Part shown: positions 1 to 64,000 of the stretch, one piece after another
How positions within the stretch are numbered: the stretch's first letter is position 1
Layout: each line of letters starts with the position of its first letter
From: Quadrisphaera setariae
GTDB taxonomy: Bacteria; Actinomycetota; Actinomycetes; Actinomycetales; Quadrisphaeraceae
Length of the DNA stretch: 64,000 nucleotides
Assembly (NCBI RefSeq): GCF_008041935.1
Contig: NZ_VKAC01000001.1
Location: 186,001 to 250,000, forward strand
Direction: 5' to 3'
The notes under the pieces: generated by a model
The model's database searches: none
What the model saw: only the letters and a program-made list of their open reading frames with translations
Told to the model about the DNA's origin: nothing
Translations under genes and position numbers: made by a program

Positions 1-1386
1 CGTCGGCCGGAGCTGCTCGACCGGCTCGGAACCCTCGGCGTCCCCGGTCGAGGCGGTCTGGCCGGGGTGCGCGCCCGGGCCGCTGGACGGGGTGGGCGCA
101 GGAGCAGCCAGGGCGGGTGCTGCGGCGTCCGTCGTCGTCGGGGAAGTGCCGGAAGGGGTGCTCGTGGGCGGCGGGGACCCGTGACGGAGGGGCAGGTGCG
201 GCAGGTGCACGTGGGGGAGGTGCGGCAGCGACGGCTTCCGCACCGGGACACCCCGAGTGCTACCGGCGACCAGCGGCAGCAACCAGCGGGCGCGGGGGTC
301 GGCGTCGATGAGCACCGCGCGCGCCAGCAGGCTCAGCGGCACCGCCAGCAGCGCTCCGAGCCCGCCCAGCACGAAGCCCCAGAACACCACCGACAGGAAC
401 GTCAGCGTGGCCGACAGACCCACGGCGTTCCCGACGATCTTCGGCTGGATGAGCCCCTGGATCACCACGTTGATGACCGTGTAGATGACCACCACGAGCA
501 GGGCGTTCTCCGGGCCGTTGGCCAGCAGCGCGAGCAGCGCCGGCGGGGCCACGCCCAGCAGGAAGCCGATGTTGGCGACGTAGTTGGTGACGAACGAGAC
601 CAGTCCCCACAGCAGCGCCAGCGGCACGCCGAGCCACACCAGGGCCACCACGTCGAGCACCGCCACGATCGCACCGAAGACGGTGGAGACCACGAGGTAG
701 CGCCGGGTGCCCGAGGCGAAGGTGCGCATCGCCTCCACGGCGTCGCGGTGCTGGTGGGAGGCCTGGTCGAGCAGCTTGGGGAACGGGGCGGCGTCGAGCG
801 CGAGGAAGAACAGCAGGAGCAGCACGAAGGCGAAGTCCGTCAGGCCGGAGGCCAGCCCTGACACGAGCGTCTGGGCGTACCCCAGCAGCTCGTACGGGTT
901 CGCGCTGTTGACCATCCGGATGAGCTCGGCCTGGTTGAACCCCAGGCCCGTGATGAGGTCGAGCAGCTGGTCGCGCAGGACGGTGAGCTGCCCCACGTAC
1001 TCCGGCAGCGTGGTGGCCAGCTCCACCGCTGCCCACGCCAGTGACGCCGCCAGCGCCGCGACGATGAGGTAGACGACCACCATGTTGGCCGCCACACCGG
1101 TCCAGGTGGCCGCCCACTGCGGCACCCACGGCGAGGAGCCGAGCCGCTGGATCCGCGCACCCAGCGGGTGCACGACGATCACGAGCACCAGCGCCAGGAA
1201 CGCGGGCCCGATGCTGCCGGAGAAGGCCTTCAGCCCCGCGATGACGACGACGACCGCTGCGAACGCCACGAGCAGCCGCAGGCTGCGCGAGCCGGCGGTG
1301 GGGTCGGGCGCCGGTGCCACGGCGACGTCGGGCGGCTCGGAGGAGCCCGGGACGCCGGGGGCGCCGTGAGCCGGCAGCTGGCTCAC
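1..1386 (-). CDS. AI-2E family (PerM/YdiK-like) membrane transporter, 3' end cut by window edge
   Basis: The frame is open from a GTG at 1386 to base 1, so at least 462 codons are present and the C-terminus is missing. The N-terminal 30 residues are Pro/Ala rich, followed by many hydrophobic segments. Around 670-250 the protein reads VSTVFGAIVAVLDVVALVWL, then FVTNYVANIGFLLGVAPPAL and a conserved VIQGLIQPKIVG stretch, typical of the AI-2E exporter/PerM (DUF20) family. These are inner-membrane permeases of broad or unknown substrate. The tail after the last membrane segment is a long Pro/Thr/Ala-rich region. It starts 7 bases after the gluconokinase stop, so it is probably the last gene of a minus-strand operon. 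The actual substrate cannot be told from sequence. Confidence 0.85.
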   Translation of the reverse strand, partial: MSQLPAHGAPGVPGSSEPPDVAVAPAPDPTAGSRSLRLLVAFAAVVVVIAGLKAFSGSIGPAFLALVLVIVVHPLGARIQRLGSSPWVPQWAATWTGVAANMVVVYLIVAALAASLAWAAVELATTLPEYVGQLTVLRDQLLDLITGLGFNQAELIRMVNSANPYELLGYAQTLVSGLASGLTDFAFVLLLLFFLALDAAPFPKLLDQASHQHRDAVEAMRTFASGTRRYLVVSTVFGAIVAVLDVVALVWLGVPLALLWGLVSFVTNYVANIGFLLGVAPPALLALLANGPENALLVVVIYTVINVVIQGLIQPKIVGNAVGLSATLTFLSVVFWGFVLGGLGALLAVPLSLLARAVLIDADPRARWLLPLVAGSTRGVPVRKPSLPHLPHVHLPHLPLRHGSPPPTSTPSGTSPTTTDAAAPALAAPAPTPSSGPGAHPGQTASTGDAEGSEPVEQLRPT

Positions 1387-1393
1387 GGACGGC

Positions 1394-1894
1394 TCACAGG
1401 CCGAGCGCCCGGGCGGCGGCGCGGGCGCAGTCCTGCGGGGACTGGTCCACGGAGACGACCACGCCGTCCTCGTCGGTCCCCAGCGGCTCGAGGGTGTCGA
1501 GCTGGGAGCCGAGGAGCGAGCTGGGCATGAAGTGGCCGGTGCGCCCACCGATGCGCTGCGCGAGCAGCTCCGGCGGCCCGTCGAGGTGGACGAAGCGCAC
1601 CCGGGCGCGCGAGCCGCGCAGCAGGTCGCGGTAGGAGCGCTTCAGCGCCGAGCAGGTGACCACGGCGTCCTCGCCGGCGTCGGAGCGCTCGCTCGCCCAG
1701 TCGCGGATGGCCCCCAGCCAGGGCCAGCGGTCGTCGTCGGTGAGCGGGTGGCCGTTCTCCATCTTGGCGATGTTGGCCCGCGGGTGGAACTCGTCGGCCT
1801 CGGCGAAGACCCACCCGAGGTCCTTCGCGAGCAGCTGGGCGACGGTGGTCTTGCCGCTGCCGGACACCCCCATCACCACGAGGAGCTGGCTCAC
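1394..1894 (-). CDS. gntK: Gluconokinase
   Basis: Phosphorylates D-gluconate to 6-phosphogluconate with ATP, feeding the pentose phosphate pathway. The 166-residue protein has the P-loop GVSGSGKTT at about residues 9-17, then ADEFHPRANIAKMENGHPLTD, the substrate and lid region of small GntK/IdnK kinases, and CSALKRSYRDLLR further on. Length fits the family (about 165-175). I place the start at the GTG at 1894, which overlaps the stop of the epimerase gene by four bases (GTGA); a longer reading frame upstream to 2020 would add a basic, unconserved extension inside the epimerase gene. It sits between galM and the AI-2E-type exporter and is probably co-transcribed with both. Confidence 0.93.
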   Translation of the reverse strand: MSQLLVVMGVSGSGKTTVAQLLAKDLGWVFAEADEFHPRANIAKMENGHPLTDDDRWPWLGAIRDWASERSDAGEDAVVTCSALKRSYRDLLRGSRARVRFVHLDGPPELLAQRIGGRTGHFMPSSLLGSQLDTLEPLGTDEDGVVVSVDQSPQDCARAAARALGL

Positions 1895-2871
1895 GAGCCG
1901 CCCCCGGCGTCCGACGCGGCAGGGGTGCGCAGCGGCTCGATGCGCCACCACGAGCGGGTGCTCTGGCCGCGCTCGAGCACGCGCAGGTCGGTGCCGGTGC
2001 GCAGCGCGTCGGGCGGGCACGTCATGGGCTCCACGGCCAGGCCCACGCGGTCGTCCTCGGGCTCCGGGCGGTCAGCGGTGTGCACCTGGACCCAGGGGCA
2101 GTCCTGCGGGTCCCAGTGCATCGCGACGCCGGTGCCGTCGGCCGCGAGCACCCGCGCGCTGCCGGCGGTGGGCCCGCTGAGCCGGGCGTAGGCGTCGTCG
2201 ACGGAGCGGCCGCGCAGCGGGGCGCCGCCGCGGAAGTCGAGGTCGCTGCCGTCGACAGGACGCAGCTGCTCGCGGCCCTCGGCGTCGAGCACGGGCAGGA
2301 GGCGCTCGGGGTCCACCACGAGCGTGGCGCCCGCGGACAGCTCGAAGGTCCAGTCGTCCACGCGACCCGGGCCCGCCACGAGGTAGGGATGGATGGAGGT
2401 GCCGTAGGGCGCGGGGACCCCACCGACGCCGGTGGCCTCCAGCTCCCAGGTCAGGCCCGCGTCAGGGCCCTCCTCGACGAGGCGGTAGCTGACGCGCAGG
2501 TCCACGTGGCCGGGGTAGCCGGCCTGCGGCCACACGGTGGTGCCGAGCACGACGGAGTCGGACGAGCGCTCCACGAGGTCCCACGGCTGCCAGCACACGA
2601 GGCCGTGCAGCGCGCACGCGCGGTCAGGCTCGGTGAGCGCCAGCCGCTGCTCGACGCCCTGCCAGCTCCAGCGGCCGTCACCGGTGCGGTTGGGCCACGG
2701 CGCGAGCACCGACCCGCGGTAGTGCTTGCGGGGGACCGCCGCGTCGAAGGGCACCACGAGGTCGCGGCCGTCGTCGGTGAAGGACCGCAGCGCACCACCG
2801 ACCTCGGTGACCACCGCCTTCAGCGCGCCGGCGCTGATCTCGTGCTGCTCGCCGGACGCGGGGACCGTCAT
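1891..2871 (-). CDS. Aldose 1-epimerase family protein
   Basis: Mutarotase family enzyme interconverting alpha and beta anomers of hexoses, cytoplasmic. The 326-residue protein shows LAPWPNRTGDGRW near residue 55, ALHGLV near 87 (catalytic His), APYGTSIHPYLV near 160 (second His), and AVEPMTCPPDAL near the C-terminus with the Glu/Pro signature of the GalM superfamily. It is closer to the bacterial GalM-like subgroup than to a proven galactose mutarotase, so the substrate is open. A -10-like TAACCT lies 6 nt before the ATG, suggesting its own leaderless promoter. The stop overlaps the gluconokinase start by four bases. Confidence 0.9.
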   Translation of the reverse strand: MTVPASGEQHEISAGALKAVVTEVGGALRSFTDDGRDLVVPFDAAVPRKHYRGSVLAPWPNRTGDGRWSWQGVEQRLALTEPDRACALHGLVCWQPWDLVERSSDSVVLGTTVWPQAGYPGHVDLRVSYRLVEEGPDAGLTWELEATGVGGVPAPYGTSIHPYLVAGPGRVDDWTFELSAGATLVVDPERLLPVLDAEGREQLRPVDGSDLDFRGGAPLRGRSVDDAYARLSGPTAGSARVLAADGTGVAMHWDPQDCPWVQVHTADRPEPEDDRVGLAVEPMTCPPDALRTGTDLRVLERGQSTRSWWRIEPLRTPAASDAGGGS

Positions 2872-2877
2872 GGGGCG

Positions 2878-2883
2878 AGGTTA
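2878..2883 (-). promoter_or_regulatory. -10-like TAACCT before galM-like gene
   Basis: TAACCT on the minus strand is separated by 6 nt from the ATG at 2871, with no Shine-Dalgarno between. The arrangement matches a leaderless promoter and recurs across the window. Confidence 0.5.
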
Positions 2884-2891
2884 GAGGCAGG

Positions 2892-3809
2892 TCAGGACAC
2901 CGGGCCGACCGAGGGCCCTCCACCCCTCACGGTGACCGGCCGAGCGGCCGTGCCCGCTCGCACGGCGTCCACCAGGTGCTCGTCGGCCTCCACGACGGCG
3001 CCCGGCCACACGACGGCGCGCTCGAGGGCGCCGCGGACGACCGCGCCCGGGCTGACGGCGCTGCCGCCGCCGGTGGCCAGGAGGTTGGCGCGCAGGTAGT
3101 CGGCCGGGGTGCCGCAGTCCAGGGCGCTGCCGGCGGGCACCACCGCGAGGTCCAGGCCGCCGTCGTCCGCAGGGCGCGCGGCCAGGTCCCGCCAGAGCAC
3201 CTCGTACAGGCCCGACGGCTCCGGTCGCAGGCGCTCCAGCAGGTGGGCGGGCAGCACGCAGGAGCCGACGTAGCGCACCCCGGTGCCGTCGGGGGCGCGG
3301 AAGTCGGCGCGAGCGCCGGGGGCCGCGGGCTCGCACAGGAGGCGGCAGCGCTGGCCGTCCCAGCCGCGGACCAGGTCGGCGAGCAGGGCGGGGCCCCGGG
3401 GCATCCACGCGTCGGCGTTGGTGACCAGCGCTGAGCGGCCGTCGAGCCAGGGCAGCAGCGCTCCCAGCGCCCCCGCCGTGCCCAGCGCCGGAGGCGGTTT
3501 CGACGGGCCCGTCGCCGGAGGCGCAGCGGGGCGGACGCCGGCGCGCTCGTCGTCGTCCTCTCCTGCGGCCGGGAGGAGGTCCTCGCGGCTCACGTGGGCC
3601 CTGCCGGACGCGGCCCGCGCCACCAGCTCCGCGAGCGCGTGCGCGTTGACGGCCACGCGGGCCGGGGTGGGGTGGTCGTCGCCGAGGGCCGCGGCCAGGC
3701 GGTCCAGGGCGCTGTCCAGCAGCGGCACGCAGCCGACCGGCACCAGGGCCTTGGGCAGCTGGTCGGTGAGGGGGCGCAACCGGGTGCCGGCCCCGGCGGC
3801 GAGCACCAC
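2892..3809 (-). CDS. Sugar-1-phosphate nucleotidyltransferase
   Basis: Transfers a nucleotide to a sugar-1-phosphate to give an NDP-sugar. The N-terminus has the family signature AAGAGTRLRPLT followed by PKALVPVG, the nucleotide-binding loop and conserved Lys of NTP_transferase proteins (GalU, RfbA, MurU type). Later come ALVTNADAW (the metal-binding D) and SALDCGTPADYLRANL, typical of the C-terminal part. About 305 residues. An acidic, low-complexity insert (AAGEDDDERAG) lies near the middle. The start is uncertain: I use the GTG at 3809, but a CTG at 3845 would overlap the NUDIX stop by four bases (CTGA), as most gene pairs here do. Substrate unknown; the MurU-like N-acetylmuramate-1-P enzyme is one possibility. 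Confidence 0.85.
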   Translation of the reverse strand: MVLAAGAGTRLRPLTDQLPKALVPVGCVPLLDSALDRLAAALGDDHPTPARVAVNAHALAELVARAASGRAHVSREDLLPAAGEDDDERAGVRPAAPPATGPSKPPPALGTAGALGALLPWLDGRSALVTNADAWMPRGPALLADLVRGWDGQRCRLLCEPAAPGARADFRAPDGTGVRYVGSCVLPAHLLERLRPEPSGLYEVLWRDLAARPADDGGLDLAVVPAGSALDCGTPADYLRANLLATGGGSAVSPGAVVRGALERAVVWPGAVVEADEHLVDAVRAGTAARPVTVRGGGPSVGPVS

Positions 3810-3841
3810 GCCCGCCAGGCCGTCCGCGGAGGTGGGACGGC

Positions 3842-4399
3842 TCAGGGCAGGAGCCGTCCGCCGCGGGCGCCCTCGGCCAGGGCCTCGGCCATCCCCTCCA
3901 GGATCGACCGGGTGGCGGAGTCGGCGTCGCGGGAGGCCTCTCCTGGGGTGAGCCACGCGAAGCCGCGGGCCTCGCCGCCGGGCTCCACGTCGGGGCGCTG
4001 GTCGACCACCACCCGGTAGACGACGTCCACCCGGCGCACCCGCGGCTCCACCAGCGCCGTCACCGGGACGCCCACCCGCACGCGCAGCCCGGTCTCCTCG
4101 CGGACCTCGCGCTCCACCCCGGGCGCCGGTGCCTCGCCGCGGTCGAGCAGGCCGCCGGGCAGCGACCACCCGCCGCGGTGGGGCTGGCGCAGGAACAGCA
4201 CGGAGCCCTCGTGCTCCACGGCGCACACCGCGCCCACGGTGTAGCTGGGGGTCCCGGCACGCACGAGCGCGCGGCGCACGGGAGCGGGCGTGACGCGGAA
4301 CGCGCGCAGCAGCGCGGTCTGCGCGCTGCCACGCAGCCCCGGGGGCACGCGCTCCAGCAGCGCGCCCAGCGGACCGGACCGGTGCCCCTGATCGCCCAT
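3842..4399 (-). CDS. NUDIX hydrolase
   Basis: Cleaves a nucleoside diphosphate linked to another moiety. The Nudix box is visible at about residues 82-104: GGLLDRGEAPAPGVEREVRE then ETGL, fitting GX5EX7REUXEEXGU. It is preceded by VLFLRQPHRGGWSLPGG. The N-terminal 55 residues are an Arg/Leu-rich helix region outside the Nudix fold. 185 residues. A -10-like TAGGCT lies 6 nt before the ATG, so this is the likely first gene of the five-gene minus-strand group down to the AI-2E permease. Substrate cannot be assigned. Confidence 0.9.
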   Translation of the reverse strand: MGDQGHRSGPLGALLERVPPGLRGSAQTALLRAFRVTPAPVRRALVRAGTPSYTVGAVCAVEHEGSVLFLRQPHRGGWSLPGGLLDRGEAPAPGVEREVREETGLRVRVGVPVTALVEPRVRRVDVVYRVVVDQRPDVEPGGEARGFAWLTPGEASRDADSATRSILEGMAEALAEGARGGRLLP

Positions 4400-4405
4400 C
4401 CCCGG

Positions 4406-4411
4406 AGCCTA
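4406..4411 (-). promoter_or_regulatory. -10-like TAGGCT before NUDIX gene
   Basis: TAGGCT on the minus strand, 6 nt before the ATG at 4399, with no room for a ribosome-binding site; probable leaderless promoter for the five-gene group. Confidence 0.5.
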
Positions 4412-4605
4412 GGCGCAGGGCGGGCAGCGGCTCGGGGGGCTGCTCCTGCCGGGTGGTGACCACCCCGGGGAGCGCGGTGGGAGGCCCGAGACGCTCGCCG
4501 TCGCGTCACGGGCGCCGATGGAGCAGACGGAATCCGCCACATCTGCACCTCCTGTTCATCCGTTAGCCCGCGGGCATCCAGGTCCGAGGAGGAGAGTTGA
4601 CTCCC

Positions 4606-5694
4606 GTGAGCAGTGCTGCACCGCTCGTCGGCGGGGTCCCGTCTGTCATCGGACACCGCGGCGCCAGCGGGTACCGGCCCGAGAACACCCTGGCCTCCTA
4701 CGAGCTGGCGGCCCGCCTGGGGGCGGACCGCATCGAGCCGGACATCGTGCCGACGCTCGACGGAGTGCTGGTGCTGCGGCACGAGAGCGAGGTCACGCAC
4801 TCCACCGACGTGGCCGGCCGCCCCGACCTCGCCGCGCGCCGCACGACCCGCGTCGTGGACGGCGTCGAGGTCACCGGGTGGTTCACCGAGGACCTCACCT
4901 TCGACGAGCTGCGCTCGCTGCGCGCCGTGGAGCCGCGTCCGCACCTGCGGCCCACCACCACCGTCTACGACGGCCTCTACGAGGTGCCGACCTTCGCCGA
5001 GCTGCTCGAGCTGGCCGCGCAGCTGCGGCTGGAGCTCGGGCGCAACGTCGTGGTGACCGCCGAGGTGAAGGACCCCTCCCGCTACGCGGCCGACGGGTTC
5101 GACATCGCCGCGCTGGTGATCGCCGAGCTGCGCCGGCTGGGCCTGGACGAGCCGGACGCGCCCGTGGCCGTCCAGTGCTTCGAGGCGGCGTTCCTGCGCC
5201 GCCTGCGGGCCGAGGGCCTGCGGGTGCCGCTGGTGCAGCTGGTCGAGGACGACGACGCCGGCCGCGCCGCGTGCACCCCGTGGGGCCTGCGCGAGGTGTC
5301 CACGTACGCCGAGGTGCTCGCCCCCTGCAAGGACATGGTGCTGCCGGTGGGCGAGGACGGGACGCTCGGCCCGGTCACCCCGCTGGTCGCCGACGCGCAC
5401 CGCGCGGGGCTGGCCGTGCACGTGTGGACCCTGCGCAACGAGAACGCCTTCCTGCCCGCGTCGCTGAAGGTGGGGCTCTCCGAGGCCGCTCCCGGGCGCG
5501 CGCTGGTCGAGCACCTGGCGTTCCTGGACGCCGGGGTGGACGGGATCTTCACCGACCACCCCGACACCGCGTTCGAGGCCCGTCGCCTGTGGGCCGCCGG
5601 CAAGGCCGTGCCGGGCGCGCGCCGCGGCGGCTCCGCCGGTCCGCGTGCGGCGTCGGCGCCGTCCACGCCCTCGGGGCAGCGCCTCGCCGGCTGA
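4606..5694 (+). CDS. Glycerophosphodiester phosphodiesterase
   Basis: Hydrolyses glycerophosphodiesters to glycerol-3-phosphate and an alcohol. The TIM-barrel GDPD signature is clear: GHRGASGYRPENT near the N-terminus (catalytic His in HRG), IEPDIVPTLDGVLVLRHE (metal ligands Glu and Asp, second His), and a C-terminal GVDGIFTDHPDTA. A block GWFTEDLTF is typical of the longer GlpQ type. No signal peptide is seen, so it is probably cytoplasmic. I chose the GTG at 4606 because the purine-rich GAGGAGGAG ends 11 nt upstream; a TTG at 4597 is in frame but lies almost on that site. A second, related gene sits at 13.6 kb. The C-terminal 40 residues are a low-complexity Ala/Ser/Pro tail. Confidence 0.92.
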   Translation: MSSAAPLVGGVPSVIGHRGASGYRPENTLASYELAARLGADRIEPDIVPTLDGVLVLRHESEVTHSTDVAGRPDLAARRTTRVVDGVEVTGWFTEDLTFDELRSLRAVEPRPHLRPTTTVYDGLYEVPTFAELLELAAQLRLELGRNVVVTAEVKDPSRYAADGFDIAALVIAELRRLGLDEPDAPVAVQCFEAAFLRRLRAEGLRVPLVQLVEDDDAGRAACTPWGLREVSTYAEVLAPCKDMVLPVGEDGTLGPVTPLVADAHRAGLAVHVWTLRNENAFLPASLKVGLSEAAPGRALVEHLAFLDAGVDGIFTDHPDTAFEARRLWAAGKAVPGARRGGSAGPRAASAPSTPSGQRLAG

Positions 5695-5847
5695 CGCTCC
5701 GCTCCACCTCCTCGCAGCCGAGCGTCCGGCTGGGGCTCCGGGGGCTCCCTGGGCCGCGACCGGGTGACCGGCTGCGGTCCCAGGGGCCTCCGGATGGTCA
5801 AGGGTGGTCAAGCCAGGTCAAGGGATCGTCATGGCGTGGTGGCCGAG
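5695..5847. repeat. Degenerate copies of the CGCAGCCG repeat family
   Basis: This gap holds two weak copies of the element seen best at 26.1 and 36.2 kb: CGCAGCCGAGCGTCCGGCT near 5714 and GACCGGCTGCGGTCC near 5766. They can fold but imperfectly. No gene is seen here. Confidence 0.4.
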
Positions 5848-7665
5848 ATGTCCGTAACCTCCCGGTCTGTGACGATCTCGCGACGCGCCTCCGCCGCACT
5901 CGCCGCCACAGCCCTCGTGCTCGGGACGCCCGCCGCCTCGTGGGCGTCCGACCCCGCGGCCCCCGTGGTGCCCGTCGCTCCCCAGCAACCGGCGCCCGTG
6001 CCGGTCGAGGGCGGCGTGCGGCTGACGCTGCTGCACGCCAACGACCTCGAGTCCTCGCTCCTGCCCGAGACCGACGAGGCCGGCGCGGAGCAGGCCGGCG
6101 CCGCCCGCTTCGCCGCCCTCGTCGAGCGCCAGCGCGCCGCGGCCGAGGCGCGCGGACCCGTGCTGACCCTCGCCGGGGGAGACCTGTTCCTGCCCGGCCC
6201 GCAGCTCGACGCGAGCCGCCTGGACGGCACCGGCGAGGTCTACGACGCCCTCGCCTTCGACGCCGCCGGCTTCGACGCCAGCGCCATCGGCAACCACGAC
6301 TTCGACCTCACGCCCGACTTCCTGGCCGACTACCTCGACGCCGTCGGCGACGACGCGCCGTTCGTGGCCGCCAACCTCGACCTGTCCGGCGAACCCCGCC
6401 TCCAGGCCGAGGTGGACGACGGCACCGTGGTCGCCTCGACCGTGGTCGAGTCCGCCGGGGAGCGCTTCGGCGTCATCGGGCTCACCACGCCCGAGCTGCC
6501 CGAGCTGACCAGCCTCGGCGAGGTGCGGGTGGACCCCGACCTCGCGGGGGTCGCCAACGCGCAGGCAGCCGCGCTGGAGGCGGCCGGGGTGACCAAGGTC
6601 GTGCTGGTGTCGCACCTGCAGGACGTCGACAACGAGGTCGCGCTCGTGCCGCAGCTGCGCGGGGTCGACGTCGTCGTCGCCGCGGGTGGGGGCGAGGTGA
6701 TGGCCTCGCCCGGCGACGCGCTGCTGCCCGGTGACGCGGTGAGCACCGACGCCGCGGGCGCGCCGCTGCCGTACCCCGCGGTGGTGGGCGCGGCCGACGG
6801 CGCGCGGGTGCCCGTGGTCACCACGAGCGGGCTCTACCGCTACGTCGGCCAGCTCGTGGTCGACTTCGACGCCGAGGGGCGCCTCGTGGCCGTCGACGAC
6901 GTCGCCAGCCGCCCGGTGCCCGTGACCTCGAACGGGCCGGACGCGGTGGCGCCGGACCCCGACGTCGTCGCCGAGGTGGAGGAGCCCGTGGCGGCCTACG
7001 TCGACGGGCTCGCCTCCCAGGTGGTCGCCCGCACCGAGGTGCCGCTGGACGGCCGGCGCGACGCGGTGCGCTCGCGTGAGACCGGGCTCGGCTCGCTCGT
7101 GGCCGACTCGCTGCTGGCGGCCGGGCGCGCCGGGGCCGAGGCCGCGGGCGTGGCGCCGCCCGTGGTGGCGCTGCAGAACGGCGGCGGCATCCGCAACGAC
7201 TCGGTGCTGGCGGCCGGTGACGTGTCCGCGCTGGACACCTACGACGTCACGCCCTTCGCCAACTTCGTGGCGGTGGCGCCGGAACTGCCGGTGGAGGCGC
7301 TCGTGGCCGCCGTCGACCACGGCGCGGGGGCCGGTGCGGGCTCGTTCGCCCAGGTGGCGGGCTTCTCGTACACGGCCGACCCGGACGCGCCGCCCGGCGC
7401 CCGCGTGCAGACCCTGACCCTGGCCGACGGGACGCCCGTGGTGGTCGGCGGGCAGCGGGTGCTCGACGGGACGATCTCCGTGGCCTCGATCGACTTCCTC
7501 CTGCGCGGCAGCGACGGCTACGACGCCCTCGACGGCGCGGCGTTCGAGGTGCTGCCCACCACCCAGCAGCAGGCGCTGCAGAGCTACCTGCGCGACGACC
7601 TCGGCGGGACGGTGACGGCGGCGCGGTACCCGGAGGCGGGCACCGGCCGCATCACGCAGGTCTGA
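5848..7665 (+). CDS. Exported bifunctional metallophosphatase/5'-nucleotidase
   Basis: Releases phosphate from extracellular nucleotides. An N-terminal signal peptide (basic SRRAS, hydrophobic ALAATALVLG, possible cleavage after ASWA) is followed by the metallophosphatase domain: LLHANDLESS, AGGDLF, GNHDFDLTPDFL with GNHD, and VLVSHLQD. Usual UshA-type motifs are altered: the DxH element reads HANDLES, and the GH[TS]H element is replaced by AAGGGEVM, so activity may differ. The C-terminal 5_nucleotid_C domain carries LQNGGGIRND and a substrate-binding FANFV. 605 residues from the ATG at 5848; a GTG at 5869 would also give an intact signal peptide. No membrane anchor or LPXTG sorting motif is visible. 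Confidence 0.88.
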   Translation: MSVTSRSVTISRRASAALAATALVLGTPAASWASDPAAPVVPVAPQQPAPVPVEGGVRLTLLHANDLESSLLPETDEAGAEQAGAARFAALVERQRAAAEARGPVLTLAGGDLFLPGPQLDASRLDGTGEVYDALAFDAAGFDASAIGNHDFDLTPDFLADYLDAVGDDAPFVAANLDLSGEPRLQAEVDDGTVVASTVVESAGERFGVIGLTTPELPELTSLGEVRVDPDLAGVANAQAAALEAAGVTKVVLVSHLQDVDNEVALVPQLRGVDVVVAAGGGEVMASPGDALLPGDAVSTDAAGAPLPYPAVVGAADGARVPVVTTSGLYRYVGQLVVDFDAEGRLVAVDDVASRPVPVTSNGPDAVAPDPDVVAEVEEPVAAYVDGLASQVVARTEVPLDGRRDAVRSRETGLGSLVADSLLAAGRAGAEAAGVAPPVVALQNGGGIRNDSVLAAGDVSALDTYDVTPFANFVAVAPELPVEALVAAVDHGAGAGAGSFAQVAGFSYTADPDAPPGARVQTLTLADGTPVVVGGQRVLDGTISVASIDFLLRGSDGYDALDGAAFEVLPTTQQQALQSYLRDDLGGTVTAARYPEAGTGRITQV

Positions 7666-7670
7666 CGGTC

Positions 7671-7717
7671 CCGGCTCCCTCCGAGCGCGTCCACGGGTCG
7701 CCGCCGGAGGGAGCCGG
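7671..7717. terminator. Hairpin terminator after 5'-nucleotidase gene
   Basis: A perfect 13-bp inverted repeat, CCGGCTCCCTCCG at 7671-7683 and its complement at 7705-7717, lies 5 nt after the stop. The loop is 21 nt and there is no U tract, as is common in GC-rich actinobacteria. Confidence 0.7.
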
Positions 7718-7734
7718 GTGTCGGTGGTCGGACG

Positions 7735-7740
7735 TAGGCT
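7735..7740 (+). promoter_or_regulatory. -10-like TAGGCT before pcrA
   Basis: TAGGCT ends 9 nt before the pcrA ATG and no Shine-Dalgarno is present; consistent with a leaderless promoter. Confidence 0.5.
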
Positions 7741-7749
7741 CGTCGGACG

Positions 7750-10200
7750 ATGAGCACGCTCTTCGACGACCTTCCCCTCCCGGTCCCGCAGACCCCCGCC
7801 GGGTCGCCCTCGGACGACGGGCGCCCGGGCGTGCTCGCCGACAGGCCGGTGGTCCGGATCGACCCCGCGGCGCTGCTGGAGGGCCTCAACCCCGCCCAGC
7901 GCGAGGGCGTGCTCCACGAGGGTTCGCCGCTGCTGCTGGTCGCCGGCGCCGGCTCGGGCAAGACGCGCGTGCTCACCCACCGCATCGCCCACCTCGTGGC
8001 CGCCCGCGGCGCCCGGCCGGGCCAGGTGCTGGCCATCACCTTCACCAACAAGGCCGCCGGCGAGATGAAGGAGCGGCTCGAGGGGCTGGTCGGCCCCGCC
8101 GTCCGCTCGATGTGGGTCTCCACCTTCCACTCCGCGTGCGTGCGGATCCTGCGCCGCGAGGCGGAGGCGGCCGGGCTGCGCTCGTCCTTCTCGATCTACG
8201 ACGCCGACGACTCCCGCCGGCTGCTCGCGCTCGTCGTCCGCGAGCTCGACCTCGACCCCAAGCGCTACGCCCCGCGGGCGCTGTCCACGCAGATCAGCAA
8301 CCTCAAGAACGAGCTGGTCACGCCGGAGGCGCACGCCGCGAAGGCCGCCGACGGCACGCACGCCGAGCGGATCCTCGCCGAGGTCTACGCGCTCTACCAG
8401 GCACGGTTGCGGCAGGCCAACGCCCTCGACTTCGACGACCTCATCATGACCACCGTGCGCGTGCTCCAGGGCGTGCCCGCGGTCGCGGAGCACTACCGCC
8501 GCCGCTTCCGCCACGTGCTGGTCGACGAGTACCAGGACACCAACCACGCCCAGTACACCCTGGTGCGCGAGCTGGTCGGCGGCCCGGGCGCGACGTGGGG
8601 ACCCGAGGGGCAGCCCGACGGCGTGCCGCAGGCCGAGCTGACCGTCGTCGGCGACGCCGACCAGTCCATCTACGCCTTCCGCGGCGCGACGATCCGCAAC
8701 ATCGTCGAGTTCGAGGAGGACTACCCAGACGCCAAGACCGTCCTGCTGGAGCAGAACTACCGCTCCACCCAGACGATCCTGTCCGCCGCCAACGCCGTCA
8801 TCGCCAAGAACGCCGACCGCCGCCCCAAGAACCTGTGGACGGCCGAGGGCGCCGGCGAGCAGATCGTCGGGTACGTCGCCGACGCCGAGCACGACGAGGC
8901 CGCCTTCGTCGCCTCCGAGATCGACAGGCTCGTCGACGACGAGGGCGTGCGCTACGGCGACGTCGCGGTCTTCTACCGGACCAACGCGCAGTCGCGGGCG
9001 CTCGAGGAGGTGTTCGTGCGCGTCGGGCTGCCCTACAAGGTGGTGGGCGGCACGCGCTTCTACGAGCGCCGCGAGGTGCGCGACGCGCTCGCCTACCTGC
9101 GGGCGCTGGCGAACCCGGACGACGTCGTCAGCCTGCGGCGCATCCTCAACGTGCCCAAGCGGGGCATCGGCGAGCGCGCCGAGGCGTGCGTGGCGGCCCT
9201 GGCCGAGCGGGAGCGGATCGGCTTCCCGGCGGCGCTGGAGCGGGCGGTGGAGGCACCGGGCCTGGCCGCGCGCTCGCTGACGTGCATCCGCGGCTTCACC
9301 GACCTCATGGACGAGCTGCGCACCGTCGTCGAGGGCGGCGCCGGGCCGTCCACGGTGCTCGAGGCCGTGCTCGACAGGTCCGGGCTGCTGGCCGAGCTGC
9401 GCGCCAGCCTCGACCCGCAGGACGAGTCCCGCGTGGAGAACCTCGCTGAGCTGTCGGCCGTGGCGGCCGAGTACGAGCAGGCCAACCCCGGGGGGACCCT
9501 GGCCGACTTCCTCGAGACGGTCTCGCTGGTGGCCGACGCCGACCAGATCCCCGGCTCCGCCGTGGCCGACGGCGCGGACGAGGAGGCCGGTGAAGACTCC
9601 GGAGTGGTCACGCTGATGACCCTCCACACCGCCAAGGGCCTCGAGTTCCCCGTCGTCTTCCTCACCGGCCTGGAGGACGGCACCTTCCCCCACCAGCGGT
9701 CGCTCGCCGACGACGACGAGCTCGCCGAGGAGCGGCGCCTGGCGTACGTGGGCATCACCCGCGCTCGGCGCTACCTGCGGATCTCGCGCGCCGCGTCGCG
9801 CAGCGCCTGGGGGCAGCCGCAGTACTTCCCGCCGTCGCGCTTCCTCGACGAGATCCCGCACGAGCTGGTGCGCTGGGAGCGCGCCGAGGCCTCGGGTTCC
9901 TCCGGCTGGGGCGGTAGCGGCGGTGGAGGCCGCGGCGGCTCGAGCTACAGCGCCGGCGGCTACGGCAGCAGCCACTCCTCTGCGCAGGCCAAGCTCGCGG
10001 GCACGCCGGGCGTGCGCACCGCGGGGACGCGCCCCGTCATCTCCCTGTCCGTGGGGGACCGGGTCACCCACGACTCCTTCGGCATGGGCACGGTCGTGGC
10101 CGTCGAGGGCAGCGGCGACAAGACCGTGGCCCACGTCGACTTCCGCAGCGAGGGCACCAAGCGCCTGCTGCTGCGCTACGCCCCCGTCCAGAAGCTCTGA
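7750..10200 (+). CDS. pcrA: ATP-dependent DNA helicase PcrA/UvrD
   Basis: Superfamily 1A 3'-5' helicase acting in nucleotide excision repair and in removing RecA or stalled complexes. Motifs in order: Q motif LNPAQREGVL near residue 46, Walker A AGAGSGKT at about 65-72, ITFTNKAAGEM (Ia), VDEYQDTN (II), VVGDADQSIYAFRGA (III), EQNYRST (IV), LMTLHTAKGLEFPVVFLTG (V) and AYVGITRAR (VI). 816 residues, usual for actinobacterial PcrA. A Gly/Ser-rich linker at about 720-755 is followed by a C-terminal domain, VGDRVTHDSFGMGTVVAVEG, the Tudor-like module that binds RNA polymerase in PcrA. It is flanked by hairpins on both sides and is likely a single-gene unit. Confidence 0.97.
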   Translation: MSTLFDDLPLPVPQTPAGSPSDDGRPGVLADRPVVRIDPAALLEGLNPAQREGVLHEGSPLLLVAGAGSGKTRVLTHRIAHLVAARGARPGQVLAITFTNKAAGEMKERLEGLVGPAVRSMWVSTFHSACVRILRREAEAAGLRSSFSIYDADDSRRLLALVVRELDLDPKRYAPRALSTQISNLKNELVTPEAHAAKAADGTHAERILAEVYALYQARLRQANALDFDDLIMTTVRVLQGVPAVAEHYRRRFRHVLVDEYQDTNHAQYTLVRELVGGPGATWGPEGQPDGVPQAELTVVGDADQSIYAFRGATIRNIVEFEEDYPDAKTVLLEQNYRSTQTILSAANAVIAKNADRRPKNLWTAEGAGEQIVGYVADAEHDEAAFVASEIDRLVDDEGVRYGDVAVFYRTNAQSRALEEVFVRVGLPYKVVGGTRFYERREVRDALAYLRALANPDDVVSLRRILNVPKRGIGERAEACVAALAERERIGFPAALERAVEAPGLAARSLTCIRGFTDLMDELRTVVEGGAGPSTVLEAVLDRSGLLAELRASLDPQDESRVENLAELSAVAAEYEQANPGGTLADFLETVSLVADADQIPGSAVADGADEEAGEDSGVVTLMTLHTAKGLEFPVVFLTGLEDGTFPHQRSLADDDELAEERRLAYVGITRARRYLRISRAASRSAWGQPQYFPPSRFLDEIPHELVRWERAEASGSSGWGGSGGGGRGGSSYSAGGYGSSHSSAQAKLAGTPGVRTAGTRPVISLSVGDRVTHDSFGMGTVVAVEGSGDKTVAHVDFRSEGTKRLLLRYAPVQKL

Positions 10201-10208
10201 CCCTCCTC

Positions 10209-10260
10209 CGTGATCATGGGCGTTGTGCGCAGTCCGTCGCGCACCACGCCCGTGATCACG
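10209..10260. repeat. Palindrome of the TGATCATGGGCG family, probable terminator
   Basis: Arms of 22 bp at 10209-10230 and 10239-10260 with only two mismatches and an 8-nt loop; they begin CGTGATCATGGGCG and end CCCGTGATCACG. Nine bases after the pcrA stop, so it can act as a terminator. Related elements lie at 27.0, 39.3 and 61.0 kb. Confidence 0.75.
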
Positions 10261-10328
10261 GTTGGGTCTGAGGGGGTCCTCAGCACTGACGCACCTCTAG
10301 GACCGCATCAGCGCGGCAGGATGACGGG

Positions 10329-11147
10329 GTGACCGTGCTGCGCCTGGCGCTCCTGCAGTCGGCCGGCGTCCTGGGGGACGTCGCCGCCAACCTCGCCGAG
10401 CTCGACGAGCGCGCGGCGGAGGCCGCCGACGCTGGAGCCGGTCTGCTGCTGACGCCGGAGATGTTCCTCACCGGCTACGAGCTGGGCGCGCAGCGGACGG
10501 CGGAGATGGCCGACCGCGCAGCCGGCGGGCTGGTGCCGGCCGTCGCCGAGGTGGCCCGCCGGCACGGGATCGCGCTGCTGGTCGGCATGCCCGAGCGCGT
10601 CGACGGGCAGGTGGTCAACAGCGCCGTCCTCGTCAGCGCCGACGGCGAGGTGCTCGGCCACCACGTCAAGACGCACCTGTTCGGCCCGGACGAGCGCGAC
10701 GCCTTCGTGCCGGGCGACCGGCCGGTGTCGCTCTTCGACGTCGGCGGGGTGAGGGTCGCCGTCCTCATCTGCTACGACGTGGAGTTCCCCGAGGCGGTGC
10801 GCGCCGCCGCCGCGGCCGGGGCGCACCTCGTGGCGGTGCCGACCGCCCAGATGGAGCCGTTCTCCTTCATCGCCGACGTGATCATCCGGGCGCGGGCCTG
10901 GGAGAACCAGGTCTACGTGGCGTACGCCAACCACTGCGGGCGCGAGGTCGACCTCGCCTTCGTGGGGCTGAGCAGCATCGTCGCGCCGAGTGGGCGCGTG
11001 CTGGCGGCGGCGCCGCCCGGTGACGTCACGTCGAGCTCGCTGCTGCTGGCCGACGTCGACACCGCCGTCGTCGAGGCGGGTCGCCGCGACAACCCCTACC
11101 TGGTCGACCGCCGGCTCGACATCCACCCCGGCCCCGCCACCACCTGA
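10329..11147 (+). CDS. Nitrilase-superfamily carbon-nitrogen hydrolase
   Basis: Hydrolyses a C-N bond of an amide or nitrile. The Glu-Lys-Cys triad is visible: Glu in LLLTPEMFLTGYEL (about residue 43), Lys in HHVKTHLFGPDERD (about 115), and Cys in VLICYDVEFPE (about 150). 272 residues, a single-domain branch of the superfamily. The best guess within it is an omega-amidase/aliphatic amidase type; the substrate cannot be fixed. GTG start; CAGGAT ends 6 nt upstream and may be a -10 for leaderless transcription. The ATG at 10321 is out of frame. It converges on the PPOX-like gene across a repeat-filled gap. Confidence 0.9.
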   Translation: MTVLRLALLQSAGVLGDVAANLAELDERAAEAADAGAGLLLTPEMFLTGYELGAQRTAEMADRAAGGLVPAVAEVARRHGIALLVGMPERVDGQVVNSAVLVSADGEVLGHHVKTHLFGPDERDAFVPGDRPVSLFDVGGVRVAVLICYDVEFPEAVRAAAAAGAHLVAVPTAQMEPFSFIADVIIRARAWENQVYVAYANHCGREVDLAFVGLSSIVAPSGRVLAAAPPGDVTSSSLLLADVDTAVVEAGRRDNPYLVDRRLDIHPGPATT

Positions 11148-11202
11148 GCCCACCCCCTTCGGGCGCGTGCCGCGGAGGACGCGGGAGGGGTGGCTCCAGT
11201 GG

Positions 11203-11266
11203 CGCATTTGCCGCGGAAAGTGCGGTTCCCGCGGCCAGAGGTGTCGCACTTGCCGCGGAAAGTGCG
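11203..11266. repeat. Two copies of a CGCACTT-CCGCGG-AAGTGCG palindrome
   Basis: Copy one is at 11203-11224 and copy two at 11245-11266; they differ at one base and are 42 bp apart. Each is an imperfect palindrome with arms CGCACTT and AAGTGCG around CCGCGG. The gap between convergent genes (11148-11289) holds nothing else. They could act as a bidirectional terminator or be dispersed repeats. Confidence 0.7.
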
Positions 11267-11289
11267 AGAGGGGGCGGGGAGCGCCAGGG

Positions 11290-12015
11290 TCAGCGGTAGG
11301 GCGGCACCCAGCCGGCGAGGCGGTGCGCGCCGGAGGTCACGCTCGGCGGGACCTCGACACCAGCCGGGACGTCGTCACCGGTGCGGGGAGCGCCCACGGC
11401 GGTGTGCAGGGGGAGCACGCCGGCCCACACGGCGTCGTCCTCCGCCTCGTCCTCGCTGGCCCCGGCGGCGCGGACCTTGACGCTGGCCTCCTCCAGCGGC
11501 AGGCGCAGGACCAGCGTCGCCGCGAGCTCGCGCCGCGTGGGAGGGCGCACCTCGTCCCAGCGCCCGGGCATGAGGTGCTCGGACAGGACGCGCAGCGCCT
11601 CCTCCTTCTCCTCGTCCGGCACCACGGTCGGCACGCCGTAGACGACGGCGCAGCGGTAGTTCATCGAGCTGTCGAACACCGTGCGGGCGTAGACCACGCC
11701 GTCGAGCACGGTCACCGTGGCGGTCACGGTCTGCCCGGCCGCTGCGGCGCGCAGCAGGCCGCCGCCGGTGGAGCCGTGCAGCAGCAGCGACTCGCCGTCG
11801 CGAGCCGACGCGATCGGCAGGACGACGGCCGCCGGCGTCGGCGCCTCGCGCACCACGGCGACGTGGGCGACGAGCGCGCTGTCGAGCACGTCGTGCAGCG
11901 CCGCCCGGTCGGTGACCTGGCGGTGGCCGTAGCGGGTGAAGCGGGTGCGGTCGGTGACCTGCAGCGGCTCCCCGGGCGACGGTGCGGGCGTGGCGCTGGC
12001 GGTGGAGGTGCTCAC
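11290..12015 (-). CDS. Pyridoxamine 5'-phosphate oxidase family (FMN-binding) protein
   Basis: 241 residues from the GTG at 12015. The core reads TRYGHRQVTDRAALHDVLDSA, VVLPIASARDGESLLLHGST, GVVYARTVFDSSMNYRCAVV and later a histidine/arginine region PGRWDEVRPPTRRELAAT, the pattern of the Pyridox_ox_2/NimA-like split-barrel flavoproteins. It is not a canonical PdxH; members bind FMN and include nitroimidazole-resistance and heme-binding-like proteins. It is divergent from a MocR-type PLP-dependent regulator 112 bp away, a pairing common for this family, so it is likely the regulator's target and linked to vitamin B6. Confidence 0.85.
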   Translation of the reverse strand: MSTSTASATPAPSPGEPLQVTDRTRFTRYGHRQVTDRAALHDVLDSALVAHVAVVREAPTPAAVVLPIASARDGESLLLHGSTGGGLLRAAAAGQTVTATVTVLDGVVYARTVFDSSMNYRCAVVYGVPTVVPDEEKEEALRVLSEHLMPGRWDEVRPPTRRELAATLVLRLPLEEASVKVRAAGASEDEAEDDAVWAGVLPLHTAVGAPRTGDDVPAGVEVPPSVTSGAHRLAGWVPPYR

Positions 12016-12023
12016 GGGAGCAG

Positions 12024-12082
12024 ACTGGCTGACCAGTGGCCTGCGCGAGCAGGCCACTGCCGGTGGCCACCAGCAGTCCACT
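12024..12082. promoter_or_regulatory. Operator cluster between PPOX-like gene and MocR regulator
   Basis: Two palindromes overlap: ACTGG-CTGA-CCAGT at 12024-12037, and a perfect 10-bp inverted repeat AGTGGCCTGC at 12035-12044 with its complement at 12049-12058 (4-nt loop). A further CAGTCCACT at 12074-12082 is the complement of AGTGGACTG. Three AGTGG(A/C)CTG half-sites therefore lie between the divergent starts, the expected place for MocR binding. Confidence 0.7.
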
Positions 12083-12127
12083 CCGCGGCTGGTCGCCGGC
12101 GACGAGCAGCAGCCCGAGGAGGCCGGA

Positions 12128-13612
12128 GTGCGCACCCCCGTCGAGCTCGACCTCCCGCTCGCCCTCCACCGGGGCGGTGCCGCGCGACTGCACGGCCAGC
12201 TCGCCGACGCGCTGCGGACCGCCGTCCGCGAGCACCGGCTCCCTCCGGGTGCCCAGGTGCCGGCCACCCGCCGCCTGGCCGAGCAGCTGGGCGTCTCGCG
12301 CGCCACCGTCACCGCCGCCTACGAGCAGCTGGTGGGGGAGGGCTTCCTCGAGGCCCGCCACGGCAGCGGCACGCGCGTCAGCCAGCACGTCGGAGCCCTG
12401 CCGGCGCCCCGCGCCGCTGACCTCGGTCCGCGGCGGCGCGCAGCGCAGCGCCCCGGGGCGGTGGACCTGCGGCCCGGTCGCCCCGACACCTCCCGGCTCG
12501 CCGACGCCGCGTGGCGCAGCGCCTGGAGGGAGGCCGCACTGGCCGACGTCCCCGACGACGAACCGCCTCCCGCTGGTCTGCCCGCGCTGCGCGAGCAGGT
12601 CGCCGCGCACCTGCGCGCGGCGCGGGGCGTGGACGCCGACCCCGCCGACGTCGTCGTCACCGCCGGCACCGGCGACGGTCTCGCCCTCGTCGTCCACGCC
12701 CTGCGCGGCCGGCGCGCACCGCGCTCCCCGCAGCGCCGCCGCGACCTGCGCGTCGTCGTCGAAGACCCGGGGTACCCCTCCTCAGCGCGCTGCCTGCTCC
12801 GCCTGGACGCAGAGCTCCTCCCCGTGGACGTCGACGACGACGGCCTGCGCGTGGACCGCCTGCCCCCCCGCGGTCCCGAGCCCTTCGACGCCGTGCTCTT
12901 AACGCCGAGCCACCAGTACCCCTGGGGCGGCGTGCTGCCTCTGGAGCGCCGCGTCGCCCTGCTGGCGCGGGCCCGGGAGGCGGGCGCCGTCGTCGTCGAG
13001 GACGACTACGACGGCGAGTTCCGCTACGGCGCGGCGCCGCTGCCCGCCCTCGCGTCGCTGGCCCCCGACCTGGTGGTGCACCTCGGGACGTTCTCCAAGG
13101 TGCTCTCGCCGTGGCTGCGCGCGGGCTACCTCCTGGCGCCGCCGGCGCTGCGCGAGGCGCTCGCCGAGGTGCGCGAGGACCTCGGCGCCCCCGTGAGCGG
13201 CGTCCTCCAGCGCGCGCTGGCTGGCCACCTGGCCGGGGGCGGGCTGCGGCGCCACGTCGCGAGGGTGCGCCGCGACCACGCCCACCGCCGCGACCTCCTG
13301 CGGCAGATGCTGGCCGAGCACCCCCACCTGCGGGCCCGCGGGGCGGCGGCGGGCCTGCACGTGGTGGTCGAGCTGCCCGCGGGGACGGACTCCGCCGCCG
13401 TCGTCGCGGCCGTGGAGGCCCAGGGGCACCTGCTGGCGGACCTCGCCGCGTACGCGGTGGCCCGCACCGACCTGCCGCCCGCCGTCGTCCTCGGCTACGG
13501 CGCCGCGACCGTCGCCGAGCTGCGGGGGGCCGTCACCGCGCTGGCCCGCGCCGTGCCGGCGGACGGTGGGTGTGACGCCCACCTCCTCGATCGACGTGCG
13601 GAGGAGGGGTAG
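12128..13612 (+). CDS. MocR/PdxR-type regulator (GntR helix-turn-helix fused to aminotransferase domain)
   Basis: PLP-sensing transcription factor. The N-terminal winged helix-turn-helix covers about residues 15-80: LHGQLADALRTAVRE, LPATRR-type segment PATRRLAEQLGVSRATVTAA, YEQLVGEGFLEARHGSGTRV. The fold-type I aminotransferase-like domain follows: VVTAGTGDGLALV, VVVEDPGYPS, TPSHQYPWGG, VVVEDDYDGEFRYG and TFSKVLSPWLRAGYL with the PLP-binding Lys. 494 residues. GTG start at 12128 follows GAGGAGGCCGGA. It probably controls the divergent PPOX-like gene and itself through the palindromes between them. Whether it truly governs vitamin B6 genes is inferred only from the family and neighbour. Confidence 0.92.
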   Translation: MRTPVELDLPLALHRGGAARLHGQLADALRTAVREHRLPPGAQVPATRRLAEQLGVSRATVTAAYEQLVGEGFLEARHGSGTRVSQHVGALPAPRAADLGPRRRAAQRPGAVDLRPGRPDTSRLADAAWRSAWREAALADVPDDEPPPAGLPALREQVAAHLRAARGVDADPADVVVTAGTGDGLALVVHALRGRRAPRSPQRRRDLRVVVEDPGYPSSARCLLRLDAELLPVDVDDDGLRVDRLPPRGPEPFDAVLLTPSHQYPWGGVLPLERRVALLARAREAGAVVVEDDYDGEFRYGAAPLPALASLAPDLVVHLGTFSKVLSPWLRAGYLLAPPALREALAEVREDLGAPVSGVLQRALAGHLAGGGLRRHVARVRRDHAHRRDLLRQMLAEHPHLRARGAAAGLHVVVELPAGTDSAAVVAAVEAQGHLLADLAAYAVARTDLPPAVVLGYGAATVAELRGAVTALARAVPADGGCDAHLLDRRAEEG

Positions 13613-13621
13613 GGGTGTGCC

Positions 13622-14689
13622 ATGAGCACCCCTGAGGGGCGGCGGCCGGTGGTGGTCGGGCACCGCGGCGCGAGCGCGCGACGCCCCGAGCACACCCGCG
13701 CCGCCTACGAGCTGGCCGTCGCCGAGGGGGCCGACGGGGTGGACGTCGACCTCGTGGTCACCGCCGACGGCGAGCTGGTGGTCCGGCACGAGGCCGAGCT
13801 GAGCGACACCACCGACATCGCGGACCGCCCCGAGCTGGCCCACCTGCGCACCACGCGCGTGGTGGACGGGGTGTCCCTGACGGGCTGGTTCTCCCAGGAC
13901 CTCACGCTCGCGCAGGTCCGCCTCCTGAGGACCCGCGAGCGGCTGCCGGAGCTGCGACCCGCCAGCGCCGCCCACGACGGCGAGCAGCCGGTGATGACGT
14001 TCGCGGAGGTGCTGGCCCTGCGCGAGGAGCTCTCGGTGCGCGCGGGCCGCGAGGTGGCGGTGTGGCCGGAGCTCAAGCACCCCGGGCACTTCGCGGCCGC
14101 GGGGCTGGCGCTGGAGCCGCGGCTGCTCGCGGCGCTGGGGTCGTCCGGGCTGCTGGACGACGGGAGGGACGACGACGAGCCGCGCAGCGGCAGCAGGGCC
14201 GCTGCCGCTGCTGCCGTCGTCGTCCAGTGCTTCGAGGTGGCGCCGCTGCAGCGGCTGCGGGCGGCCGCTCCGCGGCTGCACCTGGCCCAGCTGACGCAGC
14301 CCACGGGCGCCCCGCCGGACCTGCGGCTGGCGGGCGACCACCGCGACTACGCCGACCTGTGCACCCCCGACGGGCTGCGCGAGCTGCGCGGGTGGGCCGA
14401 CGTGCTGGCCCCGCACCTCGTGCAGGTGGAGCCGCGCGACGCCCGCGGCCGGTCCGGTGCTCGCAGGGGCAGCCGGCTGGTGGACGACGCGCACGCCGCC
14501 GGGCTGGCCGTGGTGCCGTACACGGTGCGGCCGGAGAACACCTTCCTGCCCGCCGAGCTGCGCAGCGGTGACGGACGCGACCTCGCCGCGCGCGGCGACG
14601 TGGCGGCGCTGCTGCGCCAGCTGCGCGACGACGGGGTCGACGGCCTGTTCACCGACGACCCCGCCGCCGCGCTCGCGGCCTTCGGGTGA
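13622..14689 (+). CDS. Glycerophosphodiester phosphodiesterase family protein (second copy)
   Basis: 355 residues, clearly related to the gene at 4.6 kb: GHRGASARRPEHTRAAYEL, then GVDVDLVVTADGELVVRHE, GWFSQDLTLAQVR, WPELKHPGHF, VVQCFEVAPLQRLRAA, YTVRPENTFLPAEL and GVDGLFTDDPAAA. Differences from the canonical motif are PEHT instead of PENT and Asp-Val-Asp where most family members have Glu-x-Asp (IEPDI in the first copy), touching a metal ligand. The catalytic histidines remain. The segment around residues 170-195 is an acidic/Ala-rich insert. It starts 9 nt after the MocR gene stop (GGAGGAGGGG just before), so it may share that transcript. No signal peptide. Confidence 0.88.
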   Translation: MSTPEGRRPVVVGHRGASARRPEHTRAAYELAVAEGADGVDVDLVVTADGELVVRHEAELSDTTDIADRPELAHLRTTRVVDGVSLTGWFSQDLTLAQVRLLRTRERLPELRPASAAHDGEQPVMTFAEVLALREELSVRAGREVAVWPELKHPGHFAAAGLALEPRLLAALGSSGLLDDGRDDDEPRSGSRAAAAAAVVVQCFEVAPLQRLRAAAPRLHLAQLTQPTGAPPDLRLAGDHRDYADLCTPDGLRELRGWADVLAPHLVQVEPRDARGRSGARRGSRLVDDAHAAGLAVVPYTVRPENTFLPAELRSGDGRDLAARGDVAALLRQLRDDGVDGLFTDDPAAALAAFG

Positions 14690-14692
14690 CCC

Positions 14693-15088
14693 TCAGCCGG
14701 CCTTGACGGCCAGCACCTGGCAGGGCGCCTGCAGCAGCACGGTCTGGGCGTCGCTGCCGAACAGCAGCTTGCCGGTGGGGGTGCGCCTGCGGATGCCGAT
14801 GACCACCAGCGACGCGCTCAGCCGCTCCACCGCCTCGAGGATGTCGGCCGCGCCGCCGGCCTGGTCGCCCAGGCGGTGCTCCAGCTCGTACGGCACGCCG
14901 GACTCCTCCAGGAGCGCCTTCACCTCGGCGAGGTCGTCCTCGGTGGCGTAGCCGGGGTCGGAGTAGGCGTCGCCCTTGGAGGTGTTGAGCACGTGGAGGG
15001 ACTCCCCGCGCAGGTCGGCCTCCTCCAGCGCCGCCACGAGCGCGGCGCGCCCCTCGGGCTTGGGCACGTAGCCCACGACGATCGTCAC
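14693..15088 (-). CDS. Universal stress protein (UspA family)
   Basis: 131 residues starting [17 protein letters not shown], with the nucleotide-binding-like C-terminal signature [20 protein letters not shown] and QAPCQVLAV (family: G-x2-G-x9-G-[ST]). The GTG at 15088 overlaps the tctA stop by four bases (GTGA) and is preceded by GGAGG, so it is the last gene of tctC-tctB-tctA-usp. The linkage suggests that uptake and stress or energy signalling are coordinated; the mechanism is not known. Its stop is 4 bp from the end of the convergent glycerophosphodiesterase gene. Confidence 0.92.
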
Positions 15089-16692
15089 CAGGTACCTCCG
15101 CTGTCGGGGTCGTTGCGGTGCGGGCGGTCGAGCTGCTCCGGCGCGTGCGGCTTCGTGGCCGCGGCCACGAGGTCGTCCTCGCGCTGCGCCTCGGCGTAGA
15201 CGGCGGCGTCGAGCCGCGCCTGGCGGCGCTTGAGCCACTGCGACCCGACCAGCGCCAGCACCACGAGCACGTACACCACGGCGGCGAACGGGCTGGTGAC
15301 CAGCGCCGTCGCGTCGCCCTGGCTGATGGCGAGGGTGCGGCGCAGCTGCTCCTCGGCGATCGGGCCGAGGATGAGGCCCACGATCGCCGGGGCGATCGGG
15401 AAGCCGTAGGAGCGCATCGCCCAGCCGATGCCGCCGAGCACGAACAGCAGCACGAGGTCCTCGATCGACGCGCCCACCGCGTACGTGCCGAGCGCGGCGA
15501 AGGTGAGGATGCCCGCGTACAGGTACGGGCGGGGCAGGCGCAGCACCTTCACCCACAGGCCCACCAGCGGCAGGTTCAGCACGAGCAGCAGCACGTTGCC
15601 GATGTAGAGGCTGGCGATGAGCGCCCAGACGAGCTGCCCCTCCTCCTGGAACAGCTGAGGGCCGGGCTGGATGCCGTAGCTCTGGAACGCCGCCAGGATG
15701 ATCGCGGCGGTCGCGGAGGTGGGCAGGCCCAGGGTCAGCAGCGGCACGAGCACGCCCGCGGCGGAGGCGTTGTTGGCGGCCTCCGGACCGGCGACGCCCT
15801 CGATGGCGCCGTGCCCGAACTCCTCCTTGTGCTTGGACAGCTTCCGCTCCGTGGCGTAGGAGAGGAACGTGCCGAGGTCGGCTCCACCGGCGGGGATGGT
15901 GCCGATGGGGAAGCCGATGGCTGTGCCGCGCAGCCACGGCTTCCAGGAGCGCATCCAGTCGCTGCGCGTCATGCCCCTGCCGGCGATCGGCACCAGCGGG
16001 ATGGGCCCGCGCCGCAGCCGCGAGGCCACGTGGAGCGCCTCGCCGACGGCGAAGAACCCCACCGCGACGACGACGACGTCGATGCCGTCCGCCAGTGTCG
16101 GCAGCCCGAGCGTGAAGCGCTGCTGTCCGGTGAGGCTGTCGGTGCCGATGACGGCGATGAACAGGCCGAGGGCCAGCGAGGCGAAGCCGCGCGCGGGGGA
16201 GGCCCCCAGCATCGCGGCCACCGTGAAGAAGGCGAGCACCGCGAGGGCCACGTAGTCCGCCGGCCCGAGCTTCACCGCGATCCGCGCCACGGTGGGCGCC
16301 ACCAGCGACAGCGCGACGGTGGCGATGGTGCCCGCCACGAACGAGCCGATCGCGGCGGTGGCCAGCGCGGCGGCGCCGCGCCCGGTCTTGGCCATCTTGT
16401 TGCCCTCGAGCGCGGTGACGATCGAGGCGGACTCGCCGGGGGTGTTGAGCAGGATCGACGTGGTCGACCCGCCGTACATCCCGCCGTAGTAGATGCCGGC
16501 GAACATGATGAACGCCGCGGTGGGCTCCAGCGTGTACGTCAGCGGCAGCAGCAGCGCCACGGTCATGGCCGGCCCGATGCCGGGCAGCACGCCGACGGCG
16601 GTGCCGAGCATCACGCCGATGAGCGCGTAGAGCAGGTACATCGGCTGCAGGGCGGTGGAGAAGCCCTCGAGCAGCCCGGCGACGTCACCCAA
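15085..16692 (-). CDS. tctA: Tripartite tricarboxylate transporter, large permease TctA
   Basis: Large integral membrane subunit of the TctABC importer. Many hydrophobic segments. The family signature is present: [100 protein letters not shown] and [14 protein letters not shown]. 535 residues from a TTG at 16692, which overlaps the tctB stop by eight bases; no other start fits without losing conserved sequence. The C-terminal cytosolic tail is charged. It works with TctB and the binding protein TctC; the driving force is an ion gradient, not ATP. Confidence 0.95.
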
Positions 16693-17248
16693 AGCCGACG
16701 ACCCCCTCGAGCGGGCCCGCGGGCAGGTAGACCCCGAGCACCTGCGTGAAGACGATGTGGACCACCGTGTTGAGCACGGCGGCGACGAGCAGGGCGCGCC
16801 ACCACGGGCGCGCACCGAGGGCCCACGCGGTGCCGCCGAACATCAGCGACGCGGCGATCGGCCAGCCCAGCGGCTCGACGAGGACGACGAGCGCGGCGAA
16901 CGCACCGGTCAGCTTCGCGACGGCCACCCAGTCGGCGCCGCCGGAGGTGTCGACGTCCTCGCCGCCCTCCACCTCGCCGCGGTCCCCCCGCAGCTGCGCC
17001 ACGAGCAGGGCGACCGCCGAGAGCACGAGGATCGCGCCCACGGCGTAGGGGAAGGCCCGCGGACCCACGGCGTTGGACGACGCGGGGACGGCGATGGTGT
17101 GGGCCTCGACGAGCGCGAACACGCCGAGGCCGCCCAGCACGGTGGTGACGACCAGCTCGCCGACGGGCAGCCGGCGCCCCCGGCGCGCGGGGGCCGCACC
17201 CGCCCCGGCCGCGGCCGGGGTCTCGGGGGGTGTGTCCAACGTGCTCAC
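16685..17248 (-). CDS. tctB: Tripartite tricarboxylate transporter, small permease TctB
   Basis: 187-residue membrane protein with four hydrophobic segments: [56 protein letters not shown] and [20 protein letters not shown], ending [10 protein letters not shown], typical of TctB. The PRAFPYAVG motif after the first helix is conserved in the family. The GTG at 17248 overlaps the tctC stop by four bases. An Ala/Pro-rich cytosolic N-terminus of about 35 residues is present. Confidence 0.9.
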
Positions 17249-18276
17249 GAGGTCAGCCCGATCTCCTTGAGGACCCCGGCGATGCGCGTCTGCTCCTCGC
17301 CGAGGAAGGTCTCGAACTCCTCGCCGGACAGGTAGTCGTCGGTCCAGCCGTTGGTGGCCACGAGGTCGGTCCACGCCTTCGAGCCGTGCATGTCGTCGAC
17401 GAGCGCCTCGAGCTTCTCCTCGGCCTCCTCGGAGATGCCGGGGGGCGCCACCACGCCGCGCCAGTTGGTGAACTCGATGTCGTAGCCGGCCTCCTTGAGC
17501 GTCGGCGCGTCGACGCCGTCCACCCGCTCGGCCCCGGAGACCGCCAGCGCTCGCAGCTCGCCGGCCTCCACCTGCTTCGCGTACTCCCCGACACCGGAGA
17601 TGCCCGCGCTGACCTGGTTGCCCAGCAGCGCCGCGAGCGACTCGCCACCGCCGGAGTAGGCGATGTAGTTGAGGTCGCTGGCCGGCACACCGGCCTCCTG
17701 GGCGAGCATCCCGGCGAGGATGTTGTCGGTGCCGCCGGCAGAGCCGCCCGCGATGGAGACCCCGCGGCCCTCGCTCTTCATGGCCGCCACGAGGTCCGCG
17801 ATGGTCTGGTAGGGGCTGTTCGCCGGGACGACGATGATCTCGTCCTCGCTGGTCAGGCGCGCCAGCGGCGTGGTGTCCTCCAGCGTCGCCTGGCTCTTGT
17901 TGGTCTCGACGGCGCCGACCATCACCAGGCCCATGACCATGAGGAAGTCCTCGCTGCGCTCGTTCTTGAGCTCGGCCAGGCCCACCGTCCCGCCGGCGCC
18001 GCCGACGTTGGAGACCTGCACGCTCTTCGCGAGGTCGTCGGCCTCGATGGCGCTGCCCATGGCGCGGGCGGTCTGGTCCCAGCCGCCGCCCGGGTCAGCC
18101 GGGGCCATGATCTCGAGCCGGTTGACCGACTTGGCCGCGCCGTCACCGCCGGAGCCGGCGCTCGCGGTGCCCGAGGCGCAGGCCGCGGTGGCGAGCAGGG
18201 CCGCGGCGCCGACGCCGGCGAGCGCGGCGCGCAGGGCGCGGGAGCGGGGGCTGCGGGTGGGGGTGGTGCTGGGCAC
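17245..18276 (-). CDS. tctC: Tripartite tricarboxylate transporter, binding protein TctC (lipoprotein)
   Basis: Extracytoplasmic solute receptor that hands a carboxylate to TctAB. The N-terminus has a signal with lipobox LLATAAC (Cys about 34), then a Gly/Ser linker and the TctC fold: IMAPADPGGGWDQTARAMG near the start of the mature protein, VGGAGGTVGLAELKN, SIAGGSAGGTDNILAGMLA and EFTNWRGVVAPPGIS. The GGGWDQ loop is the typical carboxylate-binding loop. 343 residues from the GTG at 18276, preceded by GAGGAGG at 7 nt. First gene of the operon. Citrate or another tricarboxylate is likely, but TctC proteins vary widely in substrate. Confidence 0.95.
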   Translation of the reverse strand: MPSTTPTRSPRSRALRAALAGVGAAALLATAACASGTASAGSGGDGAAKSVNRLEIMAPADPGGGWDQTARAMGSAIEADDLAKSVQVSNVGGAGGTVGLAELKNERSEDFLMVMGLVMVGAVETNKSQATLEDTTPLARLTSEDEIIVVPANSPYQTIADLVAAMKSEGRGVSIAGGSAGGTDNILAGMLAQEAGVPASDLNYIAYSGGGESLAALLGNQVSAGISGVGEYAKQVEAGELRALAVSGAERVDGVDAPTLKEAGYDIEFTNWRGVVAPPGISEEAEEKLEALVDDMHGSKAWTDLVATNGWTDDYLSGEEFETFLGEEQTRIAGVLKEIGLTS

Positions 18277-18375
18277 GTGGCGACCTCCTCGTCGTCCGCC
18301 CCGTCCTCGGGGCGGAGAGCCGTGCGGCTCGATGACGACGAGGGTGTTCCCGCGTCCAGCGGATGCCCAGCATGC

Positions 18376-18423
18376 GGCCGTAGTGGTGGTACCGGCCGTT
18401 GCGGTGGTTCTGGTCGTATCGGT
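18376..18423. promoter_or_regulatory. 18-bp-spaced direct repeats upstream of tctC and the sensor kinase
   Basis: GGCCGTAGTGGTGGTAC at 18376-18392 and GGCCGTTGCGGTGGTTC at 18394-18410 match at 14 of 17 positions, and a third partial copy, GGTCGTATCGGT, starts at 18412: an exact 18-bp period. They lie in the 206-bp gap between the divergent tct operon and the two-component genes, the place expected for binding of the response regulator. Confidence 0.6.
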
Positions 18424-18482
18424 CACGCGGATCCGGGGCTCCGCTCGTTCCCCGGGCGCCCGCGGTCGGTGATGATGGCCGC

Positions 18483-20111
18483 ATGCGCCGGCCGATGCCG
18501 CTCGGCCCGCAGCTCCTCGCGCTGCAGGCCCTCATCGTGCTGTCCTGCGTGGTGCTGGCCGGCTTCGCCGCGGTCTCGCTGCAGCAGCGCCAGATCCGCG
18601 ACGCGTACGGCGACCAGATGATGGCGGTCGCCCGCAACGCGGCGACCCTGCCGGACGTCATCGAGGCCTACGAGCAGCCCGGCGGTCCGGGGGACGACCT
18701 CCAGGACCTCGCGGACCTCCTGCAGCAGGCCTCGAAGGTGTCGTTCGTGGTGTTCCTCGACCGCGACGGGATCCGCCTGAGCCACCCCGACCCGTCGCTC
18801 ATCGGATCGCCCAGCACGACGAGCGCCGCGGAGGTCCTGGAGGGGAAGCCGTTCCTCGGCACCCAGACCGGGACCCTCGGGCCGTCGCTGCGCGCCAAGG
18901 TGCCCGTCGAGGACGCGTCCGGCCGGATCCTCGGCGCGGTGTCGGTGGGGATCGTCGAGTCCGAGCTCGACGACGACTTCACCGAGGACGTCCCGTGGCT
19001 GGCCGCGTGGCTCGGCGGCGCCGCCGTGCTCGGGTCGGTCGGCTCCTACCTGCTCACGCGCCTGGTGCGCCGCCGGATCTCCGGTCTGGAGCCCGACGAG
19101 ATCGCTCGCCTGCTGCAGGCCCGGGAGGCGATGCTCCACGGCATCCGCGAGGGCGTGCTCGCCGTGGACGAGCGCGGCAGGGTGGTGCTCGTCAACGACG
19201 AGGCCTGCCGCCTCCTCGACCTCGACGGTCGGCAGGCGGGCGGCGGCGTGGTCGGCTCGCGCGCCACCGACGTGCTCGACCCCGCCGCCCTGGAGCTCCT
19301 CGAGGCCGACGCCGACGCCGTGGACGCCCCCCTGCTCGTGGGGGAGCGCGTGCTGCTGGCCAGCCGCACCCCGGCCCTGGTGCAGGGCCGGCGCGTGGGC
19401 CGGGTGCTGACCGTGCGCGACCGCACCGAGCTGTCGGGCGCCGTGCGCGAGCTCGACGGGCAGCGCAGCCTCACCACCACCCTGCGCGCTCAGGCCCACG
19501 AGTTCAGCAACCACCTGCACGTCCTCCGCGGCCTGCTGGAGCTCGGCCGCACGGCCGACGCCGCGGCCCTCATCGACAGGCTCGGCGGCGGTGGCCGCCT
19601 GATGTCGGGCGCGGGCCTCGGCGGCGTCGAGGACGGCGCCGTGTCGGCCCTCCTCATGGCCAAGGCCGCGCTCGCCCGCGAGCGGGGTGCCGAGGTGGTC
19701 GTCGCGCCGGCCACGCGGGTGCCCGAGGGCGCTGGCGACGACGTCGTCACGGTGCTCGGCAACCTGGTCGACAACGCCCTCGACGCCGCCGGGCAGGCCG
19801 GTCGGGTGGTCGTGGAGGTGCGCAGCACCGTCGCCGGCGGTTGGGTGCTCACCGTCGACGACGACGGCCCGGGCGTGCCCGAGGCGCAGCGCGAGGAGGT
19901 GTTCCGGGTGGGGGTGACCACCAAGGCCGGCGGTGACGGCCGCCACGGCCAGGGCATCGGCCTCGCGCTGGTCGCGCGCATCGCGGCGCGCCGCGGCGGC
20001 TCCGCGGCGGTGACCCGCTCCGAGCTGGGCGGCGCGCGCTTCGAGGTGGTGCTCGGTGCGGCGGCGCGCTCGTCGTCGTCCTCCTCCGAGCTGGCGGGGG
20101 CCGGGGCGTGA
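18483..20111 (+). CDS. Sensor histidine kinase, CitA/DcuS type
   Basis: Membrane sensor of carboxylates. TM1 is at about residues 10-30 (LLALQALIVLSCVVLAGFAA), followed by a periplasmic PAS-like domain with KVSFVVFLDRDGIRLSHPDP and KPFLGTQTGTLGPSLRAKVP, the DcuS/CitA ligand-binding pattern. TM2 is near 178-200, then a cytosolic PAS (GVLAVDERGRVVLVNDEACRLL), the H-box RAQAHEFSNHLHVLRGLLELG and the ATPase domain with LGNLVDNALDAAG, VDDDGPGVP and GRHGQGIGLALV. 542 residues from the ATG at 18483. The response regulator gene overlaps its stop by four bases. Divergent from tctCBA, which it probably controls. Confidence 0.94.
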   Translation: MRRPMPLGPQLLALQALIVLSCVVLAGFAAVSLQQRQIRDAYGDQMMAVARNAATLPDVIEAYEQPGGPGDDLQDLADLLQQASKVSFVVFLDRDGIRLSHPDPSLIGSPSTTSAAEVLEGKPFLGTQTGTLGPSLRAKVPVEDASGRILGAVSVGIVESELDDDFTEDVPWLAAWLGGAAVLGSVGSYLLTRLVRRRISGLEPDEIARLLQAREAMLHGIREGVLAVDERGRVVLVNDEACRLLDLDGRQAGGGVVGSRATDVLDPAALELLEADADAVDAPLLVGERVLLASRTPALVQGRRVGRVLTVRDRTELSGAVRELDGQRSLTTTLRAQAHEFSNHLHVLRGLLELGRTADAAALIDRLGGGGRLMSGAGLGGVEDGAVSALLMAKAALARERGAEVVVAPATRVPEGAGDDVVTVLGNLVDNALDAAGQAGRVVVEVRSTVAGGWVLTVDDDGPGVPEAQREEVFRVGVTTKAGGDGRHGQGIGLALVARIAARRGGSAAVTRSELGGARFEVVLGAAARSSSSSSELAGAGA

Positions 20112-20836
20112 GCGGGGACCTCGACCCGCCCGCGACGGTCAGGGTGCTGGTGGTCGACGACGACGTCGCCGTCGCGTCGCTGCACCAGGCGTACGTGGGC
20201 ACGGTGCCCGGGTTCGCCTGCGTGGGCGTGGTGCACCGCGGCGCCGACGCGCTGCGGGCCGTGGAGTCCCTCGCGCCCGACCTCGTGCTGCTCGACGTGC
20301 ACCTGCCCGACGTCCCCGGCACGGAGGTGCTGCGCGCGCTGCGGGCGGGCGGCTCCGACGTCGACGTGGTGGTGGTCACCGCTGCGCGCGAGCTGGAGGT
20401 GGTGCGCACGTCGATGGCCGGCGGGGTCGTCGACTACCTCGTCAAGCCGTTCTCGCTGGCGCTGTTCACCGAGCGCATGCAGGCGTACGCGGCCCACCGG
20501 AGGGCCCTCGCGCGCACCGGCGCCACCGGCGGTCTGGGACAGGACGACGTCGACCGGCTGCTCCACCCCGCAGGTGCGGCGGTCTCGGCGCCGCGCACCC
20601 CCGAGCAGCTGCCCAAGGGGCTCTCCCACCGCAGCCTGGAGCTGGTGGTGCAGGTGCTGCGCTCGGCCACCGAGCCCGACCTGTCGGCGGGGGAGGTGGC
20701 GGCGCGCTGCGGCATGGCCCGCGTCAGCGCCCGCCGCTACCTGGAGCACCTGGAGCAGACCGGGCGCGCGGTGGTGCGGCCGCGGTACGGCGTGGCTGGT
20801 CGCCCCGAGAACGGCTACGCCTGGGTGCCGCGCTGA
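20108..20836 (+). CDS. Response regulator, CitB/DcuR type
   Basis: Partner of the upstream kinase. Receiver domain: VLVVDDDVAVASLHQAYV (acidic pocket), VLLDVHLPDVPGTEVL (phosphorylated Asp about residue 62), VVVTAARE and YLVKPFSLALF (conserved Lys). The C-terminal DNA-binding domain, SAGEVAARCGMARVSARRYLEHLEQTGRA, is the helix-turn-helix typical of the CitB/DcuR subfamily. 242 residues. The GTG overlaps the kinase stop (GTGA). Likely target: the direct repeats at 18.4 kb and the tct operon. Confidence 0.93.
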   Translation: MSGDLDPPATVRVLVVDDDVAVASLHQAYVGTVPGFACVGVVHRGADALRAVESLAPDLVLLDVHLPDVPGTEVLRALRAGGSDVDVVVVTAARELEVVRTSMAGGVVDYLVKPFSLALFTERMQAYAAHRRALARTGATGGLGQDDVDRLLHPAGAAVSAPRTPEQLPKGLSHRSLELVVQVLRSATEPDLSAGEVAARCGMARVSARRYLEHLEQTGRAVVRPRYGVAGRPENGYAWVPR

Positions 20837-20895
20837 GCGGGCGCCCGCAGAGGCGGGCCCCGGGGGTGTGACCTGGGCCGCTCTCGCGGGCTCGT

Positions 20896-20901
20896 TAGGC
20901 T
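20896..20901 (+). promoter_or_regulatory. -10-like TAGGCT upstream of sucC
   Basis: TAGGCT lies 96 nt before the sucC GTG. No convincing -35 is seen. If used, it gives sucCD a leader of about 90 nt with no evident riboswitch fold. Confidence 0.35.
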
Positions 20902-20997
20902 CGCGGGTGCACCCCGCGTGCAGGTCGAGCGGCTCACCAGCAGGTTCCGCCGGCCCGCGGGGCACCCGCAGCGGCCGACGATGGAGGCGCAGCCCCA

Positions 20998-22182
20998 GTG
21001 GACCTGTACGAGTACCAAGCGCGCGACCTGTTCGAGTCCCACGGCGTCCCGGTGCTGCCGGGCCTCGTGGCCACCACCCCCGAGGAGGCCCGCGCGGCCG
21101 CCGAGCAGCTGGGGGCGGGCGTCGACGGCAAGGTCGTCGTCGTCAAGGCCCAGGTGAAGGTCGGTGGCCGCGGCAAGGCCGGCGGCGTCAAGGTCGCGAA
21201 GTCCGCCGACGAGGCCGAGGCCCGCGCCCGCGACATCCTGGGCATGGACATCAAGGGCCACACGGTCCACAAGGTGATGATCGCCGCCGGGGCGGACATC
21301 GCCACCGAGTACTACGTCTCCCTGCTGCTCGACCGCGCCGAGCGGCGCTACCTGGCCATGGCCAGCGTCGAGGGCGGCATGGAGATCGAGCAGCTCGCGG
21401 TGGAGCGCCCCGAGGCGCTCGCCCGCGTGGCCGTCGACCCCGCCGTCGGCATCGACGCCGCCAAGGCGACCGAGATCACCACCGCCGCGGGCTTCGGCGA
21501 CGACGTCGCGGCCCAGGTGGCCGACGTCCTCGAGAAGCTCTGGACCGTGTACCGCGAGGCCGACGCCACGCTGGTCGAGGTCAACCCGCTGGTGCTCACC
21601 GGTGACGGCCGCGTGGTGGCCCTGGACGGCAAGGTGTCGCTGGACGACAACGCCTCCTTCCGCCACCCGGAGACCGCCGCCCTCGCCGAGGAGGAGGCCG
21701 CCGCCGGCGACCCGCTCGAGGCCAAGGCGCGCGCCAGCCACCTCAACTACGTCAAGCTCGACGGCGAGGTCGGCATCATCGGCAACGGCGCGGGACTCGT
21801 CATGAGCACCCTCGACGTGGTCGCCCAGGCCGGGGAGGAGTTCGGCGGCGTCAAGCCCGCCAACTTCCTCGACATCGGCGGCGGCGCCTCGGCGCAGGTC
21901 ATGGCCAACGGCCTCGACGTGATCCTGGGCGACCCGCAGGTCAAGAGCGTCTTCGTCAACGTCTTCGGCGGCATCACCGCCTGCGACGCGGTGGCCGACG
22001 GCATCGTGCAGGCGCTGGGGATCCTCGGCGACGAGGCCACCAAGCCGCTCGTCGTGCGCCTCGACGGCAACAACGTGGTGGAGGGCCGGCGCATCCTCGC
22101 CGAGGCCGCGCACCCGCTGGTGACCGTGGTGGACACGATGGACGGCGCGGCCCGCAAGGCCGCCGAGCTGGCCTCCCGCTGA
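20998..22182 (+). CDS. sucC: Succinyl-CoA synthetase (ADP-forming) subunit beta
   Basis: TCA cycle enzyme converting succinyl-CoA to succinate with ATP or GTP formation. The ATP-grasp domain starts [22 protein letters not shown], with [21 protein letters not shown], and [26 protein letters not shown] in the middle (shown in parts); the C-terminal part has [24 protein letters not shown] and [19 protein letters not shown]. 394 residues, usual length. GTG start with GGAGG about 12 nt upstream. sucD follows 33 nt later with its own Shine-Dalgarno. Confidence 0.97.
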
Positions 22183-22215
22183 CGGCCCGGCTGAGCAGCT
22201 GAGAGAGGAACAGAC

Positions 22216-23118
22216 ATGGCGATCTTCCTGACCAAGGACTCCAAGGTCATCGTGCAGGGCATGACCGGCTCCGAGGGCCGCAAGCACACCCAGCGCATGC
22301 TGACCTCCGGCACCACCATCGTCGGTGGCGTCAACCCCAAGAAGGCCGGCGAGACCGTGGACTTCACGGCCCCCGACGGGTCCACCGTCGCGGTCCCGGT
22401 GTTCGGGTCCGTCGCGGACGCCGTGGCGCAGACCGGCGCTGACGTGACGGTGATCTTCGTGCCGGCCGCCGGCACCAAGGCCGCAGCCGTCGAGGCGATC
22501 GACGCCGAGGTCCCCCTCGTCGTGGTCATCACCGAGGGCGTGCCGGTCAAGGACACCGCGGAGCTGTTCGCGCACGCCCAGGCCAAGGGCACCAGCCGGG
22601 TCATCGGCCCGAACTGCCCCGGCCTCATCACCCCGGGCGCGTCCAACGCGGGCATCATCCCCGCCGACATCACCCCCGCCGGGCGCATCGGCCTGGTCAG
22701 CAAGTCCGGCACGCTGACCTACCAGATGATGTACGAGCTGGCCGACTTCGGCTTCTCCACGGCCGTGGGCATCGGCGGTGACCCGATCATCGGGACGACC
22801 CACATCGACGCCCTCGCCGCCTTCCAGGCCGACCCCGACACCGACGCCATCGTCATGATCGGCGAGATCGGCGGCGACGCCGAGGAGCGCGCGGCGGCCT
22901 TCATCAAGGAGAACGTCACCAAGCCGGTCATCGGCTACGTGGCGGGCTTCACCGCCCCCGAGGGCAAGACCATGGGCCACGCCGGCGCCATCGTGTCGGG
23001 CTCCTCGGGCACCGCGCAGGCCAAGAAGGAGGCCCTCGAGGCCGCCGGCGTGAAGGTCGGCCGCACGCCGTCCGAGACCGCCGCCCTGGCCCGCGAGGTC
23101 ATGCAGTCGCTGGCCTGA
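22216..23118 (+). CDS. sucD: Succinyl-CoA synthetase subunit alpha
   Basis: CoA-binding subunit. [19 protein letters not shown] and [10 protein letters not shown] form the CoA-binding Rossmann part; [12 protein letters not shown], the phospho-histidine region, and [20 protein letters not shown] with the catalytic His near the C-terminus are all present. 300 residues. Preceded by GAGAGAGGAAC, a good ribosome-binding site. Co-transcribed with sucC and closed by a strong hairpin at 23154-23200. Confidence 0.97.
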
Positions 23119-23153
23119 GCCCGCGCTGACGGCGGCGCCGGCCGCCGACGCGC

Positions 23154-23200
23154 ACGACGGGCGCTCAGCCCCTCCTCGGAGGGGGCTGAGCGCCCGTCGT
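23154..23200. terminator. Strong bidirectional hairpin after sucD
   Basis: Arms at 23154-23175 and 23178-23200 pair over about 22 bp with one bulged base. Left arm starts ACGACGGGCGCTCAGCCCC. It separates sucD from the convergent membrane protein gene and can serve both. Confidence 0.85.
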
Positions 23201-23220
23201 CGTCCTGGGGGTACCGGCGG

Positions 23221-23772
23221 TCAGCCGCCCTGGGTGGGCGCCGGCATCCCCGGCAGGAAGCTCTGCACGCTCTGCTCGTACTGGGCGCGGCACTCCTGCT
23301 GCCCGGCGCGCGTCACCGCGGTGTCGCGGCACTCCTGCCACTGCGAGCTCGCCTGCCAGAACACCAGCGTGGCCGCCTGCACGAGCAGCAGCACCCCCGC
23401 CAGCGCCATGCCCGCGCCGAGGGTCACGTACGACGGCCACGGCAGCCGGGCCCGCGCCGCCGACACCAGCGCCAGCACCCCGAAGGTCACGCCCGCCAGC
23501 ACGAACACCGGCCCGGCCGCGCTCCACGGCAGCGGCAGGTACACCGTGGCCACCAGACCCGCCAGCACGCTCAGCGAGAACCGCATCCCCAGCCTCGCGG
23601 TGCGGACCTGGCCCTCCGGGTCCGGCGGGCGCCGCTCGGAGGGGCGGTGGGGGACCGACGGCGGCAGCTGGCGCCGCCGTTCCCGCGGGTCCGGAACGCC
23701 GTCGCCGCCGGGGCCGCCGGGCACCCGGCCGGTGCCGCGCTGCGAGCCCGGGGGCGCGTACGGGTCGCTCAT
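23221..23772 (-). CDS. Small membrane protein of unknown function
   Basis: 183 residues, not recognised. The N-terminal 60 residues are hydrophilic and Pro/Arg-rich. Three hydrophobic segments follow: MRFSLSVLAGLVATVYLPLP, PVFVLAGVTFGVLALVSAA and YVTLGAGMALAGVLLLVQAATLV. The C-terminal 50 residues are probably outside the membrane, with two cysteines in QECRDTA and QECRAQYEQ and a repeated QxEC pattern. Lies alone between sucD (convergent) and purN (divergent). No function is proposed. Confidence 0.75.
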   Translation of the reverse strand: MSDPYAPPGSQRGTGRVPGGPGGDGVPDPRERRRQLPPSVPHRPSERRPPDPEGQVRTARLGMRFSLSVLAGLVATVYLPLPWSAAGPVFVLAGVTFGVLALVSAARARLPWPSYVTLGAGMALAGVLLLVQAATLVFWQASSQWQECRDTAVTRAGQQECRAQYEQSVQSFLPGMPAPTQGG

Positions 23773-23837
23773 CCCTGAGTGCTCCTGCTCTCATCGACCT
23801 GCCGTCGCCTGGGCGGAGTGCCCGCGACGAGCATCGA

Positions 23838-23843
23838 TATCGT
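23838..23843 (+). promoter_or_regulatory. -10-like TATCGT before purN
   Basis: TATCGT ends 8 nt before the purN GTG and there is no Shine-Dalgarno, suggesting a leaderless mRNA for purN-purH. Confidence 0.45.
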
Positions 23844-23851
23844 CTCCGACC

Positions 23852-24487
23852 GTGACCCCGTCCAGCACACCCCCCTCGCGCTCGCGGCTGGTGGTGCTCG
23901 CCTCCGGGTCCGGGACCCTGCTCCAGGCCCTGCTCGACGCCGCCGCCGCACCCGGCGCTCCGTTCGAGGTGGTGGCGGTCGGCGCCGACTCCGCCCGCCG
24001 TGCCGCCCCCGCCCTGGCCCGCGCCGAGCTCGCCGGCGCGGCGACGTTCGCGGTGGAGGTGCGCGACCACCCCGACCGCGCCTCCTGGGACGCCGCGCTG
24101 ACCGCCGAGGTGTCCCGGCACCGCCCTGACCTGGTGGTCAGCGCCGGGTTCATGCGCGTCCTCGGCGCCTCGGCGCTGGGGGCCTTCGGCGGCCGCATCG
24201 TCAACACCCACCCCGCCCTGCTGCCCTCCTTCCCCGGGGCGCACGGCGTCCGGGACGCCCTCGCCCACGGGGTGAAGGTCACCGGCTGCACCGTCCACCT
24301 CGTCGACGACGGCGTCGACACCGGCCCGGTGCTGGCCCAGCGCGCCGTCGACGTGCTCGACGACGACGACGAGACCGCGCTCCACGAGCGCATCAAGACC
24401 GTCGAGCGGGCGCTGCTCGTCGACGTCGTGACCCGCATGACCACCGGCGGCTGGACCGTCGAGGGAAGGAAGGCCCGGTTCTCGTGA
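23852..24487 (+). CDS. purN: Phosphoribosylglycinamide formyltransferase
   Basis: Third step of purine synthesis: GAR plus 10-formyl-THF gives [24 protein letters not shown] at the N-terminus (GAR-binding loop), [28 protein letters not shown] (catalytic Asn-His pair) and [18 protein letters not shown] (catalytic Asp) are all present. 211 residues from the GTG at 23852; an upstream extension would not be conserved. Its stop overlaps the purH GTG by four bases. The usual 'GSN' start of PurN (SGxGSNL) reads SGSGTLL here, a minor change. Confidence 0.96.
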
Positions 24488-26109
24488 CCCAGCAGAAGAC
24501 CCCGGCGGACGGCCGCAAGCCCGTCCGCCGCGCCCTCGTCAGCGTCTCCGACAAGTCCGGGCTGGTGGAGCTCGCTCGCGGGCTGCACGAGGCCGGCGTC
24601 GACATCGTCTCCACCGGTTCCACCGCCCACAGGGTGGCCGCGGCCGGCATCCCCGTGACGCCCGTGGAGCGCATCACGGGCTTCCCCGAGAGCCTCGGCG
24701 GCCGCGTCAAGACGCTGCACCCCAGCGTCCACGCCGGCCTGCTCGCCGACGTGCGCGACCCCGACCACCGCCGCCAGCTCGAGGAGCTGGGCATCGAGGC
24801 GTTCGAGCTGGTGGTGGTCAACCTCTACCCCTTCGAGCAGACCGTCGCCTCCGGCGCCGGTCCCGAGGACTGCGTGGAGCAGATCGACATCGGCGGCCCG
24901 GCGATGGTGCGCGCGAGCGCCAAGAACTCCGCGTCGGTGGCCGTCGTCGTCGACCCCGCCGACTACGAGGCCGTGCTGGAGGAGGTGCGCGTCGGCGGCA
25001 CGACGCTCGCGCAGCGGCGCCGCCTGGCCGGCAAGGCGTTCGCCGCGACCGCCGCCTACGACGTCGCCGTCGCCTCGTGGTGGGCCGCCACGCTGGTCAC
25101 CGAGGAGTCCGACGACACGACCCGCCCGGTGTTCCCGGGCTTCGTCGGCGCCACCTGGACCCGCTCGCAGGTGCTGCGCTACGGCGAGAACCCCCACCAG
25201 GGCGCCGCGGTCTACACCGCTCGCACCGGCGGGCTCGCGGGTGACGACCTGGGCCTGGCCCGCGCCGAGCAGCTGCACGGCAAGGCGATGAGCTACAACA
25301 ACTACGTCGACGCGGACGCCGCCCGTCGCGCCGCCGCCGACTTCGCCGAGCCGGCCGTGGCGATCATCAAGCACGCCAACCCGTGCGGCATCGCCGTCGG
25401 TGCGGACGTCGCGGCCGCCCACGCCGCCGCCCACGCCTGCGACCCCGTCTCCGCCTTCGGCGGCGTCATCGCCACCAACCGTCCCGTGACGCTGGCGATG
25501 GCGCAGCAGGTGGCCGAGGTGTTCACCGAGGTGGTCGTCGCCCCCGACTTCGACGACGACGCGCTCGAGGTGCTGCGCGGCCGGAAGAACGTGCGCCTGC
25601 TGCGCGCGCCGCTGCCGGCGGCGGGGGTCGCGCGGCCGGAGTTCCGCGCCGTGTCCGGCGGGCTGCTGCTGCAGCAGGCCGACGTGCTCGACGCCGCCGG
25701 CGACGACCCGTCGGGCTGGACGCTGGCCACCGGTGAGGCGGCCTCGCCGGAGGTCCTGGCCGACCTCGCGTTCGCCTGGCGGGCCCTGCGCTCGGTGAAG
25801 TCCAACGCGATCCTCCTGGCGCGCGGTGGTGCGTCGGTGGGCGTGGGCATGGGCCAGGTCAACCGCGTCGACTCCTGCCGCCTCGCGGTGGAGCGGGCCA
25901 ACAGCCACGGGGAGGAGCGCGCCCGCGGCGCCGTCGCCGCCTCCGACGCGTTCTTCCCCTTCGCCGACGGCCTGCAGGTGCTGCTCGACGCCGGCGTGAG
26001 CGCCGTCGTCCAGCCCGGCGGGTCGGTGCGCGACGACGAGGTCGTCGCCGCGGCGCGGGCCGCCGGCGTGACGATGTACCTCACGGGAGCGCGCCACTTC
26101 ACCCACTGA
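24484..26109 (+). CDS. purH: Bifunctional AICAR formyltransferase/IMP cyclohydrolase
   Basis: Last two steps of IMP synthesis. The N-terminal MGS-like cyclohydrolase domain has [24 protein letters not shown] and [16 protein letters not shown]; the C-terminal transformylase domain has [52 protein letters not shown] and [15 protein letters not shown]. 541 residues. The four-base overlap with purN gives tight translational coupling. Its substrate AICAR (ZMP) is the precursor of ZTP, the ligand of the riboswitch at 58.6 kb. Followed by a hairpin of the CGCAGCCG family. Confidence 0.97.
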
Positions 26110-26118
26110 CGCCAGCTC

Positions 26119-26195
26119 CTCGGACCGCAGCCGGACGCTCGGCTGCGGTCCGAGGGGGCTCCGGAACCGCGAGCGGACACCCGGCTGCGGTCGAG
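26119..26195. repeat. CGCAGCCG-family palindrome after purH, probable terminator
   Basis: A perfect 15-bp stem, CTCGGACCGCAGCCG at 26119-26133 and its complement at 26140-26154 with a 6-nt loop, lies 10 nt after the purH stop. A half copy, CCGGCTGCGGTCGAGG, follows near 26181. Better copies of the same element are at 36.2 kb. Confidence 0.75.
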
Positions 26196-26202
26196 GGGGG
26201 GG

Positions 26203-26967
26203 TCAGCGGGCCCCGGGGAGGACGCGCGGCTCCAGGCGCTCCTCGACCGCACGGGCGCTGCCGTCGTCGTCCTGGTCCGGACCACCGGTGGCTCGGGTGA
26301 CGGTGTAGGCGCCCTTGCCGCGGACCTCGCTCACCGCCTCCACCAGCTCGGTGCCGCGGTAGACCAGGCCGACGCCGTCGTCGGTGCAGTGCGTGGTGGG
26401 CAGCACCCCCTCGGCGACGAGCCGCTGGACGAGGGGACGGCGCTCGGCCTCGGAGTCGTAGTGGACGCCGTTGCCGTAGGGCAGCAGCGCGAGGCCGTCC
26501 GTCACCGCCCGCAGGGACGGGCCGAAGGAGTCGGTGGTGCCGCCGACGTGCCAGCAGATGGAGCCCGCGCTCACCCCGCCGAGCACCACGCCCGCCCGCC
26601 AGACGCGGCGGAACACCTCGTCGAGGCCGTGGGCGCGCCACACCGCGAGCAGGTTGACCACCGAGCCGCCGCCCACCCAGACGACGTCGGCCTCGAGGAG
26701 CAGCGCCTCGGGGTCGTCGACGCTGGGCATGCTGAAGAGGTTGACGTGGCGCAGGTCCCAGCCGGCGACGGCGGCGGCCTCGTCGAGCTCGGCGTTCCAC
26801 CAGCGCTGGTCTCCCGAGGCGGTGCCGAGGTGCACGAGCTTGGGGCGTCCGGTGGTGCCGGACAGCTCGACGGCGTGCTCGACGAGCGGTGCGAAGGCCA
26901 CCCGGCTGCGGCGTCCGGCCTTCATGCCGCCGGACGTGGCGACGATCGTGGGTGCGTCAGCAGGCAT
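26203..26967 (-). CDS. Peptidase E-type serine peptidase (family S51)
   Basis: Cytoplasmic peptidase, typically cleaving Asp-X dipeptides or cyanophycin products. 254 residues. The nucleophile elbow GGVSAGSICW (Ser about residue 138) is the S51 signature, with DVVWVGGGSVVNLLAVWR before it and PTTHCTDDGVGLVYRG after it carrying a His. The N-terminus reads PTIVATSGGMKAG. Start: the ATG at 26967, with TACCGT 7 nt upstream; a longer frame to 27018 runs through the palindromic region and is unlikely. Not part of an operon. Confidence 0.9.
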   Translation of the reverse strand: MPADAPTIVATSGGMKAGRRSRVAFAPLVEHAVELSGTTGRPKLVHLGTASGDQRWWNAELDEAAAVAGWDLRHVNLFSMPSVDDPEALLLEADVVWVGGGSVVNLLAVWRAHGLDEVFRRVWRAGVVLGGVSAGSICWHVGGTTDSFGPSLRAVTDGLALLPYGNGVHYDSEAERRPLVQRLVAEGVLPTTHCTDDGVGLVYRGTELVEAVSEVRGKGAYTVTRATGGPDQDDDGSARAVEERLEPRVLPGAR

Positions 26968-26974
26968 GTCGCGC

Positions 26975-26980
26975 ACGGTA
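26975..26980 (-). promoter_or_regulatory. -10-like TACCGT before peptidase E gene
   Basis: TACCGT on the minus strand, 7 nt before the ATG at 26967, fits the leaderless pattern. Confidence 0.45.
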
Positions 26981-27022
26981 GCCGCCGGTGACGCGGTGGA
27001 CGCAGCGCCCACGATCACGGCG

Positions 27023-27079
27023 GGGAGGTGTTCCGGACTCCCCTGATCACCGTGATCACGGGAGTCCGGAACACCTCCC
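27023..27079. repeat. Nested perfect palindrome with TGATCA core
   Basis: Arms of 20 bp at 27023-27042 and 27060-27079 are perfectly complementary (left arm GGGAGGTGTTCCGGACTCCC). The 17-nt loop itself contains TGATCAC-C-GTGATCA. It lies upstream of peptidase E, related by its core to the palindromes at 10.2, 39.3 and 61.0 kb. Confidence 0.8.
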
Positions 27080-27104
27080 AGGCGGGTCGCCGCACCCGTC
27101 GTGG

Positions 27105-27203
27105 TCAGCCGAAGACGCCCGCCGGGTCGAACCGGCGGCGCGCCTCCCCGAGGCGCGTGCGCTGCTCGGGGGTGCGCAGGTCGGCGCGGGACAGGTGGGT
27201 CAC
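27105..27203 (-). pseudogene. Possible C-terminal remnant of an FAD-linked oxidase
   Basis: On the minus strand this stretch reads VTHLSRADLRTPEQ, then RTRLGEARRRFDPAGVFG and a TGA at 27105. The ending RRRFDPAGVF resembles the extreme C-terminus of berberine-bridge-type FAD oxidases. No flavin-binding part is found upstream within the gap, although the frame stays open. It may be the leftover of a lost gene. The remaining gap (27204-27392) shows nothing else I can name. Confidence 0.25.
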
Positions 27204-27392
27204 GGGGGTCCTCCAGGGGTGGCGGCCGGACGTCGGTCCGGGCCGTGCGGGCTGGTGGTCCGCTCCGCTGCGAGTGCTGGGGTGCGTCTCGTGGAGGACG
27301 TTCTCAGGGAGCCCTTGCTGACCGCTCGGAGCGCGCTCGTCGCCGCTGACCCGACCCCGATCGCGCTGGTCAGGGGCGCGGCAGCTCTGGGG

Positions 27393-29126
27393 TCAGGAGG
27401 CGCGGGTCAGCAGGTGGGCCTTCTCGACGGCGGCGAGGGCGAGGGTCTTGTAGCCCTCCCGTTCGAAGAGCACGGTGATCCGGTCCCCGTCGGCGCTCAT
27501 GACGACGCCAGGGCCCCAGGTGGCGTGCTCGACGGCGTCGTCCACCGCGTAGGAGCCGGCCCCGGAGGCGCCGCCTTCCGCAGCGCTGGCCCGCTCGGCG
27601 TGCACGGCGGCCGCCGAGCCGGAGCTGCAGGTGTCGCAGCTCCCGCACGGCTCGGCCAGGCGCTCGCCGAAGTACGCGAGCAGGAACTGCCGGCGGCACC
27701 CGGTGGTCTCGGCGTACCCGCGCAGCATCTCCAGGCGCGACCTGTCGGTGCGCCGGCGCTCCTGCGCCGTCTCGACGGCGCCGCGCACCGCCGCCCCGAC
27801 GGCCGTGCCCCCATCAGCCCAGGCGGCGCCCTCTCGGCTGACGCGCACCGCTCCCGCCTGCTCCAGCAGGTTGAGCACCCCCGTCGTGCGGGTGGCGGTC
27901 AGCCCGGCCGCGGCGCGCACCTCCGCCGCCGGCACGGGCTCGCCGCCGCCGTCGTGGACCGCGCCGGCCACGTCGGCCAGCGCCTGCTCGTCAGGCCCGC
28001 CACCGGCGTGGAAGCGCTGCAGGCCCAGGTCCTCGGGGCGGTAGCACAGCGTCGCCAGCGACGGCTCGCCGTCGCGGCCCGCCCGGCCCACCTCCTGGTA
28101 GTAGCTGTCCAGGGAGTCCGTGACCGACGCGTGCAGCACGAAGCGCACGTCCGGCTTGTCGATCCCCATGCCGAACGCCGACGTCGCCACCACCACGTCG
28201 AGGTCGCCCTGGGTGAACGCCTCGTGCACCCAGTGCCGGTCCTCCGCGGACAGCCCCGCGTGGTAGGCCTCCACGTCCAGGCCCAGGTGCGAGAGGTCGT
28301 CGGCGTAGGCCTCCGCATCGCGCCGGGTGGCCACGTAGACGATGCCGGGCTTGGCGGCCGTCGCGGCGCGCTCGACCACCACGGCGCGCTTGGCGTCGGC
28401 GCCGTCGGTCTCGCGCACCACCTCCAGGTAGATGTTCGGCCTGTCGAAGCCCTGCACCACCACGGCCGGGTCGCGCATGCCGAGGCGGGCCACCACCTCG
28501 CGGCGCACCGGCGGGGCCGCGGTGGCGGTGAGCGCGCAGACCACCGGACGGCGCTGGCCGCCATCGTCGTCGTCCTCCTCTGAAGGGGCGGCGAGCTCGG
28601 CGACCACGTCGCCCAGGCGCAGGTACTCCGGCCGGAAGTCGTGGCCCCACGAGGAGACGCAGTGCGCCTCGTCCACCACGAACAGGCTCGGCCGCAGCGC
28701 CCGCAGGCGCTCGCGCACGTCGTCGCGGGCCAGCTGCTCCGGCGCCAGGAAGACGAACTCGGCGTCACCGGTGCTCAGGGCGTCCCACGCGGCGCCGTTC
28801 TCGCGCGCCGACTGCGAGGAGTTCACGGCGACGGCGTCGTGCACGCCCGTGCGGGCCAGCGCCTGCACCTGGTCGCGCTGGAGCGCGATGAGCGGGGAGA
28901 CGACCACCGTCGGCCCCGGCAGCCACAGCGCCGCCAGCTGGTAGACGGCCGACTTCCCGCGGCCCGTGGGCATCACGGCCAGCACGTCCTGGCCGGCGAG
29001 CAGCGCCTCCACCGCCTCGCCCTGCCCGGGACGCAGCGCCGAGAAGCCGAAGCGCTCGCGGGCGGTGCGCTCGACGTCGGCGAGGGTGGGCCGCTGCTCG
29101 CGGACCCGGGAGGTGCTGGCGCTCAC
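27393..29126 (-). CDS. recQ: RecQ-family ATP-dependent DNA helicase
   Basis: 3'-5' superfamily 2 helicase for recombination and repair. Motif 0 [20 protein letters not shown], Walker [33 protein letters not shown] box [42 protein letters not shown] and [15 protein letters not shown] are all visible. The RecQ-Ct zinc-binding site is present as [12 protein letters not shown] with CGSCDTC. No HRDC domain; the last 60 residues are a short charged domain ending AVEKAHLLT. 577 residues. An acidic low-complexity insert (SEEDDDDGG) lies inside the helicase core. GTG start with TAGCAC 6 nt upstream. Confidence 0.95.
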
Positions 29127-29211
29127 CAGCCAGTGCTACCCCGTGCGGTGATCGACACGCCCCGCCCGGGCGCGAGCCGCGCCTGCACCGCCCGATGGGC
29201 CCACGCGCGGC

Positions 29212-29217
29212 TAGCCT
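29212..29217 (+). promoter_or_regulatory. -10-like TAGCCT before DUF3017 gene
   Basis: TAGCCT ends 6 nt before the GTG at 29224, with no ribosome-binding site; leaderless pattern. Confidence 0.45.
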
Positions 29218-29223
29218 GGGCGG

Positions 29224-29598
29224 GTGGAGCCAGCACGGACGGACAGCGGTCCGCCCGATCCGCACCCCGGTCCGGCCTCGGACCCCGCCCCGGCGGCGGA
29301 CCAGCGGCCAGCACGGCGCGAGAAGACGCCGTGGCCTCCGCCGGCCGCCCTCGTCTGGGGCTTCGGCGCGGGGCTGCTGGCCGTCCTCCTCGCCGCCGCC
29401 CTGGTCTCGTTCTGGCTGGCGGGCCTGCTCCTGTCGGGTCTGCTGCTGGTGCTCGCCGTGCTGCACCTCGTGATGCCCATCGCGTCGCTGGGGCCCCTCG
29501 CCGTGCGGACGCCCTGGGTCGACGCGGCCACCTGCCTGGTGCTGGCCGTCGGCGTCGCGGTGCTGGCCGTGGTCGCTCCGCGCGGCCCGGTCGGCTGA
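29224..29598 (+). CDS. DUF3017-like small membrane protein
   Basis: 124 residues with a hydrophilic Pro-rich first 40 residues, then three hydrophobic segments: ALVWGFGAGLLAVLLAAALV, LSGLLLVLAVLHLVMPIASL and AATCLVLAVGVAVLAVVAP. The block LHLVMP plus LAVRTPWVDAATC resembles the LRLVLP...LAVRSR...D pattern of actinobacterial DUF3017 proteins. Function unknown. Divergent from recQ by 97 bp and followed by the sfnG promoter/riboswitch region. Confidence 0.65.
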   Translation: MEPARTDSGPPDPHPGPASDPAPAADQRPARREKTPWPPPAALVWGFGAGLLAVLLAAALVSFWLAGLLLSGLLLVLAVLHLVMPIASLGPLAVRTPWVDAATCLVLAVGVAVLAVVAPRGPVG

Positions 29599-29614
29599 GC
29601 CGCGACGCGCCGGG

Positions 29615-29630
29615 CCGTCAGATTTGACGG
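29615..29630 (+). promoter_or_regulatory. Possible sfnG promoter: TTGACG box inside a small palindrome
   Basis: TTGACG at 29624-29629 is a -35-like hexamer; a weak -10 (CACGCT) starts 18 nt later. The -35 overlaps the perfect palindrome CCGTCA-GATT-TGACGG at 29615-29630, which could be a repressor site. It lies just upstream of the SAM riboswitch. Confidence 0.4.
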
Positions 29631-29661
29631 AACCCGGTCGCGCGAGACACGCTGCGCCCGC

Positions 29662-29768
29662 CCATCCAGAGCGGCTGAGAGACCTGGCTCGTCGACGCCG
29701 CAGCAACCGACCGACCGTGCGCCGTGAGGCAGCTCGGGGAGCGGTGCTCCCGCCAGGACCGATGAGGA
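29662..29768 (+). promoter_or_regulatory. SAM (S-box, SAM-I) riboswitch upstream of sfnG
   Basis: The S-box core is recognisable: CCAGAGCGGCTGAGAGACCT, GGCTCGTCGACGCCGCAGC and AACCG, later GGTGCTCCCGCCAGG and the closing GATGAG. Relative to the usual AGGGAC...GGCCC, the helix reads GAGA...CTC, a compensated G-C to A-U change. The P1 strand GATGAG sits just before the Shine-Dalgarno GAGGAG of sfnG (start at 29785), so control is probably at translation initiation; no terminator with a U tract is visible. High SAM would shut the gene off. Confidence 0.88.
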
Positions 29769-29784
29769 GTCGAGGAGACACCTG

Positions 29785-30984
29785 ATGAGCACCTCTCTGC
29801 CACGCCCCGCCTCCGAGCTCGCGCCCGTGGAGTTCGCCTACTGGGTGCCCAACGTCTCGGGCGGCCTCGTGGTCTCGAACCTGCCGCAGCGCACCTCCCA
29901 CGAGCCGGCCTACAACATCGAGACCGCGAAGGCCGCCGAGAAGGCGGGTTTCACCTACGCCCTCTCCCAGGTGCGCTACGCCGCCTCGTACGGCGCGGAC
30001 GCCCAGCACGAGTCGACGTCCTTCTCCCTCGCGCTGCTGCTGGCCACGGAGAAGCTCAAGGTCATCGCCGCCGTGCACCCCTACTTCTGGCCGCCGGCGG
30101 TGCTGGCCAAGTGGGCCGCCACCGCGCAGGCGCTGACCGGAGACCGCCTCTGCCTCAACGTGGTGTCGGGGTGGTTCAAGAAGGAGGCGCTCGACCTGGG
30201 CGCCCAGTGGCTCGAGCACGACGAGCGCTACGAGCAGTCCGAGGAGTTCATCCAGATCCTCCGCGGCGCCTGGACCACCGACCACTTCGCCTTCCAGGGC
30301 AAGCACTTCCAGGTCGGCGACCTCAACTTCCGCCCCCAGCCCGACGTGCTCCCCGAGATCTTCCAGGGCGGCAACTCCACCGCGGCCCGCCAGATGGCCG
30401 GCCGCGTCTCCGACTGGTACTTCATGAACGGCAACACCCCCGAGGGCGTCGCCGAGCAGGTCGCCCAGGTGGGCGGGTACGCCGCCGAGAACGGCCGCGC
30501 GATCAAGTTCGGTCTGAACGCCTTCGCCGTGGTCCGCGAGACCGAGGCCGAGGCCGTCGAGGTGCTCGACGCGATCATCGCCAACGCCGACGCCGACAAG
30601 GTCAACGACTTCGGGAACGCCGTCAAGGAGGCCGGCCAGGCCGCCAAGGACGGCAAGGGCATGTGGGCCGACAGCGAGTTCAAGGACCTCGTCCAGTACA
30701 ACGACGGGTTCCGCACCGGCCTCATCGGCACCCCTGAGCAGGTCGCGCGCCGCGTGCTGGCGTACCGGCTCATCGGCGTGGACCTCGTGCTGCTGGGCTT
30801 CCTCCACGTCAAGGAGGAGGTCGAGGCGTTCGGCGAGAGCGTCATCCCGCGGGTGCGCGAGCTCGAGGCCGAGCTGGCGGCGCTGCCCGAGGGCACCGAC
30901 CCGGTCGCCCACCTGGGCCTGACCGAGGAGCTCGCCGCCGCGCTGGAGACGCTGTCGCGCCCGGGGGCCGTCGTCCCCGTCTGA
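29785..30984 (+). CDS. sfnG: FMNH2-dependent dimethyl sulfone monooxygenase, SfnG-like
   Basis: Flavin-dependent monooxygenase of the luciferase/LLM class. Dimethyl sulfone to methanesulfinate is the SfnG reaction. The 399-residue protein follows the SfnG pattern closely: FAYWVPNVSGGLVVSNLPQR, YALSQVRYAASYGADAQHES, NVVSGWFKKEALDLG, WLEHDERYEQSEEFI, EIFQGGNSTAARQMAGRVSD, WYFMNGNTPEGV and DLVQYNDGFRTGLIGTPEQV. It needs a partner flavin reductase, which is not in this window. ATG with a good GAGGAG site, behind a SAM riboswitch, so it is expected on only when SAM/methionine sulfur is low. It ends at a perfect 16-bp terminator and stands alone. Confidence 0.88.
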   Translation: MSTSLPRPASELAPVEFAYWVPNVSGGLVVSNLPQRTSHEPAYNIETAKAAEKAGFTYALSQVRYAASYGADAQHESTSFSLALLLATEKLKVIAAVHPYFWPPAVLAKWAATAQALTGDRLCLNVVSGWFKKEALDLGAQWLEHDERYEQSEEFIQILRGAWTTDHFAFQGKHFQVGDLNFRPQPDVLPEIFQGGNSTAARQMAGRVSDWYFMNGNTPEGVAEQVAQVGGYAAENGRAIKFGLNAFAVVRETEAEAVEVLDAIIANADADKVNDFGNAVKEAGQAAKDGKGMWADSEFKDLVQYNDGFRTGLIGTPEQVARRVLAYRLIGVDLVLLGFLHVKEEVEAFGESVIPRVRELEAELAALPEGTDPVAHLGLTEELAAALETLSRPGAVVPV

Positions 30985-31045
30985 CGCCTGGCCCGCGCGG
31001 CCTGACCGTCCGCCCCTCCAGCGGGGGGCGGGTCCCCGGCATCAT

Positions 31046-31081
31046 GGAGCCCGACCGGTGCGCCCGCACCGGTCGGGCTCC
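31046..31081. terminator. Terminator hairpin after sfnG
   Basis: Perfect 16-bp stem: GGAGCCCGACCGGTGC at 31046-31061 and its complement at 31066-31081 with a GCCC loop. It lies 62 nt after the sfnG stop. Confidence 0.85.
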
Positions 31082-31142
31082 GCTGCGTCCGCAGGCTCCG
31101 GCGCCAGGCAGCCAGGGGTCGGAGGGCTGAGCGATCGGCGGC

Positions 31143-32087
31143 GTGCTCGAGGGGTTCGCCGTGGTCGGCGCGGTCGTGCTGGTGGGCTGGTTCCTGGGGC
31201 GGCGCGGCACCCTCGGCGCCGACGCGCAGCGGGTGCTGGCGCGGCTCGTCTACGCGGTGGGCACCCCGGCGCTGCTCGTGCGGACCCTGTCGACCACAGA
31301 CGTCACCGCCGTGCTCGGTCAGCCGCTCGTGGTGTCGGCCGCGGCCGCGCTGACCGCGGCGGCGGTGTCGCTGCTGCTCTCCCGGCTGCGCCGGCGCAGC
31401 GTGGAGGAGGGCGTGGTCGCGGCCTTCTCGTCCAGCTACGTCAACGCCGTCAACCTCGGCCTGCCGATCGCCGTCTTCGTGCTCGGGAACGGCGCGGTGG
31501 TCGCACCGGCGCTGCTCTTCCAGATCGTCGTCCTCGCCCCGCTGGGGGTGGGCGTGCTCGACGCCCGGCGCCACCGCGCCGAGCGCCGCACCTCCGCTGG
31601 ACCTCAGGACGACGACGGCGGGGGCGTCTGGGCGCGCACCCTGCTGCGCCTGGCGCGCAACCCCCTCGTGGTGGGCGCGGCCGTCGGGCTGGTGCTCGGT
31701 CTGCTGCGGCTGCCACCCCCGGAGCCGCTGTCCTCGGTGCTCGACCTGCTGGCCGGCACGGCGGTCCCCTGCGCGCTGCTGGCGTTCGGCCTGTCCCTGT
31801 CCACGGGCCCCGGGCCGCAGTGGGCCGACCCGGACGCCTGGCTCGCGGTGGCCCTCAAGCTGGTCCTGTCCCCGCTGGTCGCATGGGTGGTGGGCGGCCC
31901 GCTGCTGGGTCTGAGCGGTGACGCGCTGCTCGCGGTGGTGCTGGTGGCGGCGCTGCCGACGGCGCAGAACGTCTTCGTCTACGCCACGCGCTTCGGCGCC
32001 GCGGAGCGGCTGGCCCGCGACAGCGTGCTCCTCAGCACGCTGATGAGCGCACCCGTGCTCGCCGCCGTGGTGCTGCTGCTCGGCTGA
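31143..32087 (+). CDS. AEC (auxin efflux carrier) family transporter
   Basis: Inner-membrane transporter of the bile/arsenite/riboflavin transporter superfamily. 314 residues, about ten hydrophobic segments in two halves with a polar loop around residues 140-160. The N-terminal LVGWFLGRRGTLGADAQRVL and LARLVYAVGTPALLVRTLS, the SSSYVNAVNLGLPIAVFVLG broken helix, and LPTAQNVFVYATRFG near the end are typical AEC features. GTG start at 31143. The substrate is not predictable, though family members export organic acids or amino acids. It is next to sfnG but has its own upstream terminator between them. Confidence 0.9.
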   Translation: MLEGFAVVGAVVLVGWFLGRRGTLGADAQRVLARLVYAVGTPALLVRTLSTTDVTAVLGQPLVVSAAAALTAAAVSLLLSRLRRRSVEEGVVAAFSSSYVNAVNLGLPIAVFVLGNGAVVAPALLFQIVVLAPLGVGVLDARRHRAERRTSAGPQDDDGGGVWARTLLRLARNPLVVGAAVGLVLGLLRLPPPEPLSSVLDLLAGTAVPCALLAFGLSLSTGPGPQWADPDAWLAVALKLVLSPLVAWVVGGPLLGLSGDALLAVVLVAALPTAQNVFVYATRFGAAERLARDSVLLSTLMSAPVLAAVVLLLG

Positions 32088-32112
32088 GGCGGCAGCTGTC
32101 CGTCGGCCGCCG

Positions 32113-32811
32113 TCAGCGGCCGACCCGGTCGGCGCGCTCGCGCAGCACCTCGCGCGCCAGCGGCAGGGCCTGGTCGGTCCACAGCCGCCGGTGGAGCGCC
32201 ACCGCGGACCGGGTGCGCCGCAGCGCGGCGGCGAGCAGGCGCAGGTCCTCCGCGGTCGCGAGGCCCTCGGTGAGCAGCGAGGCGCCGCGCTCCACGGCCT
32301 CCAGCTCCAGCACCACCGCCTCGCAGGACGCCCGGACGACGGCGGTGCGCAGGCCCAGGGGAGCGGTGCGCAGCACCGGCAGCACCACGAGCTGCTGCAC
32401 GGTGAGGTCGGTGCGGAGGCCGGCGCAGGTCTCCGCCAGGTGCTCTGCCAGGGCGCGGGCCCGTCGGGCGGAGGACCCACCCGCCGCGGGGGTGGTGCTC
32501 GCGGCCGAGCCCGGCAGTGAGGCGTCCGACCGCTCCGCCAGGGCCGAGGCGGCCAGCGCCGCTACCGCCAGATCCACGAGCAGGCCGCGGGCCGCTGCCG
32601 GCCACGCCGCGGCGGCGGAGGTGGCGGCGTCCTGCGCTGCGCCGCCGACTACCGGCGTGCGTCGCGGGGCCGGCGCGGGGACGGCCGCCGCGACCGGCGC
32701 GACCGGAGCCGCGGCGGGGGCTGAGCAGCCAGTGGCGTGCTGCGGCACAGAGCGTCGGGCGGGCCGATGCGGCAGCAGCCGCAGGAGCGGGGCGGGGGTG
32801 GTGAGGGCCAT
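32113..32811 (-). CDS. Unknown protein A of a tandem paralogous pair
   Basis: 232 residues, not recognised. The N-terminal 75 residues are Pro/Ala-rich and the rest is predicted helical. Its C-terminal 90 residues resemble the next gene: RGLLVDLAVAALAASALAER here versus RPLLDELALLAQAVDVLAVR there, and LHRRLWTDQALPLAREVLRE with ERADR versus DHERLWAAGAAPLARRLLTE with ERAQR. The HxRLW...PLAR..L.ERA motif defines the pair. No signal peptide, membrane span or known domain is seen. It lies convergent to the AEC transporter, in the same direction as gene B, 72 bp downstream of it. Confidence 0.6.
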   Translation of the reverse strand: MALTTPAPLLRLLPHRPARRSVPQHATGCSAPAAAPVAPVAAAVPAPAPRRTPVVGGAAQDAATSAAAAWPAAARGLLVDLAVAALAASALAERSDASLPGSAASTTPAAGGSSARRARALAEHLAETCAGLRTDLTVQQLVVLPVLRTAPLGLRTAVVRASCEAVVLELEAVERGASLLTEGLATAEDLRLLAAALRRTRSAVALHRRLWTDQALPLAREVLRERADRVGR

Positions 32812-32883
32812 GCGGCAGACACTGTCCGCGGGCGCTTGCGGTGCGCTTGCAGCTCGCCCGCCGACCAGGGGGCGGCTGTCAGG

Positions 32884-33396
32884 TCAGCCGCAGGTGGAGC
32901 GCTGCGCGCGCTCGGTGAGCAGCCGCCGCGCCAGCGGCGCCGCTCCCGCCGCCCACAGGCGCTCGTGGTCGACCATGGCGCTCCACAGCGCCCGCGTGCT
33001 GATCCCGAGCTGCTGCAGCGCCCCGACGCCCGCGGTCTGCGCGAGCAGGGCGCTGGCCCCGGGGTCGATGCCGCCCACGACCTCGAGCACGCGGTCCGCC
33101 GAGGTCAGGGACGCGGCGAGCAGCTCGGCGCCCGCCCCGCCGTCCGCGGCGACCAGGACGGGGGCGATGACGTCGCGCTGGCGGGCGACCTGCTCGCGCA
33201 CCGCTGCGGCGGCGGCGGCCAGGTGGAGCCCGAGCGCCCGGGTGCGCACACCCGTGGCGAGCTCACCGGAGACGGCGACCCGCACGGCGAGCACGTCGAC
33301 GGCCTGCGCGAGCAGCGCCAGCTCGTCGAGGAGCGGCCGGGCCTGCGGCCGCGGTCGCCGCGGCGCTGGCACGGGGGCCGGTCCGGACGTCGTCAT
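32884..33396 (-). CDS. Unknown protein B of a tandem paralogous pair
   Basis: 170 residues from the ATG at 33396; an in-frame ATG upstream at 33510 would add an unlikely 38-residue polar leader. Ala/Leu-rich and helical. Carries the shared HERLW...APLARRLLTERA C-terminus of gene A and a GASALLAQ/GASLLTEG block. It looks like a diverged duplicate, roughly a third identical in the aligned C-terminal part by eye. CATGCT lies 6 nt before the ATG and may be its -10. The 190-bp region upstream (33397-33586) shows nothing further. Function unknown. Confidence 0.6.
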   Translation of the reverse strand: MTTSGPAPVPAPRRPRPQARPLLDELALLAQAVDVLAVRVAVSGELATGVRTRALGLHLAAAAAAVREQVARQRDVIAPVLVAADGGAGAELLAASLTSADRVLEVVGGIDPGASALLAQTAGVGALQQLGISTRALWSAMVDHERLWAAGAAPLARRLLTERAQRSTCG

Positions 33397-33586
33397 GGGA
33401 CGAGCATGCACGCTGGCACTGACAGCGCGCTGGGTTCGCGTCCAGATCGTGATCGAGGGTCTGCCGCAGGGGGAGGTGTCGATCTCCTGACCAGCGCAGA
33501 CGCCCGTCAAGGGTCGACGGTCCTGATCGTGTCAGACCTTCGCCACCGCGCGCGGCGGTCGCCGGACGCCCTCGCGGCGAGCGGTG

Positions 33587-35641
33587 TCACACCGGCAGGT
33601 GCCGGTCCCACCAGCGCTGCAGGTGCTCGAACCTGGCGGTCCGGTGGCTCGGGCGCCCCGAGCGGGTGAGCTCGTGGCCCTCGCCGGGGAAGAGCAGCAG
33701 CTCGGTCTCCACGCCCTGCCGGCGCAGCGCCGTCCACCACCGCTGGCCCTGCTCGACCGGACAGCGCCAGTCCTGCTCGGAGTGGATGACCAGGGTGGGA
33801 GTGCGCACCGACGCCACGTGCGCCATCGGCGACTGCTCCCGCATGGCCTCCTCGGACCCGTGCAGCTGGTCGGGGAAGTACCAGCCGATGTCGGCCGACC
33901 CCACGAAGCTGGTCGCGTCGAGGTACCCGCGCTCCACCACGGCCGCCGCGAACCGCCGCGTGCGCGTGGTGAGCAGCGCCGTCATGTACCCGCCGTAGCT
34001 GCCGCCCGCGACGCCCACCCGCTCAGCGTCGAGGGGGAGCGAGGGGTCGGCCAGCACGCCGTCGAGGAGGGCCTCCACGTCGTCGGCGTCGACGGTGCCC
34101 AGCGCCCCCAGGACGGCCTCTCCGTGCGCCAGGCCGTAGCCCGCCGAGCCGCGGGGGTTGCCCATCACCACGGCGTACCCGGCGCCCGCGGCCACCTGCG
34201 CCTCGTCGAACAGGCCCCACCCGTACTGGGCGTGCGGTCCGCCGTGGACCATGAGCAGCACCGGGTGCGGTCCCGCGCCGAAGCGCGCCTCGTCCGGCAG
34301 GACCACCCAGCCGTGCACCGGGTACCCGTCCCGGCTGGGGTGCTCCACCTCCCGGAGGGGGCGCAGGCGCCCCGTCGCGCGCAGCGGACCGCCGGCGTCC
34401 GTCAGCCGCAGCGGGCCGCCGTCGTCGTGGGGGGTGACGCGGACCAGCTCGCCGCGGCTCGCGGGGTCGGCCACGACCGCCACCAGCGTCGAGCCGTCGG
34501 GCGCGGCCGCCGCGCCGGTCACCTGCAGCTGCCCGTCGAGCAGCACCTCGCGGGAGCCGTCGGGGCGCACCCGCAGCAGCCGCAGCGCGCCGCGGTGGCG
34601 CTCGGCCACGAGGGCGCCGGCGGCGTCCACGAGCAGGAAGCCGGCCGGGTCGCCGAGGTCGACGTCCGGCGGTGTCAGCCGGAGCGGCGCGCCCGCGCCC
34701 GGCGGCACCGCGCTGCCGGGGCCGCCGGGGTCCGGGTCGGCGGTCAGGACAGCGGTGTGCAGCGACTCCGGCTGCGCGACCGCGCCCAGGCCGCGCTCGT
34801 CCAGCACCGTCGCGAGCAGCCACAGCCGCCGGCCGTCGGGGTCCGCGGCCACGCGGCTGACCGCGAGGTCACCGCCGACCACCGCGTCGAGCTGGTGCTG
34901 CCGGTGCGCCGTGGCCTCCACGCGGTGCACGCCTCGGCGCAGGTCGTGGCCGGCGCCCTCGTGGCGCGCGGACACCACGAGCAGCGCCAGGCCGTCCGCG
35001 GTCCACGTCACGCAGGTGTCGTCGGCGTCGCCGTCGGTCACCTGCCGCGGGGTGGGCCGCTGCGGTGCGGGCACGCGCTCACTGGCGTCCAGCGCCGTGC
35101 GGTCGACGTCCAGGACGAACGCGTGCTGGCGGCGGTCGAGGGTGAAGCCCACCCCGTCGACGCGGTGCGCGGGGGTGGTGACGAGGCGCGGCGGCTCGGC
35201 GTCCGGGCCGCGCAGGTGCTCCGGGCCGGTGGCGGTGCCGTAGCGGCCCGGCTCCGGCACGCGGGCGGTGAAGGCCAGCGCCGCCCCGTCGGGGGACCAC
35301 GCGGGAGCACCCGCGCCCAGGGGCAGCTGCTGGGAGGTGGTCAGCGCCAGCGGCTCGCCGCCGTCGAGCTCGACGAGGTGGAGCTGGGGACGCCCCCCGG
35401 GCCCGGCGCGCAGGAACGCCACCCAGCGCCCGTCGGGGCTCACCGCGGGCGCGGTGTCCCGGTGCCCGCGGGTCAGCCGGTGCAGGGGAGAGCTGCCGTC
35501 GGTGGCGACCCTCCACAGGTCACCGGCCTCCTCGTCGGTGGCCGGGTCCGGAGCGGTGACCGACACCACGGCGGTGCGGCCGTCGGGGGTGAGCGAGGGG
35601 CTGGAGCAGCCGGCGAGCAGGGGCAGGTCTGAGGGCAGCAT
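33587..35641 (-). CDS. S9 family (prolyl oligopeptidase/acylaminoacyl peptidase type) serine peptidase
   Basis: 684-residue enzyme. The N-terminal beta-propeller shows repeated WSPDG-like units: SLTPDGRTAVVSV, AVSPDGRWVAFLR, AWSPDGAALAFTA, and TWTADGLALLV. The alpha/beta hydrolase domain starts near residue 420, with HPVLLMVHGGPHAQYGWGLF (oxyanion region), NPRGSAGYG, the nucleophile AGGSYGGYMT, the Asp in IHSEQDWRCPVEQ and the His in FPGEGHELTR. No signal peptide, so cytoplasmic. ATG start with TAGCGT 8 nt upstream, hence a leaderless start of its own. Confidence 0.93.
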   Translation of the reverse strand: MLPSDLPLLAGCSSPSLTPDGRTAVVSVTAPDPATDEEAGDLWRVATDGSSPLHRLTRGHRDTAPAVSPDGRWVAFLRAGPGGRPQLHLVELDGGEPLALTTSQQLPLGAGAPAWSPDGAALAFTARVPEPGRYGTATGPEHLRGPDAEPPRLVTTPAHRVDGVGFTLDRRQHAFVLDVDRTALDASERVPAPQRPTPRQVTDGDADDTCVTWTADGLALLVVSARHEGAGHDLRRGVHRVEATAHRQHQLDAVVGGDLAVSRVAADPDGRRLWLLATVLDERGLGAVAQPESLHTAVLTADPDPGGPGSAVPPGAGAPLRLTPPDVDLGDPAGFLLVDAAGALVAERHRGALRLLRVRPDGSREVLLDGQLQVTGAAAAPDGSTLVAVVADPASRGELVRVTPHDDGGPLRLTDAGGPLRATGRLRPLREVEHPSRDGYPVHGWVVLPDEARFGAGPHPVLLMVHGGPHAQYGWGLFDEAQVAAGAGYAVVMGNPRGSAGYGLAHGEAVLGALGTVDADDVEALLDGVLADPSLPLDAERVGVAGGSYGGYMTALLTTRTRRFAAAVVERGYLDATSFVGSADIGWYFPDQLHGSEEAMREQSPMAHVASVRTPTLVIHSEQDWRCPVEQGQRWWTALRRQGVETELLLFPGEGHELTRSGRPSHRTARFEHLQRWWDRHLPV

Positions 35642-35649
35642 CGCCCTCG

Positions 35650-35655
35650 ACGCTA
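35650..35655 (-). promoter_or_regulatory. -10-like TAGCGT before S9 peptidase
   Basis: TAGCGT on the minus strand, 8 nt before the ATG at 35641, fits the leaderless pattern and lies between trmL and the peptidase gene. Confidence 0.5.
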
Positions 35656-35676
35656 CGCCCGTCTCCCCCGCGGGGG

Positions 35677-36150
35677 TCAGGCGCCGCCCGCGAAGCCGTG
35701 CTGGCGCCACGCCTCGTGGACGACGACGGCGACGGCGTTCGAGGCGTTCAGCGAGCGCCGCTGCGCGAGCATCGGGATGCGCAGCCGGTCGGTGACGCGG
35801 CCGTCGGCCAGGACGTGGTCGGGCAGGCCCACCGACTCCCGGCCGAACAGCAGCGCGTCGCCCTCCTCGTAGGTGACGTCGGTGTACCAGCGGGTGGCCG
35901 AGGACGTCAGCGCGTACGCCCGGCGCGAGCCCAGGTCGGCCAGGGCCGCCCACAGCGCCTCGACGTCGTCGTGCACCGTCGTGCGGGCGAGGTCGTGGTA
36001 GTCCAGCCCGGCGCGCCGCAGCTTGGAGTCCTCCAGGTCGAAGCCCAGCGGGCGCACGAGGTGCAGGTGCGCGCCGGTGGTGGCGGACAGCCTGATGGCG
36101 GCGCCGGCGTTGCCGGGGATCTCGGGCTCGACGAGGACGACGTGGAACAC
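35677..36150 (-). CDS. trmL: tRNA (cytidine(34)-2'-O)-methyltransferase
   Basis: SPOUT-class methyltransferase acting on the wobble base of tRNA-Leu, using SAM. Starts FHVVLVEPEIPGNAGAAIRL, then ATTGAHLHLVRPLGFDL, and the knot region ALLFGRESVGLP, IPMLAQRRSLNASNAVAVVV. 157 residues, the family length. The GTG at 36150 is chosen; the longer frame to 36276 crosses the intergenic repeat and adds 42 unlikely residues. 35 bp separate its stop from the S9 gene start. Confidence 0.94.
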   Translation of the reverse strand: MFHVVLVEPEIPGNAGAAIRLSATTGAHLHLVRPLGFDLEDSKLRRAGLDYHDLARTTVHDDVEALWAALADLGSRRAYALTSSATRWYTDVTYEEGDALLFGRESVGLPDHVLADGRVTDRLRIPMLAQRRSLNASNAVAVVVHEAWRQHGFAGGA

Positions 36151-36185
36151 CCCCGCAGCCTCTCGCACCGCGCCGACCGGTGGGA

Positions 36186-36255
36186 GACCGCAGCCGGGCG
36201 CCCGCGCGCGGTCCCCACCCCCTCCGAGACCGCAGCCGGGCGTCCGGCTGCGGTC
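36186..36255. repeat. Two CGCAGCCGG-family elements upstream of icd and trmL
   Basis: The second is a perfect 12-bp stem, GACCGCAGCCGG at 36228-36239 with its complement at 36244-36255, loop GCGT. The first (36186-36212) has the same left arm but a decayed right arm. They share arms and loop with the element after purH. Confidence 0.75.
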
Positions 36256-36305
36256 CGCGGTCCCGTCCGGGCGCACCTGGGGGGTGCTCCCGGCTGAGAC
36301 CTCGG

Positions 36306-36311
36306 TAGGTT
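36306..36311 (+). promoter_or_regulatory. -10-like TAGGTT upstream of icd
   Basis: TAGGTT lies 51 nt before the icd ATG. No strong -35 is seen. A ribosome-binding GGAGGA precedes the start. Confidence 0.35.
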
Positions 36312-36362
36312 CGGGGGGAAGACTTCTGGTACCGGCTGCTCCGACGGAGGACAGGGACGCGC

Positions 36363-37577
36363 ATGGCGAAGATCAAGGTCGAGGGCAAGGTCGTCGAGCT
36401 CGACGGCGACGAGATGACCCGGATCATCTGGCAGTTCATCAAGGACCGCCTGATCCACCCCTACCTCGACGTCGACCTCGAGTACTACGACCTCGGCATC
36501 GAGCACCGCGACGCCACCGACGACCAGGTGACGATCGACTCCGCCAACGCCATCAAGAAGCACGGCGTCGGCGTGAAGTGCGCCACCATCACCCCCGACG
36601 AGGCGCGGGTGGAGGAGTTCGGCCTCAAGAAGATGTGGCGCTCCCCGAACGGGACCATCCGCAACATCCTCGGCGGCGTGATCTTCCGCGAGCCGATCAT
36701 CATCAGCAACATCCCGCGGCTCGTCCCGGGCTGGACCAAGCCGATCATCGTCGGCCGCCACGCCTTCGGCGACCAGTACCGCGCCACCGACTTCACGTTC
36801 CCCTCCGCGGGCACGCTGACGGTGACCTTCACCCCGTCCGACGGCTCCCAGCCGATCGAGCACGAGGTCTTCCAGGCCCCCGGCGCCGGCGTGAGCCTGT
36901 CGATGTACAACCTCGACAGCTCCATCCGCGACTTCGCGCGAGCCTCCATGAACTACGGCCTGGCCCGGAACTACCCGGTCTACCTGTCGACGAAGAACAC
37001 GATCCTCAAGGCCTACGACGGCCGCTTCAAGGACATCTTCGCCGAGGTCTTCGAGACCGAGTTCAAGGACCAGTTCGCCGCGGCGGGCATCACCTACGAG
37101 CACCGCCTCATCGACGACATGGTCGCCTCCGCCCTGAAGTGGGAGGGCGGGTACGTCTGGGCCACCAAGAACTACGACGGCGACGTCCAGTCCGACACCG
37201 TCGCGCAGGGCTTCGGCTCCCTCGGCCTCATGACCTCCGTCCTGGCCACGCCGGACGGGCGCACGGTGGAGGCCGAGGCCGCGCACGGCACGGTCACCCG
37301 CCACTACCGCCAGCACCAGGCGGGCAAGCCGACGTCCACCAACCCGATCGCCTCGATCTACGCGTGGACGCGCGGTCTCGACCACCGCGGCAAGCTCGAC
37401 GGCACCCCCGCGGTGCGCGAGTTCGCCGAGAAGCTCGAGCAGGTCGTCATCTCCACCGTCGAGAGCGGCAAGATGACCAAGGACCTCGCCCTGCTCGTGG
37501 GCCCGGAGCAGCCGTTCCAGAGCACCGAGGAGTTCCTCGCGACGCTGGACGAGAACCTCGCGAAGGCCCTCGCCTGA
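36363..37577 (+). CDS. icd: NADP-dependent isocitrate dehydrogenase
   Basis: TCA enzyme converting isocitrate to 2-oxoglutarate. The 404-residue protein is the dimeric eukaryotic-like type: [40 protein letters not shown] (substrate site), [15 protein letters not shown] (substrate Arg/His), [19 protein letters not shown] (metal Asp and Lys), and [20 protein letters not shown] with [16 protein letters not shown] (NADP loop). No frameshift. Single gene with its own ribosome-binding site. A hairpin at 37605-37645 follows and overlaps the promoter of the next gene. Confidence 0.97.
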
Positions 37578-37604
37578 CCTTGGGCCAGTGCGCTCGTCGA
37601 GCGC

Positions 37605-37645
37605 GGTGATCACCGGCGGTGCCCCGTAGGGTGCCGCCGGTGATC
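37605..37645. promoter_or_regulatory. Palindrome enclosing a -10-like TAGGGT before the metallophosphoesterase gene
   Basis: ATCACCGGCGG at 37609-37619 pairs with CCGCCGGTGAT at 37634-37644. The loop contains TAGGGT at 37627-37632, which ends 7 nt before the GTG start at 37640. The structure could be the icd terminator, an operator of the next gene, or both. Confidence 0.55.
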
Positions 37646-39331
37646 GCTGTCCGGGGCTCCTCGCCGGGCCGCCGCCCCTCCGTCCGGGGCGGCCGCGCCT
37701 CTCGCCCCTCGGTCGCCCCCTCGCTCGCACGGGTGTGGGCGCGGTGGGCGTGGCTGCGCGGGAGCGCCGTCGTCGTCGTCGCCGTGGTGGCGGCGGGGGC
37801 CGCGATGGCCACCGCGGGCGCCACCACGGCCAGCGTCGGCCCCGTCGACGCGCGGCTGGTGCTGCAGCCCTCGCTGACCGGCGGCACGCAGGTGCAGGTG
37901 CCGCCGCTGGGGGAGCTGGCCCTGGCCACCCACGACGGCCCGCTGCGGCTGCGCGTGGAGGTGGAGGGCCTGCGGCTGCCCGAGGCCCGCTCGCTGCTGG
38001 CCCGCGGCACCACCGCGGCGTCGGTGGGCGACGAGCTCACGCGGGACGTCCGTGCGGCGCTGGTGGCGCTGGTGGTGAGGTCCGTGCTCGTGGCGCTGGC
38101 CGCGGCGGCGCTCGCGAGCCTGCTGGTCTTCCGCCGTGCCCGGGCGGTGCTCGTGGGGACGGGCGCGGTCCTCGTCGTCCTGCTGGCCAGCGGGGGAGCG
38201 GCGGCCGCGACGGCCAACAGCCGGGCGCTGGCCGAGCCCCGGTACTCCGGGCTTCTCACGCGGGCGCCGGCGCTCGTCGGGGACCTCACCAGCGTCGGCA
38301 GCCGCTTCACGGCGTACCAGACGCGCGTGGCCGCGCTGACCGGCAGCGTCTCCCGGCTGTACTCGGCGCTGTCGGGCCTGCCGGCCGGCGCCGCTGCGGG
38401 CGACGACGACGTGCGCGTGCTGTGGGTCTCCGACGTGCACAACAACCCCGAGGCGTACCGGCTCATGGCCACGCTGGTGCAGGAGTTCGACGTGGCCGGT
38501 GTGGTCGACACCGGCGACTCCAGCGACTTCGGCAGCGCCGCCGAGACGCCGCTGCTGGCGCCGGTGGCGTCGCTGGGGGTGCCGTACCTGTGGGTCCGCG
38601 GCAACCACGACTCAGCCACCACGCAGGCAGCGGTCGCGGCGCTGGAGGAGGGCACCGACGGACGGGTGAGGGTGCTGGACGACGGCGCGACCGCCGAGAT
38701 CGCCGGCGTGCGGTTCGCCGGCACCGGCGACCCGCGCTTCAACCCCTCCAGCCTCGTGGTCAACGAGGCGGCCCGCGAGCAGCTGACGGTGGCCGGGGAG
38801 GCGCTCGGGCGGTCGCTGGACGCGTCGGCGGCGGCGGGGGAGCGCGTCGACGTGGCGCTCGTCCACGAGCCGCCGATGGCGCTGCCGCTGGTGGGGAAGG
38901 TCCCGCTGGTGCTGGACGGACACACCCACCGCCGGGCCGCCGCCGTCGACGGCGACACGCTGCTGCTCACCCAGGGCTCCTCCGGCGGGGCGGGGCTGCG
39001 CAGCCTCGTGGGCGGCGAGCCGACGCCGCTGCAGATGTCGGTGCTGCACTTCTCCGCGGTCGACGGGTCGCTGCTCGCCGTCGACGACGTCACGGTCGGA
39101 GGGGTGGGGCTGGACAGCGCCACCGTTGAGCGGCGCACGGCGGAGAGCTACCGGGAGGAGTCGAAGGCCCCCGAGGAGGAGCCGGCGCTGGAGGAGCCGG
39201 CCGAGCCGACCGGCGGCGTCACCGGCCCCGACGGCACCCCGACCTTCACCCCCGGCGGCACCGACGTGCCGCCGCTGCCCACCGACCCCGGCGGGCTCGT
39301 CCTCACCCCCGCCGCGACGCCCTCGCCGTGA
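37640..39331 (+). CDS. Membrane-anchored metallophosphoesterase
   Basis: 563 residues. Basic N-terminus, TM1 near residue 40-60 (SAVVVVAVVAAGAAMA), an extracytoplasmic loop, further hydrophobic segments around 130-185 (VALAAAALASLLVF and VLVGTGAVLVVLLASGGAA), then a calcineurin-like domain with WVSDVHNNPEAYR, VDTGDSSDFG, VRGNHDSATT, VALVHEPPM and LDGHTHRRAAA, all five metal-binding motifs. The C-terminal 70 residues are acidic and Pro/Thr rich. GTG start at 37640; TAGGGT 7 nt before it suggests leaderless initiation. The phosphatase domain probably lies outside the membrane. Substrate unknown. Confidence 0.88.
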   Translation: MIAVRGSSPGRRPSVRGGRASRPSVAPSLARVWARWAWLRGSAVVVVAVVAAGAAMATAGATTASVGPVDARLVLQPSLTGGTQVQVPPLGELALATHDGPLRLRVEVEGLRLPEARSLLARGTTAASVGDELTRDVRAALVALVVRSVLVALAAAALASLLVFRRARAVLVGTGAVLVVLLASGGAAAATANSRALAEPRYSGLLTRAPALVGDLTSVGSRFTAYQTRVAALTGSVSRLYSALSGLPAGAAAGDDDVRVLWVSDVHNNPEAYRLMATLVQEFDVAGVVDTGDSSDFGSAAETPLLAPVASLGVPYLWVRGNHDSATTQAAVAALEEGTDGRVRVLDDGATAEIAGVRFAGTGDPRFNPSSLVVNEAAREQLTVAGEALGRSLDASAAAGERVDVALVHEPPMALPLVGKVPLVLDGHTHRRAAAVDGDTLLLTQGSSGGAGLRSLVGGEPTPLQMSVLHFSAVDGSLLAVDDVTVGGVGLDSATVERRTAESYREESKAPEEEPALEEPAEPTGGVTGPDGTPTFTPGGTDVPPLPTDPGGLVLTPAATPSP

Positions 39332-39430
39332 TCGTGGACGCCGCCGACGCCACCGGCCGTGATCATGGACGCCCCCGTGGGCAGCGCCCATGATCACGGG
39401 GCGTCCCGTCGGTGACGTCCATGATCACGG
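39326..39430. repeat. Cluster of four CGTGATCATGGACG half-sites
   Basis: Half-sites CCGTGATCGTGGACG (39326 region) and CCGTGATCATGGACG (39358 region) run forward; CCCATGATCACGG (39387 region) and CGTCCATGATCACGG (to 39430) run reverse. They form nested inverted repeats between the convergent metallophosphoesterase and ribH genes. The first overlaps the phosphoesterase stop. Confidence 0.75.
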
Positions 39431-39443
39431 TCGGGGAGGCGGG

Positions 39444-39944
39444 TCAGGCGAGGGCGGGCTCCGGGGAGCCCAGCGCGCCGGCGGCGCGCAGCGCGGCGAG
39501 GGTCCCCAGGACGGCCTCCGCGGCCTCCGCGCCCTTGTCCTCCCTGCTGCCCGGCAGGCCGGCCCGGTCCAGGGCCTGGGCGTCGGTGTCGCAGGTCAGC
39601 ACGCCGAACCCGACCGGCACGCCGGTGCGCACCGCCACCTCGGTCAGGCCCGTGGTCGCTGCCGAGCACACGTACTCGAAGTGCGGGGTCCCGCCGCGCA
39701 CCACCACGCCGAGGGCGACCACGGCGTCGTAACCGGCCGCGGCCAAGCGCGCCGCCGCCACCGGCAGCTCGAAGGTGCCGGGGACGCGCACCACGGTCGG
39801 CTCGGGTGCGCCGGCTGCCTCGAGGGCGCGCAGCGCACCGGCCAGCAGGCCCTCCACCACCTCGGTGTGCCACAGCCCGGCGACCACCGCGACGCGCACG
39901 CCGCTCCCGTCGACCTGCAGCGCCGGTGCTCCGTGTCCGCTCAT
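39444..39944 (-). CDS. ribH: 6,7-dimethyl-8-ribityllumazine synthase
   Basis: Penultimate riboflavin step, joining dihydroxybutanone-P and the ribityl pyrimidinedione. [35 protein letters not shown] (with the FELP motif), [16 protein letters not shown] (catalytic His region), [20 protein letters not shown] and DKGAEAAEA are present. 166 residues. The ATG overlaps the ribBA stop by four bases (ATGA). Last gene of the rib operon. Confidence 0.96.
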
Positions 39945-41395
39945 GCCTGCTCCTCCTGCGTCGTCGTCTTCTGCGCACCCGCCGCGGAGAGCGCGGACGG
40001 GGCGGTGGGGGGCGTGTGGCCCATCCGGGCGCGCTTGGTGGCGAGGTAGGCCTCGCGCAGCGGGGCTGACGGCGCTGGCTGTGCTGACGGTGCAGCCGCG
40101 TCGTCGTCGCCCACGTGCAGCCCGACCTGCTCCACCACGTCCACGCCGTGCTCCGCCAGGCCCGAGGTCTTCCCCGGGTTGTTGGTCAGCAGCCGCACCC
40201 GCTCCACGCCGAGCGCGCGCAGCACCGCGGCCGCGCCGCCGTACTCGCGGGCGTCGACGGGCAGCCCCAGCTCGAGGTTCGCGTCCACGGTGTCGGCGCC
40301 GCCGTCCTGCAGGGCGTACGCCGCGATCTTGGCGGACAGGCCGATGGCCCGCCCCTCGTGGCCGCCGAGGTGCACCAGCACCCCGCCCTCGGCGCCGATC
40401 CGGTCCAGGGCTGCGCGCAGCTGCGGACCGCAGTCGCAGCGCAGCGACCCGAACGCGTCGCCGGTGAGGCACTCCGAGTGCACGCGCACCAGCGGCACCG
40501 CCGCCTCGGTGGAAGGGGGTGAGGACGACGACGAGCGCGGCGGTCCCCCACGAGCGGGAGGTGCCCCCAGCCCGACCACCGCCAGGTGCTCCGCGCCCGT
40601 GGCGAGGTCGCGGAAGGCGACGGCGGTGAACTCGCCGTGCTCCGTCGGCAGCGCGGCGCGAGCCACCTCGACCACGCGCTGGCGCTCGCGGGCCGGACGG
40701 GAGGTGGCCGAGGGCCCGTGGTCGCGGTCGGTGGACGCGGTGGCCTCGGCGCGCAGGTGCGCGGCGAGCTGCTCGATGGTGATGACGGGCAGCCCGTGCT
40801 CCGCGCCCAGGGCCACCACGCCGGGGCCGCGGAGCATGTCGCCGTCGGGGTCGTCGAGGTCCACGAGCTCGGTGATGATCGCCACGGGCGGCAGCCCGGC
40901 CAGGCGGCACAGGTCGACGGCGGCCTCGGTGTGACCGCGGCGCTCCAGCACCCCGCCCGGGCGGGCTCGCAGCGGCAGCACGTGCCCGGGGCGGATGAGG
41001 TCGGCCGGCCCGGAGGCCGGGTCGGCGAGCACCCGAGCGGTGCGGGCGCGGTCGGCGGCGCTGATGCCCGTGGTGACTCCGGAAGCGGCGTCGACCGTGA
41101 CCGTGTACGCCGTCCGCAGCGAGTCCTCGTTGCGCTCGACCATGTCGGGCAGGCCGAGGGAGTCGGCCAGCACCGCGGGCAGGGGGGCGCACAGCAGGCC
41201 GGAGCCGTGCTTGACGGTCCACGCGACCCACTGCGGCGTCGCCAGGGACGCGGCGAGGACGACGTCGCCCTCGTCCTCGCGGTCGTCGTCGTCGAGCACG
41301 AGGACCGGACGGCCGCAGCGCAGCGCGGCGAGCGCTTCCTCGACGGTGCTCAGGCCCTCGAGCCCCCGACTCGCGCTCGTGGTGGTGGCGCTCAT
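39941..41395 (-). CDS. ribBA: Bifunctional DHBP synthase/GTP cyclohydrolase II
   Basis: The N-terminal 3,4-dihydroxy-2-butanone-4-phosphate synthase has [19 protein letters not shown] (metal-binding acidic loop), [20 protein letters not shown] and [16 protein letters not shown]. The C-terminal GTP cyclohydrolase II has [20 protein letters not shown], the zinc-binding Cys set, [16 protein letters not shown] and [12 protein letters not shown]. 484 residues. A Ser/Pro-rich insert ([18 protein letters not shown]) lies between the first beta strands of the second domain, unusual but in frame. Four-base overlaps link it to ribE upstream and ribH downstream. Confidence 0.96.
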
Positions 41396-42072
41396 CGCAC
41401 GGCCTCCTCGAGCTCGGCAGCGCCCAGACCGGAGCCCAGACCGGCGACCGCGCGGTCGGCGAGCAGCCGCTCCACGTGCTTGGCCAGCACGTCCACCTCG
41501 AGGTTCACCGGGTCGCCGACGCCCTTGCGGCCCAGCGTGGTGGCGCGCAGCGTCTCGGGGATGAGCGAGACGGAGAACCACGCCCGCTCGGCGCCCGCCG
41601 CGCTGACCGCGGTCACCGTGAGGGACACGCCGTCGACGGCGACGGAGCCCTTCTCCACCACGTACTTCGCCAGCTCGGCGGGGACGGAGACCGTGACGAC
41701 CTCCCACCGGTCGCCCGGCACGCGCGCCGCGACCTCGCCGACGCCGTCGACGTGGCCCTGCACGACGTGCCCGCCGAGGCGACCGCCCGCGGCGACGGGC
41801 CGCTCCAGGTCCACCCGGTCGCCGGGGCGGAGCCGGCCGAGGGTGGTGCGCTCGAGGGTCTCGAGCATCGCGTCGGCGGTGAAGCCGGTGGGCGCGCCGT
41901 CGTCGTCGCGGGCGATGTCGACCACGGTGAGGCAGCAGCCGTCCACGGCGATGGACGCGCCGTGGACGGCGTCGCCGGTGACGAGCGGGCCGCGGACGGT
42001 GAGGCGGGCGGAGGTCTCGCCGCGCTCCAGCGCCACGACCTCTCCGAGCTCCTCGACGATGCCGGTGAACAT
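41392..42072 (-). CDS. ribE: Riboflavin synthase, alpha chain
   Basis: Dismutates two lumazines to riboflavin. Two lumazine-binding repeats are visible: [15 protein letters not shown] at the N-terminus with GCCLTVVDI, and [18 protein letters not shown] with [10 protein letters not shown] in the second half, followed by [13 protein letters not shown]. 226 residues. The ATG shares one base with the ribD stop (TGATG) and its own stop overlaps ribBA, so the operon is translationally coupled throughout. Confidence 0.96.
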
Positions 42073-43190
42073 CAGGCCTCCTGCTGCTGGTCGGACGGGG
42101 TCTGGTCCGGGACGGGTCCCGGGGTCGGGTCGGTGGGTCTGGCGAGCACGACGACGTCGCCGCCGAGCACGTGGGCGCCGGTGAGCTGCAGGCGCAGCGC
42201 GTCGCCGATCGAGGTGGCGCCGAGGTCCCCCAGGGCGCTGCGACCGCTGCCGAGCAGGGCGGGCGCGAGGTGCGCGACGACGTCGTCGACGAGCCCGGCC
42301 CGCCAGAACGCCGCCGCCAGGCGCGGGCCGCCCTCCAGCCACACCGAGCGCACGCCGCGCTCCCACAGCGCGGCCAGCGCCTCGCGGGGGTCGCGGGTGC
42401 GCAGGTGCACCGTCTCGGCGCTGCCGTCGAGCAGCCGCGCACCGGCGGGCAGGTCGCGCAGGCCCACCACCACGCGCAGCGGCTGCTGGGGCAGCGGCGC
42501 GCCGGAGGCGTCGCGGACGGTGAGGGCCGGGTCGTCGGCCAGGGCCGTGCCGGTGCCGACCAGCACGGCGTCGTGCTGGGCGCGGCGGGCGTGCACGTCG
42601 GCGCGGGCCACCGGCCCGGTGATCCAGCGGCTGGAGCCGTCCGTCGCGGCGCTGTACCCGTCGAGCGTGGCGGCGTACTTCCACGTCACGGCGGGGCGGC
42701 GGTGGCGGTGCGCGCGGGCCCACGGCCGCACCAGCTCGTGCGCCCGCGGGTCGTCGAGGACGACGACGTCGACCCCGGCCGCGCGCAGCTCGGCGGCTCC
42801 GCCGCCCGCGGTGGGCGTCGGGTCGGGCGCGCCGACCACCACGCGGGCCACGCCGGCGTCGAGCAGGGCGCGCGTGCAGGGGCCCGTGCGGCCCGTGTGC
42901 CGGCACGGCTCGAGCGTCACGACAGCGCTCCAGCCGGTGGTGCGCGCGAGGTCGTGGCCCCGCGCGGCGGCGTCGGCGAGGGCGGCGACCTCGGCGTGCG
43001 CGGTGCCGGCGCCGCGGTGCCAGCCCTGGCCGAGGACCTCCCCGCCGGGGCCGAGCACGACGCACCCGACCTGGGGGTTCTCCGTCAGCGGGCCGCGGCG
43101 CGCCAGGTCGAGGGCGAGGTCGAGCGCGCGGCTGTCCACAGGGTTGTCCACAGAGCTGTGGACACCGCCGTGGCGCTCGCTGCTGGCCAA
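42072..43190 (-). CDS. ribD: Bifunctional riboflavin deaminase/reductase
   Basis: Deaminates and reduces the pyrimidine intermediate. The N-terminal deaminase has NPQVGCVVLGPGG, the zinc site HAEVAAL, and LEPCRHTGRTGPC. The C-terminal reductase has VTWKYAATLDGYSAATDGSS, GSSRWITGP, VLVGTGTALADDPALTVR and VWLEGGPRLAAAF. 372 residues with a TTG start at 43190, supported by GGAAGGGGAC upstream; a GTG at 43151 is a weaker choice. The first codons overlap a cluster of TTGTCCACA-like sites. First gene after the FMN riboswitch. Confidence 0.93.
   Translation of the reverse strand: MASSERHGGVHSSVDNPVDSRALDLALDLARRGPLTENPQVGCVVLGPGGEVLGQGWHRGAGTAHAEVAALADAAARGHDLARTTGWSAVVTLEPCRHTGRTGPCTRALLDAGVARVVVGAPDPTPTAGGGAAELRAAGVDVVVLDDPRAHELVRPWARAHRHRRPAVTWKYAATLDGYSAATDGSSRWITGPVARADVHARRAQHDAVLVGTGTALADDPALTVRDASGAPLPQQPLRVVVGLRDLPAGARLLDGSAETVHLRTRDPREALAALWERGVRSVWLEGGPRLAAAFWRAGLVDDVVAHLAPALLGSGRSALGDLGATSIGDALRLQLTGAHVLGGDVVVLARPTDPTPGPVPDQTPSDQQQEA
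43132..43165. other. Three DnaA-box-like nonamers at the start of ribD
   Basis: CTGTCCACA at 43132-43140, TTGTCCACA at 43144-43152 and, on the other strand, GTGTCCACA at 43157-43165. TTGTCCACA is the actinobacterial DnaA-box consensus. The sites overlap codons 9-20 of ribD. There is no dnaA or dnaN nearby, so this is not an origin. Confidence 0.5.
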
Positions 43191-43333
43191 CCCCGTCCCC
43201 TTCCGCGTCGGTGCGGTTCCGGGGTGCTGCGGGGGAGGGCGACGACGGCGGGTGGTCCCTGCGGTGACCGATCACCCGCCTCGGGAGGCGGACGACGCGG
43301 CGGGCCGCTGAGCCCTGCCGACGGCGCTGCGGG

Positions 43334-43357
43334 CGAGAACCCCTACGGGGCCTCGCC
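43334..43357 (-). terminator. Possible attenuator hairpin after the FMN riboswitch
   Basis: On the minus strand, GCGAGGCCCC pairs with GGGGTTCTCGC around a GTA loop (imperfect). It directly follows the aptamer and precedes ribD by about 140 nt. A second hairpin (CCGCCTCCCGAGGCGG) lies near 43283. Either could be the off-state structure; no U tract is visible. Confidence 0.45.
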
Positions 43358-43359
43358 GC

Positions 43360-43482
43360 GTGCTCCTCCCCTCCGGACTCTCACCGTCGGTCCTGGAGTT
43401 CCACCAGGTCCACCGGCCGCTGGCTGCGGTCGGGTCGCGGACTGTCACCGCCGGTTCGGAATTGCACCGACCCCGGAGCGCG
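43360..43482 (-). promoter_or_regulatory. FMN riboswitch (RFN element) upstream of ribD
   Basis: Read on the minus strand: GGGGTCGGTGCAATTCCGAA, CCGGCGGTGACAGTCCGCGA, then GCGGCCGGTGGA, GGTGGAACTCCAGGACCGAC and GGTGAGAGTCCGGAGGGGAG. The paired GGTGACAGTCCG/GGTGAGAGTCCG blocks and the CCGGCGG segment are the RFN hallmarks. It precedes the ribD-ribE-ribBA-ribH operon, so FMN should repress riboflavin synthesis. Confidence 0.93.
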
Positions 43483-43635
43483 CGTCGTTCAGCCGTCGAT
43501 GCTGCCACGACCGCGGCGGTGAGTGCCAGTCCTGGTGCCTGGGAGCACCCCGGGAGGGCACCTCGCCGGGGTCGGGCAGAAGGGGTGGAAGAGGCTCTTC
43601 TCCGCGAAACGCCTGCGGGTCGCCGCCGCTGTACC

Positions 43636-43641
43636 TAGCGT
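43636..43641 (+). promoter_or_regulatory. -10-like TAGCGT upstream of CAP/CWB2 gene
   Basis: TAGCGT lies about 60 nt before the GTG at 43702, which has its own GAGGAGGAG site, so this gene is leadered, unlike many neighbours. The region from 43483 to 43635 shows no other feature. Confidence 0.4.
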
Positions 43642-43701
43642 CGTCAGCCAGCGATCTCCCGCTCGGCAGCTCGCCCGCCGGGGGGCGACCGAGGAGGAGC
43701 T

Positions 43702-45225
43702 GTGCGCCGACCGACCACCACCCGGAGCCGCCGAGGGGCCGTCCTGGCCCTCGCGCTCGCGCTGACCGCTGCCGCTGGAGCCGGCGTCACCGCAGCCCCG
43801 CCGGCACAGGCGGCCGTCGACCGGCAGGTGGTCGACGGCCTGCAGCAGGGCCACGACGCCGAGCGCGCCAGCCGCGGCCTGGACCCCCTGCACCGCGACT
43901 CGCGCATGGACGCCGTGGCGCAGGCGTGGGCCGACAGGCTCGCCGCCGACAACGGCTCCCTGCGCCACTCCGACGCCGACCCTGCCTACGACTACCGCAC
44001 CCACATCCCCGGGGGCTGGCGCGGGGCCGCGGAGAACGCGGCCCAGCACTGGGCCGGCGCCGGTGACCTCATGTGGATGTGGATGGGCTCGTCGGGGCAC
44101 CGGGACAACATCCTCAACCCGTCGTTCGACGCCGCCGGGTACGGCGCGGCGCGCAGCGCCGACGGGCGGCTGTGGGCCATCACCGTCTTCGCCGACTACT
44201 ACGCCGGGCCCTGGCCGGGATCGACGACCCCCACCGCGAACCCGTCGTCCAGCCCCAGCCCCTCGGCCAGCCCCTCCGCCCGGCCGACCTCGACACCGAC
44301 ACCGACCTCGACACCGACCTCGGTGCCGACGTCCGCACCGACCGCCACGAGCACCGCCTCGCCCGCCGTGGCTGCCCGGTCGGTCTCCGGCGAGGACCGC
44401 TGCGCCACCGGCGTCGCGCTGGCGAAGGCGCTGGCGCCCTCGCCCACCGCCGCGGTGGTCGCCTCGGGGGAGTCCCTCGTCGACAGCGTCCCCGCCGCGC
44501 CCCTGGCCCGGAAGCTCGCGGCGCCCCTGCTGCTCACCCGCTCCGCGGGCCTGTCGCCCGCCGTGGCCGCCTACCTGCGGGCGACGCCGTCGGTGAGCCG
44601 CGTCGTCGTCGTCGGGGGAGACCGGAGCGTCTCCCCGCAGGTGGTGAGCGACCTGCAGGCGCTCGGGCTGGGCGTCGACCGGGTCTCCGGTGCGGACCGG
44701 TACGCCACCGCGGCGGCCGTCGCCGCGCGCCCGGAGCTGTCCGGCAGCACCACCGCCTACGTGGCCCGCGGCAGCGGGTCCCTCGCCGACGCCGTGGCGG
44801 TGGGCGGCACCGCCGCGGCCCTCGGCGCGCCCGTGCTGCTGGCCCCGCCGACCGCGGCCGCCGTCCCCAGCAGCCTCACCGCCGCGCTCGGCGACCGCCG
44901 CGTGGTGGTGGTCGGCGGGACGACCTCGGTCCCCGAGGTGGTGGCCAGCGCCCTCGGCGCCGACGACCGCCTCGCCGGCGCCGACAGGTACGCCACCGCC
45001 GCGGCCGTCGCCGACCACGCCGTGGCCCGCGGCGTCTCCGCCGACCGCGTGCTCGTGGCCAGCGGTGACGAGGCGCGGCTGGCTGACGCCCTCGTCTCCG
45101 GTGCGGCCGGGTCGGTCACGCTGCTCGTGCGACCCTCGGGGTGGGGCACGGCGACGACGGGGTGGATGAGCGGCCACGGCGTCGACGAGGTGCTCGCGGT
45201 GGGTGGAGGCACCCCTCTGCGCTGA
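43702..45225 (+). CDS. Secreted CAP-domain protein with cell-wall-binding repeats (CWB2)
   Basis: 507 residues. Signal peptide (RRGAVLALALALTAAAGAG, cleavage near AQA). The CAP/SCP domain at about 40-175 has LRHSDADPAYDYRTH, GAAENAAQHW, MGSSGHRDNILNPSFDAAGY. A Ser/Thr/Pro linker of about 45 residues follows, with TPTPTSTPTS repeats. The C-terminal 270 residues hold three CWB2 (PF04122-type) repeats: RCATGVALAKAL, VSGADRYATAAAVAAR and LAGADRYATAAAVADH, with the RVVVVGGDRSV and RVVVVGGTTSV strands. CWB2 domains bind wall polymers; the CAP domain may be a protease or lipid binder. No sorting signal. Confidence 0.92.
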   Translation: MRRPTTTRSRRGAVLALALALTAAAGAGVTAAPPAQAAVDRQVVDGLQQGHDAERASRGLDPLHRDSRMDAVAQAWADRLAADNGSLRHSDADPAYDYRTHIPGGWRGAAENAAQHWAGAGDLMWMWMGSSGHRDNILNPSFDAAGYGAARSADGRLWAITVFADYYAGPWPGSTTPTANPSSSPSPSASPSARPTSTPTPTSTPTSVPTSAPTATSTASPAVAARSVSGEDRCATGVALAKALAPSPTAAVVASGESLVDSVPAAPLARKLAAPLLLTRSAGLSPAVAAYLRATPSVSRVVVVGGDRSVSPQVVSDLQALGLGVDRVSGADRYATAAAVAARPELSGSTTAYVARGSGSLADAVAVGGTAAALGAPVLLAPPTAAAVPSSLTAALGDRRVVVVGGTTSVPEVVASALGADDRLAGADRYATAAAVADHAVARGVSADRVLVASGDEARLADALVSGAAGSVTLLVRPSGWGTATTGWMSGHGVDEVLAVGGGTPLR

Positions 45226-45396
45226 GGCGTCCGGCAGCGGCGGCCGCGACCAGGTCCCCGTCGCAGCCGGGCGTGCGTGTCACATCCTGGACGCCGGCGG
45301 TGCTGGAGGGGTGTGGAGCTTGTCGAGACGAGAGCGGTGCCGCTCGCCGCTGACGCCTCCGCCGGTCGGTCCTCTCCGGCCGGTGCGCGGGCAGCG
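45226..45396. repeat. Gap with a CGCAGCCGGGCG copy and a GAGCTTGTCGAGAC element
   Basis: A partial repeat-family element (CGCAGCCGGGCG near 45263) and TGTCACATCC near 45280 occur first, then GTGGAGCTTGTCGAGACG at 45313, a sequence that resembles a dispersed element known from several actinobacteria. An in-frame GTG there could extend the sigma factor, but I read it as intergenic. Confidence 0.35.
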
Positions 45397-45897
45397 GTGA
45401 GGCCCGACCTGGAGGCGGTCTTCCGCCGCGACTACGCGCTCGTCGCCGGGGTCGCCTCCCGCGTGCTGGGCTCACCGGCGCAGGCTGATGACGTCGCGCA
45501 GGAGGTCTTCCTCTCCTTCGCCCGGTCCTCGCCCGCTGGGGTGCCCTCCGAGCAGGCGCGCGGCTGGCTGTGCGTGGCCGCCACGCACACCGCCCTCAAC
45601 CTGCTGCGCGCCGGCCGCCGGCGCACCGCCCGGGAGGACTCCGCGGCGGCTCGCGACGCCGCGCTCGTCGGCGACGCCGTCGCCGACGTCGCCGACGAGG
45701 TCGTCGTCTCCGAGGAGCGCCGCCGCGTCCGCACCGCGCTGTCGCGCCTGCCCCGCAAGCAGGCCACGGCCCTGGTCCTGCGCCACAGCGGCCTCTCCTA
45801 CGCCGAGGTCGCGGCCGCCCTGCACCTGTCACCCACCAGCGTCGGCACCACCGTCCGACGCGCCGAGAGCGCACTGCGCGAGGAGCTGACCCGCTGA
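45397..45897 (+). CDS. ECF-type RNA polymerase sigma factor
   Basis: 166 residues. Region 2: LEAVFRRDYALVAGVASRVL and AQADDVAQEVFLSFAR (core binding and -10 recognition). Region 4: LSRLPRKQATALVLRHSGLS, YAEVAAALHLSPTSVGTTVR and RAESALREEL, a helix-turn-helix. I use the GTG at 45397; a start at 45313 would add VELVETRAVPL encoded by a dispersed element. The stop overlaps the anti-sigma ATG (TGATG), the usual sigma/anti-sigma coupling. The group within ECF cannot be told, and its target promoters are unknown. Confidence 0.9.
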   Translation: MRPDLEAVFRRDYALVAGVASRVLGSPAQADDVAQEVFLSFARSSPAGVPSEQARGWLCVAATHTALNLLRAGRRRTAREDSAAARDAALVGDAVADVADEVVVSEERRRVRTALSRLPRKQATALVLRHSGLSYAEVAAALHLSPTSVGTTVRRAESALREELTR

Positions 45898-47048
45898 TGG
45901 CACTCACCAGGCACCCCCACGACGGCGTCCTGCGCCGGCTCCTCGACGAGCCGGCCGGCGTCTCCGACCCCGACCGCGACCACATCGCCTCCTGCGCCCG
46001 CTGCCAGCAGGGCCTCGCCGCCGCTCGCGACGACGCAGCCACCACGGCTGCGCTGCTCGACGCCGCACCGGCCGGCACGCACCCGGACGACGTCGACGGC
46101 GCCTGGCGCCGGCTCAGCGCCTCCGCAGCAGCGTCTCCCCCGGCCGGGCGGGAGGGGAGCGTCGTGGACCTGGACGCCCGCCGCACGGGCACCGGCCGGC
46201 CGGGCCGTCGACCGGGCCGCCGCAGCGCGTGGCGCCGTCCCGGCGTCGTGGCGCTCGGCGTCGCCGTCGTCGTCGCCGGTGCGGGCACGGCCGCGGCGTC
46301 GGACTGGCTGCGGATCTTCCAGGTGCAGCAGGTGGCGCCGGTGAGCATCAGCTCCGCCGACCTCGCCGGCCTCGGGCAGCTGCCCGACCCGAGCGCCTTC
46401 GGCGACGCGGTGGCCACGGAGCCCGTCGAGGTGCGCGAGGTCGCTGACGCGGCCGCAGCGGCGCAGGCCACGGGCCTGCAGGTGCCGCGGGTGGCCGAGC
46501 TGCCCCGCGGCGTCAGCGGTCAGCCCAGCTACCAGGTGGGTGACGCCGGCCAGGTGAGCTTCACGTTCTCCGCCGCGAAGGCCGCAGCGTCGGCCCAGCA
46601 GGCCGGGGGCCAGCTGCCGCCGGTGCCCGCGGGCCTGGACGGCAGCGTCGTGAGGCTCACCGCGGGGCCCGGCGTCGCGGCCACCTGGTCGTCCTCGGCC
46701 GGGGCCCCCGCGCTGGTGGTGGGCCGGGCCGTGGCCCCCACCGCCGAGTCGACGGGGGTGCCGTTCACGCAGGTGCGCGACTACCTGCTCTCCCTGCCGG
46801 GGATCCCCGCCGACCTCGCCTCCCAGCTCGCGACCTTCACCGGAGACGGGTCCACGCTGCCGCTGCCCGTCCCCGCCGACCGGGCGACCACGTCCACCGC
46901 GGACGTCGACGGCGCCCAGGCGACCGTGGTCCGCACGAACGACGGCACGATGGCCGCCGTGGTCTGGGTGAGCGACGGCGTGGTGACGGCCGTGGCGGGC
47001 ACCTCGAGCACCGACGAGCTGCTCGACGTCGCCCGGGGCCTGAGCTGA
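45897..47048 (+). CDS. Membrane-bound anti-sigma factor with zinc-binding N-terminus
   Basis: 383 residues. The N-terminal cytosolic part has HIASCARCQQGLAA, the His-x3-Cys-x2-Cys zinc-binding (ZAS) motif. A basic stretch (RRPGRRSAWRRPG) precedes one TM segment near residues 115-138 (GVVALGVAVVVAGAGTAAA). The 240-residue extracytoplasmic part ends AAVVWVSDGVVTAVAGTSST with DELLDVARGL, resembling DUF4367/RseB-like domains, a possible stress sensor. It would hold the upstream sigma factor inactive at the membrane. Translationally coupled to the sigma gene and followed by an ABC exporter. Confidence 0.87.
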   Translation: MALTRHPHDGVLRRLLDEPAGVSDPDRDHIASCARCQQGLAAARDDAATTAALLDAAPAGTHPDDVDGAWRRLSASAAASPPAGREGSVVDLDARRTGTGRPGRRPGRRSAWRRPGVVALGVAVVVAGAGTAAASDWLRIFQVQQVAPVSISSADLAGLGQLPDPSAFGDAVATEPVEVREVADAAAAAQATGLQVPRVAELPRGVSGQPSYQVGDAGQVSFTFSAAKAAASAQQAGGQLPPVPAGLDGSVVRLTAGPGVAATWSSSAGAPALVVGRAVAPTAESTGVPFTQVRDYLLSLPGIPADLASQLATFTGDGSTLPLPVPADRATTSTADVDGAQATVVRTNDGTMAAVVWVSDGVVTAVAGTSSTDELLDVARGLS

Positions 47049-47073
47049 TGAGGGGACTGAGCTGATGAGGGGA
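47040..47073 (+). repeat. 17-bp tandem duplication at the anti-sigma stop
   Basis: CTGAGCTGATGAGGGGA occurs twice in a row (47040-47056 and 47057-47073), and a partial third copy follows. Each unit carries a TGATG stop/start and a GAGGGGA. The first contains the anti-sigma stop codon. It probably arose by slippage. Confidence 0.8.
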
Positions 47074-47096
47074 CTGCGCTGAGCGTCGCGCCGGCC

Positions 47097-48110
47097 GTGG
47101 GCACCGCGGGCGGGTCCCTGCCGGACTCGCCCGCGGTGTGGTGCTCCCACCTGCGCAAGCGGTTCCGGCGCCACCAGGCCGTGCACGACGTCTCCCTGCA
47201 GGTGGGGCGCGGTGAGGTGGTCGGGCTGCTGGGGCCCAACGGCGCCGGCAAGACCACCGTCATCAAGATGCTGCTCGGCCTGGTCACTCCCGACGACGGC
47301 GAGGTGCTGCTGCTGGGCCGCCCCGCCGGCGACCCGGCAGCCCGCGCCGGCGTCGGCTACCTGCCCGAGCTGTTCCGCTACCAGCCGTGGCTGTCCGCCG
47401 CCGAGGTGCTCGCGCTGCACGTGCGCCTGTCCGGCGCCGACGTCAGCGCCGCCGAGCAGCGCGACCGGCTCGACCTCGTGGGCCTCGGCGCCCGCGCCGC
47501 GGACCGGGTCGGCGGGTTCTCCAAGGGCATGCAGCAGCGCCTCGGCCTGGCCGTGGCCCTGGTGGCGCGCCCGCGCTTCGTCGTCCTCGACGAGCCCACC
47601 AGCGCCCTCGACCCGCTGGGCCGCGCGGACGTCCGCGACGTGGTGCTGGGCCTGCGCGAGCAGGGGGTGGCGGTGATGCTCAACTCCCACCTCATCGGCG
47701 AGGTGGAGCGCGTCTGCGACCGGGTGGTCATCCTCGACCGCGGCCGCGTGGCGGCGGCCGGGTCGATGACCGAGCTGCTCGGCCAGCAGCAGGTGCGCCT
47801 GCGGCTCACCGGGCTCACCCCCGCCGCCGAGCAGCGGCTCGCGCGGGCCGGCGCCGTGCACCGCGGGGGAGACGGCCCCGACGTCCTCACGCTCTCGGTG
47901 CGCGACGACCGGCCCGGGCAGGACGACGGCGAGCGCGTCGGGCGCGTGGTCCCCGAGCTGGTGCGCGACCTGGCGGCGCTCGGCGTGGACGTGCACGCCG
48001 TCGAGCCGGTGCGCGTCAGCCTGGAGGACCGGCTGCTCGGCATCCTGCGCGGTGCCGCTGACGAGCGGGCGGCTGCCGAGCGCGCGGCCGGCGAGGGGGT
48101 GGCGCGGTGA
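47097..48110 (+). CDS. ABC transporter ATP-binding protein
   Basis: 337 residues, a single nucleotide-binding domain: Walker A GLLGPNGAGKTTVIKMLLGL, then a region with GVGYLPELFRYQPWLSAAEV (Q-loop region), signature GFSKGMQQRLGLAVALV, Walker B FVVLDEPTSALDPLGRADV, and the H-loop HLIGEVERVCD. The C-terminal 100 residues are an extra domain. Two lines suggest an exporter of the DRA/ABC-2 type: it is coupled to a six-TM permease by a four-base overlap, and there is no binding protein. GTG start at 47097 after a repeat-rich gap. Substrate unknown; perhaps regulated by the upstream sigma factor. Confidence 0.92.
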   Translation: MGTAGGSLPDSPAVWCSHLRKRFRRHQAVHDVSLQVGRGEVVGLLGPNGAGKTTVIKMLLGLVTPDDGEVLLLGRPAGDPAARAGVGYLPELFRYQPWLSAAEVLALHVRLSGADVSAAEQRDRLDLVGLGARAADRVGGFSKGMQQRLGLAVALVARPRFVVLDEPTSALDPLGRADVRDVVLGLREQGVAVMLNSHLIGEVERVCDRVVILDRGRVAAAGSMTELLGQQQVRLRLTGLTPAAEQRLARAGAVHRGGDGPDVLTLSVRDDRPGQDDGERVGRVVPELVRDLAALGVDVHAVEPVRVSLEDRLLGILRGAADERAAAERAAGEGVAR

Positions 48111-48952
48111 GCCACCAGCTGCGCGTCGTGGTGGTCGTGGCGCTGCTGACCCTGCGCGAGGCGTCCCGGCGGCGCGTGGTGCTGGCCCTCGCCGCGCTCA
48201 CCGCGCTGCTGCTGGCGCTGTCGGGCTGGGGCTTCTGGCGCCTCGCGCAGGAGCTCACCAGCGGCGAGGCGCTCGTGGCGTCCTCGCAGGTGCTCAACCT
48301 CGTGATGTTCGGGCTCTCGCTCATCGCGGCCCTGGGCACGGCGTTCCTGTCCGGGCCGACGCTGGCGGGCGAGACCGAGTCGGGCGCGGCCCTGTCGGTG
48401 CTGGCCCGGCCGGTGCGGCGCTGGGCGTTCCTCGCCGGCAAGTGGCTGGGCCTGGTGGTGTTCGGCGGTGCGTACGTGGTGCTCGCGGGGCTGGCGCTGT
48501 GCCTGGTGGTGCTCGCCACCGTCGGGTACTGGCCGCCCGACCCGGTCGCCGGGCTGGCGCTGCTGGCCGGGCAGACCGCCGTGCTGCTGACGCTGTCGGT
48601 GCTGCTGGCCACCGTCGTCTCGCCGATGGCCTCCGGCGTGGTGTCGGTGGGCCTGTTCGGTGCGGCGTGGATCGCCGGCGTGGTCGGCGGGGTCGGGTCG
48701 GCGCTCGGCAACGAGGGCGTGGCGCGCGTCGGCACCGTCTCGCGCGTGGTGCTGCCCACCGACGGGCTGTGGCGCGGCGCGATGCACGCCTTCCAGGACC
48801 CCTCGGCCCTGCTGGCGATGGGCCAGGGCGCCGAGGCGTTCCCGTTCCTGTCCGTCAGCTCCCCGACGCCCGCCTACCTGGTGTGGGCGGTGCTGTGGAC
48901 GGCGATGGTCTTCGGGCTGGCGGCCGTGGTCTTCGCCCGCAAGGACCTCTGA
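48107..48952 (+). CDS. ABC-2-type transporter permease
   Basis: 281 residues with six hydrophobic segments, among them VVLALAALTALLLALSGWGF, LVMFGLSLIAALGTAFLSGP, LGLVVFGGAYVVLAGLALCL, VLLTLSVLLATVVSPMASGV and YLVWAVLWTAMVFGLAAVVF. The block AGETESGAALSVLARPVRRW is typical of ABC-2 permeases: charged, cytosolic after TM2. It overlaps the ATPase stop by four bases. The 3' end overlaps the convergent decayed GGDEF gene by 98 bp. Confidence 0.9.
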   Translation: MSHQLRVVVVVALLTLREASRRRVVLALAALTALLLALSGWGFWRLAQELTSGEALVASSQVLNLVMFGLSLIAALGTAFLSGPTLAGETESGAALSVLARPVRRWAFLAGKWLGLVVFGGAYVVLAGLALCLVVLATVGYWPPDPVAGLALLAGQTAVLLTLSVLLATVVSPMASGVVSVGLFGAAWIAGVVGGVGSALGNEGVARVGTVSRVVLPTDGLWRGAMHAFQDPSALLAMGQGAEAFPFLSVSSPTPAYLVWAVLWTAMVFGLAAVVFARKDL

Positions 48953-49643
48953 GCAGCACCGCGGCGCTGCCGGTGCGGCCGTCGTCGCCGGAGTCCGCTC
49001 CTGCCGGGCCGTCCTCCCGCGGCGGGAGGTGGGCCACCCCGGCGCTCACCCGCTCGCCGCGCAGCCGCGCCACGCGGTGCAGGGCCTCGAAGCGCTGCTC
49101 GATGCCCCGCCGGTCGAGCAGGCCCGTCAGCAGGTCGGTGACAGCGGCCTCGGCCGGGGCGCGCACGCCGGCGCGGCGGGACCGCTCGAGCCGGACGATG
49201 ACCGCGCTGGTCGCAGCCGTCGCCGCCACCACGGTGACGGTGTCGGCGACGTACCGCGCGGTGTCGGCGGCGGTGTCCGCGGCGCGCACCAGCACCGCCT
49301 GTCCCACCAGCGCGGGCAGCAGCACGAAGGGCACGTGGCGCGGTCTGGTCAGCAGGGCGGACGCCGCGCACAGGGCGATCATCCCGACCCCCGCGGCCAG
49401 GAGGTTCCCCGGGCGCGGTGGTGACAGCCCCGACAGCCCCAGGACGACGACGTCGAGCGCCAGTGCCACCGCGAGCAGCCCGCTGGGCACGCCGCCGTCG
49501 TGGTGCCGGAGGTGCCGCCGGCGCAGCCCGCGCAGCGCGAGCAGTGCCAGCGCCGTCCACAGGACGGCGCTGGCCAGCACCGACCCCAGCGACGCCCACG
49601 CGGGGTGCGCGGCGGCCACCGCCAGGCCCGGCAGGTGCAGCAC
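48855..49643 (-). pseudogene. Decayed membrane diguanylate cyclase (GGDEF) gene
   Basis: The frame gives about six hydrophobic segments (LGSVLASAVLWTALALLALR, LLAVALALDVVVLGLSGLS, ARYVADTVTVVAATAATSA), then TDLLTGLLDRRGIEQRFEAL, the start of a GGDEF domain. After only about 15 residues it jumps to RLRGERVSAGVAHLPP, which looks like the end of a GGDEF domain, so the catalytic core with GG(D/E)EF is missing. A GTG overlapping the upstream MFS stop would be the natural start, but that frame hits a TAG after 25 codons, suggesting a frameshift. The remaining frame runs 98 bp antisense into the ABC permease. Alternatively a genuine non-catalytic protein. Confidence 0.55.
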
Positions 49644-49775
49644 GGCGACGGTCGCGAAGACGGCGAGCTCGGTGCGCGCGGGGCGCAGCGCGCCCTCCTC
49701 GCTACCCCTCCCACCGGCAGGGGCGCCGCCCGCCTTGCACCCGCCCCCGCGGCTGGGCCCCGGCCCACGGGTGGC

Positions 49776-51161
49776 TCACGGGTGCGAGGGACCGGCGCCG
49801 GCGCGCTGCCAGGACCCCTGGGAGACCAGCGCCACCAGCACGGCGAGGCCCAGCGCCCCGGCGGCGCTGCCGAACGCGGCGGCCACGCCGGCCGCCTCGA
49901 TGACCGCCCCGCCGGCGGCCGTGCCCAGCGCCCCGCCGGTGGTCACCGCGGTCGACAGCCACGCCTGAGCCTCGGTGGTGCGGCCCAGTGGTGCCTGGGC
50001 GTCGACCAGGGCCTGCTGGATGATGAGGCTCGGGGCGATCACCAGCCCCACCACGAAGAGCACCGCCAGCAGCAGCGGCGTCGATGGCCCGCCGGGGGCG
50101 GCCAGCACGAGGGACACCACCCCCAGACCCGCCCCGAAGACGCCCAGGGTCAGCGGCAGCAGCCGCGCACCCGTGTGGTGCCCGGCCACGGCCCCGTAGG
50201 TGAGCCCGCCCAGGGTGCTGCCCCCGGCGATCGCCGCGAAGAGCAGACCCAGCGCGGCGTCGTCGCCCAGCACCGTGCGGGCGGTGGCGGCCAGGGACGT
50301 GTCGGTCGCGCCGAAGGCCAGCGCCATGGCGAGACCCGTCGCCAGCACGGCCAGGAGGGGCGCGGAGGTCAGGAGCGCGGTGGGACCGGGTCCTGCGGGG
50401 GCCGACGCGTCCTGGGCCGACGCGTCCTGGGCCGGGGCGGTGGCCGTGGGTGCGGTCGCTGAGGGGGCCGGCTCGGCGGTCGCGGCGTCCGCTGTGCTCG
50501 TCGTGGTGCTGGCGCCGGCCGTGGCGGTGCGCTCGCGAGGCCCCAGCCGCGCCGGCCCGGTGGCGGCGTACGCCAGCCCGCCGACCAGCAGCACCGCCGC
50601 CGTCACCAGCAGGGGGCCGGTGGTGGGCAGCGCCACCAGCAGCCCGGACAGCAGCAGCGGACCGAGCACGAACAGCGCCTCCACCGCGGCGGCGTCCAGC
50701 GCGAACCCCGCCCGGCGGTGGACCGGGTCCCCCAGGAGCACCCGCCACGAGGCGCGCATGGCGGCGCTGAACGGGGGGAACGCCATCCCCGCCCCCAGCG
50801 CCACACCGCAGAGCACAGCGGCGTGCGCGCCCGCCTGAGCAGCCAGCGCCAGCACGACGAGCAGCCCGGCGCTCGCGGTGACGGTGGGCGCCAGCACGCG
50901 GGCCTGGGCGCGCACGTCCATGGCGCGCCCCCAGACCGGAGCTCCCGCGGCCGTGCCCACGGCGAAGGCCGCAGTCACCGCCCCCGCCGTGGCGTACGAG
51001 CCGGAGGTGCGCTCCACGAGGAGCACCATCCCCAGCGGCGCCATGGCGATGGGGAGCCGCGCCAGCACGGAGGCGGCGAACGTCACGAGGGCACCGGGGC
51101 GGCGCAGGACCGCGCCGTAGACGGCGACCCCGCGCGCCGGAGACCCGGCGTGCGACGTCAC
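49776..51161 (-). CDS. MFS transporter
   Basis: 461 residues with twelve hydrophobic segments in two halves. The first half has FAASVLARLPIAMAPLGMVL and GAPVWGRAMDVRAQARVLAP (loop 2-3 motif). A long low-complexity loop (about residues 212-260) contains a duplicated QDASA motif from a 14-bp direct repeat in the DNA. The second half has PSLIIQQALVDAQAPLGRTT, EAQAWLSTAVTTGGALGTAA. Such proteins usually export drugs or metabolites in antiport with protons; substrate unknown. GTG start at 51161. The stop overlaps the GTG of the decayed GGDEF gene. Confidence 0.88.
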   Translation of the reverse strand: MTSHAGSPARGVAVYGAVLRRPGALVTFAASVLARLPIAMAPLGMVLLVERTSGSYATAGAVTAAFAVGTAAGAPVWGRAMDVRAQARVLAPTVTASAGLLVVLALAAQAGAHAAVLCGVALGAGMAFPPFSAAMRASWRVLLGDPVHRRAGFALDAAAVEALFVLGPLLLSGLLVALPTTGPLLVTAAVLLVGGLAYAATGPARLGPRERTATAGASTTTSTADAATAEPAPSATAPTATAPAQDASAQDASAPAGPGPTALLTSAPLLAVLATGLAMALAFGATDTSLAATARTVLGDDAALGLLFAAIAGGSTLGGLTYGAVAGHHTGARLLPLTLGVFGAGLGVVSLVLAAPGGPSTPLLLAVLFVVGLVIAPSLIIQQALVDAQAPLGRTTEAQAWLSTAVTTGGALGTAAGGAVIEAAGVAAAFGSAAGALGLAVLVALVSQGSWQRAGAGPSHP

Positions 51162-51252
51162 CCCAGCAGGTTACGTCCCGCTCGTTCGCACGCCCGTCCG
51201 AGGCCCCGGGGGCGGGCCGCCACCTGGCACTGCGGTGGCGCGGGGGGAGCCC

Positions 51253-51564
51253 TCAGACGCCCTCGGCCGTGGTGGAGCGGGTCAGGCGCGGCGGGCCGGC
51301 GAGCACCTCGCCGAGCCGCGAGGCGCCCTCCGGGGTGCGCCGCCACGCCCGGTAGGCGTCGTCGTGCTCGAGCGACTCCCAGCGCTCGAGCACCACGAGG
51401 TGCGCCGGGTCGTCGACGTCCACCAGGACGTCGCAGCCCAGGCAGCCGTCGAAGGCGCGGGTGGCCTCGAGGACCTGGGAGACCACCGCGTGGGCGGACG
51501 CCGGGTCGGCGGCGGCCTCGGGGGTCAGGGTGAGCTCGAGCAGGGACGTCACGGTGGAGGGCAC
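51253..51564 (-). CDS. Antibiotic biosynthesis monooxygenase (ABM)-fold protein
   Basis: 103 residues, one dimeric alpha-beta barrel domain: LLELTLTPEAAADPASAHAV, ATRAFDGCLGCDVLVDVDDP, VVLERWESLEHDDAYRAWRR. The pattern of ExW..-..H fits the ABM family, cofactor-free oxygenases or stress-related small proteins. Function not predictable. GTG start with CAGGAT 5 nt upstream. Lies between purU and the MFS gene, all in the same direction. Confidence 0.75.
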   Translation of the reverse strand: MPSTVTSLLELTLTPEAAADPASAHAVVSQVLEATRAFDGCLGCDVLVDVDDPAHLVVLERWESLEHDDAYRAWRRTPEGASRLGEVLAGPPRLTRSTTAEGV

Positions 51565-51633
51565 GCCCCATCCTGCCCACAGGTCGCCTGCCGCCGCCTG
51601 CCACCGGCGAGCGGCGGCAGGCGGGCGGCGCTG

Positions 51634-52557
51634 TCAGCGGAAGACGACCGTGCGGTGCCCGTCCAGCAGCACCCGGTGCTCGGCGTGCCAGCGGACCGCC
51701 CTGGCGAGCACCTGCGCCTCGACGTCCTGCCCGATGGACTGCAGCTCGGCCACGGTCATGCCGTGGTCGACGCGGTGCACGTCCTGCTCGATGATCGGCC
51801 CCTCGTCGAGGTCCGGCGTCACGTAGTGCGCCGTCGCACCGATGATCTTCACGCCCCGGACGTGCGCCTGGGCGTACGGGCGCGCGCCCTTGAAGCTGGG
51901 CAGGAACGAGTGGTGGATGTTGATGGCCCGTCCGCTCAGCGCCCGGCACAGCTCCGGCGACAGGATCTGCATGTACCGCGCCAGCACCACCAGCTCCACG
52001 TCCAGGGAGTCGACCAGGCCCAGCAGCGCCGCCTCGGCGGCCTCCAGCGACCCGGGCTCGCCCGCGGCCACGGACCTGTCCACCGGCAGGTGGTGGAACG
52101 GCACCCCGTAGAAGCCCGCCAGCGGCTCGAGGTCGCGGTGGTTGCCGGCCACGGCGACGACGTCGACCGGCAGCTGCCCGGCGCGCGTGCGGAACAGCAG
52201 GTCGTTCAGGCAGTGGCCCGCCTTGGAGACCATCACCAGCGTCCTCAGCGGGCGGCCCAGCTCGTCCAGGGTCCACTCCATGCCGAAGCGCTGCGCCACG
52301 GGCGCGAACGCCCCCCGCAGCGCCGGCGCGTCGAGGTCCGCGCTGACCTGCACGCGCATGTGGAAGCGGCCGGTGTCCGGGTCGCCGAACTGCTGGCTGT
52401 CGGTGATGTTGCCGCCCAGGTGCGCCAGCACCCCGGTGACCGCGTGCACGATGCCCGGGCCGTCGGGGCAGGCGAGCGCGATCACGTAGTGCTTCGTCAC
52501 GGCTGCTGGCGGGGCTGCTGACGAGGTCGGGACCGGGGGCTGCGGCGAGGCGGACAC
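51634..52557 (-). CDS. purU: Formyltetrahydrofolate deformylase
   Basis: Hydrolyses 10-formyl-THF to THF and formate, balancing the one-carbon pool. The N-terminal ACT domain has KHYVIALACPDGPGIVHAVT and GGNITDSQQFGDPDTGRFHM. The C-terminal formyltransferase-like domain has VMVSKAGHCLNDLLFRTRAG, VAVAGNHRDLEPLAGFYGVP, VELVVLARYMQILSPELCR, INIHHSFLPSFKGARPYAQA (catalytic Asn-His) and DLDEGPIIEQDVHRVDHGMT. 307 residues. GTG start with TACCCT 8 nt upstream. The Ala/Pro-rich first 20 residues may be a later extension; a start at V21 (GTG) is possible. Confidence 0.96.
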   Translation of the reverse strand: MSASPQPPVPTSSAAPPAAVTKHYVIALACPDGPGIVHAVTGVLAHLGGNITDSQQFGDPDTGRFHMRVQVSADLDAPALRGAFAPVAQRFGMEWTLDELGRPLRTLVMVSKAGHCLNDLLFRTRAGQLPVDVVAVAGNHRDLEPLAGFYGVPFHHLPVDRSVAAGEPGSLEAAEAALLGLVDSLDVELVVLARYMQILSPELCRALSGRAINIHHSFLPSFKGARPYAQAHVRGVKIIGATAHYVTPDLDEGPIIEQDVHRVDHGMTVAELQSIGQDVEAQVLARAVRWHAEHRVLLDGHRTVVFR

Positions 52558-52565
52558 GACCGACC

Positions 52566-52604
52566 AGGGTAGCCAGCGCGCCGCGCGCCGGGGCCGCCTA
52601 GCGT
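52566..52604. promoter_or_regulatory. Divergent leaderless promoters, purU and MFS gene
   Basis: TACCCT on the minus strand at 52566-52571 ends 8 nt before the purU GTG; TAGCGT at 52599-52604 ends 6 nt before the MFS GTG at 52611. The genes are 53 bp apart and neither has a Shine-Dalgarno site. Confidence 0.5.
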
Positions 52605-52610
52605 CGGGGA

Positions 52611-53870
52611 GTGCCAGAGCCCCTCCGGACGACCCGCGCCTCGCCCCTGCCGGTGCTCGCGCTGGCCGCCGTCGTCCTCGTGGGGCTCAACGTCCGCGGC
52701 CCTCTGGCCGCGCTGCCGCCCGTGGCCGCCGAGCTGCGCGCCGACCTCGCCGTCAGCGCCGGCGCCGTCGGGCTGCTCACCACGCTCCCGGTGCTCTGCT
52801 TCGGCGCCGCGGCGCCGCTGGGGTCGTGGGTGGTGGCGCGCTGGGGCCTGCGCGCCGCCGTGATGGCCTGCCTGGGCGGGGTGCTCCTCGGCACGCTCGT
52901 GCGCTCCGCCGGCGGCTACCCCGCCGCGCTGGCGGGCACCGTGGTGGTGGGCCTGGCCATCACCGTGGGCAACATCGCCCTCCCCGTGCTCATCGCCGAG
53001 GACTTCCCCGCGGCGGTGGGCCTGGTCACGGCCCTGTACGCCGCGGCGTTCAACGTGGGCAGCGCGCTGACGACGGCGCTGACGCCCGTGCTGGCCCAGC
53101 CGCTCGGCTGGCGCGCCGCCACCGCGGCGTGGTCGGTGCTGGCCGTGGTCGCCGCCGTCGTCGTGGTGGTGGCCCACCGCCGCACGCGCGGCGGCGCGGG
53201 CAGCCGCTCCGCCGTCGGCGCCACCGCCCGTGCCACCGGCGGAGGCGGCCCGGAGCCGAGGCACCCCGTCCCCGTGCACCGCCGGGGCAGCACCTGGCTG
53301 CTGGTGGCCGCCTTCGGCGGCCAGTCGTTCTCCTACTACGGCACCACCGCGTGGCTGCCCGAGCTGCTGGCCGACAGGCTCGGCGCCGACCCGGGCGCCG
53401 CCGGAGCCAGCGCCGCCGTCTTCCAGGTCGGGGCGATCGCCGGGGCGTTCGGGGTGCCTGCGGTGCTGCGCGCCACCGGCCGCCCGCGGGTGGCGCTGTG
53501 GCTCGTGTGCGCCGGGTGGGCCACCCTGCCCCTCGGGCTGCTGCTGGCGCCGCAGCTGTGGTGGCTCTGGGCGGCCGTCGCGGGCGCCGCGCAGGGCGGC
53601 GGCATCACCGTGGTGCTGGTGGCCGCCGTCGCGCGCGGGCGCGAGGTCCGCGCGGGCCGGACCGGGGGAGCCGCCGAGGTCCGCGCGGCCACCACGCTGG
53701 TCCAGGGCGGCGGCTACCTCCTGGGGGCGCTCGGCCCGGTGCTCGTGGGGTCCGCCCACGACGCGACCGGGGGGTGGACGGCGCCGCTGCTCGTGCTGCT
53801 CGGGTCGGTGGCCGTGCTCCTGGTGGCGGGGACGGCGGGGGTGCCGCGCCGCGAGCCCGGGAGGGTGTAG
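52611..53870 (+). CDS. MFS transporter, CynX/NimT type
   Basis: 419 residues, twelve hydrophobic segments. The family pattern is seen in LALAAVVLVGLNVRGPLAAL, PPVAAELRADLAVSAGAVGL, LLTTLPVLCFGAAAPLGSWV, NIALPVLIAEDFPAAVG and QSFSYYGTTAWLPELLAD, as in CynX/NimT cyanate or nitroimidazole transporters. The cytosolic loop after TM6 (around residues 185-225) is basic and low-complexity. Substrate unknown. GTG start. Its reading frame is followed by a 151-bp gap with a hairpin before the sugar ABC genes. Confidence 0.88.
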   Translation: MPEPLRTTRASPLPVLALAAVVLVGLNVRGPLAALPPVAAELRADLAVSAGAVGLLTTLPVLCFGAAAPLGSWVVARWGLRAAVMACLGGVLLGTLVRSAGGYPAALAGTVVVGLAITVGNIALPVLIAEDFPAAVGLVTALYAAAFNVGSALTTALTPVLAQPLGWRAATAAWSVLAVVAAVVVVVAHRRTRGGAGSRSAVGATARATGGGGPEPRHPVPVHRRGSTWLLVAAFGGQSFSYYGTTAWLPELLADRLGADPGAAGASAAVFQVGAIAGAFGVPAVLRATGRPRVALWLVCAGWATLPLGLLLAPQLWWLWAAVAGAAQGGGITVVLVAAVARGREVRAGRTGGAAEVRAATTLVQGGGYLLGALGPVLVGSAHDATGGWTAPLLVLLGSVAVLLVAGTAGVPRREPGRV

Positions 53871-53894
53871 GCCGTCGTCGTCCCCCGGGATCTC

Positions 53895-53935
53895 GGGAGG
53901 TGACGACTTGGTCACAGAACGCGTGATCGACCTCC
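53895..53935. promoter_or_regulatory. Inverted repeat before the sugar ABC operon
   Basis: GGGAGGT/ACCTCC arms (53895-53901 and 53930-53935) enclose GGTCAC (53910-53915) and GTGATC (53923-53928). It lies 86 nt before the ATPase start and could be a terminator of the MFS gene or a repressor site; neither is proven. Confidence 0.35.
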
Positions 53936-54021
53936 TTCCGAGGTGCCGAGCGGCCGGCTCGCTGCGACGGTCGTGCAGCCGCGCCGGCCGACCGCGCCGT
54001 CCGGCACGGGGGAGGGCGCAC

Positions 54022-54807
54022 GTGGCGCTGCTGGAGGCACGGGGCGTGCGCAAGTCCTACGGGCACGTGCAGGTGCTGCACGGGGTCGACTTCGAGGCCG
54101 AGGCCGGCCAGGTCACCGCGCTCATCGGTGACAACGGCGCGGGCAAGAGCACGCTGGTCAAGATCCTCTCCGGGGCCGTCGCCCTCGACGCGGGCCAGCT
54201 GCGCCTGCGGGGGGAGGCCGTCCGGCTGACCTCGCCCGAGCACGCCAGGACCCTCGGGATCGAGACCGTCTACCAGGACCTCGCCCTGGCCCCCGAGCTC
54301 GGGCCGGCCGAGAACGTCTTCGCCGGCCGGGAGCTGCTGCGGCCCGGCCTGCTGGGGCGCCTCGGCGTGCTCGACAAGAAGACCATGCGCGCTCGCGCGC
54401 AGGAGGCGTTCACCTCCATGGGCACCGACGTCAAGGACCTCGACGCCGCCGTCGCGGCCCTGTCGGGCGGCCAGCGCCAGTCCGTGGCCATCTGCCGCGC
54501 CGTGATGTGGGCGAAGGACCTCGTCTTCCTCGACGAGCCCACGGCGGCGCTCGGCGTGCGCCAGACCGGGAAGGTGCTCGAGCTGGTGCGCCGCGTCGCC
54601 GACTCCGGGGTCGGCGTGGTGCTGATCTCCCACAACATGACGGAGGTGCTCGAGGTGGCCGACAGCGTGCAGGTGCTCCGGCTGGGGCGGCGGGTGGCGT
54701 CGCTGCCCGCCCGCGGCACCACCGTCGCCGACCTCGTCGGCGCCATGACCGGGGCGCTCGACACCCCCGTCGCCGACGCCCGCGCCGACGAGCGGACCCA
54801 GCGGTGA
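54022..54807 (+). CDS. Sugar ABC transporter ATP-binding protein, FrcA-like half-size
   Basis: 261 residues, a single ABC domain: LIGDNGAGKSTLVKILSGAV (Walker A), GIETVYQDLALAPELGPAEN (Q loop), ALSGGQRQSVAICRAVMWAK (signature), DLVFLDEPTAALGVRQTGKV (Walker B), ISHNMTEVLEVAD (H loop). CUT2 sugar ATPases usually have two such domains (about 500 residues); this half-size form with ALGVRQ after Walker B resembles FrcA-type fructose/ribose-like importers. GTG start with GGGAGGG. Overlaps the permease by four bases. Confidence 0.92.
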   Translation: MALLEARGVRKSYGHVQVLHGVDFEAEAGQVTALIGDNGAGKSTLVKILSGAVALDAGQLRLRGEAVRLTSPEHARTLGIETVYQDLALAPELGPAENVFAGRELLRPGLLGRLGVLDKKTMRARAQEAFTSMGTDVKDLDAAVAALSGGQRQSVAICRAVMWAKDLVFLDEPTAALGVRQTGKVLELVRRVADSGVGVVLISHNMTEVLEVADSVQVLRLGRRVASLPARGTTVADLVGAMTGALDTPVADARADERTQR

Positions 54808-55850
54808 GCGCCACCGAGGCCGGCGCACCGCCGCCTCCTCCTCAGACCCCTGCCCGGCCCGCGGCGCCCGGTCCGACCTCGCTGCCGCCCTGGCGCCGGG
54901 CGCTCTCGTCCTCGCCCGCCTACATGTTCGTGGTCCTGCTGGTGCTCGTCGGCGTCTTCTCGCTGCTGGCGCCGGAGACCTTCCCCACGGCCGCCAACGG
55001 CCGCAACGTCCTCACCGACGTCGCGGTGCTGCTCGTCATGGCGGTGGGCACCACCTACGTGCTCGTGGCCGGCGGCTTCGACCTGTCCCAGGGGTCGGTG
55101 CTGGTCTTCGCCGGCGTCGCCGCCGCGAAGACCATGGAGGCCCTCGGCGGCCAGGGCGCGGGCACCGTGCTCGTCGGGGTGGCCGTCGGCCTGGCCGCCG
55201 GCACCGCGTGGGGGCTCGTCAACGGCCTGGTCATCACCAGGCTCGGCGTGCCGGCGCTCATCACCACCCTGGGCTCCACCGGTGCGGCGCTCGGTGCCGC
55301 CCAGCTGCTCTCCAACGGCACCGACGTGCGCACCGTCCCCGACGCGCTGATCTCCGTGGCCGTGCAGCGGCCCCTCACCCTCAGCTGGCTGGTGTGGGTG
55401 GCCGCCCTCGTCGCGCTCGTCGGCGCCCTGGTGCTCGCCACCACCCGCTACGGGCGCCACACGCAGCTCATCGGCTCCAACGCCGAGTCCGCGCGCCGCG
55501 CGGGCATCGCCGTCGACCGGCACACCGCCTCCCTGTACGTGCTCAACGGCGCCCTGGCGGGGCTGGCGGGGCTGATGTCGCTGACGCGCTTCGCCACCAC
55601 CACCATCAGCGGCCACACCACCGACGGCCTCCAGGTCATCACCGGCGTGGTGCTGGGCGGCACCAGCCTGTTCGGCGGCGTGGGCACGGTCCTGGGCACG
55701 GTCATCGGGATGTTCATCCCGGGCGTGCTCAACAACGGCTTCGTCGTGCTCAACGTGCAGGCCTTCTGGCAGCAGGTGGCCGTCGGCGTCGTCCTCGTGG
55801 TCGCCGTGTACGTCGACCAGCTCAAGCGCCGTCGCCGCAACGCCGCCTGA
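54804..55850 (+). CDS. Sugar ABC transporter permease, CUT2 (RbsC/FrcC) family
   Basis: 348 residues: a Pro-rich cytosolic N-terminus, then about ten hydrophobic segments. Signature elements: LLVMAVGTTYVLVAGGFDLS, NGLVITRLGVPALITTLGST, STGAALGAAQLLSNG, TTRYGRHTQLIGSNAESARR and AGIAVDRHTASLYVLNGALA, ending GVVLGGTSLFGGVGTVLGTV. The GxDLSxGS motif reads GGFDLSQGSV here. GTG start overlapping the ATPase stop. Confidence 0.93.
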   Translation: MSATEAGAPPPPPQTPARPAAPGPTSLPPWRRALSSSPAYMFVVLLVLVGVFSLLAPETFPTAANGRNVLTDVAVLLVMAVGTTYVLVAGGFDLSQGSVLVFAGVAAAKTMEALGGQGAGTVLVGVAVGLAAGTAWGLVNGLVITRLGVPALITTLGSTGAALGAAQLLSNGTDVRTVPDALISVAVQRPLTLSWLVWVAALVALVGALVLATTRYGRHTQLIGSNAESARRAGIAVDRHTASLYVLNGALAGLAGLMSLTRFATTTISGHTTDGLQVITGVVLGGTSLFGGVGTVLGTVIGMFIPGVLNNGFVVLNVQAFWQQVAVGVVLVVAVYVDQLKRRRRNAA

Positions 55851-55912
55851 CGCGCGCACCAGACCCAGCCCCACCCGTGCGGCTCACCCCGCCCAGCAGA
55901 CCGGAGACCCCC

Positions 55913-56908
55913 GTGAAGACCCCTCGCGCCACCCGCGCCGCCGCTCTGGCCGCAGCCTCCCTGCTCGCCCTCACCGCCTGCGGCGGCTCCTCCGACGACG
56001 GTGCCGGGTCCGGCGGGTCCGGCGACGGGAAGCTGTCCGTCGTCTACGTGCCGGGCCTGACCGGCAACCCCTTCTACAACACCGTCGGCTGCGGCGCGGC
56101 GGCCAAGGCGACCGAGCTGGGCGTCGACTTCAAGGTCCAGGGCAGCCCCGAGTTCGACGTCGCCCGGCAGACCGCCATCGTCAACGCCGTCGTCGCCGAC
56201 GCCCCCGACGCGCTGATGATCTCCGTCACCGACTCCACCGCGATGAAGCTGCCGCTGGCCGAGGCCAAGGCCGCCGGCATCGACGTCATCACCATCGACG
56301 GAGACCTCGAGGACAAGAGCATCGCGCTCACCAACATCCAGTCCGACAACGAGGAGGGCGGCGCGCTCGCCGCCGAGAACCTCGCGAAGCTGGTCGGTGG
56401 GAAGGGCGCCGTGCTCGGCATCAACCAGAGCCCCGGCAACCCGATCGGCGAGGCCCGCGAGAAGGGCTTCAAGGACAAGCTCGCCGAGTACCCGGGCATG
56501 ACCTACCTCGAGACGCAGTACTCGGAGAACTCCACCGCCACCGCGGCGCAGATCGCCTCGGCCGCGGCGACCTCCAACGCCGACCTCGTGGGCGTCTACA
56601 CGATGTCGACCAACAACACCGAGGGCGCCATCACCGGCGTGCGCGAGGCGGGCAAGACCGGCGTCGTGCGCGTGGTCGGCTACGACACCTCCGAGCCGAT
56701 CCTCCAGGCCCTCCAGGACGGCACCGTGGACGGCGTCGTCGTCCAGTACCCCTACGGCGAGGGGCAGACCGGCGTGCAGAGCGCCGTCGACGCCAGCCAG
56801 GGGAAGGACGTGCCGCGCGAGCAGACCGCGCCGTTCGTCTTCGCGACGCCGGAGAACCAGGCCTCCGAGGAGGTCCAGCGGTACGTCTACAAGACCGACT
56901 GCGCCTGA
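55913..56908 (+). CDS. Sugar ABC transporter substrate-binding lipoprotein (RbsB/FrcB type)
   Basis: 331 residues. Signal peptide with lipobox LLALTACGGSS (Cys about 23), then the Peripla_BP_4 fold: VVYVPGLTGNPFYNTVGCGA, VDFKVQGSPEFDVARQTAIV, NAVVADAPDALMISVTDSTA, VITIDGDLEDKSIALTNIQS, DNEEGGALAAENLAKLVGGK and VGYDTSEPILQALQDGTVDG. GTG start preceded by GGAG. In the sugar order, ATPase-permease-binding protein. The sugar is unknown; fructose, ribose or a related sugar by family. Confidence 0.93.
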   Translation: MKTPRATRAAALAAASLLALTACGGSSDDGAGSGGSGDGKLSVVYVPGLTGNPFYNTVGCGAAAKATELGVDFKVQGSPEFDVARQTAIVNAVVADAPDALMISVTDSTAMKLPLAEAKAAGIDVITIDGDLEDKSIALTNIQSDNEEGGALAAENLAKLVGGKGAVLGINQSPGNPIGEAREKGFKDKLAEYPGMTYLETQYSENSTATAAQIASAAATSNADLVGVYTMSTNNTEGAITGVREAGKTGVVRVVGYDTSEPILQALQDGTVDGVVVQYPYGEGQTGVQSAVDASQGKDVPREQTAPFVFATPENQASEEVQRYVYKTDCA

Positions 56909-57024
56909 GCGGCCGTGGCCCGGGGCGTCGTCCCCGGGCCCGGTCCGTCGCGGCCGGTCCGCTGCGAGGGGGTCTCGCCGTGCCGAGATCCGGGCGGGAG
57001 CGGGCGCGGGGACCCCGGGCCGCA

Positions 57025-57030
57025 TACGGT
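57025..57030 (+). promoter_or_regulatory. -10-like TACGGT before zwf
   Basis: TACGGT ends 8 nt before the zwf GTG at 57039, with no ribosome-binding site; leaderless pattern. Confidence 0.45.
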
Positions 57031-57038
57031 GTCTGACC

Positions 57039-58511
57039 GTGACCGACGCCTCGTCCGAGACCCCCGCCGACGACCACGGGGCGGCCACGCCCACCGCGGT
57101 CTCCACCCCCACCGTCTTCGTCCTCTTCGGCGCGACCGGTGACCTCGCCGCGCGCATGGTGCTGCCGGCGTTCGGCGCCCTCGCCAAGCACGGCCTGCTG
57201 CCGGACAACTGGCGCCTCATCGGCAACGGCCGCGGGCACCAGAGCGACGACGAGTTCCGCGAGCACGTCAAGACCGTCCTCGACAAGGCCAAGACCGGCC
57301 TGTCCGGGCGCCAGTGGCGCGGGTTCGCCTCCTCGCTGCGCTTCGCCGGCGGGGGCTTCTCCGAGTCCGACCCGGGCGAGCTGGCCGACGTGGTGGCCGA
57401 GGCCAAGGACGACCTGGGCGGCGGCGACGACGTGCAGCTCGTGCACTACATCGCGCTGCCGCCGTCGACCTTCGAGTCCTACACCAGGGCCCTCGACGCC
57501 CACGGCCTGGCCGAGGGTGCGCGCGTCGTCTACGAGAAGCCGTTCGGCACCGACTCCGAGAGCTTCGAGCGCCTCGACGAGCTGGTGCTGTCGATCTTCC
57601 CGGAGGAGCGGGTCTTCAGGATCGACCACTTCCTCGGCAAGGAGGCCACGCAGCAGCTGCACGTGCTGCGGTTCAACAACCGCCTGCTTGAGCAGGTCTG
57701 GAACCGCTACCACGTGGCCGCCGTGCAGATCGACATCCCCGAGACGCTCGGGGTGAGCAACCGCGCCGGCTTCTACGACGAGACCGGCGCCACCCTGGAC
57801 ATGCTCGTCACCCACCAGCTGCAGGTGATGGCGGAGGTGGCCCTGGAGCCGCCGGTGGACGCCTCGCCCGAGGCGCTGCTGGAGGCCCGCGAGGCGGTGC
57901 TGAAGGACTTCCGCCCCATGAGCCCGGACGAGGCCGTGCTCGGCCAGGTCGAGGGCTACCGCGACATCGACGGCGTCGCCGACGACTCCCAGACCGACAC
58001 GTTCGTGGCCGCGAAGGTGTGGATCGACAACGACCGGTGGGAGGGCGTGCCCTTCCTGCTGCGCACCGGCAAGCAGCTCAAGGAGAGCCACCAGCACGTG
58101 ACGCTGGTGCTGCGCCGCCCGCAGACCCGCGGCTTCGGCGAGCGCCCGCCGCGCCCCGAGACGATCGCGTTCTCCCTGGCCGGCAACGGCACCGTGGCCG
58201 CCACGGTGACCGCCCAGCGCCCCGGCGCCCCCGGCGACCTGGTGGCGGGCTCGCTGCTGCTCGACCTCGAGGACCTGCCCCGCGCCGAGCCGCTGCCCGC
58301 CTACGCCTCGCTCCTGCGCGACGTGCTGGCGGGGGACCGTGCGCTGTTCACCACCGCGACCGGTCTGCGCGAGGCCTGGCGCGTGGCGGCGCCGCTGCTC
58401 GACAACCGCCCGCAGGTGCAGCCGTACGCGCCGGGCTCGTGGGGCCCCGAGGCCGCGCGGGAGATCGCCGCGCCCCACGGCTGGCTGTCGCAGGACTCCC
58501 TCGACGACTGA
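57039..58511 (+). CDS. zwf: Glucose-6-phosphate dehydrogenase
   Basis: First enzyme of the oxidative pentose phosphate pathway, producing NADPH. TVFVLFGATGDLAARMVLPA (the coenzyme fold GAxGDLA), VVYEKPFGTDSESFERL, RIDHFLGKEATQQLHVLRFN (active-site RIDHYLGKE in the family, here RIDHFLGKE), then ALEPPVDASPEALL, GYRDIDGVADDSQTDTFVAA and NDRWEGVPFLLRTGKQLKES. 490 residues. It follows the sugar ABC operon but has its own leader and -10, and a hairpin terminator after it. No opcA or other pentose-pathway gene is adjacent. Confidence 0.95.
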   Translation: MTDASSETPADDHGAATPTAVSTPTVFVLFGATGDLAARMVLPAFGALAKHGLLPDNWRLIGNGRGHQSDDEFREHVKTVLDKAKTGLSGRQWRGFASSLRFAGGGFSESDPGELADVVAEAKDDLGGGDDVQLVHYIALPPSTFESYTRALDAHGLAEGARVVYEKPFGTDSESFERLDELVLSIFPEERVFRIDHFLGKEATQQLHVLRFNNRLLEQVWNRYHVAAVQIDIPETLGVSNRAGFYDETGATLDMLVTHQLQVMAEVALEPPVDASPEALLEAREAVLKDFRPMSPDEAVLGQVEGYRDIDGVADDSQTDTFVAAKVWIDNDRWEGVPFLLRTGKQLKESHQHVTLVLRRPQTRGFGERPPRPETIAFSLAGNGTVAATVTAQRPGAPGDLVAGSLLLDLEDLPRAEPLPAYASLLRDVLAGDRALFTTATGLREAWRVAAPLLDNRPQVQPYAPGSWGPEAAREIAAPHGWLSQDSLDD

Positions 58512-58518
58512 GGCGCAC

Positions 58519-58534
58519 CACTGATATACCAGTG
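58519..58534. promoter_or_regulatory. Palindrome CACTGATATACCAGTG after zwf
   Basis: CACTG-ATATAC-CAGTG at 58519-58534 is a short, AT-rich palindrome in a very GC-rich region, 8 nt after the zwf stop and 251 nt before glyA. It resembles GntR-type operators, but no regulator gene is next to it. Confidence 0.4.
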
Positions 58535-58544
58535 ATCGGGTCAC

Positions 58545-58584
58545 AGGGCCCCGTCGTCTGCGCGGTCGCGGACGGCGGGGCCCT
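58545..58584. terminator. Terminator hairpin after zwf
   Basis: AGGGCCCCGTCGTC at 58545-58558 pairs with GGACGGCGGGGCCCT at 58570-58584 (one G-U pair, loop about 11 nt). It separates zwf from the ZTP riboswitch. Confidence 0.75.
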
Positions 58585-58633
58585 CCGTCACGACGCGGTG
58601 AGGAGGGAGTCGACCCGAGAGGTGCTCGACGTC

Positions 58634-58639
58634 TACCCT
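58634..58639 (+). promoter_or_regulatory. -10-like TACCCT for the glyA riboswitch leader
   Basis: TACCCT lies just before the ZTP aptamer, where the leader RNA should begin. No good -35 is seen. Low confidence. Confidence 0.35.
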
Positions 58640-58723
58640 GGCGGCGTCGCGACTGGCGCAGGTGGGCCACCACCGGGGAGCGGCGGGAGAGCAGTCGATC
58701 GGGTCGTCCGCCTGGGCCCGACC
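58640..58723 (+). promoter_or_regulatory. ZTP (pfl) riboswitch upstream of glyA-folD
   Basis: The pfl hallmarks are clear: GCGACTGGCGC, a GGTGG-GCCA-CCACC hairpin, ACCGGGGAGCG, and the downstream pseudoknot strand CCGCCTGGGCCC. ZTP is made from the purine intermediate ZMP when 10-formyl-THF is short; binding turns on one-carbon genes, here glyA and folD, whose product restores 10-formyl-THF. It ends 61 nt before the glyA GTG. Confidence 0.93.
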
Positions 58724-58784
58724 GCCACCTGAGCCGACCGCAGACCGCCACCCCCGATCCCTGCCGCACCGCGAGGAGCACCCC

Positions 58785-60098
58785 GTGACGCAGACCGCTC
58801 TGCCCGCCCAGTCCCTCACCGACGCCCCCCTGGCCGAGGTCGACCCGGAGATCGCCGCCGTGCTCGACGGTGAGCTGCGCCGCCAGCAGGACACCCTCGA
58901 GATGATCGCCAGCGAGAACTTCGCCCCCCGCGCGGTCATGGCCGCCCAGGGGTCGGTGCTCACCAACAAGTACGCCGAGGGCTACCCCGGCCGCCGCTAC
59001 TACGGCGGCTGCGAGCAGGTCGACGTCGCCGAGGAGCTCGCCCGCGAGCGCGCCAAGGCCCTCTTCGGCGCCGAGCACGCCAACGTGCAGCCCCACTCCG
59101 GCGCCCAGGCCAACGCCGCCGTCATGCACGCGCTGATCCGTCCGGGTGACACCATCCTGGGCCTCGAGCTGGCCCACGGCGGCCACCTCACCCACGGCAT
59201 GAAGGCCAACTTCTCCGGCCGCCTGTTCGACGTGGCCAGCTACGGCGTGGACCCCGAGACGTTCCTCGTCGACATGGACGTGGTGCGGAAGGTCGCCTTG
59301 GAGCGCCGCCCCAAGCTCATCATCGCCGGCTGGTCGGCCTACCCCCGCCAGCTCGACTTCGCGGCGTTCCGCGAGATCGCCGACGAGGTCGGCGCGCTGC
59401 TCATGGTCGACATGGCGCACTTCGCGGGCCTGGTGGCCGCCGGGCTGCACCCCAGCCCGGTGCCCCACGCCGACGTCGTGACCTCCACCGTGCACAAGAC
59501 GCTGGCCGGTCCCCGCTCCGGCGTCATCCTGTGCCGGGCCGAGCACGCCAAGAAGATCGACTCCGCGGTCTTCCCGGGCCAGCAGGGCGGCCCCCTGATG
59601 CACGTCATCGCCGGCAAGGCCGTCGCCTTCAAGATCGCCGCGAGCGAGGCGTTCAAGGAGCGCCAGCAGCGCACCCTCGAGGGCGCGAAGCTCATCGCCG
59701 ACCGGCTCATGCAGCCCGACGTCGACGCCGTGGGCGCCTCCGTGCTGACCGGCGGCACCGACGTGCACCTGGCCCTGGTGGACCTGCGCCGCTCCGAGCT
59801 CGACGGCCAGCAGGCCGAGGACCGCCTCCACGCGGCCGGCATCACCGTGAACCGCAACGCGGTGCCGTTCGACCCGCGGCCGCCGATGGTCACCTCCGGC
59901 CTGCGGATCGGCACCCCCGCCCTGGCCACCCGCGGCTTCGGCGCCACCGAGTTCACCGAGGTCGCCGACATCATCGCCGGCGCCCTCGACCCGGCCGCCG
60001 ACGTCGCGCCGCTGCGCGAGCGCGTGCGCACCCTCACCGAGGCGTTCCCGCTGTACCCGGGCCTGCCCTCGGCCAGCGCCGCGCAGGCCGACGCCTGA
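58785..60098 (+). CDS. glyA: Serine hydroxymethyltransferase
   Basis: Makes 5,10-methylene-THF and glycine from serine. [13 protein letters not shown]-type segment ([20 protein letters not shown]), [60 protein letters not shown] and the PLP-Lys region [20 protein letters not shown] are all present. 437 residues. GTG with GAGGAG site. The stop shares a base with the folD ATG (TGATG). Second product of the ZTP-controlled transcript is FolD, so serine is converted to 10-formyl-THF in two steps. Confidence 0.97.
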
Positions 60099-60988
60099 TG
60101 GTCGCGCAGCTCCTGGACGGCAGGGCCGCCGCGGCGAGCACCAAGGAGGACCTGCGCCAGCGGGTCGCCCGCCTCGCCGAGGCGGGCGTGCGCCCCGGTC
60201 TCGGCACGGTGCTCGTCGGGGACGACCCGGGCAGCCAGGTCTACGTGGCGGGCAAGCACCGCGACTGCCAGGAGGTGGGCATCGCCTCGATCCGCGAGGA
60301 CCTGCCCGCCGACGCCACCCAGGCCGACGTCGAGGCCGCCGTCGCGCGGCTCAACGCGAACCCGGACTGCACCGGCTTCATCGTGCAGCTGCCGCTGCCG
60401 AAGGGGCTCGACGAGCAGCGGGTGCTCGAGCTCATCGACCCCGACAAGGACGCCGACGGGCTGCACCCCACCAACCTGGGGCGGCTCGTGCTGCGCCTGT
60501 CGGGACCGATCGACTCCCCCCTGCCGTGCACCCCGCGCGGCTGCCTCGACCTGCTGGAGCGGGCCGGCGTGCCGCTGCGCGGCGCCCACGTCGTCGTCAT
60601 CGGCCGGGGGACCACGGTGGGCCGCTCGATCGGGCTGATGCTCACCCGCCGGGGTGTGGACGCCACCGTCACGCTGACCCACACCGGCACCAAGGACCTC
60701 GGCGAGCACGTCCGCCGCGCCGACGTCGTGGTGGCCGCCGCCGGGTCGGCGCACCTGGTGACGGCCGACATGGTCAAGCCGGGCGCCGCCGTGCTCGACG
60801 TGGGGGTCACCCGCGCCCTCGACGAGGAGACCGGCAAGAGCCGCCTCCTCGGCGACGTCCACCCCGACGTCGCGCAGGTCGCGGGGCACCTCTCGCCCAA
60901 CCCCGGTGGTGTGGGCCCGATGACGCGGGCGCTGCTGCTGGCCAACGTCGTGGAGTCGGCCGAGAGGGCGCTCGCCGCCCGCTCCTGA
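60098..60988 (+). CDS. folD: Methylenetetrahydrofolate dehydrogenase/cyclohydrolase
   Basis: Converts 5,10-methylene-THF to 10-formyl-THF with [44 protein letters not shown] (active-site Tyr/Lys), [67 protein letters not shown] and the C-terminal [18 protein letters not shown]. 296 residues. The common GRSxIVGxP NADP motif reads [11 protein letters not shown], slightly unusual. The actinobacterial 10-formyl-THF it makes feeds purN and purH at 24 kb and is hydrolysed by purU at 52 kb. Confidence 0.96.
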
Positions 60989-61001
60989 CCCCACCCCCGT
61001 C

Positions 61002-61053
61002 CGTGATCATGGGCGTCCGCCACCTCCTGGGGTGGCGGACGCCCATGATCACG
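61002..61053. repeat. Perfect 23-bp palindrome of the TGATCATGGGCG family, terminator
   Basis: Arms at 61002-61024 and 61031-61053, fully complementary, start CGTGATCATGGGCGTCCGCC; 6-nt loop. 13 nt after the folD stop and overlapping the GH13 gene stop (61049-61051), so it serves convergent genes. Confidence 0.85.
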
Positions 61054-62716
61054 AGGGAAGGTGGACGAGGCGCCACCAGGCGGTCGTGTCAGGGGGCAGG
61101 ACGCCGGCGCCCGTGAGCTCCGGCCGGGACGCCAGCAGCACCTCCGCGCCGTCGGGGAGCCGGGCCGGCTCCTCGAAGGTCGTCCACGAGTGGAGCAGCC
61201 CCCCGTCCTGTGGGGCGCGGTGGAACGCCAGCACGCCGGCCGGGGCGTCGTCGTCCCACACCAGCGGCCCCGCACCCGCCCACAGGCGCCGGCGCAGCCC
61301 CAGCGACGCCCGGTACAGCGACAGCACCGAGGACGGGTCGCCCTCCTGGACGGCGGCGGCCAGGGCGCCCCACCCGGGGGGCTGCGGCAGCCACGTGCCC
61401 GCCACCGGCTCCTCACCGGTCCACGGCAGGGGCACGCGGGAGCCGTCGCGGCCGGGGTCGGTGCCGCCGGAGCGGTGGAAGATCGGGTCGACGCGGGCGG
61501 CGGCGGGCAGGTCCTCCACCTCGGGCAGGCCGAGCTCCTCGCCCAGGTACACGTAGAGCACGCCCGGCAGCGCCGCCACCAGCAGGTGCGCCGCCCGCGC
61601 CCTCCGCCGGCCCAGCTCGAGGTCGGGCGCGGAGAGCGGCCAGCGGGCCCGCTCCCACTCGTTGCCGCCCTTCTCCTCCGGCTGCTGCCGGGCGTACCGG
61701 GTGACCTGGCGCACCACGTCGTGGTTGGTGAGCACCCACGAGCTCGGCGCGCCGGAGGCGGCCGAGAACGCCAGCTCGCGCTCCACCACGCGCCGCCACG
61801 GCCCCTCGCGCCACGCCACGTGCAGCGGCTCGAAGGCGAAGGCGGCGTGCAGCTCGTCGGGGCGCACGTACAGCGGCAGCCGCTCCCGGCGCGCCACCCA
61901 CGCCTCGGCCACGAAGACCCGCGGCGGGTCGTAGGAGTCGGCGAGGGCCCGCCAGGCCCGGTAGACGTCGTGGACCTCGTCCTGGTCCCACCCGGGGTGG
62001 GCCTGCGTGCGCCGGTCGGCGCCCTCGGCGTCGGGCAGCCCCGCCGCCTTGGCCAGCCCGTGCGCGACGTCCACCCGGAACCCGTCCACCCCGAGGTCGA
62101 ACCAGAACCGCAGCACGTCGAGCAGCTCCGCGTGCACCTGCGGGTTCGACCAGTCGAGGTCGGGCTGCTCGGGGGCGAACAGGTGCAGGTACCACTCGCC
62201 GGGCTCCCCGGTGGCGGGGTCGGTCGACCGGGTCCACGCCGGGCCCCGGAAGGAGGAGTCCCAGTCGTTCGGGGGCTCTGCGCCCGGCCCGTCGTCACCG
62301 TCGCGCCCCGGGCGGAACAGGTACCGCGCCCGCGCCGACTCGTCACCGTCCAGCGCCGCGCGGAACCACGGGTGGGCGTCGGAGGTGTGGTTGGGGACGA
62401 CGTCGAGCAGCACGCGCATCCCCAGCGCGTGCGCCTCGTCGACGAAGGCCCGCGCCTCCTCCAGCGTCCCGTAGGCCGGGTCGACGTCGCGGTAGTCGGC
62501 CACGTCGTAGCCGGCGTCGACCATCGGTGAGGGGTACCAGGGGTTCACCCACACCGCGTCCACGCCGAGCGCGGCCAGGTGCGGCAGGCGCGCGCGCAGC
62601 CCCGCGAGGTCGCCGACGCCGTCGCCGTCGCCGTCCGCGAAGCTGCGCAGCAGCACCTGGTAGACGACCGCCGTCCGCCACCAGTCGCTCGCCGTGCCGG
62701 TCTCCGCGCTGCTCAC
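61049..62716 (-). CDS. Glycoside hydrolase family 13 alpha-glucosidase
   Basis: Cleaves alpha-glucosidic bonds in oligosaccharides. 555 residues from the GTG at 62716. Motifs in order: VVYQVLLRSFADGDGDGVGD, LGVDAVWVNPWYPSPMVDAG, LLDVVPNHTSDAHPWFRAA (region I), DGFRVDVAHGLAK (region II, nucleophile Asp), RVFVAEAWVARRER (region III, acid/base Glu), WVLTNHDVVRQVTRYA (region IV). Substrate type fits oligo-1,6/alpha-1,4-glucosidases, though a trehalose-related enzyme cannot be excluded. No signal peptide. Four-base overlap with the upstream glycerophosphotransferase gene. Confidence 0.93.
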   Translation of the reverse strand: MSSAETGTASDWWRTAVVYQVLLRSFADGDGDGVGDLAGLRARLPHLAALGVDAVWVNPWYPSPMVDAGYDVADYRDVDPAYGTLEEARAFVDEAHALGMRVLLDVVPNHTSDAHPWFRAALDGDESARARYLFRPGRDGDDGPGAEPPNDWDSSFRGPAWTRSTDPATGEPGEWYLHLFAPEQPDLDWSNPQVHAELLDVLRFWFDLGVDGFRVDVAHGLAKAAGLPDAEGADRRTQAHPGWDQDEVHDVYRAWRALADSYDPPRVFVAEAWVARRERLPLYVRPDELHAAFAFEPLHVAWREGPWRRVVERELAFSAASGAPSSWVLTNHDVVRQVTRYARQQPEEKGGNEWERARWPLSAPDLELGRRRARAAHLLVAALPGVLYVYLGEELGLPEVEDLPAAARVDPIFHRSGGTDPGRDGSRVPLPWTGEEPVAGTWLPQPPGWGALAAAVQEGDPSSVLSLYRASLGLRRRLWAGAGPLVWDDDAPAGVLAFHRAPQDGGLLHSWTTFEEPARLPDGAEVLLASRPELTGAGVLPPDTTAWWRLVHLPS

Positions 62717-63831
62717 GAGGCGGGGCCGAAGAAGGCGTCCAGCACCCGGTCGGTGGCCCGGCCGTCCTCCAGGGAGCACCACCGCTCGCGGAACGCCGCG
62801 TACTGCCCCTGGAACGCCGAGGCGACGCCCGGCAGGTCGCCGAGGGCCTCGGCCAGCTCGTGCGGTCGCGTCAGCAGCGGCCCGGGGCCCTCGCCGCGCA
62901 GGTCGAAGGTGAAGCCGCGCAGCACGTCGCGGTACCTGTCCAGGTCGTAGGCGTAGAGCACCACCGGGCGCCCGGTGACCGCGAAGTCGAACATCGAGGA
63001 GGAGTAGTCGGTGACCAGCGCGTCGGCCGCCAGGTACAGCTCGGCGACGTCGGGGTGGTTCGAGGCGTCGACCACCCGCGGGTCGCGGGACAGCGTGAGC
63101 CGGTCGGCCACGTAGTAGTGCAGCCGCAGCACGAGCACCACGTCGTCGCCGAGGGCGTCGAGCAGCTCGGGCACGTCGAAGCCCAGCGGCAGGTCGCCGG
63201 AGCCGTTCGCCTCGTCGTCGCGGTAGGTCGGGGCCAGCAGCACCGCCGTCGCCCCCTCGGGGATGCCGAGCTGGGAGCGCACGGCCGCCCGGCGCTCGCC
63301 GGCGTCGGGCGCGGAGAGCACGTCGTTGCGGGGGTAGCCGGTCTCGAGCACCTCGCCGTCGTAGGCGAACGCCTCCCGCAGCAGCCGCGTCGCCTCCGGG
63401 CTGGGTGTGACGAGGGCGTCCCAGCGGGCGATGTCGGCGTCGAGCTCGGCGAGCACGGCCTCGGAGGGCAGCGAGGCGGCGCTGCGGTGGATGCGCTTGA
63501 GCGGTGTGCCGTGCCAGGTCTGCAGGAAGCGCGGCTCGCCCTCCGGGCGCCCCGCGGGCCAGGGGTCCAGCGTCACGTGGCAGTTGGCGACGACGACGTC
63601 GGCCGCGGCCAGCGCCTCCGCGCACGCCGCGCTGCGGACCGGCACGGTCCGCACCCCTTCGGGGAAGGCGCTGGTGTGGCGGGGGTCGGCCATCCAGACG
63701 TGGTGCCACCCGGCGCCCTCGTCGAGGCCGCGGGCGAGCAGGCCCTCGTGCAGGGCGCGCGGGTTGTCGGCGTAGCGACCGTTGAAGGCGTTCCACACGA
63801 CGGTGGTGGGGCGTGGGGCTGAGGACACCAC
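62713..63831 (-). CDS. CDP-glycerol glycerophosphotransferase family protein (TagF/TagB-like)
   Basis: Transfers glycerol phosphate from CDP-glycerol to wall or glycan acceptors. 372 residues (about half the length of full TagF, which carries an extra N-terminal domain). Key elements: FLQTWHGTPLKRI (catalytic His), DALVTPSPEATRLL, LETGYPRNDVLSA, VLLAPTYRDDE, LRLHYYVADRLTL and AADALVTDYSSSMFDFAVTG (the TDYSS motif). GTG GTG start at 63831. Overlaps the GH13 gene by four bases, which is unusual company for a teichoic-acid enzyme. Divergent, 78 bp away, from the gene at the right edge. Confidence 0.9.
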   Translation of the reverse strand: MVSSAPRPTTVVWNAFNGRYADNPRALHEGLLARGLDEGAGWHHVWMADPRHTSAFPEGVRTVPVRSAACAEALAAADVVVANCHVTLDPWPAGRPEGEPRFLQTWHGTPLKRIHRSAASLPSEAVLAELDADIARWDALVTPSPEATRLLREAFAYDGEVLETGYPRNDVLSAPDAGERRAAVRSQLGIPEGATAVLLAPTYRDDEANGSGDLPLGFDVPELLDALGDDVVLVLRLHYYVADRLTLSRDPRVVDASNHPDVAELYLAADALVTDYSSSMFDFAVTGRPVVLYAYDLDRYRDVLRGFTFDLRGEGPGPLLTRPHELAEALGDLPGVASAFQGQYAAFRERWCSLEDGRATDRVLDAFFGPAS

Positions 63832-63896
63832 CCCGATGCTGCAGCGCCGGAGCCGATCGCGCCGGTCGAAGGTGGCGCCGGGCGCGCCGGGGCCGC

Positions 63897-63902
63897 CAGG
63901 AT
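63897..63902 (+). promoter_or_regulatory. -10-like CAGGAT before right-edge gene
   Basis: CAGGAT ends 7 nt before the GTG at 63910 with no ribosome-binding site; fits the leaderless pattern. Confidence 0.4.
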
Positions 63903-63909
63903 CGGCCGC

Positions 63910-64000
63910 GTGCTGCTCCTCGTGCCCTGCGACCCCGTCGACCCCCGCCGACCCGACGAGCACTTCGCCGCCGAGGCCCGCGCCGCCCGCGAGGCGGGCG
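63910..64000 (+). CDS. Probable ATP-grasp domain protein, 5' fragment
   Basis: Only 30 codons are inside the window: VLLLVPCDPVDPRRPDEHFA followed by AEARAAREAG. The start pattern P.DP...RRPDEHFA.EA resembles N-termini of actinobacterial ATP-grasp proteins, but too little is present to confirm. GTG start with CAGGAT 7 nt upstream. Confidence 0.5.
   Translation, partial: MLLLVPCDPVDPRRPDEHFAAEARAAREAG

Follow-up and report, generated by a model that had tools for sequence, protein, structure and literature searches.

The sfnG locus and its leader

The window, a 64,000-nucleotide stretch of the Quadrisphaera setariae genome, carries on its forward strand, at 29785..30984, an ORF of 399 aa that matches TIGR04021 at 565.9 bits, above the curated equivalog cut-off of 382.95, and whose closest PDB structure (E 1.6e-129) is that of an FMNH2-dependent dimethylsulfone monooxygenase, 8t0u. 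The gene is thus sfnG, as a first-pass annotation of the same DNA had proposed. A likely promoter precedes it at 29624..29653 (+), with TTGACG at 29624-29629 and, after 18 nt, CACGCT at 29648-29653; the former is kept in all six aligned promoters, and the latter is our own reading of the -10 and is less conserved. Given this predicted promoter, transcription likely starts near the first base of the aptamer described below. Downstream, 61 nt past the stop codon, a 16-bp perfect hairpin at 31046..31081 (+) is, read by eye, a likely terminator; no U tract was seen, and a match to mir-Ro6-3 at the same place (27.5 bits) is below the gathering score of 79. With TTGACG upstream and the hairpin downstream, sfnG seems to be transcribed alone, with a promoter, a leader and a terminator to itself. 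Neither a flavin reductase nor a sulfonate monooxygenase was found among the five neighbouring ORFs that were family-scanned, in agreement with the first-pass annotation. The latter had also seen a possible second layer of control in the palindrome CCGTCA-GATT-TGACGG (29615..29630, no strand assigned), which is indeed present and overlaps the -35; its left arm is retained in none of the five other Quadrisphaera-type sfnG promoters, and its candidacy as an operator was rejected. An alternative hairpin noticed by eye in the leader, GGGAGC-GGU-GCUCCC, was likewise set aside, as it is not retained in the leaders L074 and L075.

Between promoter and gene lies a P4-less SAM-I-like aptamer (29659..29768, +). 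It matched the Rfam SAM family, RF00162, over the whole model (1-108 of 108) with E 5.1e-8, the match that an S-box reading of the leader would lead one to expect, but its 43.5 bits are 0.9 bit below the gathering score of 44.4. A default Rfam scan of the window omits the element because of this score; at gathering level the scan returned an FMN riboswitch (43357-43484, -, 86.5 bits) and a ZMP/ZTP riboswitch (58639-58724, +, 45.8 bits) only. A lineage model, R2, built on 42 aligned relatives from which all sfnG-linked elements had been excluded, gave 84.7 bits (E 2e-20) at 29659-29768, with the runner-up place in the 64 kb at 13.3 bits.

The P1 helix of the element is short and imperfect, with mismatches marked in the RF00162 alignment. 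Its 5' strand (29661..29666, +) pairs with 29761-29764 and then, past a bulged A at 29765, with 29766-29767, the GG of AGGAG; the core, CAUC/GAUG, is in the modelled structure, and the bulged extension was read from the sequence and is kept in six aligned Quadrisphaera-type sfnG leaders. The RF00162 match and the covariation structure place P2a at 29671-29675 with 29697-29701 and P2b at 29679-29681 with 29688-29690 (both +). The P2 internal loop (within 29671..29701) consists of 3 + 6 nt, which are the sizes in the SAM-I kink-turn model, size alone being compared, and the compensated change in P2b that the first-pass annotation had picked out (GAG/CTC against GGG/CCC in the model) is there. 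A pseudoknot strand, CCUGG (29683..29687, +), pairs with CCAGG at 29753-29757, and P3 (29702-29708 with 29743-29748, spanning 29702..29748, +) contains the GCAACC/GGUGC pocket strands. From the pseudoknot strand to P1 there are just 3 nt, the ACC linker (29758..29760, +), and therefore no space for P4. By sequence, the Shine-Dalgarno (SD) region spans 29765..29777 (+), with AGGAG at 29765-29769 overlapping P1 and GAGGAG at 29772-29777, and the aptamer ends 16 nt before the sfnG start codon. Across the six aligned sfnG leaders GATGAGGAGTCGA is invariant, and the second SD motif is missing in L075.

Aptamer class and predicted mechanism

The alignment of the 42 relatives (sfnG-linked elements excluded) supports the fold: 99.3% of structure cells pair, and of the 24 pairs 11 vary on both sides, as do 57 cells. 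Sliding the structure by 1-3 columns left at most 51.5% of cells paired and at most 4 pairs with both-side changes, and it is on these slid controls that the weight rests, since the 42 rows are related and the shuffles, of which 0/500 equalled any of five measures, therefore do not amount to a probability. The pseudoknot between the P2b loop and J3/4 is 5 bp long, with 100% of its cells paired and 4/5 of its pairs changed on both sides.

For the binding pocket, SAM-I numbering was carried over to alignment columns by a putative mapping of our own that relies on the SAM-I reference sequence. At the sites that a list within PMC6890682 gives as lying within 5 Å of SAM in SAM-I, the elements are invariant in 42/42 except for two sites at 41/42, and the window agrees. 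A riboswitch of the same fold that had shifted to another ligand, e.g., SAH or a sulfur intermediate, would fit the loss of P4, the altered J3/4 (CUCCCG, CUACCG or CUCAUG against AAUU in the model) and the predominance of sulfur acquisition among the targets, but the pocket nucleotides are unchanged, and MetF-, MetY-, MetQ- and methionine-synthase-like targets suit SAM, so that we consider such a shift quite improbable and infer SAM as the ligand.

The absence of P4 bears directly on the class of the element. At its position there are 2-3 nt in 42/42 relatives and 3 nt in the window, spacings that, as the distance between pseudoknot strand and P1, leave very little credence for a standard SAM-I element in which poor alignment merely conceals P4, even though SAM-I is the best family of the Rfam clan and resembles the element in pocket, pseudoknot and internal loop (3 + 6 nt); P4-bearing thrC-like loci (L212, L213, L215-L221) are visibly different there by eye. 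The SAM-I gathering threshold is failed by four of the six Quadrisphaera sfnG elements, the window's included, and passed by two, at 48.2 and 47.0 bits. Membership in SAM-IV was rejected on two grounds: the sfnG locus is absent from the RF00634 matches in the genome (150 of 2997 first-look candidates scored), and the SD and start codon come less than 20 nt from P1, where P5 and PK-2 would be expected. SAM-I/IV was rejected as well, because RF01725 had no match in the genome at E <= 1 and P2 is interrupted here. With the SAM-I core kept, P4 gone and the locus listed by neither RF01725 nor RF00634, the sfnG leader is, judged by its sequence, a P4-less SAM-I-like variant, near SAM-I yet failing one defining feature. 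What remains of the S-box core described in the first-pass annotation is a SAM-clan riboswitch directly 5' of sfnG, and not a plain S-box, as it is P4-less and sub-threshold.

A sub-threshold Rfam score and an imperfect P1 might also mark an element in decay, without any remaining control over sfnG, as might a Flexivirga locus (L081) that retains a flavin reductase and sfnG without any element. Such decay is hard to credit, since the core is invariant in the six aligned Quadrisphaera-type leaders, whereas P3 and the upstream DNA drift, and covariation is class-wide.

The sfnG leader is probably a SAM-sensing OFF switch of translation that acts by hiding the SD within P1. When SAM is plentiful it would be bound in a pocket to which P1, P3 and the pseudoknot of P2b with J3/4 contribute, and P1 would close; its 3' strand (GAUG-A-GG) would then mask the AGGAG of sfnG and, because of this overlap, ribosomes could not start. 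A drop in SAM would open P1 and permit the synthesis of SfnG, which, with FMNH2 supplied by a flavin reductase encoded elsewhere under a like switch, would convert dimethyl sulfone, its presumed substrate in this organism, toward methanesulfinate, a route that would provide sulfur for methionine and cysteine. In 60/66 elements an SD-like motif has its first base at nt 3-6 of the P1 3' strand, a count made without a shuffled control in a P1 that is purine-rich. Against the proposed mechanism, the second SD motif of sfnG (GAGGAG) lies outside P1, and in nearest-neighbour folding of the free and the aptamer-constrained leader the first SD motif is mostly paired already in the free fold. Untranslated leaders frequently turn into Rho targets, which is the argument for transcriptional control through termination within the leader, whether intrinsic or dependent on Rho, either replacing control of translation or adding to it; but P1 overlaps an SD-like motif, and the 16 nt between aptamer and start codon are too few for a terminator hairpin, so that this alternative appears rather unlikely. 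Occlusion of the translation start has a clear precedent in actinobacterial riboswitches, whose base stems directly overlap it in the cases that passages of Seliverstov et al. (PMC1262725) describe.

Sister elements and distribution

The first-pass annotation had described a riboswitch on a lone sfnG. The element is not an isolated case, as RF00162 finds five elements in the 4.91-Mb Quadrisphaera-type genome, i.e., the sfnG leader and four sisters, which lie on sulfur-acquisition genes or an ABC transporter gene. The first precedes a flavin reductase gene (PF01613, L008 11282-11779), with a GTG start codon 17 nt away from where the P1 3' strand of the element begins; this switch-bearing reductase is likely the partner of SfnG. 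The second heads a co-directional run of ssuB, ssuA, a permease-like ORF (putative ssuC), an acetate-CoA ligase gene (acs) and metY. The third and fourth are each followed by a short ORF, and then by MetY-like and NtaA/DmoA-family (FMN) monooxygenase genes in the one case and an SBP_bac_1 (ABC) transporter gene in the other. No SsuD/MsuD, which would carry methanesulfonate on to sulfite, was found over the cut-off in the genome, the best match having 183.8 against 518.2 bits. The acetate-CoA ligase gene recurs beside metY in runs with SAM elements (L009 4075-6291, -; L228 1111-3420; L036), and its product may recycle the acetate released by MetY. At L036 (G010) the element is followed by a short ORF that resembles the beginning of SsuB; nothing matching SsuB comes after it, and acs is about 580 nt further on; ssuBAC may have been lost there.

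The same genome has at least 10 strong SAM-IV elements (RF00634, 83.6-102.7 bits, with 150 of 2997 first-look candidates scored), which precede MetQ-, MetY-, MetN- and S-methylmethionine-permease-like genes, and also two SfnB/DszC-like genes and one NtaA/DmoA-like gene; one DszC-like protein is about equally close to methanesulfinate monooxygenase (6u76) and to DszC. Because of these latter targets, a clean split with SAM-IV on methionine synthesis and the P4-less class on organosulfur was rejected: as far as predicted targets go, organosulfur genes in this genome are covered by both classes of SAM sensor.

Beyond this genome, a search of 394 genomes with the R1 model found matches in 191 (E <= 1e-4), with most of the low scorers outside the P4-less class. 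At 65.7 bits or more there were 21 genomes among the matches listed, and P4 was lacking in all 20 elements read (one per genome, the window's own excepted). The P4-bearing loci L212, L213 and L215-L221 score 58-64 bits where listed and, by eye, lie upstream of threonine-synthase-like (thrC-like) genes. Genes 3' of the P4-less elements include those for SsuBA-like and MetN-like transporters, MetF, MetQ, rhodaneses, methionine-synthase-like and sulfite/nitrite-reductase-like proteins, and peroxiredoxin, the last at L206 (family scan) and L208 (by eye). GNAT-like acetyltransferase genes were noticed by eye behind the elements L202, L205 and L214, with no match in a family scan of L202 at the E-value applied, and one 11-kb region (G278:C4:121739-132568) holds three same-strand P4-less elements among the matches listed.

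The pairing with sfnG itself has a narrower range. The family set has sfnG in 6/13 genomes, the six of the genus Quadrisphaera, and in all six the element lies just 5' of it. Among 80 named sfnG loci, 18 of the 20 nearest have it 5' of the gene and in the same orientation, against 0 of the next 60 (three of which, L116, L144 and L145, have less than 0.5 kb of upstream DNA), so the arrangement that the first-pass annotation proposed to look for in related genomes does exist. The two exceptions among the nearest are L077, a contig end that starts 3 nt before the sfnG match, is not judgeable and was scored 'no' on the SfnG tree, and the Flexivirga locus L081, where sfnG and, judged by eye, a gene like that of flavin reductase are both retained. 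Loci that retain sfnG without the leader are thus found both inside the clade (L081) and among more distant relatives (60/60), an observation that the first-pass annotation would have counted against its proposal and that in our reading reflects acquisition within one lineage and a single later loss, and not a refutation.

In a tree of 64 SfnG proteins, one clade with full support has 21 members, and the element is present in all of these but L077 and L081, hence in 19; two further carriers (L069 and L071) are placed outside it. Presence on the tree requires 4 changes, of which well-supported branches impose 3, whereas shuffles need 17.7, and two gains and one loss are the simplest reading. 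Two names sit oddly on the tree and are probably misnamed or misbinned: L073 ('Streptomyces sp. NP160'), which clusters with Quadrisphaera, and L089 (an 'Acidobacteria' MAG contig), among the Micrococcales-type SfnG. In the class sample, sfnG (E <= 1e-100) occurs in 53/394 genomes; the best 30 of these loci have the element within 1.5 kb upstream in one case (L069), and a comparison of positions added G014, where it heads acs-sfnG-metY, making a lower bound of at least 2 under strict filters on the R1 matches. When the 30 loci and six more were scanned with Rfam, no further SAM riboswitch turned up next to sfnG. The 18 named loci with an element have it directly 5' of sfnG in 8 and of a flavin reductase-sfnG pair in 10, the reductase having been identified by tblastn in 5 and by visible similarity in 5; in Micrococcales-type loci a single element heads both genes jointly. 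Behind the element, 7 of the 10 pair loci have a short leader ORF.

Leader ORFs and comparison with known systems

The first ORF after the elements is gene-length in 32 of 66, short in 32 and missing in 2, where L082 and L091, which duplicate L180 and L181, are omitted from these and the following counts. Analysis of 29 of the short frames (L167, L206 and L211 were omitted for a distant start or weak SD) found at least one Cys in 27 and a Cys within the last six residues in 25. Cys makes up 7.5% of leader residues against 3.2% in the three frames of the surrounding DNA, with a P of 1.5e-8 that is overstated because the rows are related and were selected as short. Over the RRxVDLMRRAVSAC stretch of the Ornithinimicrobium type, silent and replacing changes numbered 54 and 34 (summed over pairs of 6), a ratio of 0.25 once corrected for opportunity, and NCBIfam NF042934, 'putative leader peptide', matched 10/18 leader peptides at E <= 1 (best 5e-5), all sub-cut-off. 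No such ORF stands behind the element at the window's sfnG. In the many relatives that have them, the Cys leader ORFs suggest control by two signals.

Short ORFs with Cys at or near their end lie right behind the riboswitch SD at L002, L021, L025, L029, L031, L173 and L193-L195, and again at L080, L086, L088, L090, L180 and L181; many of these share an R-x-x-(V/I)D-L stretch, with weak matches to NF042934. The LHIDL leaders of L002 and L029 end in a perfect palindrome, GTCAGCGCTGAC, that spans the stop codon and is followed by a second, CAGCGCTGAC; together these are a possible attenuator hairpin. Four Quadrisphaera-type genomes (L001, L016, L017, L018) have an 8-codon ORF, M-S-x-C-M-x-x-R, after the element of the SBP_bac_1 transporter. 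Behind a SAM-IV element of the window's own genome (L187) comes a leader-like ORF of 29 codons (TRRLVVDLGRTSSTRC) and then a DszC/SfnB-like gene, and leader coupling may for that reason extend beyond the P4-less class.

Taken as a class, the P4-less SAM-I-like elements might represent a separate, pared-down design within the SAM clan, with neither P4 nor PK-2/P5, that serves as a SAM sensor of sulfur acquisition across many Actinomycetes families; about half would gate a Cys leader ORF in place of the structural gene, so that the SAM riboswitch would act in series with an attenuator responding to cysteine, and the window's sfnG would be the leader-free form. We put this forward tentatively, with slightly more doubt than belief. 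If the series reading is true, sulfur-scavenging genes would be on only when SAM and cysteine are both short, and the leader-ORF arrangement of the relatives would offer testable two-input control by riboswitch and attenuator. At sfnG, the use of dimethyl sulfone, a common volatile sulfur compound, would be tied directly to the cellular SAM level, and SAM riboswitch regulons would reach beyond methionine synthesis to organosulfur scavenging. The P4-less aptamer would also be a compact SAM-clan member for structural work, and a genome with five such elements and at least 10 SAM-IV elements is a natural comparison of SAM-sensor classes.

The first-pass annotation knew of no well-described case of this pairing, and a search of open-licence papers yielded none that pairs 'SAM riboswitch' with sfnG or a riboswitch with dimethyl sulfone, and none that joins SAM riboswitch, sulfonate, Actinobacteria and monooxygenase. 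The main text of Sun 2013 (PMC3766115) makes no mention of sulfonate or monooxygenase. Passages on the SAM-I P4 helix in the open literature describe no P4-less SAM-I class, which a specialist paper elsewhere could.

Among known systems, SAM-I (RF00162) is matched in P1, in P2a/P2b with the 3 + 6 nt loop, in P3, in the P2b-J3/4 pseudoknot and in the SAM-contact nucleotides; the sfnG element differs in its lack of P4, its changed J3/4, its pseudoknot of 5 bp, its score (43.5 against 44.4 bits) and its target. In Pseudomonas, sfnG is regulated by the sigma-54 activator SfnR, so that the same enzyme family is switched on when sulfur is short, there by a protein activator at the promoter and here by an RNA switch. 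The likeness to SAM-IV (RF00634), a class common in Actinobacteria, is that no P4 separates the pseudoknot strand from P1; in the SAM-IV structure described in portions of PMC6890682, there is a 4-nt turn, and P5 and a second pseudoknot, PK-2, lie 3' of P1, whereas at sfnG the SD and start codon come at once after P1. SAM-I/IV (RF01725) shares the common core of the clan, but according to passages in PMC2864571 it lacks the P2 internal loop and according to those in PMC6890682 it lacks PK-1 and has P4, whereas the sfnG element has an interrupted P2 and the pseudoknot and is without P4. Finally, the B12 riboswitch of Mycobacterium tuberculosis, which acts with a translated uORF in the account given in parts of PMC11260477, resembles the leader-bearing relatives as an actinobacterial riboswitch working with a short translated ORF; its ligand is another, and the P4-less SAM elements precede Cys leader ORFs of sulfur genes.
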